A DNA stretch of 52,265 bases. It comes from Armatimonadota bacterium. GTDB taxonomy: Bacteria > Armatimonadota > Fimbriimonadia > Fimbriimonadales > GBS-DC. The stretch lies in contig JAUQOS010000005.1 of the NCBI GenBank assembly GCA_030550775.1, positions 1-52,265 on the forward strand. The letters are read 5' to 3'. The translations under genes were made by a program, and so were the position numbers. The notes under the pieces were generated by a model. It was not told the DNA's origin. It was given only the letters and a program-made list of their open reading frames with translations, and ran no database searches. Shown one piece after another: positions 1 to 52,265 of this stretch; the stretch's first letter is position 1; each line of letters starts with the position of its first letter.

Positions 1-1190
1 TGCTTGCCTGCGGACACGCCCAATGGTCCGTTACCGACCTGCACGGCATCTATGTGCCCAATCAGGGCGGCACGGCGAACTACGCCTGGCGCATCTCGGA
101 GCGAACCGCCGATAACAACTATAAGCCCTACATCGTCGGGCAGGCAGGACAGGGGATTTTTGGCTTCCCCGTCGCCTACCGCTATCAGCTGGGGCAAGAT
201 TTAGTGGGTCAGCCGAGTGTCGTGATTGGCAGCGCGGTCGCCTACGGGGTGAACAACAAGGGCTGGGTTGTTGGACGCGACACGGCAAGCCAGCGCGCGA
301 TGGTCTGGCATCCTACCTACGGTAAGCAGCTGATTAGCACGCCAGCGAATATGATTGCGAACACCGCCTTCGACATCAACGACAACGGCGTCATCGTGGG
401 CTATGCGCCTGGTGGGTTCTTCAACGTGGGCGGCGGCTTCGTCTCCTACTTCAACGCCAGCGACGGCAGCACCACGACCCACTTCCTGGACCAGACCTAT
501 GGCAACCCGTCGGCGGGAACCAGCATCAACAACGCGGGTACAGCGGGCGGCGGTACAGGCGTCTCGAGTGGCTGGGGCGCTGAGCCGTACATCGAGCCAG
601 GGCAGGCGGCAGGCTGGGTTAACCTTGACCCGATAACACCTGGGCCAGGCACCTATGTTGGCGCGCCGATTGTGCCCCCAGGCTTACCCGGCGCGAATGT
701 GCTCATCTGGGACATTTCCGAAGGCGCGATCCCTACATACGCCGCGGGCTACACGGTCTACCTCTATTCCAGCGGGGGCCCGTTTCCCGTGGTGTATGTG
801 TGGGGCGGCTTTGGATACAATGTGACTGCGCTGCCGCTGCCTGCAGGCGCTACAGGCGGGCGCGCCTACGGCGTCAACGACCTGGGACATGTCGTTGGCT
901 ACTATTTCGACGCGACGGGATCCCAGCGCGCCGCCCTCTGGTTCCTTACGGGCGGCGGGAACTGGCAGATTGTCGACCTGACCACGCTTGCCCAAAGCGC
1001 AGGCTACATGGGCTGGACGCTGTACGCTGCGCTTGATATCAACAACGACATGTGCATCGTCGGCTACGGACTCGACCCCCAGAATCGCCTGACCTCCTAT
1101 GTGATGTGCGTGGTGCCGGAGCCGGCGTCGATGCTTGCGCTGGGCGTCGGGCTGGCGGGTCTCATCGGGCTGCATCGACGCAAACGCTAA
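1..1190 (+). CDS. HAF-repeat PEP-CTERM surface protein, 5' end outside window
   Basis: The reading frame is open from base 3, so the gene begins before the window; 395 residues are visible. The first residues (LACGHAQWSVTDL) look like the end of a signal peptide and its cleavage site. The body has several imperfect repeats of the extracellular HAF type, pattern A-x-(G/D)-(V/I)-N-x-x-G-x-(V/I)-V-G, at about 250, 360 and 870 nt. The last 25 residues are a textbook PEP-CTERM sorting signal: VPEPAS, a hydrophobic helix, then HRRKR. In known systems this tail is processed by an exosortase and the protein is exported to the surface or extracellular matrix. No exosortase is in the window. The ligand or function of the repeats is unknown. 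Confidence 0.85.
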   Translation, partial: LACGHAQWSVTDLHGIYVPNQGGTANYAWRISERTADNNYKPYIVGQAGQGIFGFPVAYRYQLGQDLVGQPSVVIGSAVAYGVNNKGWVVGRDTASQRAMVWHPTYGKQLISTPANMIANTAFDINDNGVIVGYAPGGFFNVGGGFVSYFNASDGSTTTHFLDQTYGNPSAGTSINNAGTAGGGTGVSSGWGAEPYIEPGQAAGWVNLDPITPGPGTYVGAPIVPPGLPGANVLIWDISEGAIPTYAAGYTVYLYSSGGPFPVVYVWGGFGYNVTALPLPAGATGGRAYGVNDLGHVVGYYFDATGSQRAALWFLTGGGNWQIVDLTTLAQSAGYMGWTLYAALDINNDMCIVGYGLDPQNRLTSYVMCVVPEPASMLALGVGLAGLIGLHRRKR

Positions 1191-1219
1191 GCGCGCTTAC
1201 GGTGTGCTTCCATTCAGGG

Positions 1220-1248
1220 CGGGACGCTCACCATTTGTGAGCGTCCCG
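1220..1248. terminator. Hairpin after the PEP-CTERM gene
   Basis: A perfect 12-bp stem (CGGGACGCTCAC / GTGAGCGTCCCG) with loop CATTT lies 29 bases after the stop codon. No clean T-run follows, so it may be an imperfect intrinsic terminator or an mRNA 3'-end stabiliser. The rest of 1191-1527 holds a -10-like TATACT at 1287-1292 and a possible short upstream ORF. Confidence 0.55.
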
Positions 1249-1286
1249 TGTAATGCTCCTGTAATGTTTTGGGCAACAAGTTTTGT

Positions 1287-1292
1287 TATACT
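1287..1292 (+). promoter_or_regulatory. Putative -10 box for the WD40 gene
   Basis: TATACT lies in an AT-rich patch in the otherwise GC-rich gap, about 235 bases before the WD40 start codon. It implies an unusually long leader of about 230 nt. No convincing -35 is seen. Confidence 0.35.
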
Positions 1293-1527
1293 CCCGTTAA
1301 CGGTGGCGTAAGAAACAGGGAGGTTGCGCAATGCATAGTGGCTGGCGCTGGACAGTTTGGATTCTGAAGGAGTGGGAAACCGCGTTGTCGGGGCAGGATG
1401 CGAGAAGTCGCTCTTGCTCGATACCAGAAACGTCTGCTTCTGCCCCTATCGGAGACACTCCTCTCAGCTCTGGTGCTGCCATTATCGGGTTGGTTGCCCC
1501 GCCCACCCTTTCAGGAGGTGTACGACG

Positions 1528-3816
1528 ATGGAATCGATGAGACGACTCGGTTGGTTGGTAAGCGTGTTCGCCGTGTGTGCCTTCGCGCACGCACAACGCC
1601 CCCCAATCGCTTGGATCGGTGGGGGCGAAGTGTCTACCTATATCGGGTTCTATTTCCAAGACGACCGGTATTTTGTGACCAGCGAAGGATTTTACATCCA
1701 CTTCTGGCGTCTGTCGGACAACAAACTAGTGCGCACACTGACAGGGCGTCAACTATTCGGGCGCTCCCTGTACAGTGCGTCTCTGGCTCCTATGCCGAAC
1801 CGCCAGCAGCTGGTGGTGGCCTATCCCGACACAGACCCCGATACAGGCTATCGCGGGATTCGCATCCGCATCCTGCAGCCCGACGCGAATCTGGATAACT
1901 GGACGACCACGGCGCAAGGCGGCTCATTCGTAGAGGACGGAACGGAGGAGGACGAGCCAGGCAACGCCGCAGCGCTCGCGATTAGCCCCGATGGGCAATA
2001 CATTGCAGTGGGCGGCGGCGATGCTGCAGGCTTCACCCGGCATGGGCTTGTGCTGTACCGCGTCAACGGCACTCAGATTGAGCGCACGCAGTACCTTGTG
2101 CGCAATCCGAGCTGGGCGCCAATCTTTGCCGCAGCGTTCTCGCCCGACGGCGAATGGCTGTTCGCCGGCAGCGCGGGCGGCTGGGTATTTGTCTACAAAC
2201 GCCAAGCAAACGGCACTTACGCCTACCACCAGCGCTTCATCATCGGCGGCAACGGCTTTTATATCAACTGCTTCGCCTTCGCTAACCGTCCCGATGGGCT
2301 CTACGTGGCGGTTGGCGTAATGCCCAACGGCATTATTGAAATGCGTCGCTTCAACCCCGTGTTCAACGAATGGCGACTTTACATGCAGTGGCAGACACCA
2401 GACCAGAGCGCGCCAACCTCCAGCGTGAACGCGCTGCAGTTCTCGCCCGACGGGAGCCGATTGGCTGCCGCCTATGGCTCCTCGGCGTTCGGTGTGGTGT
2501 TCTACGATCCCTATCTGCGCATCTACCAAATCAACTACAGCAGCGACCCCGATTATCGCGGAGCAACGCCCATTTTTCAGGAAGTGTTCCCATATGATGT
2601 GGTCACGGTGGCTGCCTACAACGCCAACGCTTCGGAGCTGATTTCGGGCACGCGCAACGGCGACCTGCGCCGCTGGAGCCTGGAAACGCGGGAGTACACT
2701 GCCCTACCACACCATCGCGGATTCCTCACCGCGCTGGCTTGGTCGCCTGACGGCACAAAAATCGCCACCGCTGCTCAGTCGAACTACTCCGTTCCTACGC
2801 AAACCTTCGTGTGGGATTTCGCCAGTCAGTCGGTGCAGGCACGGATCAACCATTTAGATTCGTGGATTGGCGCACTCGCCTTTTCACCCAATGGCAACTA
2901 TGTGGCGACTGCCGGGCGCGCCCTGCCCGACCGAACTATCGACCTGTGGGACGCAACCACGGGCGACTTTGTAGTTACCATCGGCACGCTGAGCTACAAC
3001 GGCAGCGGGCTGGCGTTCTCACCCGACGGGCAGTATCTCTATGCCGCTGCACGCAACGGCGAGCTAAAAGCATTCCAACGCGGTGCAGACTGGCAAACTT
3101 GGACGGAAATCGCGCAGACCAACGCCCCTGATAACGCCCTGACCCCCGTGCAGATTGCGCTCTCGCCCGACGGCAGCCGACTGGCCGTGGGTTCTCAGGA
3201 GAGGGTGCAAATCTACCTGACGCCGTACCTGACGCTGGAACGCCAGATTACGGTTGCGACCGAGCCTGAGCGCATTATGAGCGTCGCCTGGTCGCCCGAC
3301 GGACGCTACATCGCTGCGGGCACGCGCAACGTGCAACCCGCGCCGGTATACCTTATCAATACAGCCGACTGGAGTGTTCGTCGGCTGCCTACCGCCGACA
3401 ACGGCTATGAGGTCTATGCCATCTCCTTCACACCTGATGGATGTTATGTGTTGGGCGCGGGCTCGCAAAATAGCGACGGCTCGGGCGCAAACCTGATGTT
3501 GTGGCACACAGGCAGTGGAACGCTGGCAACCCAGTACGATGATGAAACGCTCTTTCTCATTCAGGGGGCAGCCTTCTCGCCTGATGGACGCTACATCGCC
3601 TATGGGCGCGACGACGGCTCGCTGGTCGTGGCGAATAACCCGTTCTATCGCCGCGCGGGCGATGTCAATCGGGACGGCTGCGTGAATGATACTGACCTGC
3701 TGCTGGTACTGTTCAACTTCGGCGGCAACGACCCGAACGCCGATCTGAACTGCGATGGCGTGGTGAACGACTCCGACCTGCTAATCGTGTTGTTCAACTT
3801 CGGAAGCGGGTGTTGA
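1528..3816 (+). CDS. Secreted WD40-type beta-propeller protein with dockerin-like tail
   Basis: 762 residues. The frame is open further upstream, but ATG 1528 follows AGGAGG (1513-1518) and starts a clear signal peptide (MESMRRLGWLVSVFAVCAFA, cut near AHA-Q). The body consists of repeated WD40-like blades carrying the motif FSPDG or WSPDG with x-W-D strands, enough for one or two propellers. The last ~50 residues hold two EF-hand-like loops, GDVNRDGCVNDTDLL and ADLNCDGVVNDSDLL, each followed by VLFNFG. This is the dockerin type I pattern. Dockerins bind calcium and, in cellulosomes, cohesins; whether a cohesin exists here is not visible. The same tail recurs in the protein at 48949. The role may be surface or extracellular binding; the ligand is unknown. 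Confidence 0.82.
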   Translation: MESMRRLGWLVSVFAVCAFAHAQRPPIAWIGGGEVSTYIGFYFQDDRYFVTSEGFYIHFWRLSDNKLVRTLTGRQLFGRSLYSASLAPMPNRQQLVVAYPDTDPDTGYRGIRIRILQPDANLDNWTTTAQGGSFVEDGTEEDEPGNAAALAISPDGQYIAVGGGDAAGFTRHGLVLYRVNGTQIERTQYLVRNPSWAPIFAAAFSPDGEWLFAGSAGGWVFVYKRQANGTYAYHQRFIIGGNGFYINCFAFANRPDGLYVAVGVMPNGIIEMRRFNPVFNEWRLYMQWQTPDQSAPTSSVNALQFSPDGSRLAAAYGSSAFGVVFYDPYLRIYQINYSSDPDYRGATPIFQEVFPYDVVTVAAYNANASELISGTRNGDLRRWSLETREYTALPHHRGFLTALAWSPDGTKIATAAQSNYSVPTQTFVWDFASQSVQARINHLDSWIGALAFSPNGNYVATAGRALPDRTIDLWDATTGDFVVTIGTLSYNGSGLAFSPDGQYLYAAARNGELKAFQRGADWQTWTEIAQTNAPDNALTPVQIALSPDGSRLAVGSQERVQIYLTPYLTLERQITVATEPERIMSVAWSPDGRYIAAGTRNVQPAPVYLINTADWSVRRLPTADNGYEVYAISFTPDGCYVLGAGSQNSDGSGANLMLWHTGSGTLATQYDDETLFLIQGAAFSPDGRYIAYGRDDGSLVVANNPFYRRAGDVNRDGCVNDTDLLLVLFNFGGNDPNADLNCDGVVNDSDLLIVLFNFGSGC

Positions 3817-3829
3817 GAGTCGCCCTCAA

Positions 3830-3858
3830 CCCCCTCTCCTACAGCATAGGAGAGGGGG
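3830..3858. terminator. Perfect 12-bp hairpin after the WD40 gene
   Basis: CCCCCTCTCCTA and TAGGAGAGGGGG face each other across a CAGCA loop, 13 bases past the stop codon. No T-run follows. It is probably a transcript-end structure or a dispersed palindrome. Confidence 0.5.
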
Positions 3859-3937
3859 GCACTGCATATAAAGCGTATGCAACTGCGTGCGAAGCGCATG
3901 TAACGTACACTTGACGAGGGCAAGGAGGAGGTAAATA

Positions 3938-4747
3938 GTGAAACAACGCGGCTTCACATTGATAGAGCTCTTGGTGGTTATCGCAATTGTCGCCATCTTA
4001 GCAGCGATTCTGTTTCCTGTGCTGGCGCAGGCGCGCGAGTCGGCACGCCAAACCGTTTGTTTGAGCAACATGAAACAGATTGGCACGGCAATGAGGCTTT
4101 ATCTCAGCGACTATGACGAGACTTGGTTTCCTGCCTACACGCGCGAGCGGATTCCCACGCACCCGTATGCGTATCGTCCATGGCTAGGTTACGATACACG
4201 GAACGCTCCTCCTGATGGTTGCTATTATGGCGATATCACGAAGGAGGCACGTTATCCGATCCGCATAGGGTTGATAGATACCTACCTGAAGAGCAACGAG
4301 GTCAAACGCTGCCCCAGCATGCCAAGTCAGTGGCAATCGTCGTATGCGCTGAACTTTTTCAGGGGCAATTTTGATTCTCCGTATTATAGTCGCAATCCGC
4401 GTGCTCGTGGCAACGAATACAGCCCCGTTTCCAAGCGCGAAGAAGGTGGGCTGTGCCTTGTTTACCCCGCGCCCGATGCGGAGGTGGAAGAGCCCTCGCG
4501 TACCATGATTATGTGGGAACATGGTTACAAAGTGCCGTTGTGTAATTGGTTGCAGCAGGCGAACTGGCCCCTGCGTGGGCAAGAATGGACGCAAGGCCCG
4601 CCGCGCCTGCGGGAGTATATTGAGCATTTTAACTTTCTGCATCGGGACGGCTCGAACACGCTGTGGGCGGACGGGCATGCGAAGCGGGTGCTTTATGATC
4701 AGCTGCGTCGTCCGATGTTCTCGGCGCAGAAGCAGATTTACGAATGA
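3938..4747 (+). CDS. Type IV prepilin-like (pseudopilin) secreted protein
   Basis: 269 residues, GTG start placed by a strong AAGGAGGAGGT at 3922-3932. The N-terminus [20 protein letters not shown] is a canonical class III prepilin signal: cleavage is expected between G and F, with E5 of the mature protein present. After the helix come [18 protein letters not shown] and a globular domain ending in an H-x-DG-type motif ([16 protein letters not shown]). This layout matches the large pseudopilin-like families of Planctomycetes and Armatimonadota. A prepilin peptidase and type II/IV machinery are needed and not in the window. The stop overlaps the ATG of the regulator at 4744 (ATGA), so the two are co-transcribed and probably translationally coupled. 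Confidence 0.88.
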
Positions 4748-7700
4748 TACGCGCACGGCTGTTAGGCGAGTTTGAGGTGGAGGTAGACGGTCGGCGGGTA
4801 GAGCGGTTTCGCACGCAGCGAACGGCGTTGCTGCTGGCGTATTTATTGCGCTACCCGCAGCCGCATGCACGCGAGGATTTGGCACGCCTGTTGTGGGGTG
4901 AGCTGGCGGACGAGGCGGCGATGAATAACCTGCGGGTGAGCCTGAGCAGTCTGCGGGCGATTCTGGAGCCGCCGGGCGTCCCGCGCGGCAGCGTTCTGCA
5001 AACCACACGGCGCACGGTTGGTTTGAATCCCGCTCAGGTGGAGACCGATGTCGCGCAGTTTGAGGCTGCAGTTCGGCACTGGCGCGCCGCGACCGAAGAG
5101 TCGGAGCGGATGGCGTGGGCTAATCGGGCGCGTAGCCTTTATCAAGGTGCGTTTTTGCAGGGCTTTGAGGCGCCGTGGATTCATCGAGAGCGCGAGCGTC
5201 TTCAACAGCTGTACGAGGCGTTGCCCGTGCCGACGGAGCCTGCTGCTGAGGCGCCGCCCATCAGCCTTGTCAGCAGTATACCGGCTCGCCCGATAAGTGG
5301 GCTGGGCGTGGTAGTTGGCGTTCAATGGGGTGGTTCGGCGCAGGCAGACCCACAGTGGGTGCGCTCGGCGGTTGCGGTGTGTGGGGGCGCGCCCTTACAG
5401 ACGCTGCCTAACGGTTTGCTGGCGTTTTTCACCGACTTAGACAAGCTTGTGCGTTTTCTGCTGGAGGTTGCCCGCCACCACCCTGAGGCGGTGTTAGCGC
5501 TGGATTTAGGGCATCTGCGCGTGGTGCGCCAGCGGTATGAGGGGGCGCCGCTGCGGGTAGTGGAACGCCTGCTGCAACTGGAGGGCAGTGGGTATGCTCT
5601 GTGCACGCAGCGGGTGGTAGCCGTGCTGCCACAAGCGCTTACTCGGCACCCGATTCAGGCGCACCCGCTTGGCGCCTATTGGCTTAGTGCGGAGTTTCCC
5701 CAAGAGCCGCTGTTTGCGTTGGCGCTGCCCGGCTGGCAGGTGCCCACGCACTTGCAGATCCCTGCTGCCTTTAGCGCTGCACTGCCACACCTGGCTACCT
5801 CCTTTATTGGGCGGGAAGCCGACCTTGCGTCGGCGGTTGCGGCGCTTCAAACGAACGGAGCACGCCTTTACACCATCATAGGGGCTCCTGGCAGCGGCAA
5901 AACGCGCTTTGCAATTGAGGTTGCTCGGCACACAGAATCGATTTTCGGGGAAGCCCGCTGGTGGATTACCATAGCGCACCCGACCGAGTCAATTCTTGAG
6001 GTATGGGCACGATGCTTGAGATGGGATACGGCGCGCCTGCAGCAGTTGCCGCTGCTGTTGGCAGGCATTTTGGGCAATCGGCGCGCACTACTAGTAATCG
6101 ACTGGCTACATCTGCCTTCCGACGCCCAACGCACGGAACTTCAAGCGCTGCTGCACGATATCCCCACGCTAACCGTACTGACTTCGGCGCCGACCGCACT
6201 GAACCTACCCGACGAGCAGATTATTGAACTGCATCCGCTGGAAGTACCTCCCGACACTGTCAATACGGTGGACGCGCTTTGGCGCTATGGTGCGGTGCGT
6301 TTGTTTGTGGAGCGTGCAAGGCAAGCAAACCCTGATTTTCGCCTCACCGAAGGCAACGCCCCTCTGGTGGCTGCAATTAGCCGTTTGTTGAGCGGGCTGC
6401 CGTTAGCTATTGAGTTGGCTGCGGCGCGTTTGAGTTCGGTTTCGCTGGCGCAACTGGTGCAACGCTTGGAAGACACTCGCCTTTGGAAGCGTCCTGCTGC
6501 AGCCAGCGCGTTTGGACGTTCGCTATGGGATTCGCTGACCGCCTGTTATATGATGTTGCCCCCACCGCAGCAGACGCTGCTCAATCGCCTGAGCGTGTTG
6601 TCGGGAGGCTGGACGCCCGAGTGCGCGTGCGAAGTGTTGGGGGTGCCTTGCGAGGAGCTGGATACCTTGGTGCGCACGGGCTTGGTGCGCCTCAACGAAG
6701 GGCGCTATGAGATGCCTCCGCTGGTGCGCCAGTTCGCAGCGCAGTTTACCTCCAGCAACGACCGTCGGGCGGTGCTGAGCCGTTATCTCTACTACTGGTG
6801 TGAACAGTTGGAGCGAGCGGCGCCGCAGGCTGTGGATTGGGCGCGCTTGGAAGCGGAGCGCCACAACCTTGATGCAGTGCTGGAGTGGAGCACTCACCAC
6901 GAGCCGTTGAGCGCGCTGCGCTTGGCTCTTGTGTTGACGCCATTTTGGGAGGCGCGCGGCGGCAGTGCACGCGTGCTGCATGCGCTCACGCAGTTGCCAG
7001 CTCACCTCACTCGCCCCGAAGAGCAACTCCAAGCGGCTCGGATTGCCGCGGTGCTTGCCATTCGTCGTGGGGCGCACGCCGACGCCCATCGTCTCTTGCA
7101 CACTTTTCTACCCGTGGCGGACGCACATCCGCAGCTGATTCAAGCCGCCCGCCTGTGGTTCGCAGCTGGCTTTTATCACTGGTCGGCGGGCAACCTCTCG
7201 GAAAGCGAGCGCTACCTGCGCATGGCGTTGGAACGCAGTCGCGCGTTAGGCGCCGCCGATGACCAAGCGGAGGTACTGCTCCATTTGGGCGTCGTGTTGT
7301 GGATTCAAGAACGCTTGGATGAAGCCGCCACGATGTTGGAGCAAGCCACTGAGCAAGCAGCGGGGCGATTACCGCGCTTGCAGCTGAACGCGTTGGGCAA
7401 CTTGGCTTCCGTGCGCTATCAACAGGGCGACCTTGCCCAAGCCGAACTGTTGCTCCAGCAGGCACAAACCTTAGCCCTGCAACAAGGCGACCTACGCACG
7501 CTCGCCACTATGCTCAACAATCAAGGCGTTTGGCAGGCCGAGCGAGGCAACTTCGAACGCGCCCGACAACTTTATTATGAGTCGCTAAGCCTGTGGCGTC
7601 GCATCAGTGAGCCAATGGGCGAAGCTGTGTGCACGAACAACTTGGGCGATCTTGCCCTCCGTGAAGGAGACTATGAGACTGCCGAGTCGCTTTTTCGGCA

Positions 7701-8142
7701 GAGTGCGCGCATGGCGCGGCGCTACCGCATCGGATGGTATCTGTACCATCCGCTCCAAAACTTGGCTGAAACCGCCGCGCGGCGCGGCGATTGGTGCGAT
7801 GCGCTCGTGTGGGCACGCCGTTGCTTGCATGCGCTCAATGGCTATCAATCTTCCGCGCCTCTACGCCTAAAAACACTGCATCAAGTGGCGCGCTATGCAC
7901 TGCAGACGGGCGACTACCGCCTTGCGGCGCAAGCGCTGTTTGCTGTAGCCCGCCTGAACGAAACACCAGATTCTAGCCTTTTGGATCAGGTTGAACAATC
8001 ACTGGGGGCAACCCAACTGAGCGCAATTCGGCAACAGGTGGAACAGATGCCCCTGCCCGAGCTGCTGTCTATGATTGCCCTTGCTGACGAGTGGAGCAAT
8101 CCTGGGGCGACAGATAGCGGTGGGGGTGTGCATCAGTCATAG
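4744..8142 (+). CDS. Giant BTAD/SARP-type regulator with degenerate cyclase-like domain, NB-ARC ATPase and TPR repeats
   Basis: 1132 residues. Residues 1-95 are a winged-helix OmpR/SARP DNA-binding domain ([21 protein letters not shown]), followed by a shortened helical BTAD-like domain to about 165. Residues ~185-335 align by eye with the class III cyclase homology domain found in such regulators ([16 protein letters not shown] parallels GGRVFKTVGDGFxAAF), but the catalytic metal-binding Asp residues are absent. A STAND-type ATPase follows: GREADL near 355, Walker A GAPGSGKT at 380-387, LLVIDW as Walker B near 448, and [10 protein letters not shown]. From about 700 to the end are TPR-like helices. 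Such proteins act as ligand-gated transcriptional activators; the signal is unknown. The gene starts inside the pseudopilin stop and its end overlaps fmt by 10 bp, convergently. Confidence 0.85.
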
Positions 8143-9080
8143 GTACCCATCCGTTCACCCACTTGGGGGCGATAGCCGTTGATGAAGGCGCGGGCGTCCA
8201 TGCGGGCGCGGTTTTCTGGCTGCAGCTCCAGCAGGCGTAGTGCGCCCCTGCCGCAGGCGACCAAAAACCGTTCAGGTGATACCGAGAGAATAGTGCCTGG
8301 CTCCGCAGTTGGGGCGTCGGGCACGACTTCCGCCCTCCATAGTTTGAGCAGTTTACCGCGCCAAGTGGTAAACGCGCCGGGCTTGGGCGAAAAGGCGCGG
8401 ATACGGTTGCGGCATCGCTCAGCGGGTTCGTCCCAGCGGAGGCGGGCGTCCTCTTTGCTCAGCAGCGGGGCGTAGGTAGCTTCTGCGGGGTTTTGGGGCG
8501 TGCGTGTGAGGGTGCCCCCTTCCAAGCGTGCTAGCCCTTCCAACAGCAGTTGGGCAGCGCGCTGGGCTAACCGCGCCTCCAAGCTACCGTAATCATCCTC
8601 AGGTCGGATGGGCTCTACCACCTGCAGATAGATATCGCCTGCATCCAGCTCAGCGGTCATCTCCATCAGTGTGACGCCCGTTTCAGTTTCGCCGTTGAGC
8701 AAAGCGTACTGGATGGGCGCGGCGCCGCGATATTTGGGCAGCAGCGAGGCGTGCAGGTTCCAGTTGCCCAGTGGGGCAATCTCCAGCAGGGCTTGGGGCA
8801 AAATCTTGCCGTAGGCAGCCAGCACGATAAGATCGGGCGCCAACGCACGCATCTGTGCGAGGAACTCAGGGTCGCGTGCACGAGCAGGCGTGAGTACAGG
8901 CAATTCCAGCTGCTCGGCGCGAGTGTGCACGGGCGTTTTGTGCATCTGCATGCCGCGTCCCGCGGGTTTGGGCGGCTGGCTCACCACCGTAAGAATAGGA
9001 TATCCCGCGTGATGGAGCGCTTCCAACGCGGGCACAGCAAATGTCCCAGAGCCGAAAAACACAACACGCGGGCGACTCAG
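8133..9080 (-). CDS. fmt: Methionyl-tRNA formyltransferase
   Basis: Formylates initiator Met-tRNA using 10-formyl-THF. The fold and active site are clear: AGRGMQMHKTPV, then NLHASLLPKYRGAAPIQ with N108 and H110, and D147 in ELDAGD. The start is inferred. The only ATG (9119) adds 13 atypical residues lying inside def. A CTG at 9080-9078 instead overlaps the def TGA as CTGA, has GAGGAGGAG 5 bases upstream, and gives the family-typical SRPRVVFFG N-terminus and exactly 315 residues. CTG starts are rare, so the ATG remains possible. It forms an operon with def, the enzyme that removes the same formyl group. Confidence 0.93.
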   Translation of the reverse strand: MSRPRVVFFGSGTFAVPALEALHHAGYPILTVVSQPPKPAGRGMQMHKTPVHTRAEQLELPVLTPARARDPEFLAQMRALAPDLIVLAAYGKILPQALLEIAPLGNWNLHASLLPKYRGAAPIQYALLNGETETGVTLMEMTAELDAGDIYLQVVEPIRPEDDYGSLEARLAQRAAQLLLEGLARLEGGTLTRTPQNPAEATYAPLLSKEDARLRWDEPAERCRNRIRAFSPKPGAFTTWRGKLLKLWRAEVVPDAPTAEPGTILSVSPERFLVACGRGALRLLELQPENRARMDARAFINGYRPQVGERMGTYD

Positions 9081-9619
9081 AGGTTCTCCTCCTCGTTCTC
9101 GCGTCGAGGATGCTCCCAATACAGCGATTCAGGAACCGCGCGGTCAATAAATAGAACACCGTCCAAGTGGTCTACTTCGTGCATGGCGATTCGGGCGGGG
9201 TCGCCCTCCAAGGTGAGGCGGATCGGTTTGCCGTGTCGGTTGATGCCTCGTAGCACAATGTGCTTAGGGCGCTTGACATAGCCGAACAGCTGGGGGATGC
9301 TGAGACAGCCCTCCAGTCCTGTTTGTTCGCCTGCGCGTTCCAGTACCTGCGGGTTGAGCACCACTCGCGGGGCTTGGTCCTCGGGGGCGATGATAATCAA
9401 TCGCAGGGGCACGCCCACCTGAGGGGCTGCCAGCCCCACGCCATTGGCACGCTTCATCGCCACAAGCATGTAGTCAATCAACTCGTGGATTTCGGGCGTG
9501 ATGCGTTGTACGGGCTTGGCAACCTTGCGCAGCAACGGGTCGGGATATTTCACAATCCCGTCGTCGCGCTCAAAATAAATGCGGAACTCTGCTGGAATCT
9601 CAATATCGCGCAGTTTCAT
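9077..9619 (-). CDS. def: Peptide deformylase
   Basis: Metalloenzyme that removes the N-formyl group from nascent proteins; 180 residues. All three signature motifs are present: GVGLAAPQVG (60-69), EGCLS (103-107, metal ligand C105) and HEVDH (147-151, two His ligands plus the catalytic Glu). ATG 9619 (MKLRDIEIP) is preferred over a TTG at 9631, because the TATAAT at 9639-9634 would place the transcript start near 9627, downstream of that TTG. The first gene of the def-fmt operon, with its stop overlapping the proposed fmt start. Confidence 0.96.
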   Translation of the reverse strand: MKLRDIEIPAEFRIYFERDDGIVKYPDPLLRKVAKPVQRITPEIHELIDYMLVAMKRANGVGLAAPQVGVPLRLIIIAPEDQAPRVVLNPQVLERAGEQTGLEGCLSIPQLFGYVKRPKHIVLRGINRHGKPIRLTLEGDPARIAMHEVDHLDGVLFIDRAVPESLYWEHPRRENEEENL

Positions 9620-9633
9620 CGCTTGCAACAACG

Positions 9634-9639
9634 ATTATA
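9634..9639 (-). promoter_or_regulatory. -10 box of the def-fmt operon
   Basis: TATAAT on the minus strand; predicted transcript start near 9627, giving a leader of only about 8 nt before the def ATG. The rest of 9640-9936 holds a second TATAAT on the plus strand (9656-9661) with no gene behind it, and the promoter of the oxidoreductase operon. No other structure is seen. Confidence 0.6.
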
Positions 9640-9864
9640 CCCCCGCCAGCGCAGGTATAATCAACGCGCGATGATGCGCCCGCCAGCCGCCAACCGCGCA
9701 ACTGATAGCGCACGCGAGCAGCTTTCATTCACCTACTTTGTCGCTAGGTAGCTGATAAGCCCGCGTAGGTAGCCTTGTCTGCGTACAAGCGATTGTAGCC
9801 GTCAAGGAGTTTGCACGCCGAACTAAAGGCAAGCCACCACGCGTTGGTAGGTGCCTGAGTTAGG

Positions 9865-9870
9865 TATACT
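9865..9870 (+). promoter_or_regulatory. Putative -10 box of the oxidoreductase-MFS-ApbE operon
   Basis: TATACT 67 bases before the TTG start. TTGGTA at 9844-9849 is a possible -35, but its 15-bp spacing is short. Confidence 0.4.
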
Positions 9871-9936
9871 CTACACGCTTGCTTGGGCATTACCGAATGC
9901 TTGGAGGAATTTGAGCAACAAGGAGGAGCGAGTAAG

Positions 9937-11010
9937 TTGAGCAAGATAGGCGTTGGCTTTATCGGCGCTGGTGGTATCGCGCAAGGACAACACATGCCTG
10001 CATACGCACGGCTTTCTGACCGTGTAGAGTTAGTCGCCGTTGCTGATGTGAATGAGCAGGCAGCGCGCGCAGCTGCCGAGCGGTTTCGCATTCCGCACGT
10101 CTACACCGACTACCGTGAGCTGCTGCGCCACGACAACATCCACTTAGTCGTGGTAGCGACCCCGAACTTTGCCCACCGCGAAGCGACTATCGCCGCGCTG
10201 GAAGCGGGTAAGCATGTGCACTGCGAGAAGCCGTTAGCCCGCAACGCCCGCGAAGCACGCGAAATGGTGCAAGCCGCTCGGCGCACAGGCAAACTGTTGC
10301 ATGTGTCGCTGCAGTGGCGCTTCTCAGGCGTGGCGCAGTTTTTGCATAAGTATGTAGTGGAAGAGGGCAATCTAGGCGAGATTTATTACGCGCGCGCCCA
10401 TGCCTTGCGCCGCCGCGGCATCCCCGGCTGGGGCGTGTTTATTGACAAGGAGAAACAAGGCGGCGGACCGCTCATTGACATCGGCGTGCACATTCTGGAC
10501 ACTACGCTCTGGCTGATGGGCTATCCTAAGCCCGTGTCGGCGTTCGGGGCTACTTACACCAAGTTCGGTAACCGCCCCGATGTGGTCGGGCTAATGGGGC
10601 AGTGGGACTACACCCGCTTCACGGTGGAAGACTTCGCGGTGGGGCTAATCCGCCTCGAAAACGGCGCCACGATTACGCTGGAGTCGAGCTTCTGCGCCAA
10701 CATTCAAGGCGACGAGTTCAATGTGCTGTTGCTGGGCGACAAGGCGGGCGTGTTCGCCGACCCGATGTGCGACCGCCCCGTGCGCATCTTCACCGAGCAT
10801 AATCGCTCGCTCTACGATATCCAGCCCATCAATATTCCAAACATCAACTCCTACCATGCGAATGTGGAGGCGGTGGTAGATGCCGTGCTGAACAACAAGC
10901 CCGCGCCGGTCCCTGGCGAGCATGGCTTCTACCTCAACGCGATTATGGACGCCATCTACGAATCGGCAGAAACTGGGCACGAGGTGCCGATTGACACCTC
11001 GCTTGAGTGA
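9937..11010 (+). CDS. Gfo/Idh/MocA-family NAD(P)-dependent oxidoreductase
   Basis: 357 residues. The N-terminal Rossmann fold is shown by GVGFIGAGGIAQ and the VAVADV strand end. The family motif CEKPLA (EKP with the catalytic Lys) and the later GGGPLIDIGVHILD segment (Asp and His of the active site) are present. TTG 9937 is chosen because AAGGAGGAG lies at 9920-9928 and translation from here begins at the conserved fold (MSKIGVGFIG); the upstream in-frame ATG at 9883 has no fitting ribosome site. The family oxidises or reduces sugars, inositols and related polyols; the substrate cannot be read from sequence. First gene of a three-gene operon with an MFS carrier and ApbE. Confidence 0.9.
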   Translation: MSKIGVGFIGAGGIAQGQHMPAYARLSDRVELVAVADVNEQAARAAAERFRIPHVYTDYRELLRHDNIHLVVVATPNFAHREATIAALEAGKHVHCEKPLARNAREAREMVQAARRTGKLLHVSLQWRFSGVAQFLHKYVVEEGNLGEIYYARAHALRRRGIPGWGVFIDKEKQGGGPLIDIGVHILDTTLWLMGYPKPVSAFGATYTKFGNRPDVVGLMGQWDYTRFTVEDFAVGLIRLENGATITLESSFCANIQGDEFNVLLLGDKAGVFADPMCDRPVRIFTEHNRSLYDIQPINIPNINSYHANVEAVVDAVLNNKPAPVPGEHGFYLNAIMDAIYESAETGHEVPIDTSLE

Positions 11011-11019
11011 GGCACCCAT

Positions 11020-12237
11020 GTGAGGTCGGTATCGGCGTTTTGGGCGTTGGTGATTATGGCGGGCTTCGCCGAGTTGGGCTATGTAACGCTCAACATCTCG
11101 GCGATGCCCGTTTATTTACGCGAGGTCGTGGGGCTGGGCGAGGCAACAATCACCGCTGTTGGCTCGGTATTTTTGCTGACGGAGGCGATTTTCCGCGCGC
11201 CGATGGGGGCGCTCAGCGACCGTATCGGCAGGCGACGTCTCATCACGCTCGCCCCAATGCTCACCGTCGTCACCTCGCTAGCGACATTGTTGGCGCGCCA
11301 CCCACTGCAGTTTGCGATTTTGCGTGCACTGGATGGGCTGAGCGCTGCAATGTTGTGGCCTGCCGCGTATGCCGCAATCGGCGATAGCGTGCCTGCCCAG
11401 AGACGCTCGTGGGCGATGAGTTTTCTGAATATGACCTACATGGGGGGTATCGCCCTCGGACCATTGGCAGGCGGATTGGCAAACGATCTTACGGGGGCGA
11501 AACAAGCCTCGTTTTATCTTACGGCGTGCCTGTTCGCGATTGCTACGCTGATTGCGTGGCGGTTCTACCCTGACGACGGGCGCAAAGCGGGCAACCCTTC
11601 AATGCGCGAAGGGCACTTTTCGGTACAGGCGTTGCTGAGGGCACTGCGTGCCGCGCCGGGGCATATGCTGCTGGCGTTCACAGTGTTTTTCGGTATCGGG
11701 TTGGTGATGTTGTTGGTCAAACTCTACGCGATGGACGAGTACGGCGTCAGCGAAACGCTGTTCGGAGCGGGCTTAGTGGTGCCCGCGCTGGCAATCGCCG
11801 CGCTTAGCTTGCCGCTGGGGCGGTTAGCAGACAAGCTGGGGCGTGCCCGTAGCATCCGCATCGGGCTGAGCGCAGCTGCACTGGTGCTCTGGAGCGTGGT
11901 CGCGCCTTCAAAGCCTCCCCTAGCGTGGGTAGTGGTCGCCGCAGCACTGGGCGCGATTACCTTCGTGCTGACCTTCGCCGCGTGGATGGCAGAACTGAGC
12001 GAGATTGACCCTGCGCGGCGCGGTATCATCTTGGGCGCAGCGGGCACCACGCAGGGCATCGGCAGCATTCTGGGCGCGCTGCTGGGCGGTTTCCTATATG
12101 AGCATGTGCCTCTGCGGCTGGGCGAGGTGTTCATTCCTGCCCACCGCACGCCATTCCTCGCATGCGCAGCGGTGATTACGCTCAGCGCCCTGCTCAGCTG
12201 GCTGGTGCTCAAGCCCAAACCGGCACGCACAGCGTAG
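11020..12237 (+). CDS. Major facilitator superfamily transporter
   Basis: 405 residues, GTG start 9 bp after the oxidoreductase stop. Twelve hydrophobic segments are visible. The loop after TM2 carries the MFS motif A (GALSDRIGRRRLI), with a second copy-like GRLADKLGRARSIRIG midway. Substrate is unknown. The DHA1/drug-efflux-like appearance is typical, but pairing with a sugar-type oxidoreductase could mean import or export of a small metabolite. Confidence 0.85.
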   Translation: MRSVSAFWALVIMAGFAELGYVTLNISAMPVYLREVVGLGEATITAVGSVFLLTEAIFRAPMGALSDRIGRRRLITLAPMLTVVTSLATLLARHPLQFAILRALDGLSAAMLWPAAYAAIGDSVPAQRRSWAMSFLNMTYMGGIALGPLAGGLANDLTGAKQASFYLTACLFAIATLIAWRFYPDDGRKAGNPSMREGHFSVQALLRALRAAPGHMLLAFTVFFGIGLVMLLVKLYAMDEYGVSETLFGAGLVVPALAIAALSLPLGRLADKLGRARSIRIGLSAAALVLWSVVAPSKPPLAWVVVAAALGAITFVLTFAAWMAELSEIDPARRGIILGAAGTTQGIGSILGALLGGFLYEHVPLRLGEVFIPAHRTPFLACAAVITLSALLSWLVLKPKPARTA

Positions 12238-12240
12238 ACG

Positions 12241-13176
12241 ATGCAAACGCGCTTGCAACGCTTTGAGTTCAACCAAATCCGCATGGGCGTGGATACGCCT
12301 ATCGTGGTCTACGCGCCCGACGAGGAGCACGCGGTGCGCGCCTGCCGCGCTGCCTACACTCGCATTAGTGCACTGGAACAGATGATGAGCGACTACCGTG
12401 CCAACAGCGAGCTGAACTTGTTGTGCCAACGCGCGGTCGGGCGATGGGTTCGGGTTAGCGCTGAGCTATTTTATGTCCTGTGGCGCGCGCAGAAGCTGGC
12501 GCACCAAACTGATGGCGCGTTCGACATCACGGTGGGACCGCTGGTGCGCTTGTGGCGTGAGGCGCGCCGCACAGGCAAGCTGCCCGACGAAGCCGCTTTG
12601 CAAGAAGCGCGAGCGCGCTCGGGCTACCGCCTGCTGGAGTTGAGCCGCGCCAAACGCGCCGTGCGCCTCCACGCGGAGGGCATGCAGCTGGATTTAGGGG
12701 GTATCGCAAAGGGCTACGCATGCGACAGCGCCCTGCGCGTGTTGCGCCAGCACGGAATCCAACACGCGCTCATCCAGATGGGGGGCGATATCGTGGCTGG
12801 TGAGGCACCACCAGGCGAATCGGGCTGGAAAATCGCACTCGCTGCCCCCACGCTTGACGATAGCACCAACTATCTACTGCTCAAAAACGGCGCACTCGCT
12901 ACTTCAGGCAGCACTGAGCAGTATGTGGAAATCGAGGGCGTGCGTTACGCGCACATCATTGACCCGCGCACGGGGCTGGGGCTAACACGCCTGATTTTGG
13001 CGCGCGTGCGCGCCCGCGATGGTATTACCGCCGACAGCCTCGCTACCGCCGCTGCCGTGTTGGGCATGCCCGACGCCAAACGACTGGAACGGCTCTACAA
13101 GGGCGTTCGGGTACAAGTGTGGGAGGCGGGCTTGCGACAAACGGCGACCAAACTCACCCCAAACGGCAGGTTGTAG
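12241..13176 (+). CDS. apbE: FAD:protein FMN transferase (ApbE-like)
   Basis: 311 residues, start 3 bp after the MFS stop. ApbE transfers FMN covalently from FAD to a Thr of target flavoproteins and needs Mg2+. Family features seen: MSDYRANSELNLL, TDGAFDITVGPLVRLW, DLGGIAKGYACD, the INxGGD-like QMGGDIVAG, HIIDPRTG, and DSLATAAAVLG. No signal peptide or lipobox is present, unlike many exported ApbE proteins, so it may act in the cytoplasm. No recognisable target flavoprotein (NqrB/C, RnfG) is nearby. The last 82 bp overlap the methyltransferase convergently. Confidence 0.92.
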   Translation: MQTRLQRFEFNQIRMGVDTPIVVYAPDEEHAVRACRAAYTRISALEQMMSDYRANSELNLLCQRAVGRWVRVSAELFYVLWRAQKLAHQTDGAFDITVGPLVRLWREARRTGKLPDEAALQEARARSGYRLLELSRAKRAVRLHAEGMQLDLGGIAKGYACDSALRVLRQHGIQHALIQMGGDIVAGEAPPGESGWKIALAAPTLDDSTNYLLLKNGALATSGSTEQYVEIEGVRYAHIIDPRTGLGLTRLILARVRARDGITADSLATAAAVLGMPDAKRLERLYKGVRVQVWEAGLRQTATKLTPNGRL

Positions 13177-13850
13177 CGCAATAGCAAACGCGACTCAGCA
13201 TCCTGAAAGCGAATCAGGGCGCGGTTGAGCCAGTGTGGCAAGGGTATCACTGTGGCAGCGGGCGCGCCCGGGCGCAGCCAATCCAGCCAACGCACTAGCG
13301 CAATCATAGGCAGCAACAAGCATAGCGCATACGAGAGTTTGAGCACCTCAAAGCCCGCCTCGTGCAGGCGCTTGTGCAAAGCACGCGCCGTGTAGCGTCG
13401 GTAGTGCGCCAATGCCACATCGTGCTTGCTCCACAGCCACGAATAGGCGGGCACACTCACAATCAAGACACCTGCGGGCTGCAGCACGCGGTGCAGCTCA
13501 CAAAGCGCTAGACGCTCGTCGGGCAGGTGCTCCAACACATCCAGCGCGAAGGCAACTTGAAACGCCTCCGAAGCGAACGGCAATGCTTCCAGCCGCGCCT
13601 GCACCACGGGCAACGCCCCACGTTGGCGCGTTAGGCGCAACGCTTCGCGCTCCACATCCACGCCGACTGCCAAGCCTAGCGGCTGCAACTCGGCAAGCAG
13701 CGCGCCCGTGCCACACCCCGCGTCTAACACCGCCCCTGAAAGTTGGGGCACATAAGTGTGTAACAATCGCAGCGCGAGGCGACGCCGCGCCACAAACCAC
13801 CAATAGTCGCCCTCGCGCTGGTACATCCGCAGATATTCTTGGGGCTGCAT
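13095..13850 (-). CDS. Class I SAM-dependent methyltransferase
   Basis: 251 residues. Motif I (VLDAGCGTGALLAEL) and the acidic end of strand 2 (GVDVE) bind SAM; ALDVLEHLPDE is motif II as in the Methyltransf_11 group. The N-terminus (YQREGDYWWFVARRRL) resembles methyltransferases found near glycan-assembly genes, and the C-terminal part has hydrophobic segments (LSYALCLLLPMIALVRWL) suggesting membrane association. The substrate is unknown. It begins 1 bp after the folD stop, so it is read from the folD promoter. Confidence 0.85.
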   Translation of the reverse strand: MQPQEYLRMYQREGDYWWFVARRRLALRLLHTYVPQLSGAVLDAGCGTGALLAELQPLGLAVGVDVEREALRLTRQRGALPVVQARLEALPFASEAFQVAFALDVLEHLPDERLALCELHRVLQPAGVLIVSVPAYSWLWSKHDVALAHYRRYTARALHKRLHEAGFEVLKLSYALCLLLPMIALVRWLDWLRPGAPAATVIPLPHWLNRALIRFQDAESRLLLRYNLPFGVSLVAVCRKPASHTCTRTPL

Positions 13851-13851
13851 C

Positions 13852-14736
13852 CTACGCTTGTTGTTCGGCTGCCAGCACCGTGTTTTGCAGCAGCATCGCG
13901 ACCGTCATCGGTCCTACGCCGCCGGGCACGGGCGTAATCGCGCTTGCCACCCGCGCCGCCGACTCGAACGCCACATCGCCCACATCGCCCTTGCGCCCCT
14001 CCACGCGATTGTAGCCCGCGTCAATCACCACTGCGCCGGGCTTGAGCATCTCGCCTGTAATGAACTCTGGCTTGCCCACCGCCGCCACCAGAATATCCGC
14101 TTGGCGCGTGTGGTGCGCCAAGTCGCGCGTGCGCGAGTGGCAAATGGTCACCGTCGCATTGCGATTGAGTAGCATCAGCGCCATCGGTTTGCCCAAAATC
14201 ACGCTGCGCCCCACCACCACCGCGTGCTTGCCCTCAATGGAAATGCCGTAGGCGTCCAGCAAAGTGATGATGCCCAACGGCGTGCACGCACCGAAGGCAG
14301 GTTCGCCTGCCACCAGTGCGCCCAGCGAGGCGGGCGTAATGCCGTCCACATCCTTGCGTGGGTCTAAGCGGTGCAATAGTGCCCCCTCGTTCAGCGGCGC
14401 GGGCACAGGGTGCTGGATCAACACACCATGCACCGTGGGGTCAGCGTTCCAAGCGTCAATCTGCGCTTCCAAGGTGGCTTGAGTGACATCCGCAGGGTAG
14501 TGTTTCACGATAGAGCGAATGCCCACCGACTCGCACGTCTTGGCTTTGGTACGCACATAGGTATGCGAGGCGGGGTCGTCGCCCACCAACATCACCGCCA
14601 GGCATGGCACAACGCCGCGCGCGTGCAGGGCAGCCACACGCTGTTTGAGCTGTTCGCGCACACGCTGCGCCACCGCTTTGCCGTCTAATATCAACGCGTC
14701 CGTTTCGGGCACATAGTTGCGCGGCAGTGGTTCCAT
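13852..14736 (-). CDS. folD: Bifunctional methylenetetrahydrofolate dehydrogenase/cyclohydrolase
   Basis: 294 residues. FolD interconverts 5,10-methylene- and 10-formyl-THF, the latter being the donor used by Fmt. Seen: catalytic-loop YVRTKAKTCESVGI (Tyr and Lys of the family), the VDG segment DPRKDVDGI, the NADP-site VVGRSVILGKPMA, and the C-terminal PGGVGPMT signature. GTG 14739 and ATG 14736 are both possible; a TATAAT at 14750-14745 puts the transcript start near 14738, so the mRNA is essentially leaderless. Followed after 1 bp by the methyltransferase. Confidence 0.96.
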   Translation of the reverse strand: MEPLPRNYVPETDALILDGKAVAQRVREQLKQRVAALHARGVVPCLAVMLVGDDPASHTYVRTKAKTCESVGIRSIVKHYPADVTQATLEAQIDAWNADPTVHGVLIQHPVPAPLNEGALLHRLDPRKDVDGITPASLGALVAGEPAFGACTPLGIITLLDAYGISIEGKHAVVVGRSVILGKPMALMLLNRNATVTICHSRTRDLAHHTRQADILVAAVGKPEFITGEMLKPGAVVIDAGYNRVEGRKGDVGDVAFESAARVASAITPVPGGVGPMTVAMLLQNTVLAAEQQA

Positions 14737-14744
14737 CACAGGCG

Positions 14745-14750
14745 ATTATA
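14745..14750 (-). promoter_or_regulatory. -10 box of folD, leaderless-type
   Basis: TATAAT on the minus strand, with about 8 bases between its end and the ATG. No Shine-Dalgarno sequence can fit between. Confidence 0.6.
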
Positions 14751-14917
14751 CCTATCGTGCCTGGCTGAGACACTGTGTGAGAAACAAACAGCTGAAGCCG
14801 TTGCTGGACAAGCCAAGCCCGTCGCCGCAGGCTAAAACCAACGCAGGGTGGCTTCGTTAGCATAGGAATGGCTCTGACTGTCTGTCTCTTGTTCTTGAGC
14901 TGAGTTGCCACCGCTGT

Positions 14918-14947
14918 GTGAGATTCCTCGCCTTCAGAGCGGCACGA
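14918..14947 (+). repeat. Lone, degenerate arm of the dispersed inverted-repeat element
   Basis: It begins GAGATTCCTCGCCTTC like the forward arms near 22506 and 31509, then diverges (AGAGCGGCACGACA). No opposite arm is found at the expected distance. Confidence 0.6.
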
Positions 14948-15122
14948 CAGTTCCTGAATGGTGCACTGACATAGGGATTTTGGGGATCACCGCACCGTCG
15001 ACCCACTCGGCGTGGGTGTCTTCGTCCAGCCACTTCAGAAACGCTCGAACGAAATCTCGCCTTGCGGCGGCGTGCGTGCCCCTTCGTAGATAACCTGCTC
15101 CGTCGTGGCTTACCTGCACCAT
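14934..15122 (-). pseudogene. Remnant of a Uma2-family (DUF820) nuclease-like gene
   Basis: The frame reads RAFLKWLDEDTHAEWVDGA then VIPKIPMS, matching the start of Uma2 proteins (FLxWxDEDTxAEWVDGEVI). It then loses homology and stops after about 62 residues, where the full protein needs about 190. The catalytic Asp and Glu-x-Lys core is missing, so it is a decayed fragment. It lies in the largely empty 14751-15468 stretch, next to the lone repeat arm. Elsewhere that stretch shows only a TATAAT at 15171-15176 and a weak candidate prkA promoter. Confidence 0.6.
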
Positions 15123-15317
15123 TACACCACGCCGCTGAAGGAACCCGCTGGGGCGCGCAATCGTAGTATAATTGCATGGCAGGAGCGAGCCTTCTGCCAC
15201 AGCGGGCAGTATCCTTTCAGAACTGGTGTTGGGGAGTTTCCTTCACACACCGCCGCACGGAAAGCGTTCGCCACGGCGTACCTTGCCACTTGCCAGTGGT
15301 AGAAACCTCTACGATTT

Positions 15318-15345
15318 TTGTTCCGTCTAACCGATAATCTATAAG
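15318..15345 (+). promoter_or_regulatory. Candidate promoter of prkA
   Basis: TTGTTC (15318-15323), a 16-bp gap, then TATAAG (15340-15345), about 125 bases before the prkA start. Weak consensus. Confidence 0.35.
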
Positions 15346-15468
15346 ACGGCGTCGTTAGGGCAAGCCGCCATCCTTAACAAGTGGGGTGATTCCATGCAGT
15401 CAAGCGAACGCCCAGTGCGGGAGCATTTGAATCGACTGCCCGCGCAACGCACAAGGGGGTCCAAAAGC

Positions 15469-17400
15469 ATGAGCGCAGCCGACTTCTTGCGCCAAATCGA
15501 AGAGCAACGACGGCTGGAAAAACAGATTCACTGGGAAGGCACTTTTCGGGACTATCTGGAGATTGTACAGCGCAACCCGAAAGTAGCAAACCTTGCGCAC
15601 GCCCGCGTGTATGACATGATTATCAGCGCGGGTGTGGAAGAGCGCGGTGAGGGGCAACCGCGGGAGTATAAGTTCTTTACCTCCGAGCTGTTTGGGATGG
15701 ATCGCACCCTACAACAGCTGGTAGAGGAATACTTCGCGCCTGCTGCCAAACGACTGGATGTGCGTAAGCGCATTCTGTTGCTGGTCGGTCCCGTTGGGGG
15801 CGGGAAGTCTACCTTAGTAACGATGCTCAAGCGCGGGCTGGAGCGCTACTCGCGCACCGAAGAAGGAGCCGTCTACGCCATCAAAGATTGCCCGATGCAC
15901 GAGGAACCACTTCACCTTGTGCCCGAAGAGCTACGCGCCGACTTCAAACGCCAATTCGGCGTGCATATCGAGGGCGACCTTTGCCCCGTATGCCAGTGGC
16001 GCCTCAAGCACGAATGGGGCGACAACATCCAGGATGTGCCCGTCGTGCGTATCAAGTTCTCCGAACGCGAGCGCATCGGTATCGGCACTTTCAAACCGTC
16101 CGACCCGAAATCGCAAGATGTATCTGAACTCACCGGCAGCGTGAACCTGAGCCTGCTGACTCAAATTGGCGTCGAATCCGACCCGCGCGTGTACAACTTC
16201 GACGGCGAGCTGAACAAGGCAAACCGCGGCATTATGGAATTCATCGAGATGCTCAAAGCCGACAAGCGGTTCCTGTACGAGCTGAACACCGTCGCGGGCG
16301 AACAGATGATCAAAATCGGACGCTTTGCCCTGATTTACACCGATGTGGTGGTCATCGCCCACACCAACGAATACGAATACAACGCCTACTTCTCCAACAA
16401 AGAGAACGAGGCGATGATTGACCGCATGTTCGTCATCAAGGTGCCGTACAACCTGCAGGTGTCGCAGGAGGTGCGCATCTACGAGAAGCTCATTCAACAA
16501 TCGCAGTGGAGCGACGAAACCCAAGACCTTTCGAAAGTGCATATTGCACCCCATTCGCTGCGCGTGGCAGCGATGTTTGCCGTGCTCAGCCGCCTGAAAC
16601 CGCCGAAAAAGAGCGGTATGTCGCTCATCACTAAGATGAAGCTCTACGACGGCGAGCGTCAAGTGGGCGACTGGGATCAGCGCCATGTGAAGGAGCTGCG
16701 CGAAGAATACCCCGATGAGGGCATGAGCGGCGTGTCGCCGCGCTTTATCCTCAACCGACTCTCGGCAGCGATGGTGCGCGGCAACAAGGGCTACATCACC
16801 CCCATTGATGTGCTGCGCTCCATCCGCGACGGACTTGCCGAATACACCAACAACGAAGAAGAACGCAAGCGATTGCTCGCCTTGCTCGACGATGTGCGCA
16901 AGGAGTACGACGAACTCATCAAGAAAGAGGTGCAGCGATTCTTCGTCTACAGCTACGAGGAAGCCGCCCACGCCCTGCTGGAAAACTACCTCGACAATGT
17001 GGACGCCTACTGCAACAAGACCAAAGTGCGCGACCCCATCACGGGCGAGGAGATGGACCCCGACGAGAAACTGATGCGCAGCATTGAGGAACAGATTGGT
17101 GTGTCCGAAAACGCCAAGCGCGAGTTCCGCGAAGGGATTATGCGCTCGGTGGCGTCGCTGGCACGGCGCGGCGTGCGCTTTGAAATCGGCAGTGACGAAC
17201 GCCTGCGTGAAGCCATCGAACGCAAGCTGTTTGCCGACCTCAAGGATGTGGTGAAAATCACCACCTCCGCGCGTACACCCGACCCCGAACAGCTGCGCAA
17301 AATCAACGAAGTGATTGACCGCATGGTGTCGCAAGGCGGCTACACGCCCGAAAGCGCGAACGAAGTGCTGCGCTATGTCGGCGCGCTGCTGAACCGCTAA
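15469..17400 (+). CDS. prkA: PrkA-type serine protein kinase / AAA+ ATPase
   Basis: 643 residues, near-colinear with Bacillus PrkA (631) and E. coli YeaG (644). An upstream ATG (15394) would add 25 residues. ATG 15469 is preferred because it matches the family N-terminus (a short helix then WEGTFRDYLEIV) and has a G-rich AAGGGGG upstream. The P-loop is GPVGGGKST (107-115). Other strong matches are AIKDCPMHEEPLHL, GIGTFKPSDPKSQDVSELTG, FDGELNKANRGIMEF and DEGMSGVSPRFILNRLS; the C-terminal kinase part ends ADLKDVVKITTS and YVGALLNR. A CPVC pair near residue 169 might bind metal. The usual partners YeaH/YhbH and SpoVR are not adjacent. Confidence 0.95.
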   Translation: MSAADFLRQIEEQRRLEKQIHWEGTFRDYLEIVQRNPKVANLAHARVYDMIISAGVEERGEGQPREYKFFTSELFGMDRTLQQLVEEYFAPAAKRLDVRKRILLLVGPVGGGKSTLVTMLKRGLERYSRTEEGAVYAIKDCPMHEEPLHLVPEELRADFKRQFGVHIEGDLCPVCQWRLKHEWGDNIQDVPVVRIKFSERERIGIGTFKPSDPKSQDVSELTGSVNLSLLTQIGVESDPRVYNFDGELNKANRGIMEFIEMLKADKRFLYELNTVAGEQMIKIGRFALIYTDVVVIAHTNEYEYNAYFSNKENEAMIDRMFVIKVPYNLQVSQEVRIYEKLIQQSQWSDETQDLSKVHIAPHSLRVAAMFAVLSRLKPPKKSGMSLITKMKLYDGERQVGDWDQRHVKELREEYPDEGMSGVSPRFILNRLSAAMVRGNKGYITPIDVLRSIRDGLAEYTNNEEERKRLLALLDDVRKEYDELIKKEVQRFFVYSYEEAAHALLENYLDNVDAYCNKTKVRDPITGEEMDPDEKLMRSIEEQIGVSENAKREFREGIMRSVASLARRGVRFEIGSDERLREAIERKLFADLKDVVKITTSARTPDPEQLRKINEVIDRMVSQGGYTPESANEVLRYVGALLNR

Positions 17401-17409
17401 CCAGAATCG

Positions 17410-17438
17410 GGCACGGGCAAGTTTGCCCGTGCCTTTTT
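17410..17438 (+). terminator. Rho-independent terminator of prkA
   Basis: GGCACGGGCAA and TTGCCCGTGCC form an 11-bp perfect stem with a minimal loop, directly followed by TTTTT, ten bases past the prkA stop. Confidence 0.9.
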
Positions 17439-17574
17439 GAACTGCCACGTTCGCCGTGTCAACGGGGGCGAAAACCTGTAATGCCCGCGTCTCGTGGATG
17501 TATCGTTGGCAGGGACGCCAACGCTACGAGCGAGGAGCATCGTCAACGGAGCAACCGTACACTTTTGGAAAAGG

Positions 17575-17580
17575 TACAAT
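17575..17580 (+). promoter_or_regulatory. -10 box of the UroD-family gene, leaderless-type
   Basis: TACAAT ends 7 bases before the A of the start codon, so transcription should begin at the ATG itself. No Shine-Dalgarno sequence is present. Confidence 0.55.
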
Positions 17581-17586
17581 CAAGCC

Positions 17587-18582
17587 ATGACCCCGCGCGA
17601 GCGAGTTGAGCAGGCAATTGTGGGGGGCGAGGTCGATCGGCTGCCCTATAGCTTCTGGTACCACTTCCGTACCGAAGCGTGGTTTCCGCGAGCGTTGCAC
17701 GCGGAATATCGCGCGCCCGCCAGCGAGGAGGTGCTGCACGCCTATATTGACGGCATGAGTCGTGCCACCTATGAGTTCTGGCGGCGCTACCAACCCGACC
17801 TGCTCAAAGTAATGCACGATATTCCTTACGAAACGCCCACAGGCTTTTCATTTGTGCACAGCGTCGACGACTGGGCGAAACTGCCTCCGTTGGAGCCAGA
17901 CAAGGGGCATTTTGGGGCACAAATTGAAATGCTCAAGCGCCTGCGGGCGATGGTGCCCCCTGAGGTGCCCATCGTGGAGACGGTGTTCAATGTTTTTTAT
18001 TATGCTAACAAGCTCTGCGAGGGCAAGTTGCTGCAGCACCTTGCGCTTGCCCCCGACGCCGTGCAACAAGGGCTGCAAACTATTCAAGCCAATCTGCAGC
18101 TCTACGCGCGCTTGGTGCTTACCGTGTGCGACGGCATCTATTACGCGGTGAACGGCATCGGCTCCGACGCAGCGCCACGCCATGTGTACCAGGAGTATTT
18201 CGCGCCACTGGATCGGGCGTTCTTGGAGTCGGTGTCGGATGGCAAGTTCAATGTGCTCCACTTGCACGGCTACGGCGAGTTGTATGCCGACCTACTTGCC
18301 GACGCCCCTGTCGCAATCGTGTGCTGGAGCGACCGCGCCACCACACTGAGCCTTGCCGAGGGCAAACGGCTATTTGACCGCTGCGTGATGGGCGGGTTGA
18401 ACGAGTTAGAGTTTCCGCACCTATGCCGCGAGCGGATTTTCCAGCAAGCTCACGAAGCATTGGATAGTGTCGGCAGGCGGGGTTATATTTTGGCTCCCGG
18501 CTGCTCCGTGCCTACCGACACCAATCCTGAACTGCTGCTGGCAATCCGTGAGTTCGCGCTCAGCACGCAGAAAGCCCGCTGA
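17587..18582 (+). CDS. Uroporphyrinogen decarboxylase (URO-D) family protein
   Basis: 331 residues from ATG 17587. An in-frame start at 17494 is rejected because a -10 box lies between. It has the URO-D/MtaA TIM-barrel style: MTPRERVEQAIVGGEVDRLP at the N-terminus, then DLLKVMHDIPYE, NVLHLHGYGELYADLL, a GGLNE turn, and the closing GYILAPGCSVPTDTNPELLLAIREF. The haem-enzyme hallmarks (RQAGR) are absent, so it is more likely one of the methyltransferase-like or uncharacterised members than HemE. The cofactor is unknown. It converges on the ASCH gene with a 3-bp gap. Confidence 0.8.
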   Translation: MTPRERVEQAIVGGEVDRLPYSFWYHFRTEAWFPRALHAEYRAPASEEVLHAYIDGMSRATYEFWRRYQPDLLKVMHDIPYETPTGFSFVHSVDDWAKLPPLEPDKGHFGAQIEMLKRLRAMVPPEVPIVETVFNVFYYANKLCEGKLLQHLALAPDAVQQGLQTIQANLQLYARLVLTVCDGIYYAVNGIGSDAAPRHVYQEYFAPLDRAFLESVSDGKFNVLHLHGYGELYADLLADAPVAIVCWSDRATTLSLAEGKRLFDRCVMGGLNELEFPHLCRERIFQQAHEALDSVGRRGYILAPGCSVPTDTNPELLLAIREFALSTQKAR

Positions 18583-18585
18583 GCC

Positions 18586-18936
18586 TTAGCCTTCCTCAAT
18601 GGGCGAGAAGTAAATTACCGTGACCAAATCGTCCATAGAGACGGGGCGGTCGTAGATGCGCTCCAGCAGCGCGATGACATCCTCCACGGTGCGGAACTCT
18701 GGATTCTCGCGCTCGATATCGCGCGGGCTAAGGTCGGAAATCGGCTTGACCTCCACACGGTCTAAAATCGCCGTGAAGAGGCGTTTGCGCTTGCCGAAGC
18801 GGGGTCCAACGGTAATCCACACAATCTGCCCCGCCATGTACTTGCGCGACTTATCGCCCAGCCGAATGGTCGCCGTTTTGCGCTGGGAACGCAGCATATC
18901 CTCATACAAGTCCGTGTAAAAGTTCAACGCAAACAT
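18586..18936 (-). CDS. ASCH-domain protein
   Basis: 116 residues from ATG 18936; a longer frame to 19056 would run into the preceding gene. The segment RKTATIRLGDKSRKYMAGQIVWITVG, with the later strand AILDRVEVKPISDLSPRD, is the ASC-1 homology pattern. ASCH domains adopt a PUA-like fold and are thought to bind RNA or modified nucleotides. A minus-strand AATAAT about 20 bp upstream could be its own promoter. It lies 70 bp downstream of the three-gene membrane operon and may be partly co-transcribed with it. Confidence 0.75.
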   Translation of the reverse strand: MFALNFYTDLYEDMLRSQRKTATIRLGDKSRKYMAGQIVWITVGPRFGKRKRLFTAILDRVEVKPISDLSPRDIERENPEFRTVEDVIALLERIYDRPVSMDDLVTVIYFSPIEEG

Positions 18937-19006
18937 AGGGATCAGCCCTCGCGTGATTATTCCACAGTGGGGATTCGCCGTTGCAATTGTACCTCCTGCT
19001 GAGGCG

Positions 19007-20125
19007 TCATCGCCCTGCGCGGGTTCGGTAGGCACTGGTGAGTCGGCTTGGAGCAATGGTGCCGCCGCTACGCACCAGCGCGTAGCGCACGCGCCATAGC
19101 AAAATCGTAATCATTAGCCCGATTGCCAAGCCGAGGAGGGCTGCCACGAGCCATCGCCCAGTGGCGTCGGAAGCGTTGGTAATTGCCCATTGGTACGCCC
19201 CCATGCCCAGCGCGCCGCCGATTGCGCCTGCCCACCGTGCGGGGCGCACCGGGAGGTTTGGCACGCAATGCGCCAGCCCATAGCCCAGAGTTGCTCCAAG
19301 CACGCTCAAGCCGACGAAACGCGCGAACCCCTCACCCAGCCCCACCAGCCAACCAAACAACAGCTGCCCGAAGGCGCCTGCCAACGCGCCCAGCAGTGCC
19401 CCGCCCAGCGCGTTGCCCAGCACTCGCAACACCCCAAACTCTGCACGAGCAACCTGCGGGAAAAACGCCTGCGGCAACCGCAGTCCAAGCGCAAGCAACA
19501 GCCCCACTGCCGCGCCCCAGCCCGCCATCGCCACCAACGCCCAGCCACGCCGCTCCGCAGGCAAAGGGAACCAATCTGCCACCTCTTGGGGATTGACCGT
19601 GAGCCGTTGGCTTTCCTCTCCGTAGCTCAAGCTGCCCCGAAACTCGCGCACACGCCCCTTCATTGTGATGCGCAAGGTATACGGTGTAGGGTCGCGGTCG
19701 CCGTGATTGGCAAAGTGATGCACATACACCACATAGTTACCCTCTGGCGCCCTGCCGGGCGGCCAGTAGATGTTCTCCACGGGGCTATTGGTAAGGCGCA
19801 TGCGGTCGGCATTAGCATCCACATCCAGCTTACCTCCTGTAGGGCTGGTGCGCTGCCGAAACCAGATGTGGTTGCCTGCAGGGTCAATCACATGGAGGTC
19901 CAAGTCGTTGCGGTTGTTCCACGCCAGTGAGAATTGGGGGTCGCCAAACTGCGCGCCTGCCTGCTCCAACCGTTGCGTAAGGTCGTCATCGGTTTCAAAC
20001 AGCAGCACCTTGTTGCCTGCTAGCAGGGTGGGCGTGTTGAGTACATCAAAAAGCGCGTTCAGCCCTAACGCGGTCAGCAACGCAACGGTTAGTCCTATCG
20101 CGCCAAAGAGCAGGCGGACACCCAT
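19007..20125 (-). CDS. DUF2135-like (YfaP-type) beta domain plus multi-pass membrane domain
   Basis: 372 residues. There is an N-terminal membrane helix (about 5-27). A soluble domain spans ~60-175 with the pattern LAWNNRNDLDLHVIDPAGNH, SPTGGKLDVDAN and ENIYWP then EGNYVVYVHHF; this matches DUF2135/YfaP domains, which in other bacteria co-occur with vWA or alpha-2-macroglobulin-type proteins. From about 195 to 350 come five or so Gly/Ala-rich membrane helices. It starts 3 bp after the upstream gene's stop with GGAGGT as ribosome site. Last gene of the operon vWA - coiled-coil - this one. Function unknown; an envelope-bound binding module is the simplest inference. Confidence 0.7.
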   Translation of the reverse strand: MGVRLLFGAIGLTVALLTALGLNALFDVLNTPTLLAGNKVLLFETDDDLTQRLEQAGAQFGDPQFSLAWNNRNDLDLHVIDPAGNHIWFRQRTSPTGGKLDVDANADRMRLTNSPVENIYWPPGRAPEGNYVVYVHHFANHGDRDPTPYTLRITMKGRVREFRGSLSYGEESQRLTVNPQEVADWFPLPAERRGWALVAMAGWGAAVGLLLALGLRLPQAFFPQVARAEFGVLRVLGNALGGALLGALAGAFGQLLFGWLVGLGEGFARFVGLSVLGATLGYGLAHCVPNLPVRPARWAGAIGGALGMGAYQWAITNASDATGRWLVAALLGLAIGLMITILLWRVRYALVRSGGTIAPSRLTSAYRTRAGR

Positions 20126-20128
20126 CGG

Positions 20129-21676
20129 CTACCTCCGTTGGAACGCCTCCAATAGGCGATTGAGCAGCGTACTGTGGTTGGTTCGTGCGCGTAGGAGGCC
20201 ATTTCTGGGGGCGTAGGGTGCCTGCTCGCGCTTTACGTGCTCCACCAGCGCGTTCCAATACTCGACGAACCTTTGTGTGTTGCCGATGCAGTTGATGCGC
20301 GCGGAGTCGAGGCGGGCTTTGATGTCATCCAGAGTGTGCAGTAGCTGTTCGCGCATGTCGTGGAGGTTCTGCACCTCTTGGGCGCGCACAAATGCTTCTT
20401 GCACCTCAGGCTCTTGGCGGCGACGCTCCACATGCTTCCAATGGAGGTAGGCGATTCGGGCTTCGCGCTGGCGAATTTCTGGCTCACGCCAGCCCTTGAC
20501 CGCCTTGTTTACGATGTAGGGCGCGCTAACAATCAAGCCCACCAACAGGAACACCCAGAAGGCGAACTCCTCAGTAGCGGTGGCGCCAGTGAGCTGCGCT
20601 TCTTGCATACGCTCCTTGTATAGGGTGTACAGCCCGATAGCATCCACCAGTGCGACCGCGGCGGTAAGCACTACCACTGCTATGATGAATATGCCCACGC
20701 GCAGCAGCGAGTACATATGTGGAAAAGGCTCGGTGTTGGGCAAAGTGTTGCGTTTTTCGCTTGCCATCGCGGTGGAGGCAGCGACAGCGTAGGCGGTTTC
20801 GCCCACCAGCTTTTCCACAAACAGCCCGATGATAGCGGCCAGCACGACCAGCCACAGCGCCTCGGCGCGTTGCAAGGTCTCCCAGCTGAGCAAGCCCACA
20901 ATCACGCCCAAGTTAACGCCCAACAGCAGCCCCGCAAAAAGTGGCGCGCCGAACTCGAACAGCCATCGCCCCACCATCGTCCAGATGTTGCCGCGTGTGG
21001 ACACAGGCGCGATGCCTTGCTCGCCACATACCTCATCGTCGGAGGCGAAGTCGGCTTTGAGGGCTTTTTCCACCAGTGCTGGGCGAATTGGCTCAGGCGG
21101 TTGGGGTTTCTTGTGCCGTCGTTTCTTTTCTTCAGGCAACGGAAGCGGGATTTTCGCCCGCGCCATCGCCTGCATAAATGCTGTTTGCGCCTCGGCGAGG
21201 GCCCGCTCAATTTGCTCCAACTGCTGGGTGTACGCTTCGCGCTTTGGCTCCAGCTCGTGGCGCAGCTGTTCATACTCTCGGGCGGGGGTTTTCACCCACT
21301 GGGTGTAGCGCAAACGCAAGTCGCTCGCTTCCGCCGAATAGCCTGCGTGGAGCAGGTAGCTTTCCATCTGAAGCACCACACGCTCGGCATCCGCCAGTTG
21401 CTGATGCACCAGCAGGGGCGACTCATAGAACACATTCGGTTCCAACGGCAGCTGCCAGAAGGTAGAGGTGTGTGGATATGGCTCAATCAGGGGGCTGGGT
21501 TCGATAGGCGCGGTCACCCCATCGTGGTTTGGTTCAGGCGTTCCTGTGGTGTCAGGCGTTTTATCCACAGGTGTGTTGGGCACATCACTTGAAGGCATTT
21601 GCGCGGCAGCGTAGCCTTCTACTGATGGCTCTGCTTCATGCGGTTGCTCGAATGGCTGCTGATGTTCGTTTGTCAT
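20129..21676 (-). CDS. Unrecognised membrane protein with coiled coils and about four TM helices
   Basis: 515 residues; ATG 21676 preferred to GTG 21679, both behind GGGGGGA. I do not recognise the family. Residues 1-75 are Pro/Glu/Thr-rich and probably disordered. A long charged helix follows at ~95-190 (EYEQLRHELEPKREAYTQQL), ending in a basic EEKKRRHKK patch. Hydrophobic helices lie near 240-262, 270-292, 325-350 and 372-395. A second coiled coil (~400-490, REARIAYLHWKHVERRRQEPE) is presumably cytoplasmic. It sits between the vWA and DUF2135-like genes with gaps of 14 and 3 bp, so the three products probably form one membrane complex. Confidence 0.7.
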   Translation of the reverse strand: MTNEHQQPFEQPHEAEPSVEGYAAAQMPSSDVPNTPVDKTPDTTGTPEPNHDGVTAPIEPSPLIEPYPHTSTFWQLPLEPNVFYESPLLVHQQLADAERVVLQMESYLLHAGYSAEASDLRLRYTQWVKTPAREYEQLRHELEPKREAYTQQLEQIERALAEAQTAFMQAMARAKIPLPLPEEKKRRHKKPQPPEPIRPALVEKALKADFASDDEVCGEQGIAPVSTRGNIWTMVGRWLFEFGAPLFAGLLLGVNLGVIVGLLSWETLQRAEALWLVVLAAIIGLFVEKLVGETAYAVAASTAMASEKRNTLPNTEPFPHMYSLLRVGIFIIAVVVLTAAVALVDAIGLYTLYKERMQEAQLTGATATEEFAFWVFLLVGLIVSAPYIVNKAVKGWREPEIRQREARIAYLHWKHVERRRQEPEVQEAFVRAQEVQNLHDMREQLLHTLDDIKARLDSARINCIGNTQRFVEYWNALVEHVKREQAPYAPRNGLLRARTNHSTLLNRLLEAFQRR

Positions 21677-21690
21677 CACAATCCCCCCTC

Positions 21691-22401
21691 TTACATCTGT
21701 CCTAAAGTATACAGGTGTTCTTTGACGCGCCCGATGGTGTCCAACGCATCGGTTTCGCCGAACACAAACAGCTTGCCCGCCTTGCGCAGCGGCTCGTAGT
21801 AGTCGTTTTCCACTGCCAAGCGGTACTTGTTCAACACAGGTCCCACGATGAAGGCGACCACGCGCTCGTCTTGGGCTAAGGCACGCGCGAGAGCGCGCGT
21901 TTGCTTCGCGTCGTGGCTCTCACCGTCAGTGAACAGGCACAGGACATACTTGCGATCGGGATACTGTTCCAAATAGGTTTGAAACTCGCGCATCACCTTG
22001 TCAGGGCGCGTGCCCCACTTGCCCATGTAGCTTTCGATGGTGTCGCGAGAAACTTTGCCCAGCTCACGGGATGCCAAGGGGCGTCCTTCGTGGACGGTTT
22101 CTACGGTTTCAGCGTAGCGCCAGATTTTGATGGGGGTACGAGTAGGCAAGACGGTACCAATCATCTTGTTGAGAAACGCCACCGACTGTTGCTTCTGCTT
22201 GGTGCTCACCGATTGGCTGATGTCAAAACCCGCCCCCACTGCTAAGGGTATTTGAATGGCTTGGCGTTGGCTGTAGTTCCAGACCCACCAACCCCCTGCC
22301 ATCACCGCTACAGCGATTACTAGTAGCACTAAGCCTACTGCCCATGGGTTGTGTCCGTCCCCCTCGTAGCTGCGGGAGCGACCTCCGCGATATCGTGCCA
22401 T
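21691..22401 (-). CDS. Membrane-anchored von Willebrand factor A (vWA) domain protein
   Basis: 236 residues, ATG after AGGAGG. A short Arg/Gly-rich N-tail and one TM helix (~20-41) precede a vWA domain. All MIDAS positions are present: D60-x-S62-x-S64 in FDISQS, T131 in the GTRPD loop, and D159 in LFTDGESHD. This predicts an intact metal-dependent adhesion site. First gene of the operon, with a minus-strand TATAAT at 22485-22480. Such vWA proteins commonly serve as metal-dependent assembly hubs; no MoxR ATPase is beside it. The partner is presumably encoded downstream. Confidence 0.8.
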   Translation of the reverse strand: MARYRGGRSRSYEGDGHNPWAVGLVLLVIAVAVMAGGWWVWNYSQRQAIQIPLAVGAGFDISQSVSTKQKQQSVAFLNKMIGTVLPTRTPIKIWRYAETVETVHEGRPLASRELGKVSRDTIESYMGKWGTRPDKVMREFQTYLEQYPDRKYVLCLFTDGESHDAKQTRALARALAQDERVVAFIVGPVLNKYRLAVENDYYEPLRKAGKLFVFGETDALDTIGRVKEHLYTLGQM

Positions 22402-22479
22402 AGCCGCCTCCTGCTTTTGATACGACTATTTTGTGCGCGGGGTTCCTGTGAGGCGTTGTATGCCTATCCCCCAGTGCTA

Positions 22480-22485
22480 ATTATA
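22480..22485 (-). promoter_or_regulatory. -10 box of the vWA/coiled-coil/DUF2135 operon
   Basis: TATAAT on the minus strand about 80 bases before the vWA ATG. No good -35. It abuts the first repeat arm (22506). Confidence 0.5.
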
Positions 22486-22505
22486 ACCCAAGTGGCTCCC
22501 TCTAT

Positions 22506-22586
22506 GAGATTCCTCGCCTACGGCTCGGAATGACAAGCATATTGTGCGCAAACAACTTTGTCATCCTGAGCGCAGCGAGGGGTCTC
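22506..22586 (+). repeat. Composite inverted-repeat element, copy 1
   Basis: Forward arm 22506-22535 (GAGATTCCTCGCC ... CGGAATGACA) and reverse arm 22559-22586 (TGTCATCCTGAGCG ... GGTCTC) are near-complementary, with arm starts 53 bases apart. The roughly 23-base centre is unrelated to other copies. The gap 22402-23003 contains no gene, only this copy, copy 2 and short hairpins. Confidence 0.85.
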
Positions 22587-22602
22587 AACCGTGTTTTCAC
22601 CG

Positions 22603-22683
22603 GAGATTCCTCGCCATCGGCCCGGAATGACAAAGCCCTTGCTGGCAAAAATGGAATGTCACTCCGAGCCAGCGAGGAATCTC
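22603..22683 (+). repeat. Composite inverted-repeat element, copy 2
   Basis: Forward arm 22603-22632 (GAGATTCCTCGCCATC) and reverse arm 22657-22683 (TGTCACTCCGAGCC ... GGAATCTC); pitch 54. In tandem with copy 1. Downstream at about 22765-22783, a separate small hairpin (TTGGGGT / ACCCCAA) and GC-rich palindromes fill the remaining non-coding DNA up to dtd. Confidence 0.85.
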
Positions 22684-23003
22684 ACCCACTCAAAACGGAC
22701 AGGCGGTGATTATATCAGTGATGGGGCGTTACGAGAAGAGGTTTTCCCCGCCGTGCCGTGCGCCGTTGGGGTCGCGAACCCCAAGGTTCCTTTTTGGGAG
22801 GTCTGGCTCGCCTCGCGATTCGTCGCCTGCGCGACGCTTCCACTCAGCCAAGCCATCACTCCCTGCCATGTTGGCGACGGTTCGACCCACCTCGGGCGTC
22901 ACGCACACGGCAGGACGCATGAGATTATACCTGCAAGCGGTGCTTTTGGTTCCTGTGTTTGCTTTCGGTTCGCGTAGCCGAGTCGTCAGCGGGGGCACCG
23001 ACG

Positions 23004-23465
23004 CTACGGGGTGATGGGCGAATCGGCAGGCGCGTCGACAATGAGCGTGACGGGACCGTCGTTTTGCAGGCGTACTTGCATTGTTGCGCCGTAGACGCCC
23101 GTTTGCAGGGGCACGCCCTCCGCCTGCAGATACGCGCAAAACTGCTCGTAGAGCGTGCGCCCCGCGTCGTAGGGCGCGGACTCGGTAAAGCTGGGGCGTC
23201 TGCCCTTGCGACAGTCGCCATAGAGCGTGAAGTTGGAGACTACCAGCATCGCCCCACCAACTTCCAGCACGGAGCGGTTGAGTTTGCCTGCCTCGTCCTC
23301 GAAAAAGCGCAGGTGAGCGAGTTTTTGCGCCAGCCAGCGCGCCTGTTGCTCAGTATCGCTCTGGTGCACGCCCAACAGCACCAGCGCGCCTTGCTCGATG
23401 CGGGCAACCACTTGCCCGTCCACTTCCACTTCTGCCCACTTAACTCTTTGCACGACGGCTCGCAT
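23004..23465 (-). CDS. dtd: D-aminoacyl-tRNA deacylase
   Basis: 153 residues. Dtd hydrolyses D-aminoacyl-tRNAs (and Gly-tRNA-Ala), with no side-chain-specific catalytic residue needed. Both cross-subunit motifs are present: [17 protein letters not shown] (family SQFTL-x-x-x-x-KG-x-RPSF) and [10 protein letters not shown] (family NxGPVT). The N-terminus MRAVVQRV is canonical. It overlaps the end of rel by 26 bp on the same strand, and the rel-dtd pair is common across bacteria. Confidence 0.96.
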
Positions 23466-25650
23466 CCTTGCCCGATTCTCCTACCACGCGCGAGACGGAG
23501 ATTACATCTTCTAGGTTGGCGAGTTTTTGGGTAAGCGCGCGTAGCTCTTGCGCGCTGTGAACTTGTACTACCAAGTCAATAATTGCGGTTGTGCTGGAGG
23601 GGCGTCGCACGCGCACATCTTCGATGTTGATGTTTGAGCTACCCAAGATGGTGGTGATGTCGGCCAGCACACCAGGACGGTCGGTGGCTTCGAAGCGCAG
23701 CAGGGCGGGGTAGGTGTGCTCGTTCGTGGGCTGCCATTCCAGCTGCATAATGCGCTCTGGCTCGCGTTCTTCCAGCACGCGCAGGTTGGGGCAGGAGGCG
23801 CGGTGCATCACGATGCCGCGTCCGCGCGAAATGTAGCCACGCAGTTCGTCGCCTGGCAACGGGTAGCAACAGTTGGCGCGGCGGGTGAGGTAGCCATCAA
23901 CCTCGCCGATGTGCATTGCGGGGGTGGGGCGTGGCGTAGGCAGTGTCGACGGCTCTGGATACGTGCTGGGCACCAATGCCCGCAGGCGTTGCGCCACCGC
24001 CTGCACACCAGTTAGCCCCTCACCGATGCTTGCCAGTAGATCGTCCTCGCTGCGGAAGTTGAGCGCTTTGAGGATTTCAGGCAACGCCTCTTTGTACTGA
24101 GCGATGCCAATGCGTAGGCGCGCCAACTCGCGCTCCAGCAAGGTTCGCCCATGCTCGATAAACTCTGCGCGACGCACCTCGCGAAAATAAGCGCGGATTT
24201 TGCTGCGCGCGCTGGAGGTGCGCACGATACCCAACCAATCATAGCTAGGTTGCGCGTTTGGGCGCGTGATGATTTCCACCACATCGCCCGTGCGCAGTTT
24301 GTAGTCCAACGGCACAATGCGCCCGTTCACGCGCGCCCCCGCACAGCGATTGCCCACTTGCGTGTGGATTCGGTAGGCGAAATCAATCGGCGTGGAGCCT
24401 TCGGGCAGGTCAATGATGTCGCCTTTGGGCGTGAACACGAACACCTGATCCGCGGTCATGTCGCGGAACACGCTGGTGAGAAACTCCAAGTTGCTCTTGA
24501 AGTCGGTTAGGTCGCGCAGCTGCTGCTGCAAAGCGGGGATCTGAATAGGTTTGAGGTCTTGCCCCTCCTTGTAGCGCCAGTGGGCTGCCACGCCGTACTC
24601 GGCAACCTTGTGCATTTGCCAAGTGCGGATTTGCACCTCCAACGTGCGCTCGTTGGGACCAATCACTTTGGTGTGCAGCGATTGGTAGCCGTTGGGTTTG
24701 GGCGAGGCGATGTAATCGTAAAACAGGGTCGGGATGGGGCGCCACAGTTCGTGCACGATGCCCAGCGCGGTATAGCACTCTTCTACGGTATCGGTAAGCA
24801 CGCGCAGCGCGATTAGGTCGTAAATTTGGCTGAAGTCGATTTGCTGCTGCTTCATTTTGTTGAAGATGCTCCAAAGGTGCTTGGGGCGCCCCATCACTTC
24901 AGCACGGATGCCGCGCTCCCATAGCCGCTCTTTGAGGATGCGAATGAGTTCTTGCACCTCTTGTTCGCGTTCAGCGCGGGTGCGTGCCACCTTCTGGCTA
25001 ATCTCGCGATATTCTTGTGGGTAGAGGTATTTGAACGCCAAGTCGTCAAGCTGCGCCTTGATTTTGTAGATGCCCAAGCGGTGTGCCAGTGGTGCGTATA
25101 CCTGCAGGGTCTCGGCGGCGATTTGGATTTGCTTTTCGGGGGGCAAAGCATCTAGCGTTTGCATGTTGTGCAGGCGGTCAGCGAGTTTGATAATCATCAC
25201 GCGCAGGTCATCAGCGACCGCCAGCAGCAGTTTGCGCAGGTTCTCGGCGGTTTTGGCAATGCTCATCCGACGCTTGCCTGCCTCGTTGAAGATTTCCAGC
25301 TTGCGCTCGGAATGGTGCAGCTTGGTCACGCCTTCCACCAGTTGGCGCACGGTGGTGCCGAAGCGCTGCTCCAGCTCTTCGGGGGTGGTGGGCGTATCTT
25401 CCAACACGTCGTGAAGTAGCCCCGCAATGACGGTGTTAATGCCCATTTGCAGGTCTGCCAAGATGTGTGCCACCGCCAGCGGGTGGGTAATGTAGGGTTC
25501 CCCGCTTTTACGCTGTTGTCCGTGGTGCCGCTCTTCCGCGAACAGGTAGGCGTCCACAAGGCGTGCGGTGTCGGCGTCAGGCGCGTATTCACGTACCCTA
25601 TGGACAAGCTCCTCAACCTGCTCGGGAAGCTCCAACTCGATGGTTTGCAT
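23440..25650 (-). CDS. rel: Bifunctional (p)ppGpp synthetase/hydrolase (RelA/SpoT homologue)
   Basis: 736 residues with the long-RSH order. The HD hydrolase is near the N-terminus ([38 protein letters not shown]), intact, so ppGpp hydrolysis is expected. The synthetase follows ([49 protein letters not shown]), also intact. Then come TGS ([16 protein letters not shown]), a Zn-finger/helical region with a Cys-His pattern ([20 protein letters not shown]), and a C-terminal ACT domain. It makes and degrades the stringent alarmone. Followed by dtd with a 26-bp overlap. Confidence 0.96.
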
Positions 25651-25717
25651 CGCTGTTTATGAGACTCCTGCTTCGCGTGGGCGCAGCCACAAGTGCGCCT
25701 GATTACAATTACGCAAA

Positions 25718-26164
25718 CTACATCACGCGCATCACATCAATGTCGCGCTCGTCTTCATCAAATGGCGGCAGGCTCTGAATAATCGCCGCCTGTGCTTGCA
25801 AAGTTTCGTCATCGCGTGAGAAGATCAGGTCGCCGTTTTCGGTGGCTAACTGCCACAACGCGCTGTCGCGTGGGCTAATCAGCATCAGATCAAGGTAATA
25901 GTCAGGGCTAACCACAGGGTAGAGGCGGGCTGCCAGTTGGCGCAGCGTTTCAATTTTGTCCTCATGGGAGAGCGATTCGTCCAGCCACACGCCGAAAGTG
26001 GCGTCGCTGCGCATCACCCCCTCCGCATGCACAGTAAACGCCAACACTACCAGCACCTCATCCATCTGCTCCACGATGCTTAGCAGCATCGGCAGTCGCT
26101 CCACGGGCATCGGTGCGCGCCCTTCGGGATTAGGATCGTCCAAGAAACTGCGTTCTTCTGCCAT
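25718..26164 (-). CDS. Nucleotidyltransferase-fold (MNT-like) protein with lost catalytic residues
   Basis: 148 residues; ATG 26164 with AAGGAG and a minus-strand TATACT at 26191-26186. The middle aligns with MntA/minimal nucleotidyltransferases: VLVVLAFTVHAEGVMRSD parallels the VxxVxLFGSRARGEARxD strand-turn, and VWLDESLSHEDKIETLRQLAARL and DYYLDLMLISPRDSALWQLATENGDLIFSRDDE follow the family order. The catalytic GS is replaced by T44-V45, and the two metal-binding Asp are missing. The first ~35 residues are extra. In its family these proteins AMPylate a HEPN toxin; no HEPN gene is adjacent, so it is probably a non-catalytic derivative. The family assignment is by eye. Confidence 0.55.
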   Translation of the reverse strand: MAEERSFLDDPNPEGRAPMPVERLPMLLSIVEQMDEVLVVLAFTVHAEGVMRSDATFGVWLDESLSHEDKIETLRQLAARLYPVVSPDYYLDLMLISPRDSALWQLATENGDLIFSRDDETLQAQAAIIQSLPPFDEDERDIDVMRVM

Positions 26165-26185
26165 CGTTGGAATACTCCTTGTTGA

Positions 26186-26191
26186 AGTATA
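26186..26191 (-). promoter_or_regulatory. -10 box of the MNT-like gene
   Basis: TATACT on the minus strand, 22 bases before the ATG, leaving room for a short leader with AAGGAG. It lies back to back with the rplU promoter. Confidence 0.5.
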
Positions 26192-26239
26192 CCTACTCCA
26201 CAACGCCGCCGCACCGTCCGAAACGACACAGCAGATGGG

Positions 26240-26245
26240 TATAAT
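26240..26245 (+). promoter_or_regulatory. -10 box of rplU
   Basis: TATAAT predicts a transcript start near 26252. That excludes the upstream in-frame ATG at 26249 and supports the start at 26273 behind AGGAGG (26259-26264). Confidence 0.6.
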
Positions 26246-26272
26246 CCTATGCCTAAGCAGGAGGCATATATG

Positions 26273-26584
26273 ATGTACGCGATTATCCAAACTGGAGGCA
26301 AGCAATACCGAGTAGAGCCGAACACCGTGCTCAGCGTGGAAAAAATAGAGGCAGAACCAGGCACGGAGATAGAAATCAGCGAAGTGCTGATGGTGCGCAC
26401 CGACGAGGGCTTGCGCGCAGGTACCCCCTATGTGCAAGGAGCAAAAGTCGTTGCGGAGGTCGTCAAACAAATCAAGGGCCCCAAGATTATCGGCTTCAAG
26501 TATAAGCCTAAGAAAAACGAGCGCAAGCGCTGGGGGCACCGGCAGCGCTACACCGTCTTGCGCATCAAGGAAATCCAAATTTAG
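26273..26584 (+). CDS. rplU: 50S ribosomal protein bL21
   Basis: 103 residues; MYAIIQTGGKQYRVEP is the classic L21 start, and KGPKIIGFKYKPKKNERKRWGHRQ is the RNA-binding C-terminal region. ATG 26273 is chosen for family fit with AGGAGG 8 bases upstream; ATG 26270 would add one Met. The usual partner rpmA (bL27) does not follow; an unrelated 119-residue protein does. Confidence 0.96.
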   Translation: MYAIIQTGGKQYRVEPNTVLSVEKIEAEPGTEIEISEVLMVRTDEGLRAGTPYVQGAKVVAEVVKQIKGPKIIGFKYKPKKNERKRWGHRQRYTVLRIKEIQI

Positions 26585-26587
26585 GCA

Positions 26588-26947
26588 ATGCCTGAGGCAA
26601 TCCAGCGTGTGTTGACCGCCCTGCTGGAGGACATTCAAGCAGGGTTCGTAATTCGCATCGACGCGGGCGACCGCTACCGCGCCGAAGTAGACGGCTACAT
26701 TATCCAGTTCGAGGGCGAGGATGACCTTCTCCACTGCAGCGTGCGCCGCGCCGACGGTGCCCCTATTGACTTGGAAGCTGCCCATCGGATTGTGGAACCG
26801 TTTTTTGGCGTGATGCCCAAAGGAATCGTATGGTTCAAGCCTGCCGAGTTCTCGGTGCATTATTATGTGGGACACGACCACTTTGTGCAAGCTCACTTGG
26901 ACGCCCGTCGCGCCCCTGTTGACTTCCCGAACGCCTCCATGCCATAA
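26588..26947 (+). CDS. Hypothetical protein downstream of rplU
   Basis: 119 residues, 3 bp after the rplU stop, so co-transcribed. I do not recognise the family. It is acidic to neutral, has no TM segment or signal peptide, and contains short beta-rich stretches (RYRAEVDGYIIQFEGEDDLLHCSVRR) and a Tyr/His-rich end (HYYVGHDHFVQAHLDARR). Continuous coding character and tight spacing suggest it is real. Function unknown. Confidence 0.6.
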   Translation: MPEAIQRVLTALLEDIQAGFVIRIDAGDRYRAEVDGYIIQFEGEDDLLHCSVRRADGAPIDLEAAHRIVEPFFGVMPKGIVWFKPAEFSVHYYVGHDHFVQAHLDARRAPVDFPNASMP

Positions 26948-26981
26948 TTTAGCCACGCTAAAGATTTAGGAGGCAATGCGA

Positions 26982-28352
26982 ATGACGACAGAAGTTCTCA
27001 AGGATGTACCACAGGGATTGACGCGCGAGCGCATCGAGCAGCTTGCACGCGCCAGTGGCGAACCTGAATGGCATATTCAGCGACGAACGGAGGCGTTTGA
27101 ACGGTTTTTGAACCTGCCGATTCCCTCACCTAAACAGGAAGATTGGCGCTATACGGACATCACCACGCTCCACTTAGAAGATTACACCGCAGTGGCGTGG
27201 AGCGACGTGCCACGTGGTAGCGCGCCGACCACGATGCCTCCCTTCCTTACCGAGCAGCCCGTGGTGCGCGTGTTCCACACGGCAGGGTTCGGCTTCGAGG
27301 CACATGTTCCTGAGGTTTTGCAAGCGCAGGGTGTGCAGGTGCGCGACTTGCGCGAAGTGCTTATTAACTCACCTGAGTTGCTGGAGGCGGACTTGGGGCG
27401 CTTGGCGCCCATCCCGGGCGATAAACTCACTGTGTTGCACACTGCCGCTTGGGACAGTGGGCTGTATGTATATATCCCGCGCAACCTACAGATAGACGGC
27501 GTGATTGAGATTATCCACTGGTTCGAAACGCCCGGCATGCACTTTCCCCACACGGTGATTGTGTGTGAGCCAGGCAGCGCGGCGAACATTGTGCAATCGT
27601 TCTTCTCGCCCGAAAGGGTGCGCGTGTTTGTATTGGGCGCGGTGGAGGTATTTTGCAAGCCCAACAGCGAACTGCGCCACACAGTGATGCAGCGCATGGG
27701 GCGCGAGAGCTGGTTTATCAGCAGCATCGACTATGAACAAGGGCGCGACAGCCGCGTGCTGTCGCTGAATGTGGGGCTGGGCGCGCAGCTGGGGCGCACC
27801 GTGCTGCAGCACCTGATGACCGAACCCGGCGCCGAAGCGCGCCCGCTGGGGCTGTTCTTCGGCGACGGCAAGCAGCATCTGGACTTCCGCACGTTGCAGG
27901 ACCATCGCGTGGGGCACACTACCAGCGACCTGCTCTACAAGGGCGTCTTGGCGGACGAAGCGACCTCGGTCTTTTCGGGGCTGATTCGCGTGCACCCAAA
28001 AGCGCAACACACCGACGCCTACCAAGCCAACCGCAACCTGCTGCTTAGCGACGAGGCACGTGCCTACAGCATCCCCAACTTGGAGATTGGCGCGAACGAG
28101 GTGCGCTGCACGCACGGGGCAACTGTTGGTCCAATCCAGCCCGACGAGCTGTTTTACCTACGCTCGCGCGGAATCGACCCTGAGGCAGCGGAAGCGCTGA
28201 TTGTGATGGGCTTTTTCGAGGTAGTACTGCGCGAGGTCAAGCCCGCCGACTTGCGCTTGTCCATCCAAAAGCTCTTGGCGAGCAAGCTCAAAGGCGAGGC
28301 ACCGCGCTACTTTATGGACCTAGCCGAGCTGGACGAGGAAGTGCTGGTCTGA
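26982..28352 (+). CDS. sufD: Fe-S cluster assembly scaffold SufD
   Basis: 456 residues. ATG 26982 is preferred over 26976: AGGAGG at 26968-26973 lies only 2 bases from the first ATG but 8 from the second. The N-terminus has the family helix KQEDWRYTD. The C-terminal core is TDAYQANRNLLLSDEARAYSIPNLEI, RCTHGATVG and FYLRSRGID. SufD joins SufB and the SufC ATPase as the scaffold that builds [4Fe-4S] clusters. sufB, sufC and sufS are not in the window, so sufD is detached from the usual operon. Its end overlaps the convergent membrane-protein gene by 46 bp. Confidence 0.93.
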   Translation: MTTEVLKDVPQGLTRERIEQLARASGEPEWHIQRRTEAFERFLNLPIPSPKQEDWRYTDITTLHLEDYTAVAWSDVPRGSAPTTMPPFLTEQPVVRVFHTAGFGFEAHVPEVLQAQGVQVRDLREVLINSPELLEADLGRLAPIPGDKLTVLHTAAWDSGLYVYIPRNLQIDGVIEIIHWFETPGMHFPHTVIVCEPGSAANIVQSFFSPERVRVFVLGAVEVFCKPNSELRHTVMQRMGRESWFISSIDYEQGRDSRVLSLNVGLGAQLGRTVLQHLMTEPGAEARPLGLFFGDGKQHLDFRTLQDHRVGHTTSDLLYKGVLADEATSVFSGLIRVHPKAQHTDAYQANRNLLLSDEARAYSIPNLEIGANEVRCTHGATVGPIQPDELFYLRSRGIDPEAAEALIVMGFFEVVLREVKPADLRLSIQKLLASKLKGEAPRYFMDLAELDEEVLV

Positions 28353-28813
28353 GCGGTGGCGCGTTTGCGCTTGCGCTTAGACTTGGGCGCGTTCTCGGCG
28401 AGGGCATGAGCGCAGTAGGTGCGGATGAGGGCTTCCACTTGTTCGCGCTGATCGCCGTACCATACGAAGATGCCGCGATAGGCGTTCAGGCGCGTGGGAT
28501 GGGCAAATGGGCTAAGCAACACGCCCTGCTCGCTCCAAACCACGCGCTTGACGCGCTCCCAACGCATCACGCGGGGCGACCACCCGCGCTGCCGAATGCC
28601 TTCCGCATCGGCTTCGTAGCGGATAGGCAATAAGAAATCCGCCGTCGCGCTCCAGAGCATCCACAGCGCGATGACCCCGAAAATCCAGTGCCCCATCAGC
28701 CACGCGCCCAAAATCGGCACGCCCACCAACACAAGCACCAGCACAGGAAGTCGTTCGGGCTGCTGCCGCGCCAAGTGCACCTGCCAGCGGAACTCCATCG
28801 GTTGCTCGCCCAT
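28307..28813 (-). CDS. Small membrane protein with PH-like C-terminal domain
   Basis: 168 residues from ATG 28813; a frame extension to 28888 adds atypical sequence without a ribosome site, so the start is uncertain. Two hydrophobic helices (LPVLVLVLVGVPILGAWLMG and IFGVIALWMLWSATADFLL) are followed by a short beta-rich segment, YEADAEGIRQRGWSPRVMRWERVKRVVWSEQGVLLSPF, which resembles the bacterial PH-like (bPH) pattern after paired TM helices. It ends with a Lys/Arg- then Ser/Thr-rich tail. The tail overlaps sufD convergently. Function unknown. Confidence 0.6.
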   Translation of the reverse strand: MGEQPMEFRWQVHLARQQPERLPVLVLVLVGVPILGAWLMGHWIFGVIALWMLWSATADFLLPIRYEADAEGIRQRGWSPRVMRWERVKRVVWSEQGVLLSPFAHPTRLNAYRGIFVWYGDQREQVEALIRTYCAHALAENAPKSKRKRKRATAQTSTSSSSSARSIK

Positions 28814-29048
28814 CGCGTCTATGCCTTGCGCTCTACAACTCCGCGAACCGTATGCCTCTGAATGTGGGCTCATCATAAGCATACCCAACGCTGGGATGGC
28901 GACACTTGTGCAGGGAGCGCCGACTTCGGAAGAGTTTCAGCGCATCCTCGAAGTTCTTTCACCGAAGGGTTGAGGCAATCCGTATAAAGGTACATCGCTT
29001 GAGTTCCGCCATGCGCCTCTCGCCGTGGATTTTCCAGCCCGCTCCGTA

Positions 29049-29115
29049 AGGTTCCCCCCGCACGCGAGGAGAACCGAAGATCTGCTCGGTTCCCCTGACG
29101 GCGTAGGAGGAACCT
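29049..29115. repeat. Pair of facing GGTTCCCC palindromes
   Basis: Left palindrome 29049-29075 (AGGTTCCCCCC ... GGAGAACC) and right palindrome 29088-29115 (CGGTTCCCC ... GGAGGAACCT) face each other across ACCGAAGATCTGCTCGGT. The same unit occurs at 52226. The rest of 28814-29570 has no convincing gene. A frame at 29372-29600 reads RAKQRAAILQHAGLEVLPVV like decayed coding DNA, but is bounded by stops and not identifiable. Confidence 0.7.
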
Positions 29116-29570
29116 GGAGGAGAGGGGCGAGGAAAACAATCGCACCACCGCATCGCTTGGGGAGGCGATGTATGTGCCCTGAATGAAGCAAGTTCCAACG
29201 AGGGGCTCAAGCAATGCCCTCGCAACTACTGGGTTACTCCGCTGGCATTGTCGAGACGGTTGCTCGACGAAAACATTGAACCTGAGCACGAACCACTTGG
29301 TTGCCGATTGCATCTGATGAAGGGGCAACAAAGGTCGCGCCGGCTGAAATTTTGCTCAAAGTGGGGATGCGCGATGTGCGTTGCGTGCTAAACAGCGCGC
29401 TGCGATTCTGCAACACGCAGGACTGGAAGTATTGCCCGTGGTCATCGGCTCAGAGTGGGCGCACCCAGAGCCCGAGCCGCTGGCAACCCAAGAGGGGTCG
29501 GTTGGCGCGTGGGGAATGCCGTGTCCGAGTCGCTTGTCGCCCATCGTTGCCTCAACGGCGCAGACTGAAC

Positions 29571-30326
29571 CTATTCCCACAGGGCAGCGAGTTGTGCCAG
29601 CGCGTAGAAGGCAGCCGTTTCTGTGCGCAGCACCCGCGATCCCAACGACACTGCGTAAGTCTCTGGCTGCGTTTGAAGCCACTCGCGTTCAGCCGGGCTA
29701 AATCCCCCTTCGGGACCCACCACCAGACTCAAGGCACTTGGCATCGGCATGCGCCGACATCGTTGCTTGAGGGGCATCACCCCCTCCCATTCGTCCAGCA
29801 CCAGTACGGGGCGCGGCAAGCTGGCGATTGCCGCGTGCCAATCGTCCCACAGTTGCACACGGGGCAGCCACGCGCGGCATGCCAACGCCGCCTCCTCTTG
29901 CGCAATAGTTTGCCAGCGTTGGGCGTAGCGGGCTCGCTTAGCGGCATCCCACTGCACTAGGCTCCGCGCGCTCGCGGCAAAGTGAAGCGCCGTCGCTCCG
30001 CCTTGCACCCCCAAACGAACTACCGTCTCCGCCTTATCCGCGTGAATGAGCGATTGCAAAACGCTTACTGCAAACGGCAACTCCGTGTCCAGTTGGCTGG
30101 GCACAACCTGCGCTATGCGGTCGGCTTCCGTCCCCAGCTCTGCCAAATAAACCCCACCTTCCCCATCTAACAAGCAGATCCACTCGCCCGCCTCCAACCG
30201 CAGTACGCGCCGTGCATGATGCACCACCGCATCGGGCAGCAGACGCGCCTCCAACACGCTTTTGGGCACAAAAAAGCGCGGCAGGGCGCGTGGGCTTAGC
30301 GTTTGCGGAACACGGCGGCGACCCAT
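29571..30326 (-). CDS. rsmE: 16S rRNA m3U1498 methyltransferase
   Basis: 251 residues. RsmE methylates N3 of U1498 in the decoding centre. SPOUT-family features: HHARRVLRLEAGE in the N-terminal PUA-like domain, and the knot with VVGPEGGFSPAERE and SLGSRVLRTETAAFYAL (SAM-binding trefoil). The start is uncertain. ATG 30326 overlaps prmA by 31 bp and adds about 14 residues before the family-typical PRFFV. A CTG at 30284 would give an exact family N-terminus but has no ribosome site. The prmA-rsmE order is common in bacteria. Confidence 0.94.
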   Translation of the reverse strand: MGRRRVPQTLSPRALPRFFVPKSVLEARLLPDAVVHHARRVLRLEAGEWICLLDGEGGVYLAELGTEADRIAQVVPSQLDTELPFAVSVLQSLIHADKAETVVRLGVQGGATALHFAASARSLVQWDAAKRARYAQRWQTIAQEEAALACRAWLPRVQLWDDWHAAIASLPRPVLVLDEWEGVMPLKQRCRRMPMPSALSLVVGPEGGFSPAEREWLQTQPETYAVSLGSRVLRTETAAFYALAQLAALWE

Positions 30327-31159
30327 GTGCGTCGCTTGCGCACCTCCTCTACCTGAAGTCCTACGGCTTCAATCGCGTGGCGCACGCTCGTGCGCCAGTT
30401 GCGCCCACTTACTCCCGAAACAATGTAAATACCCCCCGCGTTGAGCAGTGGGGGCACCTTCGGCGCGTTCGCCTCCAAAAATATGCTGATGATATTGCAT
30501 ACAATCAGATCAAAAGTGCCCTCCAGCGCGTTGAAGCCGTCCCCTTCGTAAACTTGAACGAGATGTCCTACCTGATTGCGTTCGATATTGCCTTGCGCGA
30601 TTTTGACCGACAGCGCGTCGTTGTCAACTGCCACAACCTCGCGTGCGCCGAGCTTGGCAGCAGCGATCGCCAAAATCCCTGTGCCCGTGCCAACATCGGC
30701 CACACGCATTCCCGGTTGCACATACCGATCTAACAACTCCAGACACAAAGCAGTTGTTGGATGCCCCCCCGTGCCGAAGGCTAAGCCTGGGTCTAGCAAA
30801 ATCAACAGTTCCTCGGGGCGAGGTTTGTAGCGGCTCCAACTGGGCTGCACACGCAGCCGCGCCCCAAACCGCCGACTGCGAAAATAACGACGCCACGTGG
30901 TGTGCCAATTCTCAGGCGATACGGGCTGCACTTCGAACTTGCTAATCGGGGGCAGGTCGTACTCTGACAGCTGGCGCAGGCGCGCCTCAATCTCGGGCAG
31001 ACGCTCATGCTCGCTTTGAGGAAGGTAGGCGATTACACTGTAGGGTTGCTCGCGCAGTTCCACGCCAGCACATCCAGCGTCTATCAGCACAGCAGCAATC
31101 GCGTCCCACGCTGCGGGCGGCGCCACTACGCGAATGCTCAGCCACTCCGAGGGCTTCAC
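30296..31159 (-). CDS. prmA: Ribosomal protein L11 methyltransferase
   Basis: 287 residues from GTG 31159. The frame stays open to 31318, but a minus-strand TATAAT at 31172-31167 predicts transcription from about 31160, at the GTG itself. The N-terminal domain (WLSIRVVAPPAAWDAI) matches PrmA. The SAM domain has LDPGLAFGTGGHPTTALCLELL, VADVGTGTGILAIAAAKLGA, VAVDNDALSV and the NPPY-like FDLIVCNIIS. Methylates amino groups of L11. Followed by rsmE with overlap. Confidence 0.95.
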   Translation of the reverse strand: MKPSEWLSIRVVAPPAAWDAIAAVLIDAGCAGVELREQPYSVIAYLPQSEHERLPEIEARLRQLSEYDLPPISKFEVQPVSPENWHTTWRRYFRSRRFGARLRVQPSWSRYKPRPEELLILLDPGLAFGTGGHPTTALCLELLDRYVQPGMRVADVGTGTGILAIAAAKLGAREVVAVDNDALSVKIAQGNIERNQVGHLVQVYEGDGFNALEGTFDLIVCNIISIFLEANAPKVPPLLNAGGIYIVSGVSGRNWRTSVRHAIEAVGLQVEEVRKRRTWVAAVFRKR

Positions 31160-31166
31160 GCACGCA

Positions 31167-31172
31167 ATTATA
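31167..31172 (-). promoter_or_regulatory. -10 box of prmA, leaderless-type
   Basis: TATAAT on the minus strand ends 7 bases before the GTG start. No ribosome site can lie between. Confidence 0.65.
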
Positions 31173-31177
31173 CCGCG

Positions 31178-31219
31178 AAAAAAAAATGCCCCCGAGGCGG
31201 AGGTCAGCACCTCGGAGGC
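31178..31219 (-). terminator. Rho-independent terminator on the minus strand just before prmA
   Basis: Read on the minus strand: GCCtCCGAGG (31219-31210), a 12-base loop, CCTCGGgGGC (31197-31188), A, then nine T (31186-31178). Nine of ten stem pairs match. It ends either the photolyase transcript (stop 31632) or a short RNA starting near 31321. Confidence 0.8.
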
Positions 31220-31321
31220 GAGTGGCAGGCAGATGAGTGTTTGAAGTCTTTCAAGCCCAGCAGGAGGCGTCTGCTTCAGTCGCGCTTTTCTTGCTGCCCG
31301 CCGTCCTACTTGTTGCAATCC
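31178..31321 (-). ncRNA. Candidate small non-coding RNA upstream of prmA
   Basis: About 140 nt between a minus-strand -10-like TAAAAT (31333-31328) and the strong terminator above, with no RsmE- or PrmA-like coding content. An internal hairpin TTGAA-AGAC-TTCAA (around 31240) is visible. No known RNA family (6S, 4.5S, tmRNA) is recognised. An alternative is that this is simply the photolyase 3' UTR. Inference from layout only. Confidence 0.3.
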
Positions 31322-31508
31322 TATGCTATTTTACATCTGATAAACGAAGTCTGTTGGCACCGTGAGGCGCGTTTATCATTCCCAAAACTGCATTTAAACG
31401 ACATTTTTGCGACGGGCGATTTGGGGCGAGTCGTCCTGTGCTGGCAGGTTCCCTCTAGCGTAGGCGGTTTGCGTCGTCTGAGAGCCGCCGCGGCTAATTC
31501 GGATAAGC

Positions 31509-31588
31509 GAGATTCCTCGCCTTCGGCTCGGAATGACAGATGCGCTTTCACACGCCTAACTCTGCCATTCCGAGCGGAGCGAGGGAGG
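31509..31588 (+). repeat. Composite inverted-repeat element, copy 3
   Basis: Forward arm 31509-31538 (GAGATTCCTCGCCTTC ... GAATGACA) and reverse arm 31563-31588 (TGCCATTCCGAGCGGAGCG); pitch 54. Lies between the candidate RNA and the photolyase stop. Confidence 0.85.
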
Positions 31589-31631
31589 TGCATAAGTCGC
31601 TCCCTACACCTCACTGCCCATAAGCGGGCGT

Positions 31632-33068
31632 TCAGGGGCGTTTTGCCCAGCGTTCCAGCATTTCCAGCGCGCGGTCGCGGCTTTTGTCCAGCGGTTCCTG
31701 CGGGTAGGGGTAGGTTTTGCCCAGTTCCACGCCTGCTTGCTTGAGCACGCTTTCGGGGGCTTCCCACGGCGCGTGGATGTATTGGGTGGGCAGATTCGCC
31801 AGTTCAGGCACCCACTGGCGCACATACGTGCCGTCGGGGTCAAACTTGCGCCCTTGAATTACGGGGTTGAAGATGCGGAAGTAGGGCGCCGCGTCTGCGC
31901 CGCAGCCCGCTGTCCACTGCCAGCCCAGCACATTGCTGGCGGGGTCAGCGTCTACTAAGGTGTCCCAGAACCACGCCTCGCCCAGTCGCCAGTGGATCAG
32001 CAGGTTCTTGGTGAGCCACGAGGCGACAATCATGCGCGTGCGGTTGTGCATCCAGCCGATGCGCCACAGTTGGCGCATTCCCGCGTCGACCATGGGAATG
32101 CCTGTGCGCCCTTTTGTCCACGCTTTGTAGGCGGGGGTCTCTACCTCCGTCCACGGAAAGGTGTCGAATTCGCGGCGCAGGGCACGCTCTTGGGTGTAGG
32201 GGTGGTGGTAGAGGATGTGATAGCCGAACTCGCGCCAGCCCAACTCGCGCAGAAAGTGCTCCACGCCTTTGGTCCACTTGCCCTTGCTGTGGCGCAAGGT
32301 GGCGTGCCAAATCTGGCGCGGGCTAATCTCGCCGTGATGCAGGTGGGGTGAGAGGCGCGAAGTGGCGTCTAAGTCGGGGCGGTCGCGTAGGGTGTGGTAA
32401 TCCTCCACTGCGTTGCGTAGGAACCACTCCAAGCGCTGGTGTGCTGCCGCTTCACCCACACGCCAAGTCTCACGGAAACCTGCTGCCCAGTCGATTTTGG
32501 GCAACAGCTCCAGCGCTTCGAGTGGCTCAGAGATGGGCATCGCCTTGGGGGCGCGCAGCGTTTCGGGCGCGGGCAGCGGTTCGGGTACCTTCACTACCTG
32601 CAACACGCGCTTCCAAAACGGCGTGAACACGCCGTAAGGCTGCCCCGAATCGGTGCGCACGGCGTCGGGGTCGTGCAAAAGGTAGCTGGTGAACTCGCGC
32701 ACTTCAATCCCGCGCTGTTGGAAGGTTTTGCGAATGCGTTCGTCGCGCTCCCACAGCTGCGGCTCGTAGTGCGTGTTCCAGTAGAGCGCGTCCGCGCCCG
32801 TTTCGGTGAGGATTTGCTCCAGCACAGGCAAGCTTTGCGCGGCACGGCGAATGACCAGATACAGCCCGCGCTCGCGCAGCGACTGGTCTAACGCCTGCAA
32901 CGCATGGTGCAGCCACCACTGGCGTGCCCCACCGGGCGCACGCTTGCCTAACTCCTCAGGCGCGTAGATATAAACGGGCACTACCGCACCCCGACGCGCC
33001 GCCTCATACAACGCAGGATTATCCGATAACCGCAGGTCGTTGTGGAACCAAACAACGGTCGTTTTCAT
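31632..33068 (-). CDS. phr: Deoxyribodipyrimidine photolyase (class I cryptochrome/photolyase family)
   Basis: 478 residues from ATG 33068 behind GGAGG; the frame reaches 33095 but that extension has no ribosome site. N-terminal alpha/beta antenna domain: TVVWFHNDLRLSDNPAL. FAD-binding helical domain: SRLSPHLHHGEISPRQIW, LRELGWREFGYHIL, GRTGIPMVDAGMRQLWRIGWMHNRTRMIVASWLTKNL (split here for length) and WQWTAGCGADAAPYFRIFNP. These match class I CPD photolyases, with the electron-transfer Trp positions apparently retained. Repairs UV dimers with blue light. Divergent from the GH78 gene; a minus-strand TACAAT just upstream of 33085 may be its -10. Confidence 0.93.
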   Translation of the reverse strand: MKTTVVWFHNDLRLSDNPALYEAARRGAVVPVYIYAPEELGKRAPGGARQWWLHHALQALDQSLRERGLYLVIRRAAQSLPVLEQILTETGADALYWNTHYEPQLWERDERIRKTFQQRGIEVREFTSYLLHDPDAVRTDSGQPYGVFTPFWKRVLQVVKVPEPLPAPETLRAPKAMPISEPLEALELLPKIDWAAGFRETWRVGEAAAHQRLEWFLRNAVEDYHTLRDRPDLDATSRLSPHLHHGEISPRQIWHATLRHSKGKWTKGVEHFLRELGWREFGYHILYHHPYTQERALRREFDTFPWTEVETPAYKAWTKGRTGIPMVDAGMRQLWRIGWMHNRTRMIVASWLTKNLLIHWRLGEAWFWDTLVDADPASNVLGWQWTAGCGADAAPYFRIFNPVIQGRKFDPDGTYVRQWVPELANLPTQYIHAPWEAPESVLKQAGVELGKTYPYPQEPLDKSRDRALEMLERWAKRP

Positions 33069-33144
33069 AGGTTGCCTCCGCATCCAATTGTACACACTGG
33101 CGGGGGCTGGCTCTTTCCTGCGTTGGCAGGATTCGGGCTATGCA

Positions 33145-35997
33145 ATGGCGAAAAGCAAGGCTATGAATTGGCGAGCGCGTTGGATTTGGTCGCCGGGCGA
33201 GGCTGCCCCGCGAAACTTTTACTGGTGTGTGCGCAAAGAGTTTCAACTCAGTCGCGGTTTTAGCAAAGTAATTGTTGCCATCAGCGCAGATACGCGCTAC
33301 ACGCTGTGGCTCAACGGCACACTGATTGGCTTCGGTCCTATTCGCAGCTTCTACGGGCACTGGTATTATGATGTGCATGATGTCACGGCGTATGCTCACG
33401 AGGGGCTGAACGCGATCGCGGTGCTGGTGCATCATGTGGGCATCGGCACTTTTCAGAGCGATTATGTGCGGGGGCGCGGGCGTGGCGGGCTGATTGCGCA
33501 GGTGGAATGCGACGGCAAAATTGTGGCTGCTTCCGACTCAAGCTGGTTGAATGTGCCGCACCCTGCGTACGAGCGGGCAACCGCGCGCATGTCGTGCCAG
33601 TTGGGCTTTGATGAGCATTATGATGCGCGCCGGGGGTTAGGCGAGTGGACGCTGCCACGCTATGACGACTACGAGTGGAACGAGGCGGTGGAGATTGGTG
33701 AGGCAGGCTGCCCGCCGTGGGGCGAACTGCACCCGCGCCCCATCCCCCTGCTGACAATGGAAACCCTATATCCAAAGGTGGTGGAGCGCGTGCGCGTCGT
33801 GCAGCCGCCCTTCGCCGCGTGGGCGTTTGACCTCAAGCCCTCGCTGGCGCCCGACGACCTCACTGCCAATCCGCGCACGCTGTCGGGCGTGGTGGCAACC
33901 GAAATCCGCGCGGACGCCCCGTGTATGTTGCGTTTGGGCGACGCGCATCACGGCTTGCGTGACGACGATGTGCGCCTCAACGGCGAAGTTGCCCCACGCG
34001 CCGACGACGGCTTGCACGTGCTGCGCCTTCAGGCTGGCTCTAACCTGCTCACGGTGGATGTGTCGCGCTGGTACCACGACTGGTACCGCTACCTGTTCGT
34101 GGAAGCCGATAGCGACGCCCCCGTGCAGTTCCTAAACCCTCTGATGGAGCGTGCTGACTACCCTTGGATTGTGCTGGGACCGTTTGAGGGCGACCCAGAA
34201 GGCTATGCACAGGCACGCGACGCTCGCACCGTTGCCGAGGTGCGCCGTCACCCTAAAGCGCGCGGCTTAGACCCGATGCATGTGGCGCGTGCACCGCTGT
34301 TCGCGCTCACTACACGCGCGAAGCCTACCCCTGAAACCCCGCGGGTGGAACAAACCTACGCCTGCATCCATAGCGTAGACGACGTTACCACGATTCATCC
34401 GCCCCAATCGGGCGATGTGGAGTTGCGCCTAGACTGGGGGCGTGAGGTGTTCGGCTATGTGGAGCTGGAGCTGGAAGCCCCCGCAGGCGTCGCGATTGAC
34501 TTCAACGGCTTTGAGTATGTCGACCCCGTGATGCCCGAGCGCGTGCAGTGGACGGTGGGGCTGAACAACACTTTTCGCTACATCACGCGACGGGGCTGGC
34601 AACGGTTCCGCAGTGTGGTGAAACGCGGCTTTCGCTACGCCACGCTTACCCTGCGGTTTCCCAGCCACGCCAGCGAGCCTGTGCACCTGCGGCGCGTGGC
34701 ATGCCTACACAGCGTCTACCCCTACGAGGCGCGGGGTGCGTTCGCCTGCTCTGACCCACGGCTGAACCAAATCTACGAAATGGCGCGTGAAACCGTGCGC
34801 CTCTGCAGCGAGGATACTTTCATCGACTGCCCTACCTACGAGCAGACCTTCTGGGTGGGCGATGCCCGCAACGAGGCACTCTTCGCCTACACAGGCTTTG
34901 GCGATTACGCGTTGGCACGCCGCTGCTTGCTGCTGGCAGCACAATCGCTCAAGCAATCACCGCTGGTGGAGAGCCAAGTGCCCAGCGCATGGCAGAACAT
35001 CCTCACCGCATGGGCGTTGCTGTGGGCAATCGCATGCTACGAGCATTACCTGTTCACAGGTGACGAGGCGTTCGTGCGCGAGGTATACCCCTACATCGCC
35101 CAGCAGAACCAAACCCTGCACGAGCGCTACCTCAACTCCGAAGGCTTGCTGGAGATTAGTGCCTGGAACATGCTGGACTGGGCACCGATGGACACCCCCA
35201 ACGAGGGCGTCGTGAGCCACCAGAATATGTGGTTGGTGCGCGTGTGGGAAGATACCGCCAACCTGGCAGAGGTCGTGGGCGAGACTGGGCACGCGCAAAC
35301 TTGGCGTCAGTGGGCGAGCGATTTGCGGAACGCTATCAACCAGCATTTGTGGAACGACGCCAAACGCGCCTACACCGACTGCCTCAAACGCGACGGCTCA
35401 CAAAGCGAGGTGTTCAGCCTGCAAACGCAGGTGGTCGCGCTGCTATGCGATGTGCCCACGCCTGAGCGGCGCGCCATTTTGGAGCGCTACTTGGCAGCCC
35501 CACCCGACGGGTTTGTGCATATCGGCAGCCCATTTATGACGATGTTCCTACTGGAGGTGTTGCTGCGCCTCAACCGCCGCACCGAGATTCTGCAGCGCAT
35601 TCGCGACGACTGGGGCTACATGCTGGCGATGGGCGCAGTGACTTGTTGGGAACAACTGCCCAGCCAGCGCGTTGCAAACCCCTTGCACGCACACGAAGCG
35701 GGCTTTTTCACGCGCAGCCATTGCCATGCATGGAGCGCAGCGCCCGCTTACATGCTGCCCATCGCGGTACTGGGCGCACAACCGCTTGCGCCCGGCTGGA
35801 CGCGCTTTGCGCTCAGCCCGTTCTTAGGCGATTTAGCGTGGGCGTATGGGCGACTACCCTTGCCCAACGGCACCCTGCAGTTCGCGCTGGAGCGCACCGA
35901 TACGGGCATTCGCGCGCTGCTGCACATCCCTAAGGGCTACACGGTCGTGATTGGCGATCAGGAGCTGAACGCGGGGCAACACGAAGTCGTGCTCTAA
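33145..35997 (+). CDS. GH78-type alpha-L-rhamnosidase-like glycoside hydrolase
   Basis: 950 residues from ATG 33145; ATG 33163 is also possible. N-terminal beta-sandwich: WRARWIW, then YTLWLNGTLIGFGP and WYYDVHDVTAYAHEG, as in bacterial rhamnosidase N domains. The (alpha/alpha)6 barrel has EDTFIDCPTYEQTFWVGDAR, an acidic cluster matching the GH78 general-acid region; GAVTCWEQLP supplies the second catalytic Glu region, and SHCHAWSAAPAYMLP closes the barrel. A C-terminal beta domain follows (about 850-950). No signal peptide is seen, so it may be cytoplasmic and act on imported rhamnosides, but the exact sugar is inferred from family only. Confidence 0.85.
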   Translation: MAKSKAMNWRARWIWSPGEAAPRNFYWCVRKEFQLSRGFSKVIVAISADTRYTLWLNGTLIGFGPIRSFYGHWYYDVHDVTAYAHEGLNAIAVLVHHVGIGTFQSDYVRGRGRGGLIAQVECDGKIVAASDSSWLNVPHPAYERATARMSCQLGFDEHYDARRGLGEWTLPRYDDYEWNEAVEIGEAGCPPWGELHPRPIPLLTMETLYPKVVERVRVVQPPFAAWAFDLKPSLAPDDLTANPRTLSGVVATEIRADAPCMLRLGDAHHGLRDDDVRLNGEVAPRADDGLHVLRLQAGSNLLTVDVSRWYHDWYRYLFVEADSDAPVQFLNPLMERADYPWIVLGPFEGDPEGYAQARDARTVAEVRRHPKARGLDPMHVARAPLFALTTRAKPTPETPRVEQTYACIHSVDDVTTIHPPQSGDVELRLDWGREVFGYVELELEAPAGVAIDFNGFEYVDPVMPERVQWTVGLNNTFRYITRRGWQRFRSVVKRGFRYATLTLRFPSHASEPVHLRRVACLHSVYPYEARGAFACSDPRLNQIYEMARETVRLCSEDTFIDCPTYEQTFWVGDARNEALFAYTGFGDYALARRCLLLAAQSLKQSPLVESQVPSAWQNILTAWALLWAIACYEHYLFTGDEAFVREVYPYIAQQNQTLHERYLNSEGLLEISAWNMLDWAPMDTPNEGVVSHQNMWLVRVWEDTANLAEVVGETGHAQTWRQWASDLRNAINQHLWNDAKRAYTDCLKRDGSQSEVFSLQTQVVALLCDVPTPERRAILERYLAAPPDGFVHIGSPFMTMFLLEVLLRLNRRTEILQRIRDDWGYMLAMGAVTCWEQLPSQRVANPLHAHEAGFFTRSHCHAWSAAPAYMLPIAVLGAQPLAPGWTRFALSPFLGDLAWAYGRLPLPNGTLQFALERTDTGIRALLHIPKGYTVVIGDQELNAGQHEVVL

Positions 35998-36049
35998 GCC
36001 CGAAGGCGCCACGAAGATGCGGGGGTGCGCTGCTCCATCTTGAGCAGGC

Positions 36050-36129
36050 GAGATCCCTCGCTGCGCTTGGAATGACAGCGTTGATAGCACGCCAACTTAC
36101 CTGTCTCCTCAAGCCGAAGGCGGGGAATC
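36050..36129 (+). repeat. Composite inverted-repeat element, copy 4 (degenerate)
   Basis: Forward arm 36050-36077 (GAGATCCCTCGCTGCG ... GAATGACA) and reverse arm 36102-36129 (TGTC ... GCCGAAGGCGGGGAATC); pitch 52. Fills the gap between GH78 and the J-like gene. Confidence 0.7.
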
Positions 36130-36160
36130 GCCCCAGTCAGCATCCCTGCTCTAGGGTCGT

Positions 36161-36592
36161 TTACTCCACGGAAAGGTTGCGGAACCGCTGCGCGCTGTGA
36201 TCCAAATGCAGTAGAATCGTTTGATATGCTTGTTCAATGCGCTGGCGGATGTGGGTGGCTTTCTCGCGTTCGGGAGAGCCTTCGGGGAAGCGGTTGGGGT
36301 CGCTGCGGTGCACCAGTTCGCGGTAGGCACGGCGCACAGCAGCTAAGTCGGCATTTTCGGGCAGCCCCAGCATGCGGTAGGCACGGCTCAGCTCGGAAGG
36401 CAGCGGTGTGGGGGAGGGTGTTGCGGAGGCAGGCGCAGGTTGCGGGCGGGTCAGCGCGTCGTCTAACTCCTGAGCGGCTGCATCACGCGCCGCCGCTTCG
36501 GTACTCTCCTCGCGCATCAGGTTTTCCACACGCTCCCACAACTCGCTTAGGTGCGCGCGCATCAGGCGCGTGATCCGTCGGCTTAGTGCCAT
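36161..36592 (-). CDS. J-like domain protein without HPD, with PspA-like N-terminal helix
   Basis: 143 residues. Residues 1-40 (RRITRLMRAHLSELWERVEN) resemble the membrane-binding first helix of PspA/IM30 by pattern. A Pro/Thr/Ser linker follows. Residues ~67-130 have J-domain topology: AYRMLGLPENADLAAVRRAYRELVHRSDP, then helix III IRQRIEQAYQTIL. The HPD tripeptide that stimulates DnaK is replaced by RSDP, so classical co-chaperone activity is not expected. It starts 2 bp after the stop of the barrel-like gene and is co-transcribed with it. A role in envelope maintenance is plausible but unproven. Confidence 0.65.
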   Translation of the reverse strand: MALSRRITRLMRAHLSELWERVENLMREESTEAAARDAAAQELDDALTRPQPAPASATPSPTPLPSELSRAYRMLGLPENADLAAVRRAYRELVHRSDPNRFPEGSPEREKATHIRQRIEQAYQTILLHLDHSAQRFRNLSVE

Positions 36593-36594
36593 CG

Positions 36595-37452
36595 CTACAA
36601 GTCCCCCTGTAAGCCCAGCGCGACAAGCTCAATTGTACCTTCTTTACCGCGCACTGTGAGCTTGAACTGGAGGCGGTCGGTGGCGGGCTGCTGCAAGGCG
36701 ACACGCCAGCTCAGTTGGCGAGCGTGCGATTGATAGGCAGCTCGCACTTCAGGCTGCAAAGGCAAGCTGCGGACGCGTGCCTGCAGCGCGAACCAGTGCG
36801 TGGCAGGCATGCGTTTGCCTTCGCTGTAGAGCCACTCCAACTGCAGGTGCATTTCGCCCAGCGCGAGCGCGTAATCTGCGCCGTACAAGGTGTCATAGCC
36901 TTCACTGGGGCGTGGGCGCTCGGGCAGTTCCCATAGCGCAAACGCGTGTGGGTCAATCCCAAAGTGCCGCCCCACCCCTGCCGACGCCCCCAGCTGCCCG
37001 ATGCTCACACGCGCATACACGCCTTGCTGGCGCTCGGCTCCGTTGAATAGGTACGCTACGCGCATGGGCAAATCCCCAATCGCAAAGCGTGCGGGCGACT
37101 GCACCGCCACCACACTCTCGTTTAGCAGCAGCCCTGCCCCAAACGGGGCGTAGAATTTACCCACGCGCCACCCACCCATGCGTTCCACATACACCTCGTC
37201 CAACGCTGCGCGCGTGCGGTCATTAGAGAGGTTTTGCAAGCGTTGGGCAACATAAGCGCCATAACCTGCTTCATGGTAAAGCTGCAAAAACACCACCGAA
37301 TGGCGTCCCAAATCATCGTACCAGCGCAGGGCGGTGGTGCGCTCGTCGGCGCGTGCCTGCACCGCAAGATGCGCCCCAAAAAACGCCGTAGGCATCTGTG
37401 CCTGAACGCTTACCACATACACCAGCCATAAGGCAACCGCAAATCCACGCAT
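36595..37452 (-). CDS. Exported protein, probable outer-membrane beta-barrel
   Basis: 285 residues from ATG 37452; the long upstream frame (to 37920) covers repeats and the LacI region and is rejected. The signal peptide is MRGFAVALWLVYVVSVQAQ. The mature part shows alternating polar/hydrophobic strands (GGWRVGKFYAPFGAGLLLNE, MHLQLEWLYSEGKRM, RQLSWRVALQQPATDRLQFKL) as in porins. It does not fall into a family I recognise, and it is short for a 16-strand porin. Coupled to the J-like gene 2 bp downstream. Confidence 0.7.
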   Translation of the reverse strand: MRGFAVALWLVYVVSVQAQMPTAFFGAHLAVQARADERTTALRWYDDLGRHSVVFLQLYHEAGYGAYVAQRLQNLSNDRTRAALDEVYVERMGGWRVGKFYAPFGAGLLLNESVVAVQSPARFAIGDLPMRVAYLFNGAERQQGVYARVSIGQLGASAGVGRHFGIDPHAFALWELPERPRPSEGYDTLYGADYALALGEMHLQLEWLYSEGKRMPATHWFALQARVRSLPLQPEVRAAYQSHARQLSWRVALQQPATDRLQFKLTVRGKEGTIELVALGLQGDL

Positions 37453-37515
37453 CACGCAGGCGCATTTTACCCTGCTGAGAGGCTGGCAAGGGATGACCCC
37501 AGTTGCTACTCGTAT

Positions 37516-37596
37516 GAAATTCCCCACCCTCGGCTCGAGAGGCAGGGGCGTTTGCCCTCCAATAAGCCCGTCATTCTGAGCGCAACAAGGGGTCTC
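37516..37596 (+). repeat. Composite inverted-repeat element, copy 5
   Basis: Forward arm 37516-37545 (GAAATTCCCCACCCTC, diverged) and reverse arm 37569-37596 (CGTCATTCTGAGCGCAAC ... GGTCTC); pitch 53. Confidence 0.7.
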
Positions 37597-37612
37597 ACTC
37601 GCATTTTGTGTA

Positions 37613-37687
37613 GTATTCCTCGCCCTCGGCTGGGAAGGACAAGTTCTTTCCTTGTGAGAGCTGCTCTGTGATTCCGCGTGCGGCGAG
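37613..37687 (+). repeat. Composite inverted-repeat element, copy 6
   Basis: Forward arm 37613-37641 (GTATTCCTCGCCCTC ... GGACA) and reverse arm starting 37667 (TGTGATTCCGCGTGCGGC); pitch 54. The gap 37453-37764 holds copies 5 and 6 and the LacI-gene promoter. Confidence 0.65.
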
Positions 37688-37724
37688 AAAACCCCGCCTG
37701 CTCGAGAAAGTCTCTCGGAAGGAG

Positions 37725-37730
37725 TATAAT
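37725..37730 (+). promoter_or_regulatory. -10 box of the LacI-family gene
   Basis: TATAAT; predicted start near 37737, with GGGGGAG (37751-37757) seven bases before ATG 37765. Confidence 0.6.
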
Positions 37731-37764
37731 CCTTGTCTACAGCATTAGCAGGGGGAGCGATTTT

Positions 37765-38811
37765 ATGTCCAGGCCGACATTGGCGGAGATTGCTCGACGG
37801 GCGGGTTGTTCTGTGAGCGCTGCCTCGAATATTTTGCGCGGGCGAGATACCTTGTACCGTGAGGAGCTGGTGCGGCGGGTGCACGCTATTGCTCAAGAGC
37901 TGGGCTACCAATCGCGACACAAGCAGCGCAAGCTCGCAAAGACGCGCTTAGGCGGGATTGCGCTCATTGTGGACCGATATCAGGCGCCCCCCACGCGCAG
38001 CCCTTTCGCCACCCATGTGATGGATGGCATTCTAACCTACCTGCAAGCCGCTGACTACAGCCTCAAAATCATCTTGCTTGCAGCGTGCCCTACAGAGGCG
38101 CTATGGCAGCAGATTCGGCGCAAGGTTTGTGATGGGGCAATCCTGCTGACCCCAGAGGTCAACTCGCCGTTATTGGAATGGTATCAACACACGCAGCTGC
38201 CTGCGATTGTGGTAGGGGCGACGCTGCCCAATGTGTACGGGTTGTCGTGCGTAGATGTAGATAACGAGAAAGGCATGGAAATGCTCACGCGCTGGGTGAT
38301 TAGTCAGGGGCATACTGAAATCGCGTTTGTGCAGGGAGATTTGCGCCATTGGAGCGCGCACGCCCGCGAACGCGCTTTCCGCAAAGTGCTTGTTGAGCAG
38401 AGGATTCCTACCCGTGAGGAGTGGATATTGCCAGGGGGGTACTCGGTAGAGTCGGGGCGTGACGCGGGGCGCAAGCTGCTCCAGAACGGCTCGCTGCCTT
38501 CGGTGGTGATTTGCAGCAATGACTTGAGCGCGCTGGGTTTGGTGCAAGAGCTGCGTGCGCATAACATCCGAGTGCCGCAAGACATCTCTGTGGCAGGTTT
38601 CGACGATGAGCCGCTGGTGCGCATACAGTTGCCTGAGTTGACCACCGTGCGTAACCCTATGCAGATGATTGGGCAGATGGCTGCGGAACGCCTCTTGCAC
38701 TTTATTGAGCACGGCTTTTCAGAGGCTCCTGAAACGATTTTGTTGCCTCCTGAGCTAGTGGTTCGGGGCAGTGTCCTTCCACGCCACTTGAGGGAAGACG
38801 CGGGATTTTGA
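37765..38811 (+). CDS. LacI-family transcriptional regulator
   Basis: 348 residues from ATG 37765; the frame extends to 37678 but the TATAAT at 37725 lies in between. The helix-turn-helix and hinge are TLAEIARRAGCSVSAASNIL, then RVHAIAQELGYQSR. The periplasmic-binding-like effector domain includes GGIALIVDRYQ, VDVDNEKGMEMLTRWV, AFVQGD and the C-terminal VAGFDDEPLVRIQLPELTTV. The operator and sugar effector are unknown. It is convergent with psuG (33-bp gap) and may regulate a sugar pathway elsewhere; the nearby GH78 is a candidate target, but no operator is seen. Confidence 0.92.
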   Translation: MSRPTLAEIARRAGCSVSAASNILRGRDTLYREELVRRVHAIAQELGYQSRHKQRKLAKTRLGGIALIVDRYQAPPTRSPFATHVMDGILTYLQAADYSLKIILLAACPTEALWQQIRRKVCDGAILLTPEVNSPLLEWYQHTQLPAIVVGATLPNVYGLSCVDVDNEKGMEMLTRWVISQGHTEIAFVQGDLRHWSAHARERAFRKVLVEQRIPTREEWILPGGYSVESGRDAGRKLLQNGSLPSVVICSNDLSALGLVQELRAHNIRVPQDISVAGFDDEPLVRIQLPELTTVRNPMQMIGQMAAERLLHFIEHGFSEAPETILLPPELVVRGSVLPRHLREDAGF

Positions 38812-38843
38812 GGAAGACCTATGGGCGTTGGTTCGGGTTGTGT

Positions 38844-39707
38844 TTAGCAAGAGGCGAGGGCGTAGGCAATCTGCCCCGCGAGGTGAGCGTTCGCCTCCAG
38901 CAGGGCGAGGTTGAGTGCAACGGTGCGTCCGTCGCTGAGTTCGGCGAGGCGTTTGAGCAGCCACGGGGTGGTCGCGCCGCCGTGGATGCCCGCTTCGGTA
39001 CTTTCGCGCAAGGCTTGCTGGAGCATCGCATCTATTTCGGTGCGATCAAGCGCATATGCGGCGGGCGGGGGCTGTACGACCAGCATCGCGGTGCCCAACG
39101 ATTGGTGGGTACGCCACAGGGCAAGGAGGGCGTCTACATCGTAGACGGTAACATCCACCCGCAGCCCAGTGTGGGCGGTGTAAAAACCAGGCAGCTCATC
39201 CGTTTGGTAGCCCACGATGGGCACGCCGTAGGTTTCCAGCCACTCGCGCGTGGCGGGCAGATCCAAAATCACCTTCGCGCCCGAGCAGACCACCAGCATT
39301 GGTGTACGGGCTAAAGTGGGCAGGTCGCTGCTGATGTCGCGCCCGTCGCGGTGGATTCCTCCGATGCCCCCCGTCGCCATTACGCACAGCCCTGCCTGAT
39401 GCGCCAGATATATGGTGGCTGAAACGGTGGTGCCCCCTGTCCAGCGCATTGCCGTCGCGATGCCGAGGTTATGCAAGGCGACTTTGGCGGGGGCTGGGTA
39501 GTGGGCTAAGGTGTGCAGCTCCACCTCCGTGATGCCCACACGCGGGGTACCGTCCAGCAACGCCACGATGTATGGGGTTGCCCCTGCCGATTGCACCGCC
39601 GCTTGCATTTGGTGCGCGGCGTGCAAGTTGTAAGGTGCAGGCAGTCCGTGAGTGATGACCGCCGATTCCAACGCCACACGCGCGGAGTCTGCTAAATAGG
39701 GCTTCAC
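38844..39707 (-). CDS. psuG: Pseudouridine-5'-phosphate glycosidase
   Basis: 287 residues. PsuG breaks the C-C bond of pseudouridine-5'-phosphate to uracil and ribose-5-phosphate, using a Lys and Mn2+. Typical motifs: ALESAVITHGLPAPYNL, the GTPRVGI turn, TVSATIYLAHQAGLCVMATGGIGG (split here for length), HRDGRDISSDL, and GYQTDELPGFYT. The kinase partner psuK is not adjacent. It follows the MarR regulator with a 6-bp gap, so both form one operon. Confidence 0.94.
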   Translation of the reverse strand: MKPYLADSARVALESAVITHGLPAPYNLHAAHQMQAAVQSAGATPYIVALLDGTPRVGITEVELHTLAHYPAPAKVALHNLGIATAMRWTGGTTVSATIYLAHQAGLCVMATGGIGGIHRDGRDISSDLPTLARTPMLVVCSGAKVILDLPATREWLETYGVPIVGYQTDELPGFYTAHTGLRVDVTVYDVDALLALWRTHQSLGTAMLVVQPPPAAYALDRTEIDAMLQQALRESTEAGIHGGATTPWLLKRLAELSDGRTVALNLALLEANAHLAGQIAYALASC

Positions 39708-39713
39708 GGCTGC

Positions 39714-40298
39714 CTAACGGCATACTTCGACGGCGTGCATTTCCACCAGCGGGCAGTTCGGGTCGGCTTCCGTGCCGCAGTGGAGGCATACATCGGGGGC
39801 TTTCAGCGTACCGACCTCCACACCTGCGCGGATGAAGGCGCTCAGCCCGTTGATAAACGCGTGTCGCTCGGCGTGATCCATCTGGGCCAAAATCGCGGCA
39901 AAGCGGTGGCGTCGCTCTTGGTCGACACGCTGGATAAGTTCGCGCCCCGCATCGGTAAGCATCAGCCCCACTTGGCGACGATCGCGCGGGTTCGCCACGC
40001 GCCGAATCAGCCCCTTGCGCTCTAAGCGGTGCACCATGTTCGTCGCCGACGGATAGGAGATGTTCAATCCTTCCGCCAAATCGCCCACCGTGACGCGCTT
40101 GTGCGTGTATAGGTAGCGCAACGCCTGCATCTGCGAGTAGGTTAAGTCTGACTCCGCTAACTCTTCCAACAGCTTCTCGCCGATGGAAGTGTACATCGCT
40201 TGCAGGAACACGCGCGCGACCAGCTCCGCATGGTTGAGCAACTCGTCGGTTAGCGCGATCGGCAATTTGACTATGTCCTTCACCAATCTCACCTGCAT
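39714..40298 (-). CDS. MarR-family regulator with C-terminal cysteine cluster
   Basis: 194 residues. Winged helix: TYSQMQALRYLYTHKRVTVG, LAEGLNISYPSATNMVHRLE, then the wing RRVANPRDRRQVGLMLTD. The last 25 residues carry VCLHCGTEADPNCPLVEMHAVEVC, four Cys beyond the usual MarR end (spacings 2 and 8, then 10). These could bind a metal or [Fe-S] cluster or sense redox. First gene of the operon with psuG. An ATAC-N7-GTAT inverted repeat overlaps its -10 box and may be its own operator. Confidence 0.85.
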   Translation of the reverse strand: MQVRLVKDIVKLPIALTDELLNHAELVARVFLQAMYTSIGEKLLEELAESDLTYSQMQALRYLYTHKRVTVGDLAEGLNISYPSATNMVHRLERKGLIRRVANPRDRRQVGLMLTDAGRELIQRVDQERRHRFAAILAQMDHAERHAFINGLSAFIRAGVEVGTLKAPDVCLHCGTEADPNCPLVEMHAVEVCR

Positions 40299-40303
40299 TA
40301 AGG

Positions 40304-40319
40304 ATACCTCAAAAGTATA
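40304..40319 (-). promoter_or_regulatory. MarR promoter with overlapping imperfect palindrome
   Basis: The -10 box TATACT is at 40319-40314 (minus strand). ATACCTCAAAAGTAT (40304-40318) has inverted ATAC/GTAT ends and could be an autoregulatory operator. Leader of about 9 nt. Confidence 0.4.
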
Positions 40320-40325
40320 GCGTGG

Positions 40326-41066
40326 CTAAATATTGGCGGTGCGCATCGCCTCCAAGTAGGCGGCGATGACGCTCTGAGCGTCGCCGTCGGCGCGGAGCAC
40401 GCCCTTATCCAGCCACAGCACGCGCTTGGCGACTTGCTGAATGGCGTCCATATCGTGCGACACGAACAAGATGGTGCGTCCTTCGCGCTGGAACTCGGCG
40501 ATTTTGTCGTAGCATTTCTGTTGGAAGCGAGCGTCGCCCACTGCCAACACCTCGTCTACCAGCAAGATGTCGGCGTCCACATGCACGGCGATTGCGAAGC
40601 CCAAGCGCATTAGCATGCCGGAGGAGTAGGTGCGGATGGGAGCATCAATATAGCCCTCCAGCTCGGCGAACCGAATGATGGCGTCCAGCCGTTCGGCGAC
40701 TTGTTTGCGCGTCAGCCCCAAGATGACGCCGTTGAAGTAAATGTTTTCCAGCCCTGTGAGGTCGGGGTGGAAGCCTGCGCCGAGTTCCAGCAGGGGTGCC
40801 ACCCGCCCGTGGACTTCGAGGGTGCCTGAGGTAGGCTTGTACACGCGGGCGATGATGCCCAGCAGCGTGCTCTTACCCGAACCGTTTTGCCCGATGATGC
40901 CCACGGTTTCGCCCTTGTGGACGGTGAAGCTTACTTCGCGCAGGGCGACCAGTCGCTCAATGCGTCGGGGCAGGAACGATAGCAGCAGCCCTTTGAGCGA
41001 GGCATAGGCGTGGTGTGCCAGTTTGAACTCTTTGGTAAGTTTGTCGGCGCGGATGGCGACGGGCAT
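40326..41066 (-). CDS. ABC transporter ATP-binding protein, polysaccharide-export type
   Basis: 246 residues from ATG 41066; a frame to 41195 lies inside the upstream gene. Seen: LREVSFTVHKGETVGIIGQNGSGKST (Walker A GQNGSGKST at 59-67; written in parts by position), the YSSGMLMRL signature and ILLVDEVLAVGD (Walker B, D-loop), and the H-loop in FVSHDMD. The N-terminal residues and LLELGAGFHPDLTGLENIYFNG are typical of Wzt/TagH/RfbB-type export ATPases. The cognate permease is absent, so the pair is split. It follows the PQQ-like gene by 22 bp. Confidence 0.88.
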   Translation of the reverse strand: MPVAIRADKLTKEFKLAHHAYASLKGLLLSFLPRRIERLVALREVSFTVHKGETVGIIGQNGSGKSTLLGIIARVYKPTSGTLEVHGRVAPLLELGAGFHPDLTGLENIYFNGVILGLTRKQVAERLDAIIRFAELEGYIDAPIRTYSSGMLMRLGFAIAVHVDADILLVDEVLAVGDARFQQKCYDKIAEFQREGRTILFVSHDMDAIQQVAKRVLWLDKGVLRADGDAQSVIAAYLEAMRTANI

Positions 41067-41088
41067 AAGCGTGCCCGTCGCCGCAGGG

Positions 41089-42600
41089 TTAGAAGTCGGG
41101 ACCACGCCCGCCGCCTCCTCCGCCGTGTCCACCCGGCGTACCCGGTTGCTGCGGTTGTTGCGGTCGGGCGGGACCGCGGCGCAGGCTGTTGTCAATGTAA
41201 ATTGCCCAAGTGTGGCGCACCGTGTTGCCTGCCCAGTCGGAGGCGACGATAGTCATGGTGTGGCGTCCGTCGGGCAAGGGCTTGGCAGCGGTGCCCGCGC
41301 GCAGACGCACAGTCAACTCGCCCAGCGAGGGTTCGTATTCCACAGGCAGTGGCTCATCGTTCAGTAGCCACTGCACTGTGTCGGGGTTGACGCCGCTGCC
41401 GTCATCGCGAATGCGCGCGGTGAAGTCCAGCGGCAGCTGCCCCGATAGCATCTCACCCACGCTTGGCGTGGTGCGCAGCACCTGCGGTGGGATGCGATCC
41501 ACCCAACCGTATCGGAACGCTGTAAGGTTGCCCTCAGCCGTGGCAATCACAAAGCCGTTGGGTACAAACACCAGCTTGCCCGAAATCGCCAAGTAGGCGA
41601 TGCGTCGGTTGTTGGCATCCACCGTGCCCTCCGGTGGGCGCAGGGTATACAGCCACTCCAGCTTGCCCTCCGGCAGAGTGTAGCATAGCAGCGTGCCGCG
41701 TCGCGTGGCCACCCACAGCTTGCTGTCGTGAATTTGGGGCGCGGTGAGCGGCTCGTAGCGCAGTTCAATCGGTTCGCGGTCGCCTGCCACAATCTTGCCC
41801 ATGTGGTCGAACACAAACACGCGGTTCTCGCGCGTGAGAACCACCACATAGTTCTCGTCCGCTGCGGGCGCCAGACGGAACTCGGTATTGAAGCGACGGC
41901 TCCAGCGCACCGCGCCGCTGGCGGGGTTGAGCGCAATCACCACATCGTTGGAAGTTACATAGAGGCTGTTGTTTGCCAGCACGGGCTGCGGGTCGTAGTT
42001 AGGTGCAGGTAGGCGGAACACCCAGCGGCGCCGTCCGCCCGCGGTGCTGATGGCGTGGACCAGCCCGCCGTTTGTGCCGAAAAAGAGCGTCTCGCCGTCA
42101 GTGACAAGTTGCCCCGTGATGTAGTCGTCGGCGCGGTAGGGTTCGCGCCACAGCGGTTCGCCGTTGCGGGCGTTGAGCGCATACACCTCGCCGCGCCCAG
42201 TGCCCACATACAGCACGCCTTCGCGCAGCACGGGGCGTGCCGTGGGCGCACTATCGGCAGTGAACACCCAGCGCAGGCTGCCCGTCTGCGCATCCAACGC
42301 TAACACATTGCCGTTGCTGGCGCCAATGTAGACCAGCCCTTCGCCCTCTACAGGTTGCCCCAAAATCGTGGTGTTGAGCGGCGCATCCGCTGGATATTGC
42401 CACTTGAGCGTACCATCTTCCATATCCACCGCATAGAGGCGGTTGAGGCACGGGTAGTAAATCGTCTGCTTGCCCACGCCGGGCAGCGCGGGGTTGTTAG
42501 GCGCAGGGTTGCCGAAGAACCGCCACAAGGCGGCAGGAGTTTGTGCCTCCAAGACTGCCCATAGCGTGCCCGCTAACAGAACTCCAAGCCAAGTACGCAT
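41089..42600 (-). CDS. Secreted PQQ-like beta-propeller protein with Gly-rich tail
   Basis: 503 residues. The signal peptide is MRTWLGVLLAGTLWAVLEAQ. The body has repeats such as RLYAVDMEDGTLKWQYPAD, NVLALDAQTGSLRWVFTAD and EVYALNARNGEPLWREPY, the blade pattern of PQQ/YVTN-like propellers, with no sign of a PQQ-binding site. Then an Ig-like beta domain (PQVLRTTPSVGEMLSG, DDGSGVNPDTVQWLLND) precedes a Pro/Gly-rich tail (GTPGGHGGGGGGRG). Function unknown; an extracytoplasmic binding or sensing module. A minus-strand TATACT at 42656-42651 is its -10. Confidence 0.75.
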   Translation of the reverse strand: MRTWLGVLLAGTLWAVLEAQTPAALWRFFGNPAPNNPALPGVGKQTIYYPCLNRLYAVDMEDGTLKWQYPADAPLNTTILGQPVEGEGLVYIGASNGNVLALDAQTGSLRWVFTADSAPTARPVLREGVLYVGTGRGEVYALNARNGEPLWREPYRADDYITGQLVTDGETLFFGTNGGLVHAISTAGGRRRWVFRLPAPNYDPQPVLANNSLYVTSNDVVIALNPASGAVRWSRRFNTEFRLAPAADENYVVVLTRENRVFVFDHMGKIVAGDREPIELRYEPLTAPQIHDSKLWVATRRGTLLCYTLPEGKLEWLYTLRPPEGTVDANNRRIAYLAISGKLVFVPNGFVIATAEGNLTAFRYGWVDRIPPQVLRTTPSVGEMLSGQLPLDFTARIRDDGSGVNPDTVQWLLNDEPLPVEYEPSLGELTVRLRAGTAAKPLPDGRHTMTIVASDWAGNTVRHTWAIYIDNSLRRGPARPQQPQQPGTPGGHGGGGGGRGPDF

Positions 42601-42729
42601 AGCAACCTCCCTGTTGATTAGACGCGCGGCGACAAACTGCCTTCGCCCAAAGTATACCCAGCGGTGGATGTTGGAGCGCGCGTGCCTTCGCCAGCCAGAA
42701 ACCCATCGCGGGGTATCCTTCTACTTGCT

Positions 42730-44082
42730 ATGTTCGAGAGCCTGACCGACAAGCTGCAGGGCATTTTCGAGCGCATTCGGGGCAAGGGGCGTTTGGATGA
42801 AAAGACCGTAGACGAAGTGCTGCGCGAAATTCGGCTCGCCCTGCTGGAAGCCGACGTGAATTTCCGCGTGGTGAAAGAGTTCATCGCGCGGGTGCGCGAG
42901 AAAGCAATCGGTGAGGAAGTGCTCAAAAGCCTTACGCCTGACCAGCAAGTTATTCGCATCGTGCGCGATGAGCTGATTGCGCTGCTGGGGGGTGAGGCGG
43001 AGCCGATTCGCTGGGCGACACGCCCGCCAACGGTGCTTATGCTCTGCGGTTTGCAAGGCTCAGGCAAAACCACCACCTGCGCTAAGCTTGCCCGTTGGGT
43101 GAAATCGCAAGGGCGCAACCCGCTTTTGGTAGCGTGCGACCTCCAACGCCCCGCCGCTGTCAAACAGCTGGAGGTGCTAGGACAGCAGGTGGGCATCCCT
43201 GTGTTCACTCCGCAGCAAGGGGGCACCAACGACCCCGTCAGCACGGCACAAAAAGCCTTCGAGTTTGCCCGCACCAACGGCTATGATGTGCTCGTGGTAG
43301 ACACTGCTGGGCGACTGCAAGTGGATGAGCCCCTGATGCAAGAGCTGGAGCGGATGCACACTGTGTTGCAACCTCAAGAAGTGCTGCTCGTGGTAGACGC
43401 TACCACTGGTCAAGAGGCGGTGAATGTCGCCCAAGCGTTTCACGAGCGTCTTGCACTTACGGGCATCATCATAAGCAAAATGGATGGCGATGCGCGCGGT
43501 GGGGCAGCGCTTTCCGTAAAGGCAGTGGTGGGCAAACCCGTGCGCTTCATCGGTACGGGCGAACGCCCCGACGCCTTAGAACCATTCTACCCCGACCGCA
43601 TCGCCAGCCGAATCTTGGGCATGGGCGATGTGCTTTCGCTCATCGAGCGCGTGGAGCAGACCCTCCAAGAAGAGGAAGCCAAACGCCTCGAGAAAAAGAT
43701 GCGCGAAGCCAGCTTCGACTTTGAAGATATGCTGGCCCAAATCCGCCAAATCCAGCGCATGGGACCGTTCGAGCAGCTGCTCAAGATGCTGCCCGGGTTT
43801 AGCCAGATCAAGCAGCAACTGGGCGATATGCCTATTGACGATCGCGCGCTCAAACGCACCGAAGCGATTATCCTCTCGATGACGCCGCAGGAGCGTCGCC
43901 ATCCTGAGATCATCAACTACAGCCGAAAGGTGCGCATCGCCAAAGGCAGCGGCACCAAGTTGGAGGAGGTTTCCGCGCTGGTGAACCAGTTGTTTGAGAT
44001 GCGCAAGATGATGAAGCAAATGACCAAGCTGCAACAGCAGTTGCGAAAGCGCAAGTGGTCGCCGTTTGGCAGGCGGCGATAG
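42730..44082 (+). CDS. ffh: Signal recognition particle GTPase Ffh (SRP54)
   Basis: 450 residues from ATG 42730; a frame to 42664 adds 22 atypical residues. N domain: FESLTDKLQGIFERIRGKG. G domain: G1 GLQGSGKTT (107-115), G2/G3 region VACDLQRPAAVKQLEV, DTAGRL, and TGIIISKMDGDARGGAALS. C-terminal M domain: Met-rich helices (MGPFEQLLKMLPGF, MRKMMKQMTKLQ), ending in basic residues. With 4.5S RNA it targets membrane proteins. A TATCCT at 42714-42719 gives a leader of a few bases. It converges on atpG with 13 bp between. Confidence 0.97.
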   Translation: MFESLTDKLQGIFERIRGKGRLDEKTVDEVLREIRLALLEADVNFRVVKEFIARVREKAIGEEVLKSLTPDQQVIRIVRDELIALLGGEAEPIRWATRPPTVLMLCGLQGSGKTTTCAKLARWVKSQGRNPLLVACDLQRPAAVKQLEVLGQQVGIPVFTPQQGGTNDPVSTAQKAFEFARTNGYDVLVVDTAGRLQVDEPLMQELERMHTVLQPQEVLLVVDATTGQEAVNVAQAFHERLALTGIIISKMDGDARGGAALSVKAVVGKPVRFIGTGERPDALEPFYPDRIASRILGMGDVLSLIERVEQTLQEEEAKRLEKKMREASFDFEDMLAQIRQIQRMGPFEQLLKMLPGFSQIKQQLGDMPIDDRALKRTEAIILSMTPQERRHPEIINYSRKVRIAKGSGTKLEEVSALVNQLFEMRKMMKQMTKLQQQLRKRKWSPFGRRR

Positions 44083-44095
44083 GCATGGCTATTGG

Positions 44096-44962
44096 TTAGC
44101 CCTTGAGTGCCTCCGCGCCGCCCACCACTTCGGCAATCTCTTTGGTGATTGTCGCTTGGCGAATGCGGTTCATAATCAGGGTTAGCTCCTGAATCATCTT
44201 GCCAGCGTTGTCGCTTGCCATCGACATGGCGGTCATGCGCGCGCCGTGCTCGCTGGCGCTTGCCTCCAGCAGTGCTTGCAGCACCTCCGTGAGCAGGTAG
44301 CGCGGCAGCAAGCGTTGCAGCAGCTCCTCCGCCGACGGCTCGAAGATGAAGTCGTATTTTGGTTCGCCGTCTGCGCCTGCGGGTGGCTCAATCGGCAGCA
44401 ACGGCAGCACGGTCGGTCGCTGCGTGACGGGGTTGATGAACTGCGCGTAAATCAGATACACGCGGTCAACTTCGCCGCTGACGAAGGCTTGCTCCACCGC
44501 GTTGGCGACCGCGCGCGCATCTTCCAGCCCTGCGCCTGAAGTGGGCATTGAGCGGTAAAGGGCAATCGGGTAGCCCCGCTTGCTGAAGAACTGATAGCCC
44601 CGCCGCCCTACGCAGAACAGGCGCACTTGCTCGGGCGTGAGGTTGAAGTTGCGCATCGTGTTCTGCAGGGTGCGAATGAGGTTCATGTTGTACGCGCCGC
44701 ACAAGCCGCGGTCGGAGGTCGCCAGCACGAAGCCATAGGTGCGTGCCTCGCGCTGCTGCAGCAAGGGGTGTTCTGGCAGTTCGCCGGCGCGCCCCAGCTC
44801 TTGCAGCACTTCGTGCATGCGTTGGGCGTAGGGGCGCGCTGCCAGCACGCGGTCTTGTGCGCGGCGCAGGCGTGCTGCCGACACCAGCTTCATCGCCCGC
44901 GTGATTTGCTGAATGTTTTTCGCGGCGCGGATCCGCGCCCGCATCGCGCGTAGCGTTTTCAT
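44096..44962 (-). CDS. atpG: ATP synthase F1 gamma subunit
   Basis: 288 residues. The central rotor stalk: N-terminal [19 protein letters not shown], the mid region [12 protein letters not shown], and the C-terminal helix [24 protein letters not shown] are all canonical. It starts within the atpA stop (ATGA overlap). It is the last gene of the operon; atpD and atpC are not downstream. Confidence 0.97.
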
Positions 44963-46503
44963 GCCAGCCCGTGCTCCTCAACGAATTTGCGCTTGTACTC
45001 TTCAATCGCTTGGCGCAGGGTGCGCTCGGTGTCTTCGTCGAGTTTCTTCTCGCGGCGGATTTTCTCGCCAAGCTCGGGGTAGCGCTCGCGCATAAACGGA
45101 TGGAAGCCGTCCTCAAACGCGCGCACCTTTTCAACGGGGATGTCGTCGAGGTAGCCCTGCGTGCCTGCGAAGATAATCATTACTTGCTGCTCGACGGGCA
45201 TTGGCTGGAACTGCGGCTGCTTGAGGATCTCCTGCAGGCGCAAGCCGCGCGCCAGCTGCAGCTGCGTGGCGCGATCCAAGTCGGAAGCGAACTGCGCAAA
45301 TGCCTGCACCTCGCGGAACTGCGCCATATCCAAGCGCAGGCGCCCTGCCACTTGCTTCATCGCGCGGATTTGCGCGTCGCCACCGACGCGGCTTACCGAG
45401 ATACCCACGTTAATCGCGGGGCGGATACCAGCATAGAACAGGCTCGGCTCCAGATAAATCTGCCCGTCGGTGATTGAAATCACGTTCGTGGGGATGTACG
45501 CCGACACATCGCCCGCTTGAGTTTCGATGATGGGCAGTGCGGTCAGCGAGCCGCCGCCATATTCGTCGGACATTTTGGCAGCGCGCTCCAGCAGGCGCGA
45601 GTGCAGGTAGAACACATCGCCCGGGTACGCCTCACGCCCAGGCGGGCGACGCAGCAGCAGCGACACGGCGCGGTATGCCTGCGCGTGCTTAGACAGGTCG
45701 TCGTAGACCACCAGAGCGTCCATGCCGTTATCGCGGAAGTACTCGCCCATCGCGCAGCCTGCGTAAGGCGCGAGGTACTGCAAGCTGTTCGGGTCGCTGG
45801 CAGACGCCACGACAACGGTGGTGTATTCCATCGCGCCGTAGCGCTCCAGCGTGTCGATGAAGCGGGCAATCGCCGCCATCTTTTGCCCGATGGCGACATA
45901 GATACAATACACGGGCTTCTCATCGGGCGACTCGTGGGTGTATTTTTGGTTGATGATGGTGTCGAGCACGATGGCGGTTTTGCCGGTGGAGCGGTCGCCG
46001 ATGATGAGCTCGCGCTGCCCGCGCCCGATGGGGATCATTGCGTCGATGGCTTTGATGCCCGTTTGCAGGGGTTGCTTGACGGGCTGGCGCGTGATAACGC
46101 CTGGGGCAATCACTTCCACGCGCCGATACTCTTCGGCAACGATGGGTCCTTTGCCGTCAAGCGGGCGTCCGAGTGCGTCCACCACGCGCCCCAAGAGTGC
46201 CTTACCAACGGGCACCTCGATAATGCGCCCTGTGCGCTTGACAGGGTCGCCTTCCTTGAGTTCCTCGTCGGAACCTAAAATGATGGCACCGATACTGTCT
46301 TCCTCAAGGTTTAGCACCATGCCCATCACGCCGTGGGGGAACTCCAGCAGTTCGCCCATCATGGCGTCGGGCAGCCCGTACACGCGGGCGATACCGTCGC
46401 CCACTTGCAAAATCGTGCCCACGCTTTCGGAAACGGGCGCACCGTCGACCGCTTCCAGTTCTTGCGCTAAGATTTTGGTAATTTCTTCGGGTCGGATTGC
46501 CAT
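44959..46503 (-). CDS. atpA: ATP synthase F1 alpha subunit
   Basis: 514 residues; non-catalytic nucleotide-binding subunit. Begins [14 protein letters not shown]. Walker [10 protein letters not shown], then [20 protein letters not shown], and the alpha signature [17 protein letters not shown]. Full family length. Its TGA overlaps the atpG start. Confidence 0.98.
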
Positions 46504-46519
46504 CGTTGTTCACCTCGCT

Positions 46520-47095
46520 TCATTCGGTTGGGGTGGGGCGCACGACGCGCCGCTCGATTTCTAAGGCGATGCTCTCGCGCAGGCGATCGAGCGCACCGCG
46601 CAGCGAGCCATCAATTTGGTAATCGCCAATACGGATACGCACGCCGCCAATCAGCGACGGGTCCACTTTAAACATGGGCAAGATTTTTTTGCCACTGGTT
46701 TGCTCCAGCTTTTGGATCAGTGCGGTTTGTTGCGCTTCGTCCAGTGGCACGGCGCTGGTGATGATGGCGCGCTCCACCTGGAGGTGCGCCTCTTTGAGCC
46801 GTTCAAACTCGTCGCAGATGGCTTCAAACAGGTTTTCGCGCCGCTTTTCGACAAGTAGTTCTAGCAGGCGCATTACAAATGGCAGGATGCGGTCTTTGAG
46901 GATGCGGCGCAGGCGCATTGCCTTATAGTCGCGCGGCACCAGTGGGCTGTAGAAGAAGCGGCGCAGCTCTTCGGAGGCGCGCATGAGCGTGCGCAGGCTT
47001 GCAAGTTCCTCCGAAGTTTGCTCCAGCTGCCCGTGTTTGAGGGCGACCTCGAACAGGGCGCGAGCGTAGCGACGCGCGACGCGCAGGTCTACCAT
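46520..47095 (-). CDS. atpH: ATP synthase F1 delta subunit
   Basis: 191 residues. Peripheral-stalk OSCP/delta: VARRYARALFEVA at the N-terminus and the C-terminal signature VDPSLIGGVRIRIGDYQIDGS. Starts 1 bp after atpF; 16 bp before atpA. Confidence 0.96.
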   Translation of the reverse strand: MVDLRVARRYARALFEVALKHGQLEQTSEELASLRTLMRASEELRRFFYSPLVPRDYKAMRLRRILKDRILPFVMRLLELLVEKRRENLFEAICDEFERLKEAHLQVERAIITSAVPLDEAQQTALIQKLEQTSGKKILPMFKVDPSLIGGVRIRIGDYQIDGSLRGALDRLRESIALEIERRVVRPTPTE

Positions 47096-47096
47096 T

Positions 47097-47654
47097 TTAG
47101 CGCACCTCCACCGCTTGGATGAACTCTTCCACCAGTCGCCGATGGCGTTCGTCGGTGAGTTCTTCGCGCAGCAGGCGTTCAGTGGTGCGCAGCGTTAAAT
47201 CGGCGACATAGGTTTGCAGTTCGCGGCGCAGTTTTTCGCCTTCTAATTGGGCTTGTTCGCGCGCGCGTGCCACAATTTCTTCTGCTTGGCGACGCGCATC
47301 GGCAATAATCTGGTCGCGCAGCTGCTGCGCTTCGCCCACGGCTTGTTGAATGCGCTCGCGAGCTTCCGCTTCAATTTGCGCCAGACGCGCCTCATACTCG
47401 CTGCGCAGCTGCTCCATCGCGCGGCGGTCGGCTTCCAGCTTGTCATAGGTAGCGTTGATATCTTGCCGACGCGACTCCAACATCGCTTCAATCGGCTTCC
47501 AGAAGAACTTGGTCATCACCCACAGCAGCAGCAGGAAGCCGACAATCTGAATAATCAAAATGTTGAAGTCGATGCCAAGCAATTCCAGGAGCCCACCGCC
47601 TTTCCCTTCCGCTGCTGCAATTAGGCTCGACAGATACCCGTATAGGCTTTGCAT
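47097..47654 (-). CDS. atpF: ATP synthase F0 b subunit
   Basis: 185 residues. One TM helix (about 29-48, IDFNILIIQIVGFLLLLWVM), then a long charged coiled coil. A 28-residue Gly-rich N-tail precedes the helix. Only one b gene is seen. Confidence 0.95.
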   Translation of the reverse strand: MQSLYGYLSSLIAAAEGKGGGLLELLGIDFNILIIQIVGFLLLLWVMTKFFWKPIEAMLESRRQDINATYDKLEADRRAMEQLRSEYEARLAQIEAEARERIQQAVGEAQQLRDQIIADARRQAEEIVARAREQAQLEGEKLRRELQTYVADLTLRTTERLLREELTDERHRRLVEEFIQAVEVR

Positions 47655-47699
47655 CCTGTAAAACCTCCTGCGGGGGCAGGCGACGCTGCCCCCGACACC

Positions 47700-47963
47700 T
47701 TATTGACCGCCCACAGTGGGCAGGCGACCCTGCAGCAGGAAGAAAATAACAAACGAGAACAGCACGAGCGACTCGATAAACGCCAGTGCCAAAATCATGC
47801 CCGTTTGAATGCGCCCTGCCAACTCAGGCTGGCGCGCCATGCCTTCCATTGCACCTGCCGCAGCACGCCCTTGCCCAAGCGCTGCGCCAATCACAGCAAT
47901 CGGCAAGCCCAAACCAGTGGCTATCGCTAAGCCCATCAGATACAGACCTGTTCCTAATTCCAT
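47700..47963 (-). CDS. atpE: ATP synthase F0 c subunit
   Basis: 87 residues; ATG 47963 chosen for AAGGAGGATC just upstream, and the frame to 47999 is leader. Two TM helices around the polar loop ARQPE. The carboxylate is E64, with Q31 and S65 aligned to residues of Na+-type rings, but the Thr after the Ser is Leu. The helix context FIESLVLFS resembles cyanobacterial H+ c-rings. Coupling to H+ is more likely, not certain. Confidence 0.95.
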
Positions 47964-48078
47964 CGCTTGATCCTCCTTGTGCTGTAGTTCACTCCGCATC
48001 TCCGTGCAGAGTCTCTCCTCTCCGACAGAGAGGAAACCTCTCCGTTACCTTCGCTTGTGCTCCACGAACAGAACTTCC

Positions 48079-48831
48079 TCAGTGTGCGTGGGCGTGCTCT
48101 TCGTGGTGGTGCGCATGTTCCGTCACTAACGCCAAGTAAATCAAGGTCAACAGCGAAAACACAAATGCCTGCACAAATGCCACCAGCACGCCCAACAACA
48201 GTACAGGGAACTGGATTGGCAACGGAATGTATGCCGCTTTGAACAGGGGCACCGCCAGTGCAGTAATCAGCGCCATCGCCACCTGCTCTTTACCAAACAT
48301 GTTGGCATACAAACGAATCGAGAGCGACACGGGCTTCGCTAACTCGCTCACCACCTCTATAATAAACATCAACGGCGCGATAAACACAGGCACCTCGCCC
48401 CATCGCGCAAAGTGCTTGAAGTAGCCCACGATACCGTTAGCACGGATACTCTCGTACTGCACATAGACGATTACAATCAGTGCGAGGGCGATTGTGGTGT
48501 TGAGGCTGGCGGTAGGCGCGATGCCTGGCGGTATCAAACCAAGCAAGTTGGAAAACAGAATAAACAGGAAAATCGTGCCTGCCAACGGCACATATTTGCG
48601 CCCGTGCGGACCCACCAAGCTAACCGCTAAGTTGTCGAAAAATTCATAAATAATCTCGGCAAGGTTTTGTAAGCGCCCCGGACGCTTTTGCATGTTGTGC
48701 GTGGCAGCAAAGGCAAATATCAGAAGGGCCACCGCCGCAATCAAGGAGAACACAGAAAAAACGGGCGGCGGAATGCTTGCGGCAACACCCGTTTGCGTCA
48801 GAAGCCCGACCAATTCCAGTCCTTTGTTCAC
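48079..48831 (-). CDS. atpB: ATP synthase F0 a subunit
   Basis: 250 residues, GTG start with AAGGAG about 10 bases upstream. Membrane helices include the essential Arg (R173) in SIRLYANMFGKEQ. His-rich C-terminal tail (HAHHHEEHAHAH). First gene of the operon; no atpI precedes it. Confidence 0.95.
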   Translation of the reverse strand: MNKGLELVGLLTQTGVAASIPPPVFSVFSLIAAVALLIFAFAATHNMQKRPGRLQNLAEIIYEFFDNLAVSLVGPHGRKYVPLAGTIFLFILFSNLLGLIPPGIAPTASLNTTIALALIVIVYVQYESIRANGIVGYFKHFARWGEVPVFIAPLMFIIEVVSELAKPVSLSIRLYANMFGKEQVAMALITALAVPLFKAAYIPLPIQFPVLLLGVLVAFVQAFVFSLLTLIYLALVTEHAHHHEEHAHAH

Positions 48832-48872
48832 CGTTGTGCGTCTCCTTCGCGAACCTTAACCGAGCGGTAATG

Positions 48873-48902
48873 ATTATACCCCCTGCCGTGCCTGCGCGTC
48901 AA
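48873..48902 (-). promoter_or_regulatory. Promoter of the atpBEFHAG operon
   Basis: Minus strand: TTGACG (48902-48897), 18-bp spacer, TATAAT (48878-48873); start near 48866 and a leader of about 35 nt with AAGGAG. The best sigma-70-type promoter in the window. Confidence 0.8.
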
Positions 48903-48914
48903 GGGGGCGTGTGG

Positions 48915-48920
48915 TATACT
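48915..48920 (+). promoter_or_regulatory. -10 box of the second dockerin protein gene
   Basis: TATACT; start near 48927, then AAAGGAG (48934-48940) and ATG 48949. Its upstream half overlaps the divergent atpB promoter. Confidence 0.55.
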
Positions 48921-48948
48921 CGGAAGTGTTGAGAAAGGAGACGAGGCG

Positions 48949-50229
48949 ATGAAACGCGTTTATGGCGTTTTGGGCGCAGTTGCGGTTGCGCTGCTAAGTG
49001 CAAGCGCACAAGTGCGATTCACTCACCTCAAAAGCGTAGACCTGTCCAGCTACTTCAACGGGCAAGCCTTGGGAAGCGTCGCTTCGGATGTGGCGTTCGA
49101 CGGCAGCAACCTCTACATCGCGGGCTATTCCAACGCGGCACAACCTGCTTCGGTGGGCGTGTTGAAAATCTCCAATGTGCTGTCGCTGGATGTGAATAGT
49201 TGGGGCTACACACCCCTTATTACCCTTACTCAAGCCGCGCAGAGCCGCGTGAGCAGCCTTGTGTACCACAATGGTTTTCTTTATCTGGGCACAGGGCTGG
49301 GCGACACCAGCAATCAAGCCGCAAACACAGGAATCCGCAAGTTCGACGCAATCACAGGCACCCAAGTAAGTGACTGGAACAGTACGGGCGTCGTGCTTCC
49401 CAGCGACTTGAGCAACTCGTCGCGTGCCGATAGCTTGGAGATTGACCCTGGCTTTGTGAACGACCCGAACCGTACGCCTTCGTTGGGCATCGTGGCGTTT
49501 GGGCGCGGCATTGTGTTCCGCCGCGACTTCGGCACAGGGGTGGCGCTGCCTAATATGTTGGCAGTGCCGTCACGCGACTGTCAGGGCGGCTCAGTGACTA
49601 CCGAAATGCGCGACCTTGCCTTCTCGCCTGAAGGTGATGTCTATCTGCGCTTGGCAAACAGCATCTTCTACGCCCCGCGCACAGGCGCAAACACCGTAGA
49701 GAACAACCGCGCTTGCCGCATCGCCGATTTCAGCCCTGATCCTACGAACCAAGTCTCGGTCAACCTCCACTACTTGCGCGTGGGCAACCAGAGCTTCTTG
49801 GTGTATAACCGCCGCGATCCGAACAACCGTCAGGGCTATGCGCGCGTGTTCATCGTCACAGGCGCAGGAGCCAACTGGGACTTTGCCAACCCCTATGCCG
49901 TGCTCACAGGCAACGAACCCCTACCCAACGGCAGTATCCCCGCTGAATACAACTTCGACATTTTCAACTTCACCAGCGGCGTGGGCACCGACCCATCTAA
50001 GGGCGATGTGAACTTGGACGGCGTGGTCGACGATGCAGACCTTCTCGCTATCCTGTTTGAGTTCGGCACCAGCAATGCGGCGGTGGATACGAACAGCGAT
50101 GGCGTGGTGGACGATGCTGATCTGCTAACTGTGCTGTTTAACTTCGGCACCAGCCCGCAGTCGCTCTACCTGTTCGTGGTGCACAGCAGCATCGGTACCG
50201 ATCGGCTGGACATCTATCGGGTGGACTAA
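48949..50229 (+). CDS. Secreted protein with internal dockerin-like calcium-binding repeats
   Basis: 426 residues. The signal peptide is MKRVYGVLGAVAVALLSASA. A mostly beta, Gly/Asn-rich body has possible propeller-like blades (NLYIAGYSN, LYLGTGLGD, DLAFSPEGDVYLR). Near residues 345-400 come two loops, GDVNLDGVVDDADLL and VDTNSDGVVDDADLL, each followed by LFxFGTS: the same dockerin-like tail as in the WD40 protein. Here it is followed by a further 25-residue end (LYLFVVHSSIGTDRLDIYRV). No function is assigned. Confidence 0.8.
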   Translation: MKRVYGVLGAVAVALLSASAQVRFTHLKSVDLSSYFNGQALGSVASDVAFDGSNLYIAGYSNAAQPASVGVLKISNVLSLDVNSWGYTPLITLTQAAQSRVSSLVYHNGFLYLGTGLGDTSNQAANTGIRKFDAITGTQVSDWNSTGVVLPSDLSNSSRADSLEIDPGFVNDPNRTPSLGIVAFGRGIVFRRDFGTGVALPNMLAVPSRDCQGGSVTTEMRDLAFSPEGDVYLRLANSIFYAPRTGANTVENNRACRIADFSPDPTNQVSVNLHYLRVGNQSFLVYNRRDPNNRQGYARVFIVTGAGANWDFANPYAVLTGNEPLPNGSIPAEYNFDIFNFTSGVGTDPSKGDVNLDGVVDDADLLAILFEFGTSNAAVDTNSDGVVDDADLLTVLFNFGTSPQSLYLFVVHSSIGTDRLDIYRVD

Positions 50230-50285
50230 GCATGGGGTTGCGGAGCCCCGCGTCTGCGTGCTATGCCGGTAACTGAGGATGCATG

Positions 50286-50324
50286 GCGTCGGTGTCTTGG
50301 AAGCCCTTGGCGAGACACCGACGC
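50286..50324. repeat. Perfect 12-bp inverted repeat downstream of the dockerin protein gene
   Basis: GCGTCGGTGTCT and AGACACCGACGC (50286-50297, 50313-50324) around a 15-base loop. It may be a transcript end; related strings (caccgacgctac) occur near 22995. Confidence 0.55.
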
Positions 50325-50389
50325 TATATTTCCAGTTCTCGCAGTTTTTGCCCCGTTGCTGGTGGAGAGTTTCGCGCATGCACCTGTGG

Positions 50390-50395
50390 TATAAT
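50390..50395 (+). promoter_or_regulatory. -10 box of rnc, leaderless-type
   Basis: TATAAT predicts transcription from about 50402, next to the GTG at 50403. This excludes the longer upstream frame from 50283. Confidence 0.65.
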
Positions 50396-50402
50396 CCTAA
50401 TC

Positions 50403-51119
50403 GTGCGCTTCTGGAAGTTGCGCAAAGAGGTAGGGGTTCACCTGCCCATTCGGAATAAGCAGTTGGCGATTCAAGCCCTCACGCATCGCTCGCACACAGA
50501 AGGCGAACTGTTGGCAAGCAATGAACGGTTGGAGCTGTTGGGCGATGCTGTGTTGGGCTTGATTATTGCCGAGTACCTGTACCAGCGCTATCCGAACTGG
50601 GATCAGGGACAGCTCTCGAAGGCGCGGGCGGGCATTGTGCGCGCGGCGGTGCTGTGCGAGGCTGCCAAGCGTGCAGGAATTGCCCAGTTGCTCCGCCTCA
50701 GCCCTGCCGAAGAGGCGTCGGGGGGACGGGAACGCCCATCAATTCTCAGCGACGCTTTCGAAGCTGTGCTGGGCGCGATTTATCTGGATTCGGGCTACAA
50801 AGCTGCGCGCGACTTCGCCCTGCAATACCTCAAGCCCGAGCTGGACGCCTTAGCGGCAGGCGAAATGCCCATTCAGGACTATAAGTCGCAACTTCAAGAG
50901 CGCACGCAGGCGTGGTGGCGCATTACACCCGTTTACGAAGTGGTTGAGGAAATGGGCACGCCCCACAAGAAGACCTTCGTGGTGCAAGTGAAGCTGCGCG
51001 ATGTGGTGGCGGGGCGCGGCGTCGGCTCCAGCAAAAAACAAGCCGAGCAAAACGCCGCCGCCGACGCCCTCAAGTTCACCGAACAAAACAGGAGGCAACT
51101 CGATGAAACCTTTGGCTGA
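50403..51119 (+). CDS. rnc: Ribonuclease III
   Basis: 238 residues from GTG 50403. Catalytic domain signature NERLELLGD (40-48, catalytic E44 and D48), SHTEG before it, and D117/E120 in the DAFEAVLGA helix that complete the metal site. C-terminal dsRNA-binding domain: DYKSQLQERTQAW, then KTFVVQVKLRDVVAGRGVGSSKKQAEQNAA (by position 195-225). It processes rRNA precursors and dsRNA. Its end overlaps mtnP by 17 bp. Confidence 0.96.
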   Translation: MRFWKLRKEVGVHLPIRNKQLAIQALTHRSHTEGELLASNERLELLGDAVLGLIIAEYLYQRYPNWDQGQLSKARAGIVRAAVLCEAAKRAGIAQLLRLSPAEEASGGRERPSILSDAFEAVLGAIYLDSGYKAARDFALQYLKPELDALAAGEMPIQDYKSQLQERTQAWWRITPVYEVVEEMGTPHKKTFVVQVKLRDVVAGRGVGSSKKQAEQNAAADALKFTEQNRRQLDETFG

Positions 51120-51909
51120 GATTGGTGTGTTCGGAGGCTCTGGGTTCTACTCGTTTCTGGATAAGGTGGAGGAAGTTAAGATTGATACACCCTACGGTCC
51201 CCCCAGTGACCTGATTGCGATTGGCGAGGTGCACGGGCGGCGCGTGGCGTTTCTACCACGACACGGACGCAAACATACCATTCCACCGCACAAAATCAAC
51301 TATCGTGCCAACCTGTGGGCAATGAAAGAGCTAGGCGTGCAAGCCATCATTAGTCCATGCGCGGCAGGCAGCCTGCAACGCCATGTGAAGCCCGGCGACT
51401 TCGTGGTGGCCGACCAGTATGTTGACCGCACGCACGGGCGCGCCGATACCTTCTACGAGGGTCCCACGGTGCACCATGTGTCGCCTGCAGAGCCATATTG
51501 CCCTGTGCTGCGCCAAATCGCCATTGAGGAAATCCGCTCTCATGGCATACCCGTGCATGAGCGCGGCACCATCGTGGTCATCAACGGGCCACGCTTCTCC
51601 ACTAAAGCCGAAAGTAAGTGGTTTACTTCTATGGGCTGGGAGGTCATCAACATGACGCAGTATCCCGAAGCCTACCTCGCGCTTGAGTTGGCGATTCCAG
51701 TGGTGAACATCTCGCTAATCACCGACTACGACAGCGGTTTGGTGGCAGAGGGCGAGGTACAGCCCGTAACGGCGGAGGAAGTGATGCGCGTGTTCCACCA
51801 GAACGCCGAGCGTATCCGCAAGGTGATTTTCGGAATGATCGCCAAAATCCCGCGCGAGTTTGATAGCCCCATCCGCCACGCGCTGGATTACGCGAAGGTG
51901 ATTGTATAA
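51103..51909 (+). CDS. mtnP: S-methyl-5'-thioadenosine phosphorylase family protein
   Basis: 268 residues from ATG 51103 behind AGGAGG (51090-51095). PNP-family features: GVFGGSGFYSFLD, FLPRHGRKHTIPPHKINYRAN, INGPRFSTKAESKWF, and NMTQYPEAYLALELAIP. The DYD in LITDYDSG marks preference for 6-aminopurine (adenine-type) nucleosides, favouring MTA over inosine. It recycles methylthioadenosine in methionine salvage. It is read after rnc; a strong tRNA promoter follows. Confidence 0.93.
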   Translation: MKPLAEIGVFGGSGFYSFLDKVEEVKIDTPYGPPSDLIAIGEVHGRRVAFLPRHGRKHTIPPHKINYRANLWAMKELGVQAIISPCAAGSLQRHVKPGDFVVADQYVDRTHGRADTFYEGPTVHHVSPAEPYCPVLRQIAIEEIRSHGIPVHERGTIVVINGPRFSTKAESKWFTSMGWEVINMTQYPEAYLALELAIPVVNISLITDYDSGLVAEGEVQPVTAEEVMRVFHQNAERIRKVIFGMIAKIPREFDSPIRHALDYAKVIV

Positions 51910-51932
51910 AGCGGGCGCGTCTGCATCGCCTC

Positions 51933-51962
51933 TTGACAACTGGGGCGTGCGTGTGGTATAAA
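51933..51962 (+). promoter_or_regulatory. Promoter of the tRNA gene
   Basis: TTGACA (51933-51938), 18-bp spacer, TATAAA (51957-51962). Start predicted near 51969, nine bases before the tRNA. Confidence 0.8.
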
Positions 51963-51977
51963 TTACATGCCGAACGC

Positions 51978-52053
51978 TCCTGGGTAGCTCAATGGGCAGA
52001 GCGGGTGGCTGTTAACCACCAGGTTGCAGGTTCGAGTCCTGCCCCAGGAGCCA
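51978..52053 (+). tRNA. tRNA-Asn (anticodon GTT)
   Basis: 76 nt with encoded CCA. Acceptor TCCTGGG/CCCAGGA, D-stem GCTC/GAGC, anticodon stem GGTGG/CCACC with loop CTGTTAA (GTT), T-stem GCAGG/CCTGC with TTCGAGT, discriminator G. Followed by nine T. Confidence 0.97.
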
Positions 52054-52083
52054 TTTTTTTTTAGCCCAAGTGGCTATCTTGGT

Positions 52084-52158
52084 GAGGTTCCTTGCCCTCG
52101 GCTCGGGATGACAAGTATTGGTAGGAGCCAAGTCGTTTGTCACTCCGAGCGAAACGAC
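52084..52158 (+). repeat. Composite inverted-repeat element, copy 7
   Basis: Forward arm 52084-52113 (GAGGTTCCTTGCCCTC ... GGATGACA) and reverse arm 52138-52158 (TGTCACTCCGAGCG); pitch 54. The upstream flank CCCAAGTGGCT (about 52065) also precedes copy 1. Confidence 0.8.
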
Positions 52159-52225
52159 TGACAAGGGTACAGGGCTACCTCAACCGCCAAAGCTGCTGCC
52201 TGCTTTTCTCCGAACCCCCTCCTTG

Positions 52226-52253
52226 AGGTTCCCCCTACTGCGTAGGGGGAACC
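52226..52253 (+). repeat. AGGTTCCCC palindrome, second copy of the 29049 family
   Basis: AGGTTCCCCCTACTGCGTAG then GGGGAACC, followed by GAGCAATTC, which resembles the centre of the 29049 pair; the window ends before any second half. Confidence 0.7.
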
Positions 52254-52265
52254 GAGCAATTCTTT

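Follow-up and report, generated by a model that had tools for sequence, protein, structure and literature searches.

A recurring vWA and four-helix membrane protein pair in Armatimonadota, joined in some lineages by a DUF2135-like subunit

Do three adjoining genes for membrane proteins in a hot-spring bacterium of the Armatimonadota (Fimbriimonadales relatives) form one envelope system and, if so, which of them constitute its core? vWA proteins are common in bacteria, and few have known partners. In the window (the whole 52,265-nucleotide stretch of DNA analysed), the three open reading frames lie on the minus strand at 22401–19007 in the order claimed by a reading made from the sequence alone: gene 1 for a vWA protein, gene 2 for a four-helix coiled-coil protein and gene 3 for a DUF2135-like protein. 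The tight gaps given by that reading hold in part: 3 nts separate genes 2 and 3 as claimed, and the 14 nts claimed between genes 1 and 2 are correct only with an ATG start for gene 2, the gap being 11 nts with the GTG start one codon earlier. Its single promoter for the three genes is not supported: 2 promoter-like sites were found against 1.2 expected by chance. The predicted membrane helices number one, four and six for genes 1, 2 and 3, counted from structure models for genes 2 and 3 (mean pLDDT 77 and 87) and from the N-terminal hydrophobic stretch for gene 1. The features are as follows.

21691..22401, minus strand: gene 1, membrane-anchored vWA protein, 236 aa (Pfam VWA match)
22264..22338, minus strand: gene 1 hydrophobic N-terminal anchor, about residues 22–46, no acidic residue (from the sequence; boundaries approximate)
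22210..22224, minus strand: gene 1 MIDAS DxSxS, D60–S64 (D60 in 56/56 aligned rows)
22009..22011, minus strand: gene 1 MIDAS Thr131 (56/56 rows)
21925..21927, minus strand: gene 1 MIDAS Asp159 (56/56 rows)
20129..21679, minus strand: gene 2, four-helix coiled-coil membrane protein, 516 aa, GTG start (alternative ATG at 21676)
21158..21337, minus strand: gene 2 N-terminal coiled-coil helix, residues 115–174 (model block pLDDT 90–98)
20417..20986, minus strand: gene 2 four-helix membrane region, residues 232–421 (model)
20642..20644, minus strand: gene 2 Asp346, third membrane helix (acidic at 346 or 342 in 52/53 relatives)
20213..20410, minus strand: gene 2 C-terminal coiled-coil helix, residues 424–489, predicted cytosolic (model)
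19007..20125, minus strand: gene 3, DUF2135-like membrane protein, 372 aa, six predicted membrane helices (family profile matches; model)
19577..19945, minus strand: gene 3 DUF2135-like beta-sandwich, residues 61–183, predicted outside (model pLDDT 87–96 for residues 61–180)
19811..19825, minus strand: gene 3 acidic loop D101-V-D-A-N105 (with D74, D76 and E117), candidate cation site
19118..19561, minus strand: gene 3 glycine-rich membrane helices 2–6, residues 189–336 (model)

Relatives bear out that the three genes regularly adjoin one another: in all 14 family genomes with the middle gene the trio is syntenic, which makes it more than chance, and the same order is present in more distant families. 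However, the trio is not the unit. A vWA gene adjoins 52 of the 54 middle-family loci in the phylum Armatimonadota (including 16 of the 18 found by a profile built without them); both vWA and DUF2135 are beside the middle gene in 22/54, and no DUF2135 was found beside it in 32/54. Since the pair of vWA and middle protein recurs so widely without DUF2135, the latter is an added subunit. Judged by these neighbourhoods, the real unit is the vWA and four-helix pair, a core recurring across Armatimonadota and sometimes on mobile DNA. Clustering of the window with 16 relatives' regions gave no neighbour family recurring in most trio regions, and PrkA, which adjoins the trio in the window, has no cluster partner in those 16. 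The gain is a well-delimited unit of two genes, in which the membrane partner of the vWA protein fits no known family.

The intact MIDAS attributed to the vWA protein is indeed present. Gene 1 passes the curated Pfam VWA (PF00092) cut-off of 23.8 with 25.7 bits and has D60-S62-S64, T131 and D159. Among relatives D60, T131 and D159 are invariant (56/56 rows), and all five MIDAS positions are present in 52/56. Its solved relatives by sequence are integrin I domains.

For gene 2, which had been described as unrecognised, no convincing family was found in Pfam, NCBIfam, PADLOC or the PDB, and the description is upheld. Solved relatives by sequence were none convincing for either it or the third protein, and Foldseek of its model against the PDB gave no match at E <= 0.001. 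In the fold search VIA lists mainly coiled coils and helix bundles, at Z <= 9.5, a range common for helices. TatC homology was considered and rejected: 9/12 members match weakly (best E 0.00035), read as a shared hydrophobic pattern, and the window protein is below the cut-off (14.7 bits against 25.1). A defence system was likewise set aside: among six proteins the sole PADLOC match was that of one protein to PbeC, at E 0.062. From its charges, the N-terminal coiled coil is predicted to be cytosolic. The acid in the third membrane helix is near-invariant; the sole middle protein without it at 342 or 346 (1/53) comes from L282, which is also one of the two loci where no vWA neighbour was detected. 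This acid and the clear MIDAS make the pair testable by single mutations.

Gene 3 was held to be DUF2135-like, and the family supports this, though the window protein, with 17.0 bits, does not reach the Pfam cut-off of 22 for PF09906: E <= 0.1 is reached by 12/13 family members, among them the window's, with 3.2e-5 the best. Over 92 DUF2135 domains the conservation of D101, D103, N105 and E117 is 1.00, and that of D74/D76 is 1.00/0.99. From these acidic residues we infer that the domain may bind a cation. An alignment of the gene 3 helix bundle with plant complex I chains 8e73_AK and 8bef_Y (Z 8.0–8.1) was set aside, because helix bundles reach such values by common arrangement. DUF2135 is an uncharacterised domain, present in phages and archaea too. 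PHROGs match only the DUF2135 part, in families without function, and no mention of DUF2135 was found in the open-licence literature.

The relation of the two domains predicted to lie outside is illuminated by other phyla, where DUF2135 is inserted inside vWA domains at four loci (L078, L106, L113, L131) and, once, vWA inside DUF2135 (L079). Because each is found inserted in the other, vWA and DUF2135 probably touch, and the insertions suggest a possible contact partner of the lone DUF2135 domain. The idea that a vWA/DUF2135 function is here split over subunits gains support from the insertions elsewhere; within the trio, DUF2135 is an addition to the pair. Among the DUF2135 loci examined (the best 80 of 366 relatives of the third protein), a profile found no vWA fused or near in 53, so DUF2135 does not need vWA.

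What might the assembly do? Our preferred answer, held tentatively, is that the trio is an envelope sensor or clamp that depends on a divalent cation. In subunit 1 a single helix would hold the MIDAS vWA domain on the outer side of the inner membrane (in many relatives a lipid anchor looks likely). Subunit 2 would cross the membrane four times, with the acidic residue buried in helix 3, and its N- and C-terminal helices would form an antiparallel coiled coil in the cytoplasm. Subunit 3, in some lineages only, this one included, would place outside a TerD-like, probably Ca-binding DUF2135 beta-sandwich tethered to a glycine-rich helix bundle. With the cation present, the vWA MIDAS would bind to DUF2135 or to a ligand from outside, and the bound or free state would be relayed to the cytoplasm through subunit 2. 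Gene order, conservation, the MIDAS, the membrane acid and the insertions in other phyla are computed results; the physical complex, its sidedness, the binding of a cation by DUF2135 and the signalling are putative. By description McaA of Magnetospirillum is similar, a periplasmic vWA with a functionally needed MIDAS plus a cytosolic part, but it is a single protein with other partners; its MIDAS vWA is required for McaA localisation and function in magnetosome positioning (PMC9512821). Diverse intact-MIDAS vWA proteins with uncharacterised membrane partners are also a feature of the vWA / FtsZ-like-1 operons, in which kinases are frequent (PMC2875224).

A bolder and unlikely reading sees in the vWA and four-helix pair a membrane machine of an unrecognised class, coupled to energy or to a cation. 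The outside vWA MIDAS would work against the buried helix-3 acid, and the coiled coil would carry movement or a signal inward; mobile elements would place the pair beside a DNA-coupling ATPase, and the window lineage would have gained a cation-binding subunit resembling TerD.

A proton-driven force transducer, like the 2025 vWA/TolQ pairs, with the four-helix protein as stator and the vWA as moving periplasmic arm, is unlikely. The gene logic is the same in PMC12204202, a one-helix anchored vWA adjoining and tightly paired with a multi-helix membrane gene without TolR/ExbD, and the buried acid in 52/53 middle proteins would suit a stator. However, the conserved aspartate described there is in the vWA helix, whereas here it is the middle protein that has the acid and 0/14 vWA anchor stretches examined hold one; a DUF2135 subunit is extra, and many of the vWA partners resemble lipoproteins that would have no helix to place in the membrane. 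The middle protein also differs from those pairs in its four-helix plan and in showing no sequence similarity to MotA/TolQ/ExbB, homology to which was rejected by sequence, with a profile comparison of three sequences only. In that weak test, hhalign against the three ExbB-type sequences aligned no membrane helix. PF01618 matches other loci in 56/61 related genomes, the middle gene not being among the matches listed; in the bacterium's own genome the sole match is on contig C149 and the trio on C82, the window middle protein having none. MotA/TolQ chains are absent among the matches listed by VIA, an absence that excludes nothing.

A role for the pair in surface contact or gating within a DNA mobilization apparatus, with the trio a chromosome-settled version, is unlikely. 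Seven pairs, all from relatives within the bacterium's taxonomic order, have a T4CP-like ATPase, a zinc-ribbon membrane protein and a replication-relaxation protein as neighbours, with either gene arrangement; an integrase is near four loci (L048, L178, L183, L276), and one of these (L178) has ArdC. Yet of 45 loci scanned with cassette profiles just 7 have the cassette, none of them with DUF2135, and, as noted, no neighbour family recurs in most trio regions. Two middle proteins gave no match in 72,556 plasmid records, nor did one in viral contigs. 'von Willebrand factor' together with 'replication-relaxation' was not found in the open-licence literature.

A plain surface adhesin of the CglB kind, in which the vWA binds the substrate and the other subunits merely anchor, is also unlikely. 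The MIDAS vWA is predicted to be outside the membrane, and CglB, as cited within PMC12204202, is a vWA surface adhesin in gliding. Against this, the predicted anchoring is in the inner membrane, and subunit 2, with its conserved buried acid and a long coiled coil predicted to be cytosolic, exceeds what an anchor requires.

Among solved folds the DUF2135 domain is closest to TerD (3ibz; VIA Z 8.3, 3.8 A, 118 aligned, 16% identity). Foldseek of the domain gave no match at E <= 0.001. The hhalign probability of DUF2135 against TerD is 31, falling to 1.3 with the 11 canonical TerD rows alone; its score of 30.7 beats 200/200 column permutations (maximum 23.7) and is 19.5 with canonical TerD only. 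The modelled resemblance to TerD is therefore suggestive only. Ter systems group TerD with vWA, PP2C phosphatase and kinase. The trio as membrane arm of such a Ter-type vWA / PP2C phosphatase / Ser-Thr kinase signalling module is highly unlikely, for though a Verrucomicrobiota DUF2135-membrane gene (L070) adjoins vWA, PP2C and protein kinase genes, with vWA and kinase near L069, vWA and a weak PP2C match near L118 and one vWA of a pair (L180) weakly matching vWA-TerF-like, the DUF2135 domain here is predicted to be outside the membrane, the TerD profile PF02342 matches neither it nor anything else in the genome, and clustering gives the trio no shared kinase or phosphatase partner, PrkA included, across its regions in 16 relatives. 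The TerD likeness does suggest for DUF2135 a cation-binding role, measurable in vitro.

The three genes all lie on the minus strand of the window.

The three genes and their Pfam matches
22401-21691, minus strand: vWA protein; VWA above cut-off
21679-20129, minus strand: middle protein; no match above cut-off
20125-19007, minus strand: third protein, a DUF2135-like membrane protein; DUF2135, below cut-off

NCBIfam gave no match above cut-off for the three proteins, and Foldseek gave none at E <= 0.001 for the middle-protein or third-protein model. As in the sequence-only reading, the middle protein has no recognised family in these searches, and the core partner is unrecognised. Its model (mean pLDDT 77) has four membrane helices plus an N-terminal and a C-terminal helix (115-174 and 424-489), both predicted to be long enough for coiled-coil pairing. 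The third-protein model (mean pLDDT 87) has one membrane helix, a beta-sandwich and then five further helices. Loop charges suggest that the vWA and DUF2135 domains are outside and the coiled coil inside. Passages of three papers deal with vWA proteins that are anchored in the membrane and pair with TolQ-like motors (PMC12204202), vWA/FtsZ-like-1 operons (PMC2875224) and a periplasmic vWA protein requiring its MIDAS for function (PMC9512821); in those passages no description of the middle protein was found. Searches of the open-licence literature on vWA, DUF2135, TerD/TerY and related topics found no published account of the module.

The middle protein is present in 14 of 61 genomes (its own included), all within the 18 genomes of the window's family, and the order of the trio is identical in all 14. 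The three genes are thus regular neighbours in relatives, and the three-gene observation is real and conserved. Across these genomes the vWA-middle gap is −4 to 26 nt; the middle and third genes are 3 nt apart in 12 and 5 nt apart in one, and in the remaining one (L010, in G003) the frame of the middle gene is broken. [At L010 and at the named locus L057 the middle gene appears frame-broken and both flanking trio genes appear intact.] G015, a complete family genome, has neither the middle nor the third gene. Successively wider profiles detected the middle gene in 25, 32 and 45 of 291 phylum genomes. No family beyond the trio is shared by more than 4 of 17 close-locus regions (16 and the window), and several of the sharings fall inside a single genus. 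The trio is placed in the broad kind 'vWA envelope complex', and its function is only inferred.

The unit is the pair of vWA gene and middle gene. Counted as distinct were 54 middle-family loci: 24 close (14 of the family, G181, seven of family f13, G091 and G211), 12 distant (L048, L173-L183) and 18 last-found (L272-L289). A vWA gene adjoins at 24/24, 12/12 and 16/18 of these respectively, 52 of 54 in total. The window's own genome (2.4 Mb) has one copy of the middle gene and six VWA matches, gene 1 among them, so a vWA neighbour by chance is expected to be rare. The two loci without a detected neighbour are L282 and L272, the contig of which stops about 146 bases past the start of its middle gene. 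Since the 18 last-found loci were absent from the profile that detected them (L289 is nonetheless close to two profile members), the vWA neighbours at 16 of them come near to a blind test. The vWA genes of L173-L183 were detected with a profile of close-locus vWA genes. For L048 a first vWA profile failed (E 0.57) and a wider one matched; the latter was itself built with the L048 protein, so this locus is supported by where the gene lies and by a weak match. The third gene adjoins the middle gene at only 22 of the 54 (14 family, seven f13 and G091). It is not in G181, the G211 contig ends there, and none was seen beside the remaining loci. Across the 54 loci it is the pair that recurs, not the three-gene unit first proposed.

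At seven loci, all from genomes in the window's order (L048, L177, L179, L180, L183, L274, L285), the pair is beside genes for a TrwB/TraG-like (T4CP-like) ATPase, for a replication-relaxation protein and for a membrane protein with a zinc ribbon, with Pfam matches obtained for examples. The cassettes are compact and their genes occur on either side of the pair. There is an integrase near L048, L178, L183 and L276, and ArdC in L178.

D60, T131 and D159 are invariant in all 56 rows of the vWA alignment, in which five family genomes are counted twice under two locus numbers and from which a gap rule dropped L176. In 52 rows the complete set of five MIDAS positions fits; the misfits (L179, L180, L274, L285) are all within mobilization cassettes and have P or Q at the third position. 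In the third membrane helix of the middle protein, an acidic residue is at 346 in 45 of 53 proteins (54 minus the frame-broken one) and at 342 or 346 in 52, L282 being the sole exception. No acidic residue was found in the vWA anchor stretch in 14 examined. By a loose pattern, many vWA partners appear to carry lipoprotein-like signals.

The nearest named relatives found with the third protein, among the best 80 of 366, are Fimbriimonadales and other Armatimonadota. These 80 DUF2135 loci comprise 19 trios, five vWA-DUF2135 fusions, three with a vWA gene at most about 3.3 kb away, and 53 in which the profile applied detected no vWA. Beside L073 that profile also overlooked a vWA fragment visible by eye. 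At five loci one domain is inserted in the other.

Domain insertions
L078:948-2138: DUF2135 inside vWA domain
L106:5701-6852: DUF2135 inside vWA domain
L113:5701-6852: DUF2135 inside vWA domain
L131:5659-6873: DUF2135 inside vWA domain
L079:7434-10268: vWA inside DUF2135, between DxDxN loop and conserved Glu

Because of these insertions, the two domains probably sit against each other, and we read them as evidence for such contact in trans in the window. D74, D76, D101, D103, N105 and E117 are kept across 92 DUF2135 domains, a set made up of the window's own and the ones extracted from the best 80 of 366 relatives. TerD binds cations. A second-look structure aligner placed TerD 3ibz top for the DUF2135 domain at Z 8.3, with two plant complex I chains within 1 Z of it, these aligned across a range extending into the helices. 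Profile comparison with 25 TerD-family rows scored 30.7 (probability 31), exceeding the reversed profile and 200/200 column permutations (maximum 23.7); restricting the comparison to the 11 canonical TerD rows lowers the score to 19.5. The TerD likeness is suggestive.

The DUF2135 domain was also matched in 413 of 50,697 phage records, and three phage loci (L241:2286-4322, L242:2780-4813, L243:2777-4807) encode DUF2135 proteins of 676-678 aa with no Pfam match at E <= 0.01. In Armatimonadota, L096:1170-6564 has repeated zinc-ribbon-like membrane proteins, a separate DUF2135 protein and an FHA protein bearing a helix bundle that resembles gene 3's.

At the end of gene 3, an ASCH-domain ORF (18586-19056) has a possible TTG start within the gene's end, or a start at 18981 outside it. 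Upstream of the trio there is a 30-base dispersed repeat (22506-22535, 22603-22632, 31509-31538), with 108 genome matches at <=2 mismatches versus 0 for a backward control. A weak promoter-like site (22564-22536) adjoins it.

Follow-up and report, generated by a model that had tools for sequence, protein, structure and literature searches.

MITEs bearing the ends of IS982-family insertion sequences have been described in Cardinium, where MITECca01 and MITECca02, of ~240 bp, derive from the IS982-family element ISCca4 (PMC9769881). The REPs of the CGTC superfamily, such as dRS3 of Neisseria and RPE-4 and RPE-6 of Rickettsia, are defined by a palindrome with AT at its start, a tag (CGTC or TGTC) at one of its ends, and a short tail; they form inverted dimers in which the tags face outward and only rarely inward (Di Nocera et al. 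2013, PMC3733652). In this survey, which lists five phyla, Armatimonadota not among them, CGTC REPs are not associated with transposase genes, and how these repeats spread without a dedicated transposase is left unexplained. The survey also reports REP dimers centred in a larger inverted repeat (CGTC-1 of H. neapolitanus and GTAG-15 of A. variabilis), reads that repeat as a target palindrome, and in the part drawn on here mentions neither a parent IS nor a duplication. The REPINs and BIMEs of Escherichia and Pseudomonas also consist of two inverted REPs at a fixed spacing, form chained mosaics in intergenic regions and carry GTAG tags, and go with a HUH transposase, RAYT, that is flanked by REPs.

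Here we have analysed a repeated unit in a 52,265-nucleotide stretch of a Fimbriimonadales (Armatimonadota) genome (the window). Like MITECca01 and MITECca02, it is a short non-autonomous element with IS982-family ends, many copies and a mostly intergenic location, but it carries a pair of REP hairpins, which is not described for the two longer Cardinium elements. It shares with the CGTC REPs the tag, the AT start of the stem, the short tail, the inverted dimers and the lack of a dedicated transposase, whereas its tags face inward and the pair lies inside a MITE flanked by target-site duplications (TSDs). With REPINs and BIMEs it has in common the two inverted REPs, the fixed spacing, the chained mosaics and the intergenic position, but neither GTAG tags nor a REP-flanked HUH transposase was found here; with the palindrome dimers it has in common that a REP dimer is centred in a larger inverted repeat.

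Results

Copies in the window

The initial annotation of the window had reported seven two-arm copies of an inverted-repeat element with a constant arm pitch, and all seven are borne out by the coordinates of the arms (Table 1); 13-mer matches number 12 in the window, against 1.2 in shuffles. The pitch is real, although the arm starts are 52-55 rather than 52-54 bases apart. The arms are of two subtypes, F with the loop GCC-GNA-GGC and R with the loop GC-GNA-GC, and the unit therefore has a polarity, the copy at 36050 having the opposite orientation to the others. In the window's genome most terminal inverted repeats (TIRs) are decayed, and some copies are chained in the form F-24-R-15-F-24-R. 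The window copies at 22506 and 22603, as well as those at 37516 and 37612, are chained units and not independent insertions. The intergenic location ascribed to all copies holds with one exception, as the second arm of the 37612 unit reaches into a LacI-type gene if this is given its longest possible start; the Pfam match to the gene starts 34 residues in.

Table 1. Parts of the element in the window (positions count from the first nucleotide of the window)
Feature	Position	Strand	Remarks
Lone F arm, decayed	14920-14949	+	possible remnant
Left TIR of MITE	22485-22502	+	AACCCAAGTGGCTCCCTC; 3 changes against the consensus of young copies
REP arm F, unit 1	22506-22535	+	TGTC tag toward the centre
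Centre of unit 1	22536-22558	.	23 nt
REP arm R, unit 1	22559-22586	-	
Linker between chained units	22587-22602	.	16 nt
REP arm F, unit 2	22603-22632	+	
REP arm R, unit 2	22657-22683	-	27 nt, one base under the usual length
Right spacer and truncated right inverted repeat	22684-22705	.	spacer ACCCACTCAAAACGGA, repeat CAGGCGGT; end inferred from intact copies
REP arm F	31509-31538	+	between prmA and photolyase genes; no inverted repeat detectable at this copy
REP arm R	31563-31590	-	between prmA and photolyase genes
REP arm R of minus-strand element	36050-36077	+	
REP arm F of minus-strand element	36102-36131	-	
Left TIR	37495-37512	+	degenerate
REP arm F	37516-37545	+	decayed
REP arm R	37569-37596	-	
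REP arm F, second chained unit	37612-37641	+	
REP arm R, second chained unit	37667-37694	-	decayed
Left TIR	52063-52080	+	10 bases past tRNA-Asn gene
REP arm F	52084-52113	+	
REP arm R	52138-52165	-	half replaced by another dispersed repeat

Several other features of the window were observed. The MITE at 22485-22705 adjoins a probable 6S RNA gene (22741-22919, minus strand), a full-length RF00013 match whose 38.2 bits lie under the gathering score of 46.4 (E 1.7e-6), and which is 87-92% identical in ~10 congeners. Another dispersed repeat, beginning CTGACAAGGGTACA, occupies 52158-52265 and ~18 other places in the stretches taken from the same genome; it is often joined to REP arms and is followed by GGTTCCCCCTAC-type inverted repeats. 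Positions 29077-29126 and 52215-52264 are inverted partners. At 3661-3810 and 50005-50154 there are two pairs of related 69-nt repeats with a spacing of 81 bp, each near the 3' end of an ORF that is dockerin-like by eye.

Copy number and spacing in the genome

The window's genome (G000) is a draft assembly of 2.43 Mb in 152 contigs, 97% complete. The 30-nt F-arm pattern, with at most 3 mismatches allowed, has 142 matches in this genome and none for the reversed control, and there are 112 F-arm copies in the genome G009. Position-weight scans of the window and 68 stretches of G000 returned 128 F arms and 124 R arms, against 1 in shuffled sequence; these stretches were taken around matches and are REP-enriched, and the fractions hold for them. 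The gap from F to R is 24 nt in 39 of the 91 oppositely facing pairs and 20-26 nt in most others. Besides this pitch there is a second fixed distance, absent from the initial annotation: the gap from R to the next F in chained units is 14-16 nt in 37 of 37 cases.

The arms are REPs of the CGTC superfamily

Read on the strand of the tag, an arm has the form TGTC-ATTCC-GA-GC(C)-GNA-(G)GC-GA-GGAAT-CTC, i.e. a tag, a 5-bp stem, a tandem GA mismatch, 2-3 further base pairs and a three-base GNA loop. According to the column counts, it consists of a palindrome that begins with AT and is tagged with TGTC on one side, and of a short tail, and each arm is thus a CGTC-superfamily REP. Its stem of 5 bp, GA mismatch and 2-3 bp compares with a stem of 8-9 bp and a loop of 4-5 nt in CGTC REPs, where the convention for counting mismatches may differ, and in the basic unit the tags face inward, against the outward tendency of CGTC dimers.

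Among the three loop columns, the middle one varies most in both arm types (96 F and 91 R arms), with A 62, C 28, T 4 and G 2 in F and C 55, A 17, T 10 and G 9 in R, and the G and A on its two sides are mostly kept. DNA mini-hairpins of exceptional stability, e.g. GCGAAGC, which melts at ~78 C, follow the rule of a GNA loop with closing G-C pairs (PMC4686876). These REPs appear to obey the same rule, and the GNA hairpin may have a role at the DNA level. Ordinary folding energies show no extra stability, since isolated arms fold no better than shuffles.

In arm R two stem pairs change together, from TT/AA to CC/GG, with 32 and 31 double changes against shuffle maxima of 26 and 27, and the corresponding pairs of a long hairpin between F and R show no association. 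The covariation supports hairpins formed by the single arms over one long hairpin, and the paired change in R may go back to two subtypes or lineages and not to many events. The reading proposed at first, a long hairpin whose loop is free, is thus not upheld, the loop not being free in young copies either, and an RNA folded in this manner was rejected, the F:R pairing being without covariation support and the element without an Rfam match. Preferred arm spacing and covariation, whose joint absence genome-wide the initial annotation had named as counting against its reading, were both found.

The full unit is a 137-138-bp element with terminal inverted repeats

From a flank, CCCAAGTGGCT, shared by two copies, it had been suspected that the true unit is larger, and correctly so, the flank being the TIR. 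The younger copies, in sister species, are elements of 137-138 bp, in which the 18-bp TIR (AACCCAAGTTGCTACCTA) at either end encloses, in this order, arm F, a 24-nt centre, arm R and a 16-nt spacer; the end motif in short is AACCCAACTTGCTACCTA. TATAACCCAAGTTGCTACCTA occurs in the left flanks of the arms and its reverse complement in the right ones, for the most part at fixed offsets (3-4 and 16 nt). A search with AACCCAAGTTGCTACCTA found 32 places in G000, 57 in G009 and 15 in the genome G012, and the reversed control found none in these genomes. Of the 160 sides that the REP clusters of G000 have, 54 carry a TIR within 17 nt of the arm, where 1.6 would be expected at this threshold, and 28 of the 72 clusters with at least two arms in this genome have it on neither side.

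The distinct elements obtained by pairing the TIRs in the window's genus number 40, and 21 have a length of 137 or 138 bp. When aligned, 31 elements of standard length match end to end with a conserved interior. The element has no coding capacity, is shorter than ~300 bp and occurs in many copies, as MITEs do. The centre had been described as unrelated between copies, but young copies share the centre AAGTTCATTTTCGCAAAAACGGCTT and old ones retain a faint trace of it; since even the centre is common to the young copies, the variable loop between the window copies is a matter of decay. The constant pitch had been taken as a sign that selection or the copying mechanism acts on the whole unit. The copied unit indeed exceeds a lone palindrome, but the pitch follows from the copying of one ancestral element, so that no separate selection is needed.

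A non-autonomous mobile element was among the readings considered at the outset, and besides the TIRs it has now gained support from TSDs and an empty site. Exact 6-bp TSDs, including ATACCT, AATACT, ACTAAT, AATTAT and ACGGTT, flank 6 of the 40 elements, against 0.32 expected and a maximum of 3 in 500 shuffles of the pairings; other duplications have one-base differences or are 5 or 7 bp long, so that the signal consists of the six exact cases and several near matches. The flanks of the elements are 78% A+T, compared with 40% for the genome. For one insertion in G000 (L015, contig C90), the sequence obtained by leaving out the element and joining its flanks is matched in full, over 840 bases, by eight congeners, and the junction, displayed for five of the eight, is a clean empty site. 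Of two further G000 loci, one is matched by relatives in one flank only, and synteny differs at the other, that at 22506.

An IS982 element with the same ends

Contig C231 of the sister genome G012 contains a 916-bp element that has the 18-bp ends of the MITE and an intact ORF of 291 aa, which encodes an IS982-family transposase with a DDE domain (NF033520, 184 bits, cut-off 130). Its ends have the C variant (AACCCAACTT), as do the MITEs of G012, and its flanks, read across two contigs, share the 7-bp duplication ATGATTT. G000 itself keeps two remnants of this IS982 with their ends, one from the 5' side (C86) and one from the 3' side (C43). We regard the MITE as IS982-type because the IS982 of the sister genome has the same ends and the window's genome keeps its remnants; to judge from these sequences, an IS982 transposase probably moved it. 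The similarity between the two is limited to the 18-bp TIR and at most a few bases beyond. In the draft assembly of G000 only fragments of IS982 and no intact copy were found, and the draft assembly of G009 gave no IS982 copy, though the MITE is abundant there.

REPs outside the IS982-type MITE

A second element, 146-147 bp long with the ends GAGGGTGTTCGAAAAATCG, harbours REP pairs of this kind, tags inward, in G009 and G002, and was found in several congeners (L389, L105, L395). Thus in G009 two MITEs with unrelated ends both carry REP pairs, and elements with GAGGGTGTTCGAAAAATCG ends that are free of REPs exist as well. Duplications of ~9 bp (AGGGGTTAG, AAGGATGCC) were read by eye from the flanks of GAGGGTGTTCGAAAAATCG-ended elements, an automatic count over 13 of which gave one exact 9-mer only. 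As the same kind of pair occurs in this second, unrelated MITE, the REPs seem to behave as passengers separable from the MITE.

The REPs of the sister genus (G013) are outward-facing pairs without IS982 ends. Farther afield, at least 117 stretches in the public genomes of many phyla contain the exact 28-mer TGTCATTCCGAGCGNAGCGAGGAATCTC, against a chance expectation that we estimate at ~3e-5 (2 x 257 Gb); a literature search for the motif returned primer-like chance matches only. In other phyla 21 REP pairs face outward and 4 inward, an excess that agrees with the CGTC-REP survey (Di Nocera et al., PMC3733652). REP dimers of these phyla lie within larger inverted repeats in 2 of 27 cases, against 0-1 in controls, and the arrangement is therefore not general at this sensitivity. 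In one Acidobacteria genome (L217, L218, L228, L230, L245, L256), several outward REP pairs were seen by eye to be bounded by ACAGGCTGCGGAAAAA-like ends; this may be a third MITE host, in a phylum other than that of the first two.

Discussion

Taken as a whole, the evidence makes it very probable that the unit is an old, decayed, non-autonomous IS982-family MITE with two CGTC-superfamily REP hairpins as a pair inside it. A DDE transposase of the IS982 type, acting in trans, would bind the 18-bp TIRs, excise the MITE and insert it into AT-rich intergenic DNA with a duplication of ~6-7 bp. The REP arms F and R, their tags facing each other over 24 nt, would be copied along as passengers, and the arm pitch would be fixed because the arms are copied with the MITE; in the window's genome some copies became chains, and most TIRs have decayed. 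The hairpins may affect nearby genes.

How the REPs got into the MITE is the one point on which a further reading, compatible with this explanation, differs from it. According to it, REP pairs move independently, as a unit of their own, and insert into palindromes, here the centres of MITEs, after which the MITE multiplies the composite. REP dimers within palindromes have been reported (Di Nocera et al., PMC3733652), and insertion of this kind has been suggested for some of them. The presence of the same F/R pair kind, tags inward, in two G009 MITEs with unrelated ends fits such insertion, as do the REP-free members of the second family; but no MITE was found to differ from another by nothing except an inserted bare REP pair, a transposase for such a pair is not known, and recombination between MITEs could also move the centre. 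We consider this route possible, if somewhat unlikely. We are slightly more doubtful of a broader idea, offered tentatively, that CGTC REPs persist by colonising the centres of unrelated DDE-transposase MITEs and that their near-invariant sequence is kept for an exceptionally stable ssDNA mini-hairpin of the tag strand, with a GC-GNA-GC tip.

Our first hypothesis was that of a REPIN moved by a RAYT, in which the REP pair is the mobile unit, copied as ssDNA by a Y1 (HUH) enzyme, and the outer repeats are incidental. Each arm is indeed a tagged REP, the spacing of the pair is fixed, REPs also occur in contexts without IS982 ends, and G000 encodes one single-copy Y1 protein. However, in that sole Y1 protein the Y1 domain is fused to sigma-70 region 4, the HUH motif has lost its first His and reads QUH in nearly all aligned members of its family, and the protein is equally present in REP-free genomes; no REP lies within ~1.5 kb of its gene at the loci of 18 genomes. 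The tag is TGTC and not GTAG or GTGG, and no RAYT gene flanked by REPs was found. Y1 transposition is not known to yield inverted terminal repeats or TSDs, both of which are seen here. With the TSDs, the inverted ends and so poor a Y1 candidate, the hypothesis was dropped as very improbable for the 138-bp unit. The fusion protein itself (L001:1183-1902, minus strand, on contig C84 of G000), with its IS200-type Y1 domain, is conserved in 18 of the 18 genomes of its family that were searched, looks domesticated, and is encoded between what we take, by their sequence motifs, to be a DinG-like helicase gene and a HIT-family gene.

A functional RNA element or transcription terminator kept by selection is the least probable reading, for although one copy lies beside the probable 6S RNA gene and another after a tRNA gene, and a single strand of the entire element has a strong fold (z -11.7), which is bound to be so for any inverted-repeat element, the unit has no Rfam match and is missing from an orthologous position in relatives, its copies decay freely, and its covariation, limited to two pairs in one of the arm subtypes, can stem from two lineages.

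What is new is the presence of a CGTC REP pair inside a MITE of the IS982 type, in a phylum that the 2013 survey (PMC3733652) does not list. The passenger idea would gain in interest if it held in other phyla, where the sole broad test was negative (2 of 27). For repeats of this type, the whole element with its ends, and not the palindrome, should be modelled. Within one genus, CGTC REPs ride in two different MITEs, one of which is tied to IS982 by its ends, its duplications and an empty site. The spread of REPs thereby becomes testable, by asking whether other CGTC families sit in MITEs and which part drives; hitchhiking in MITEs would explain how these REPs spread.
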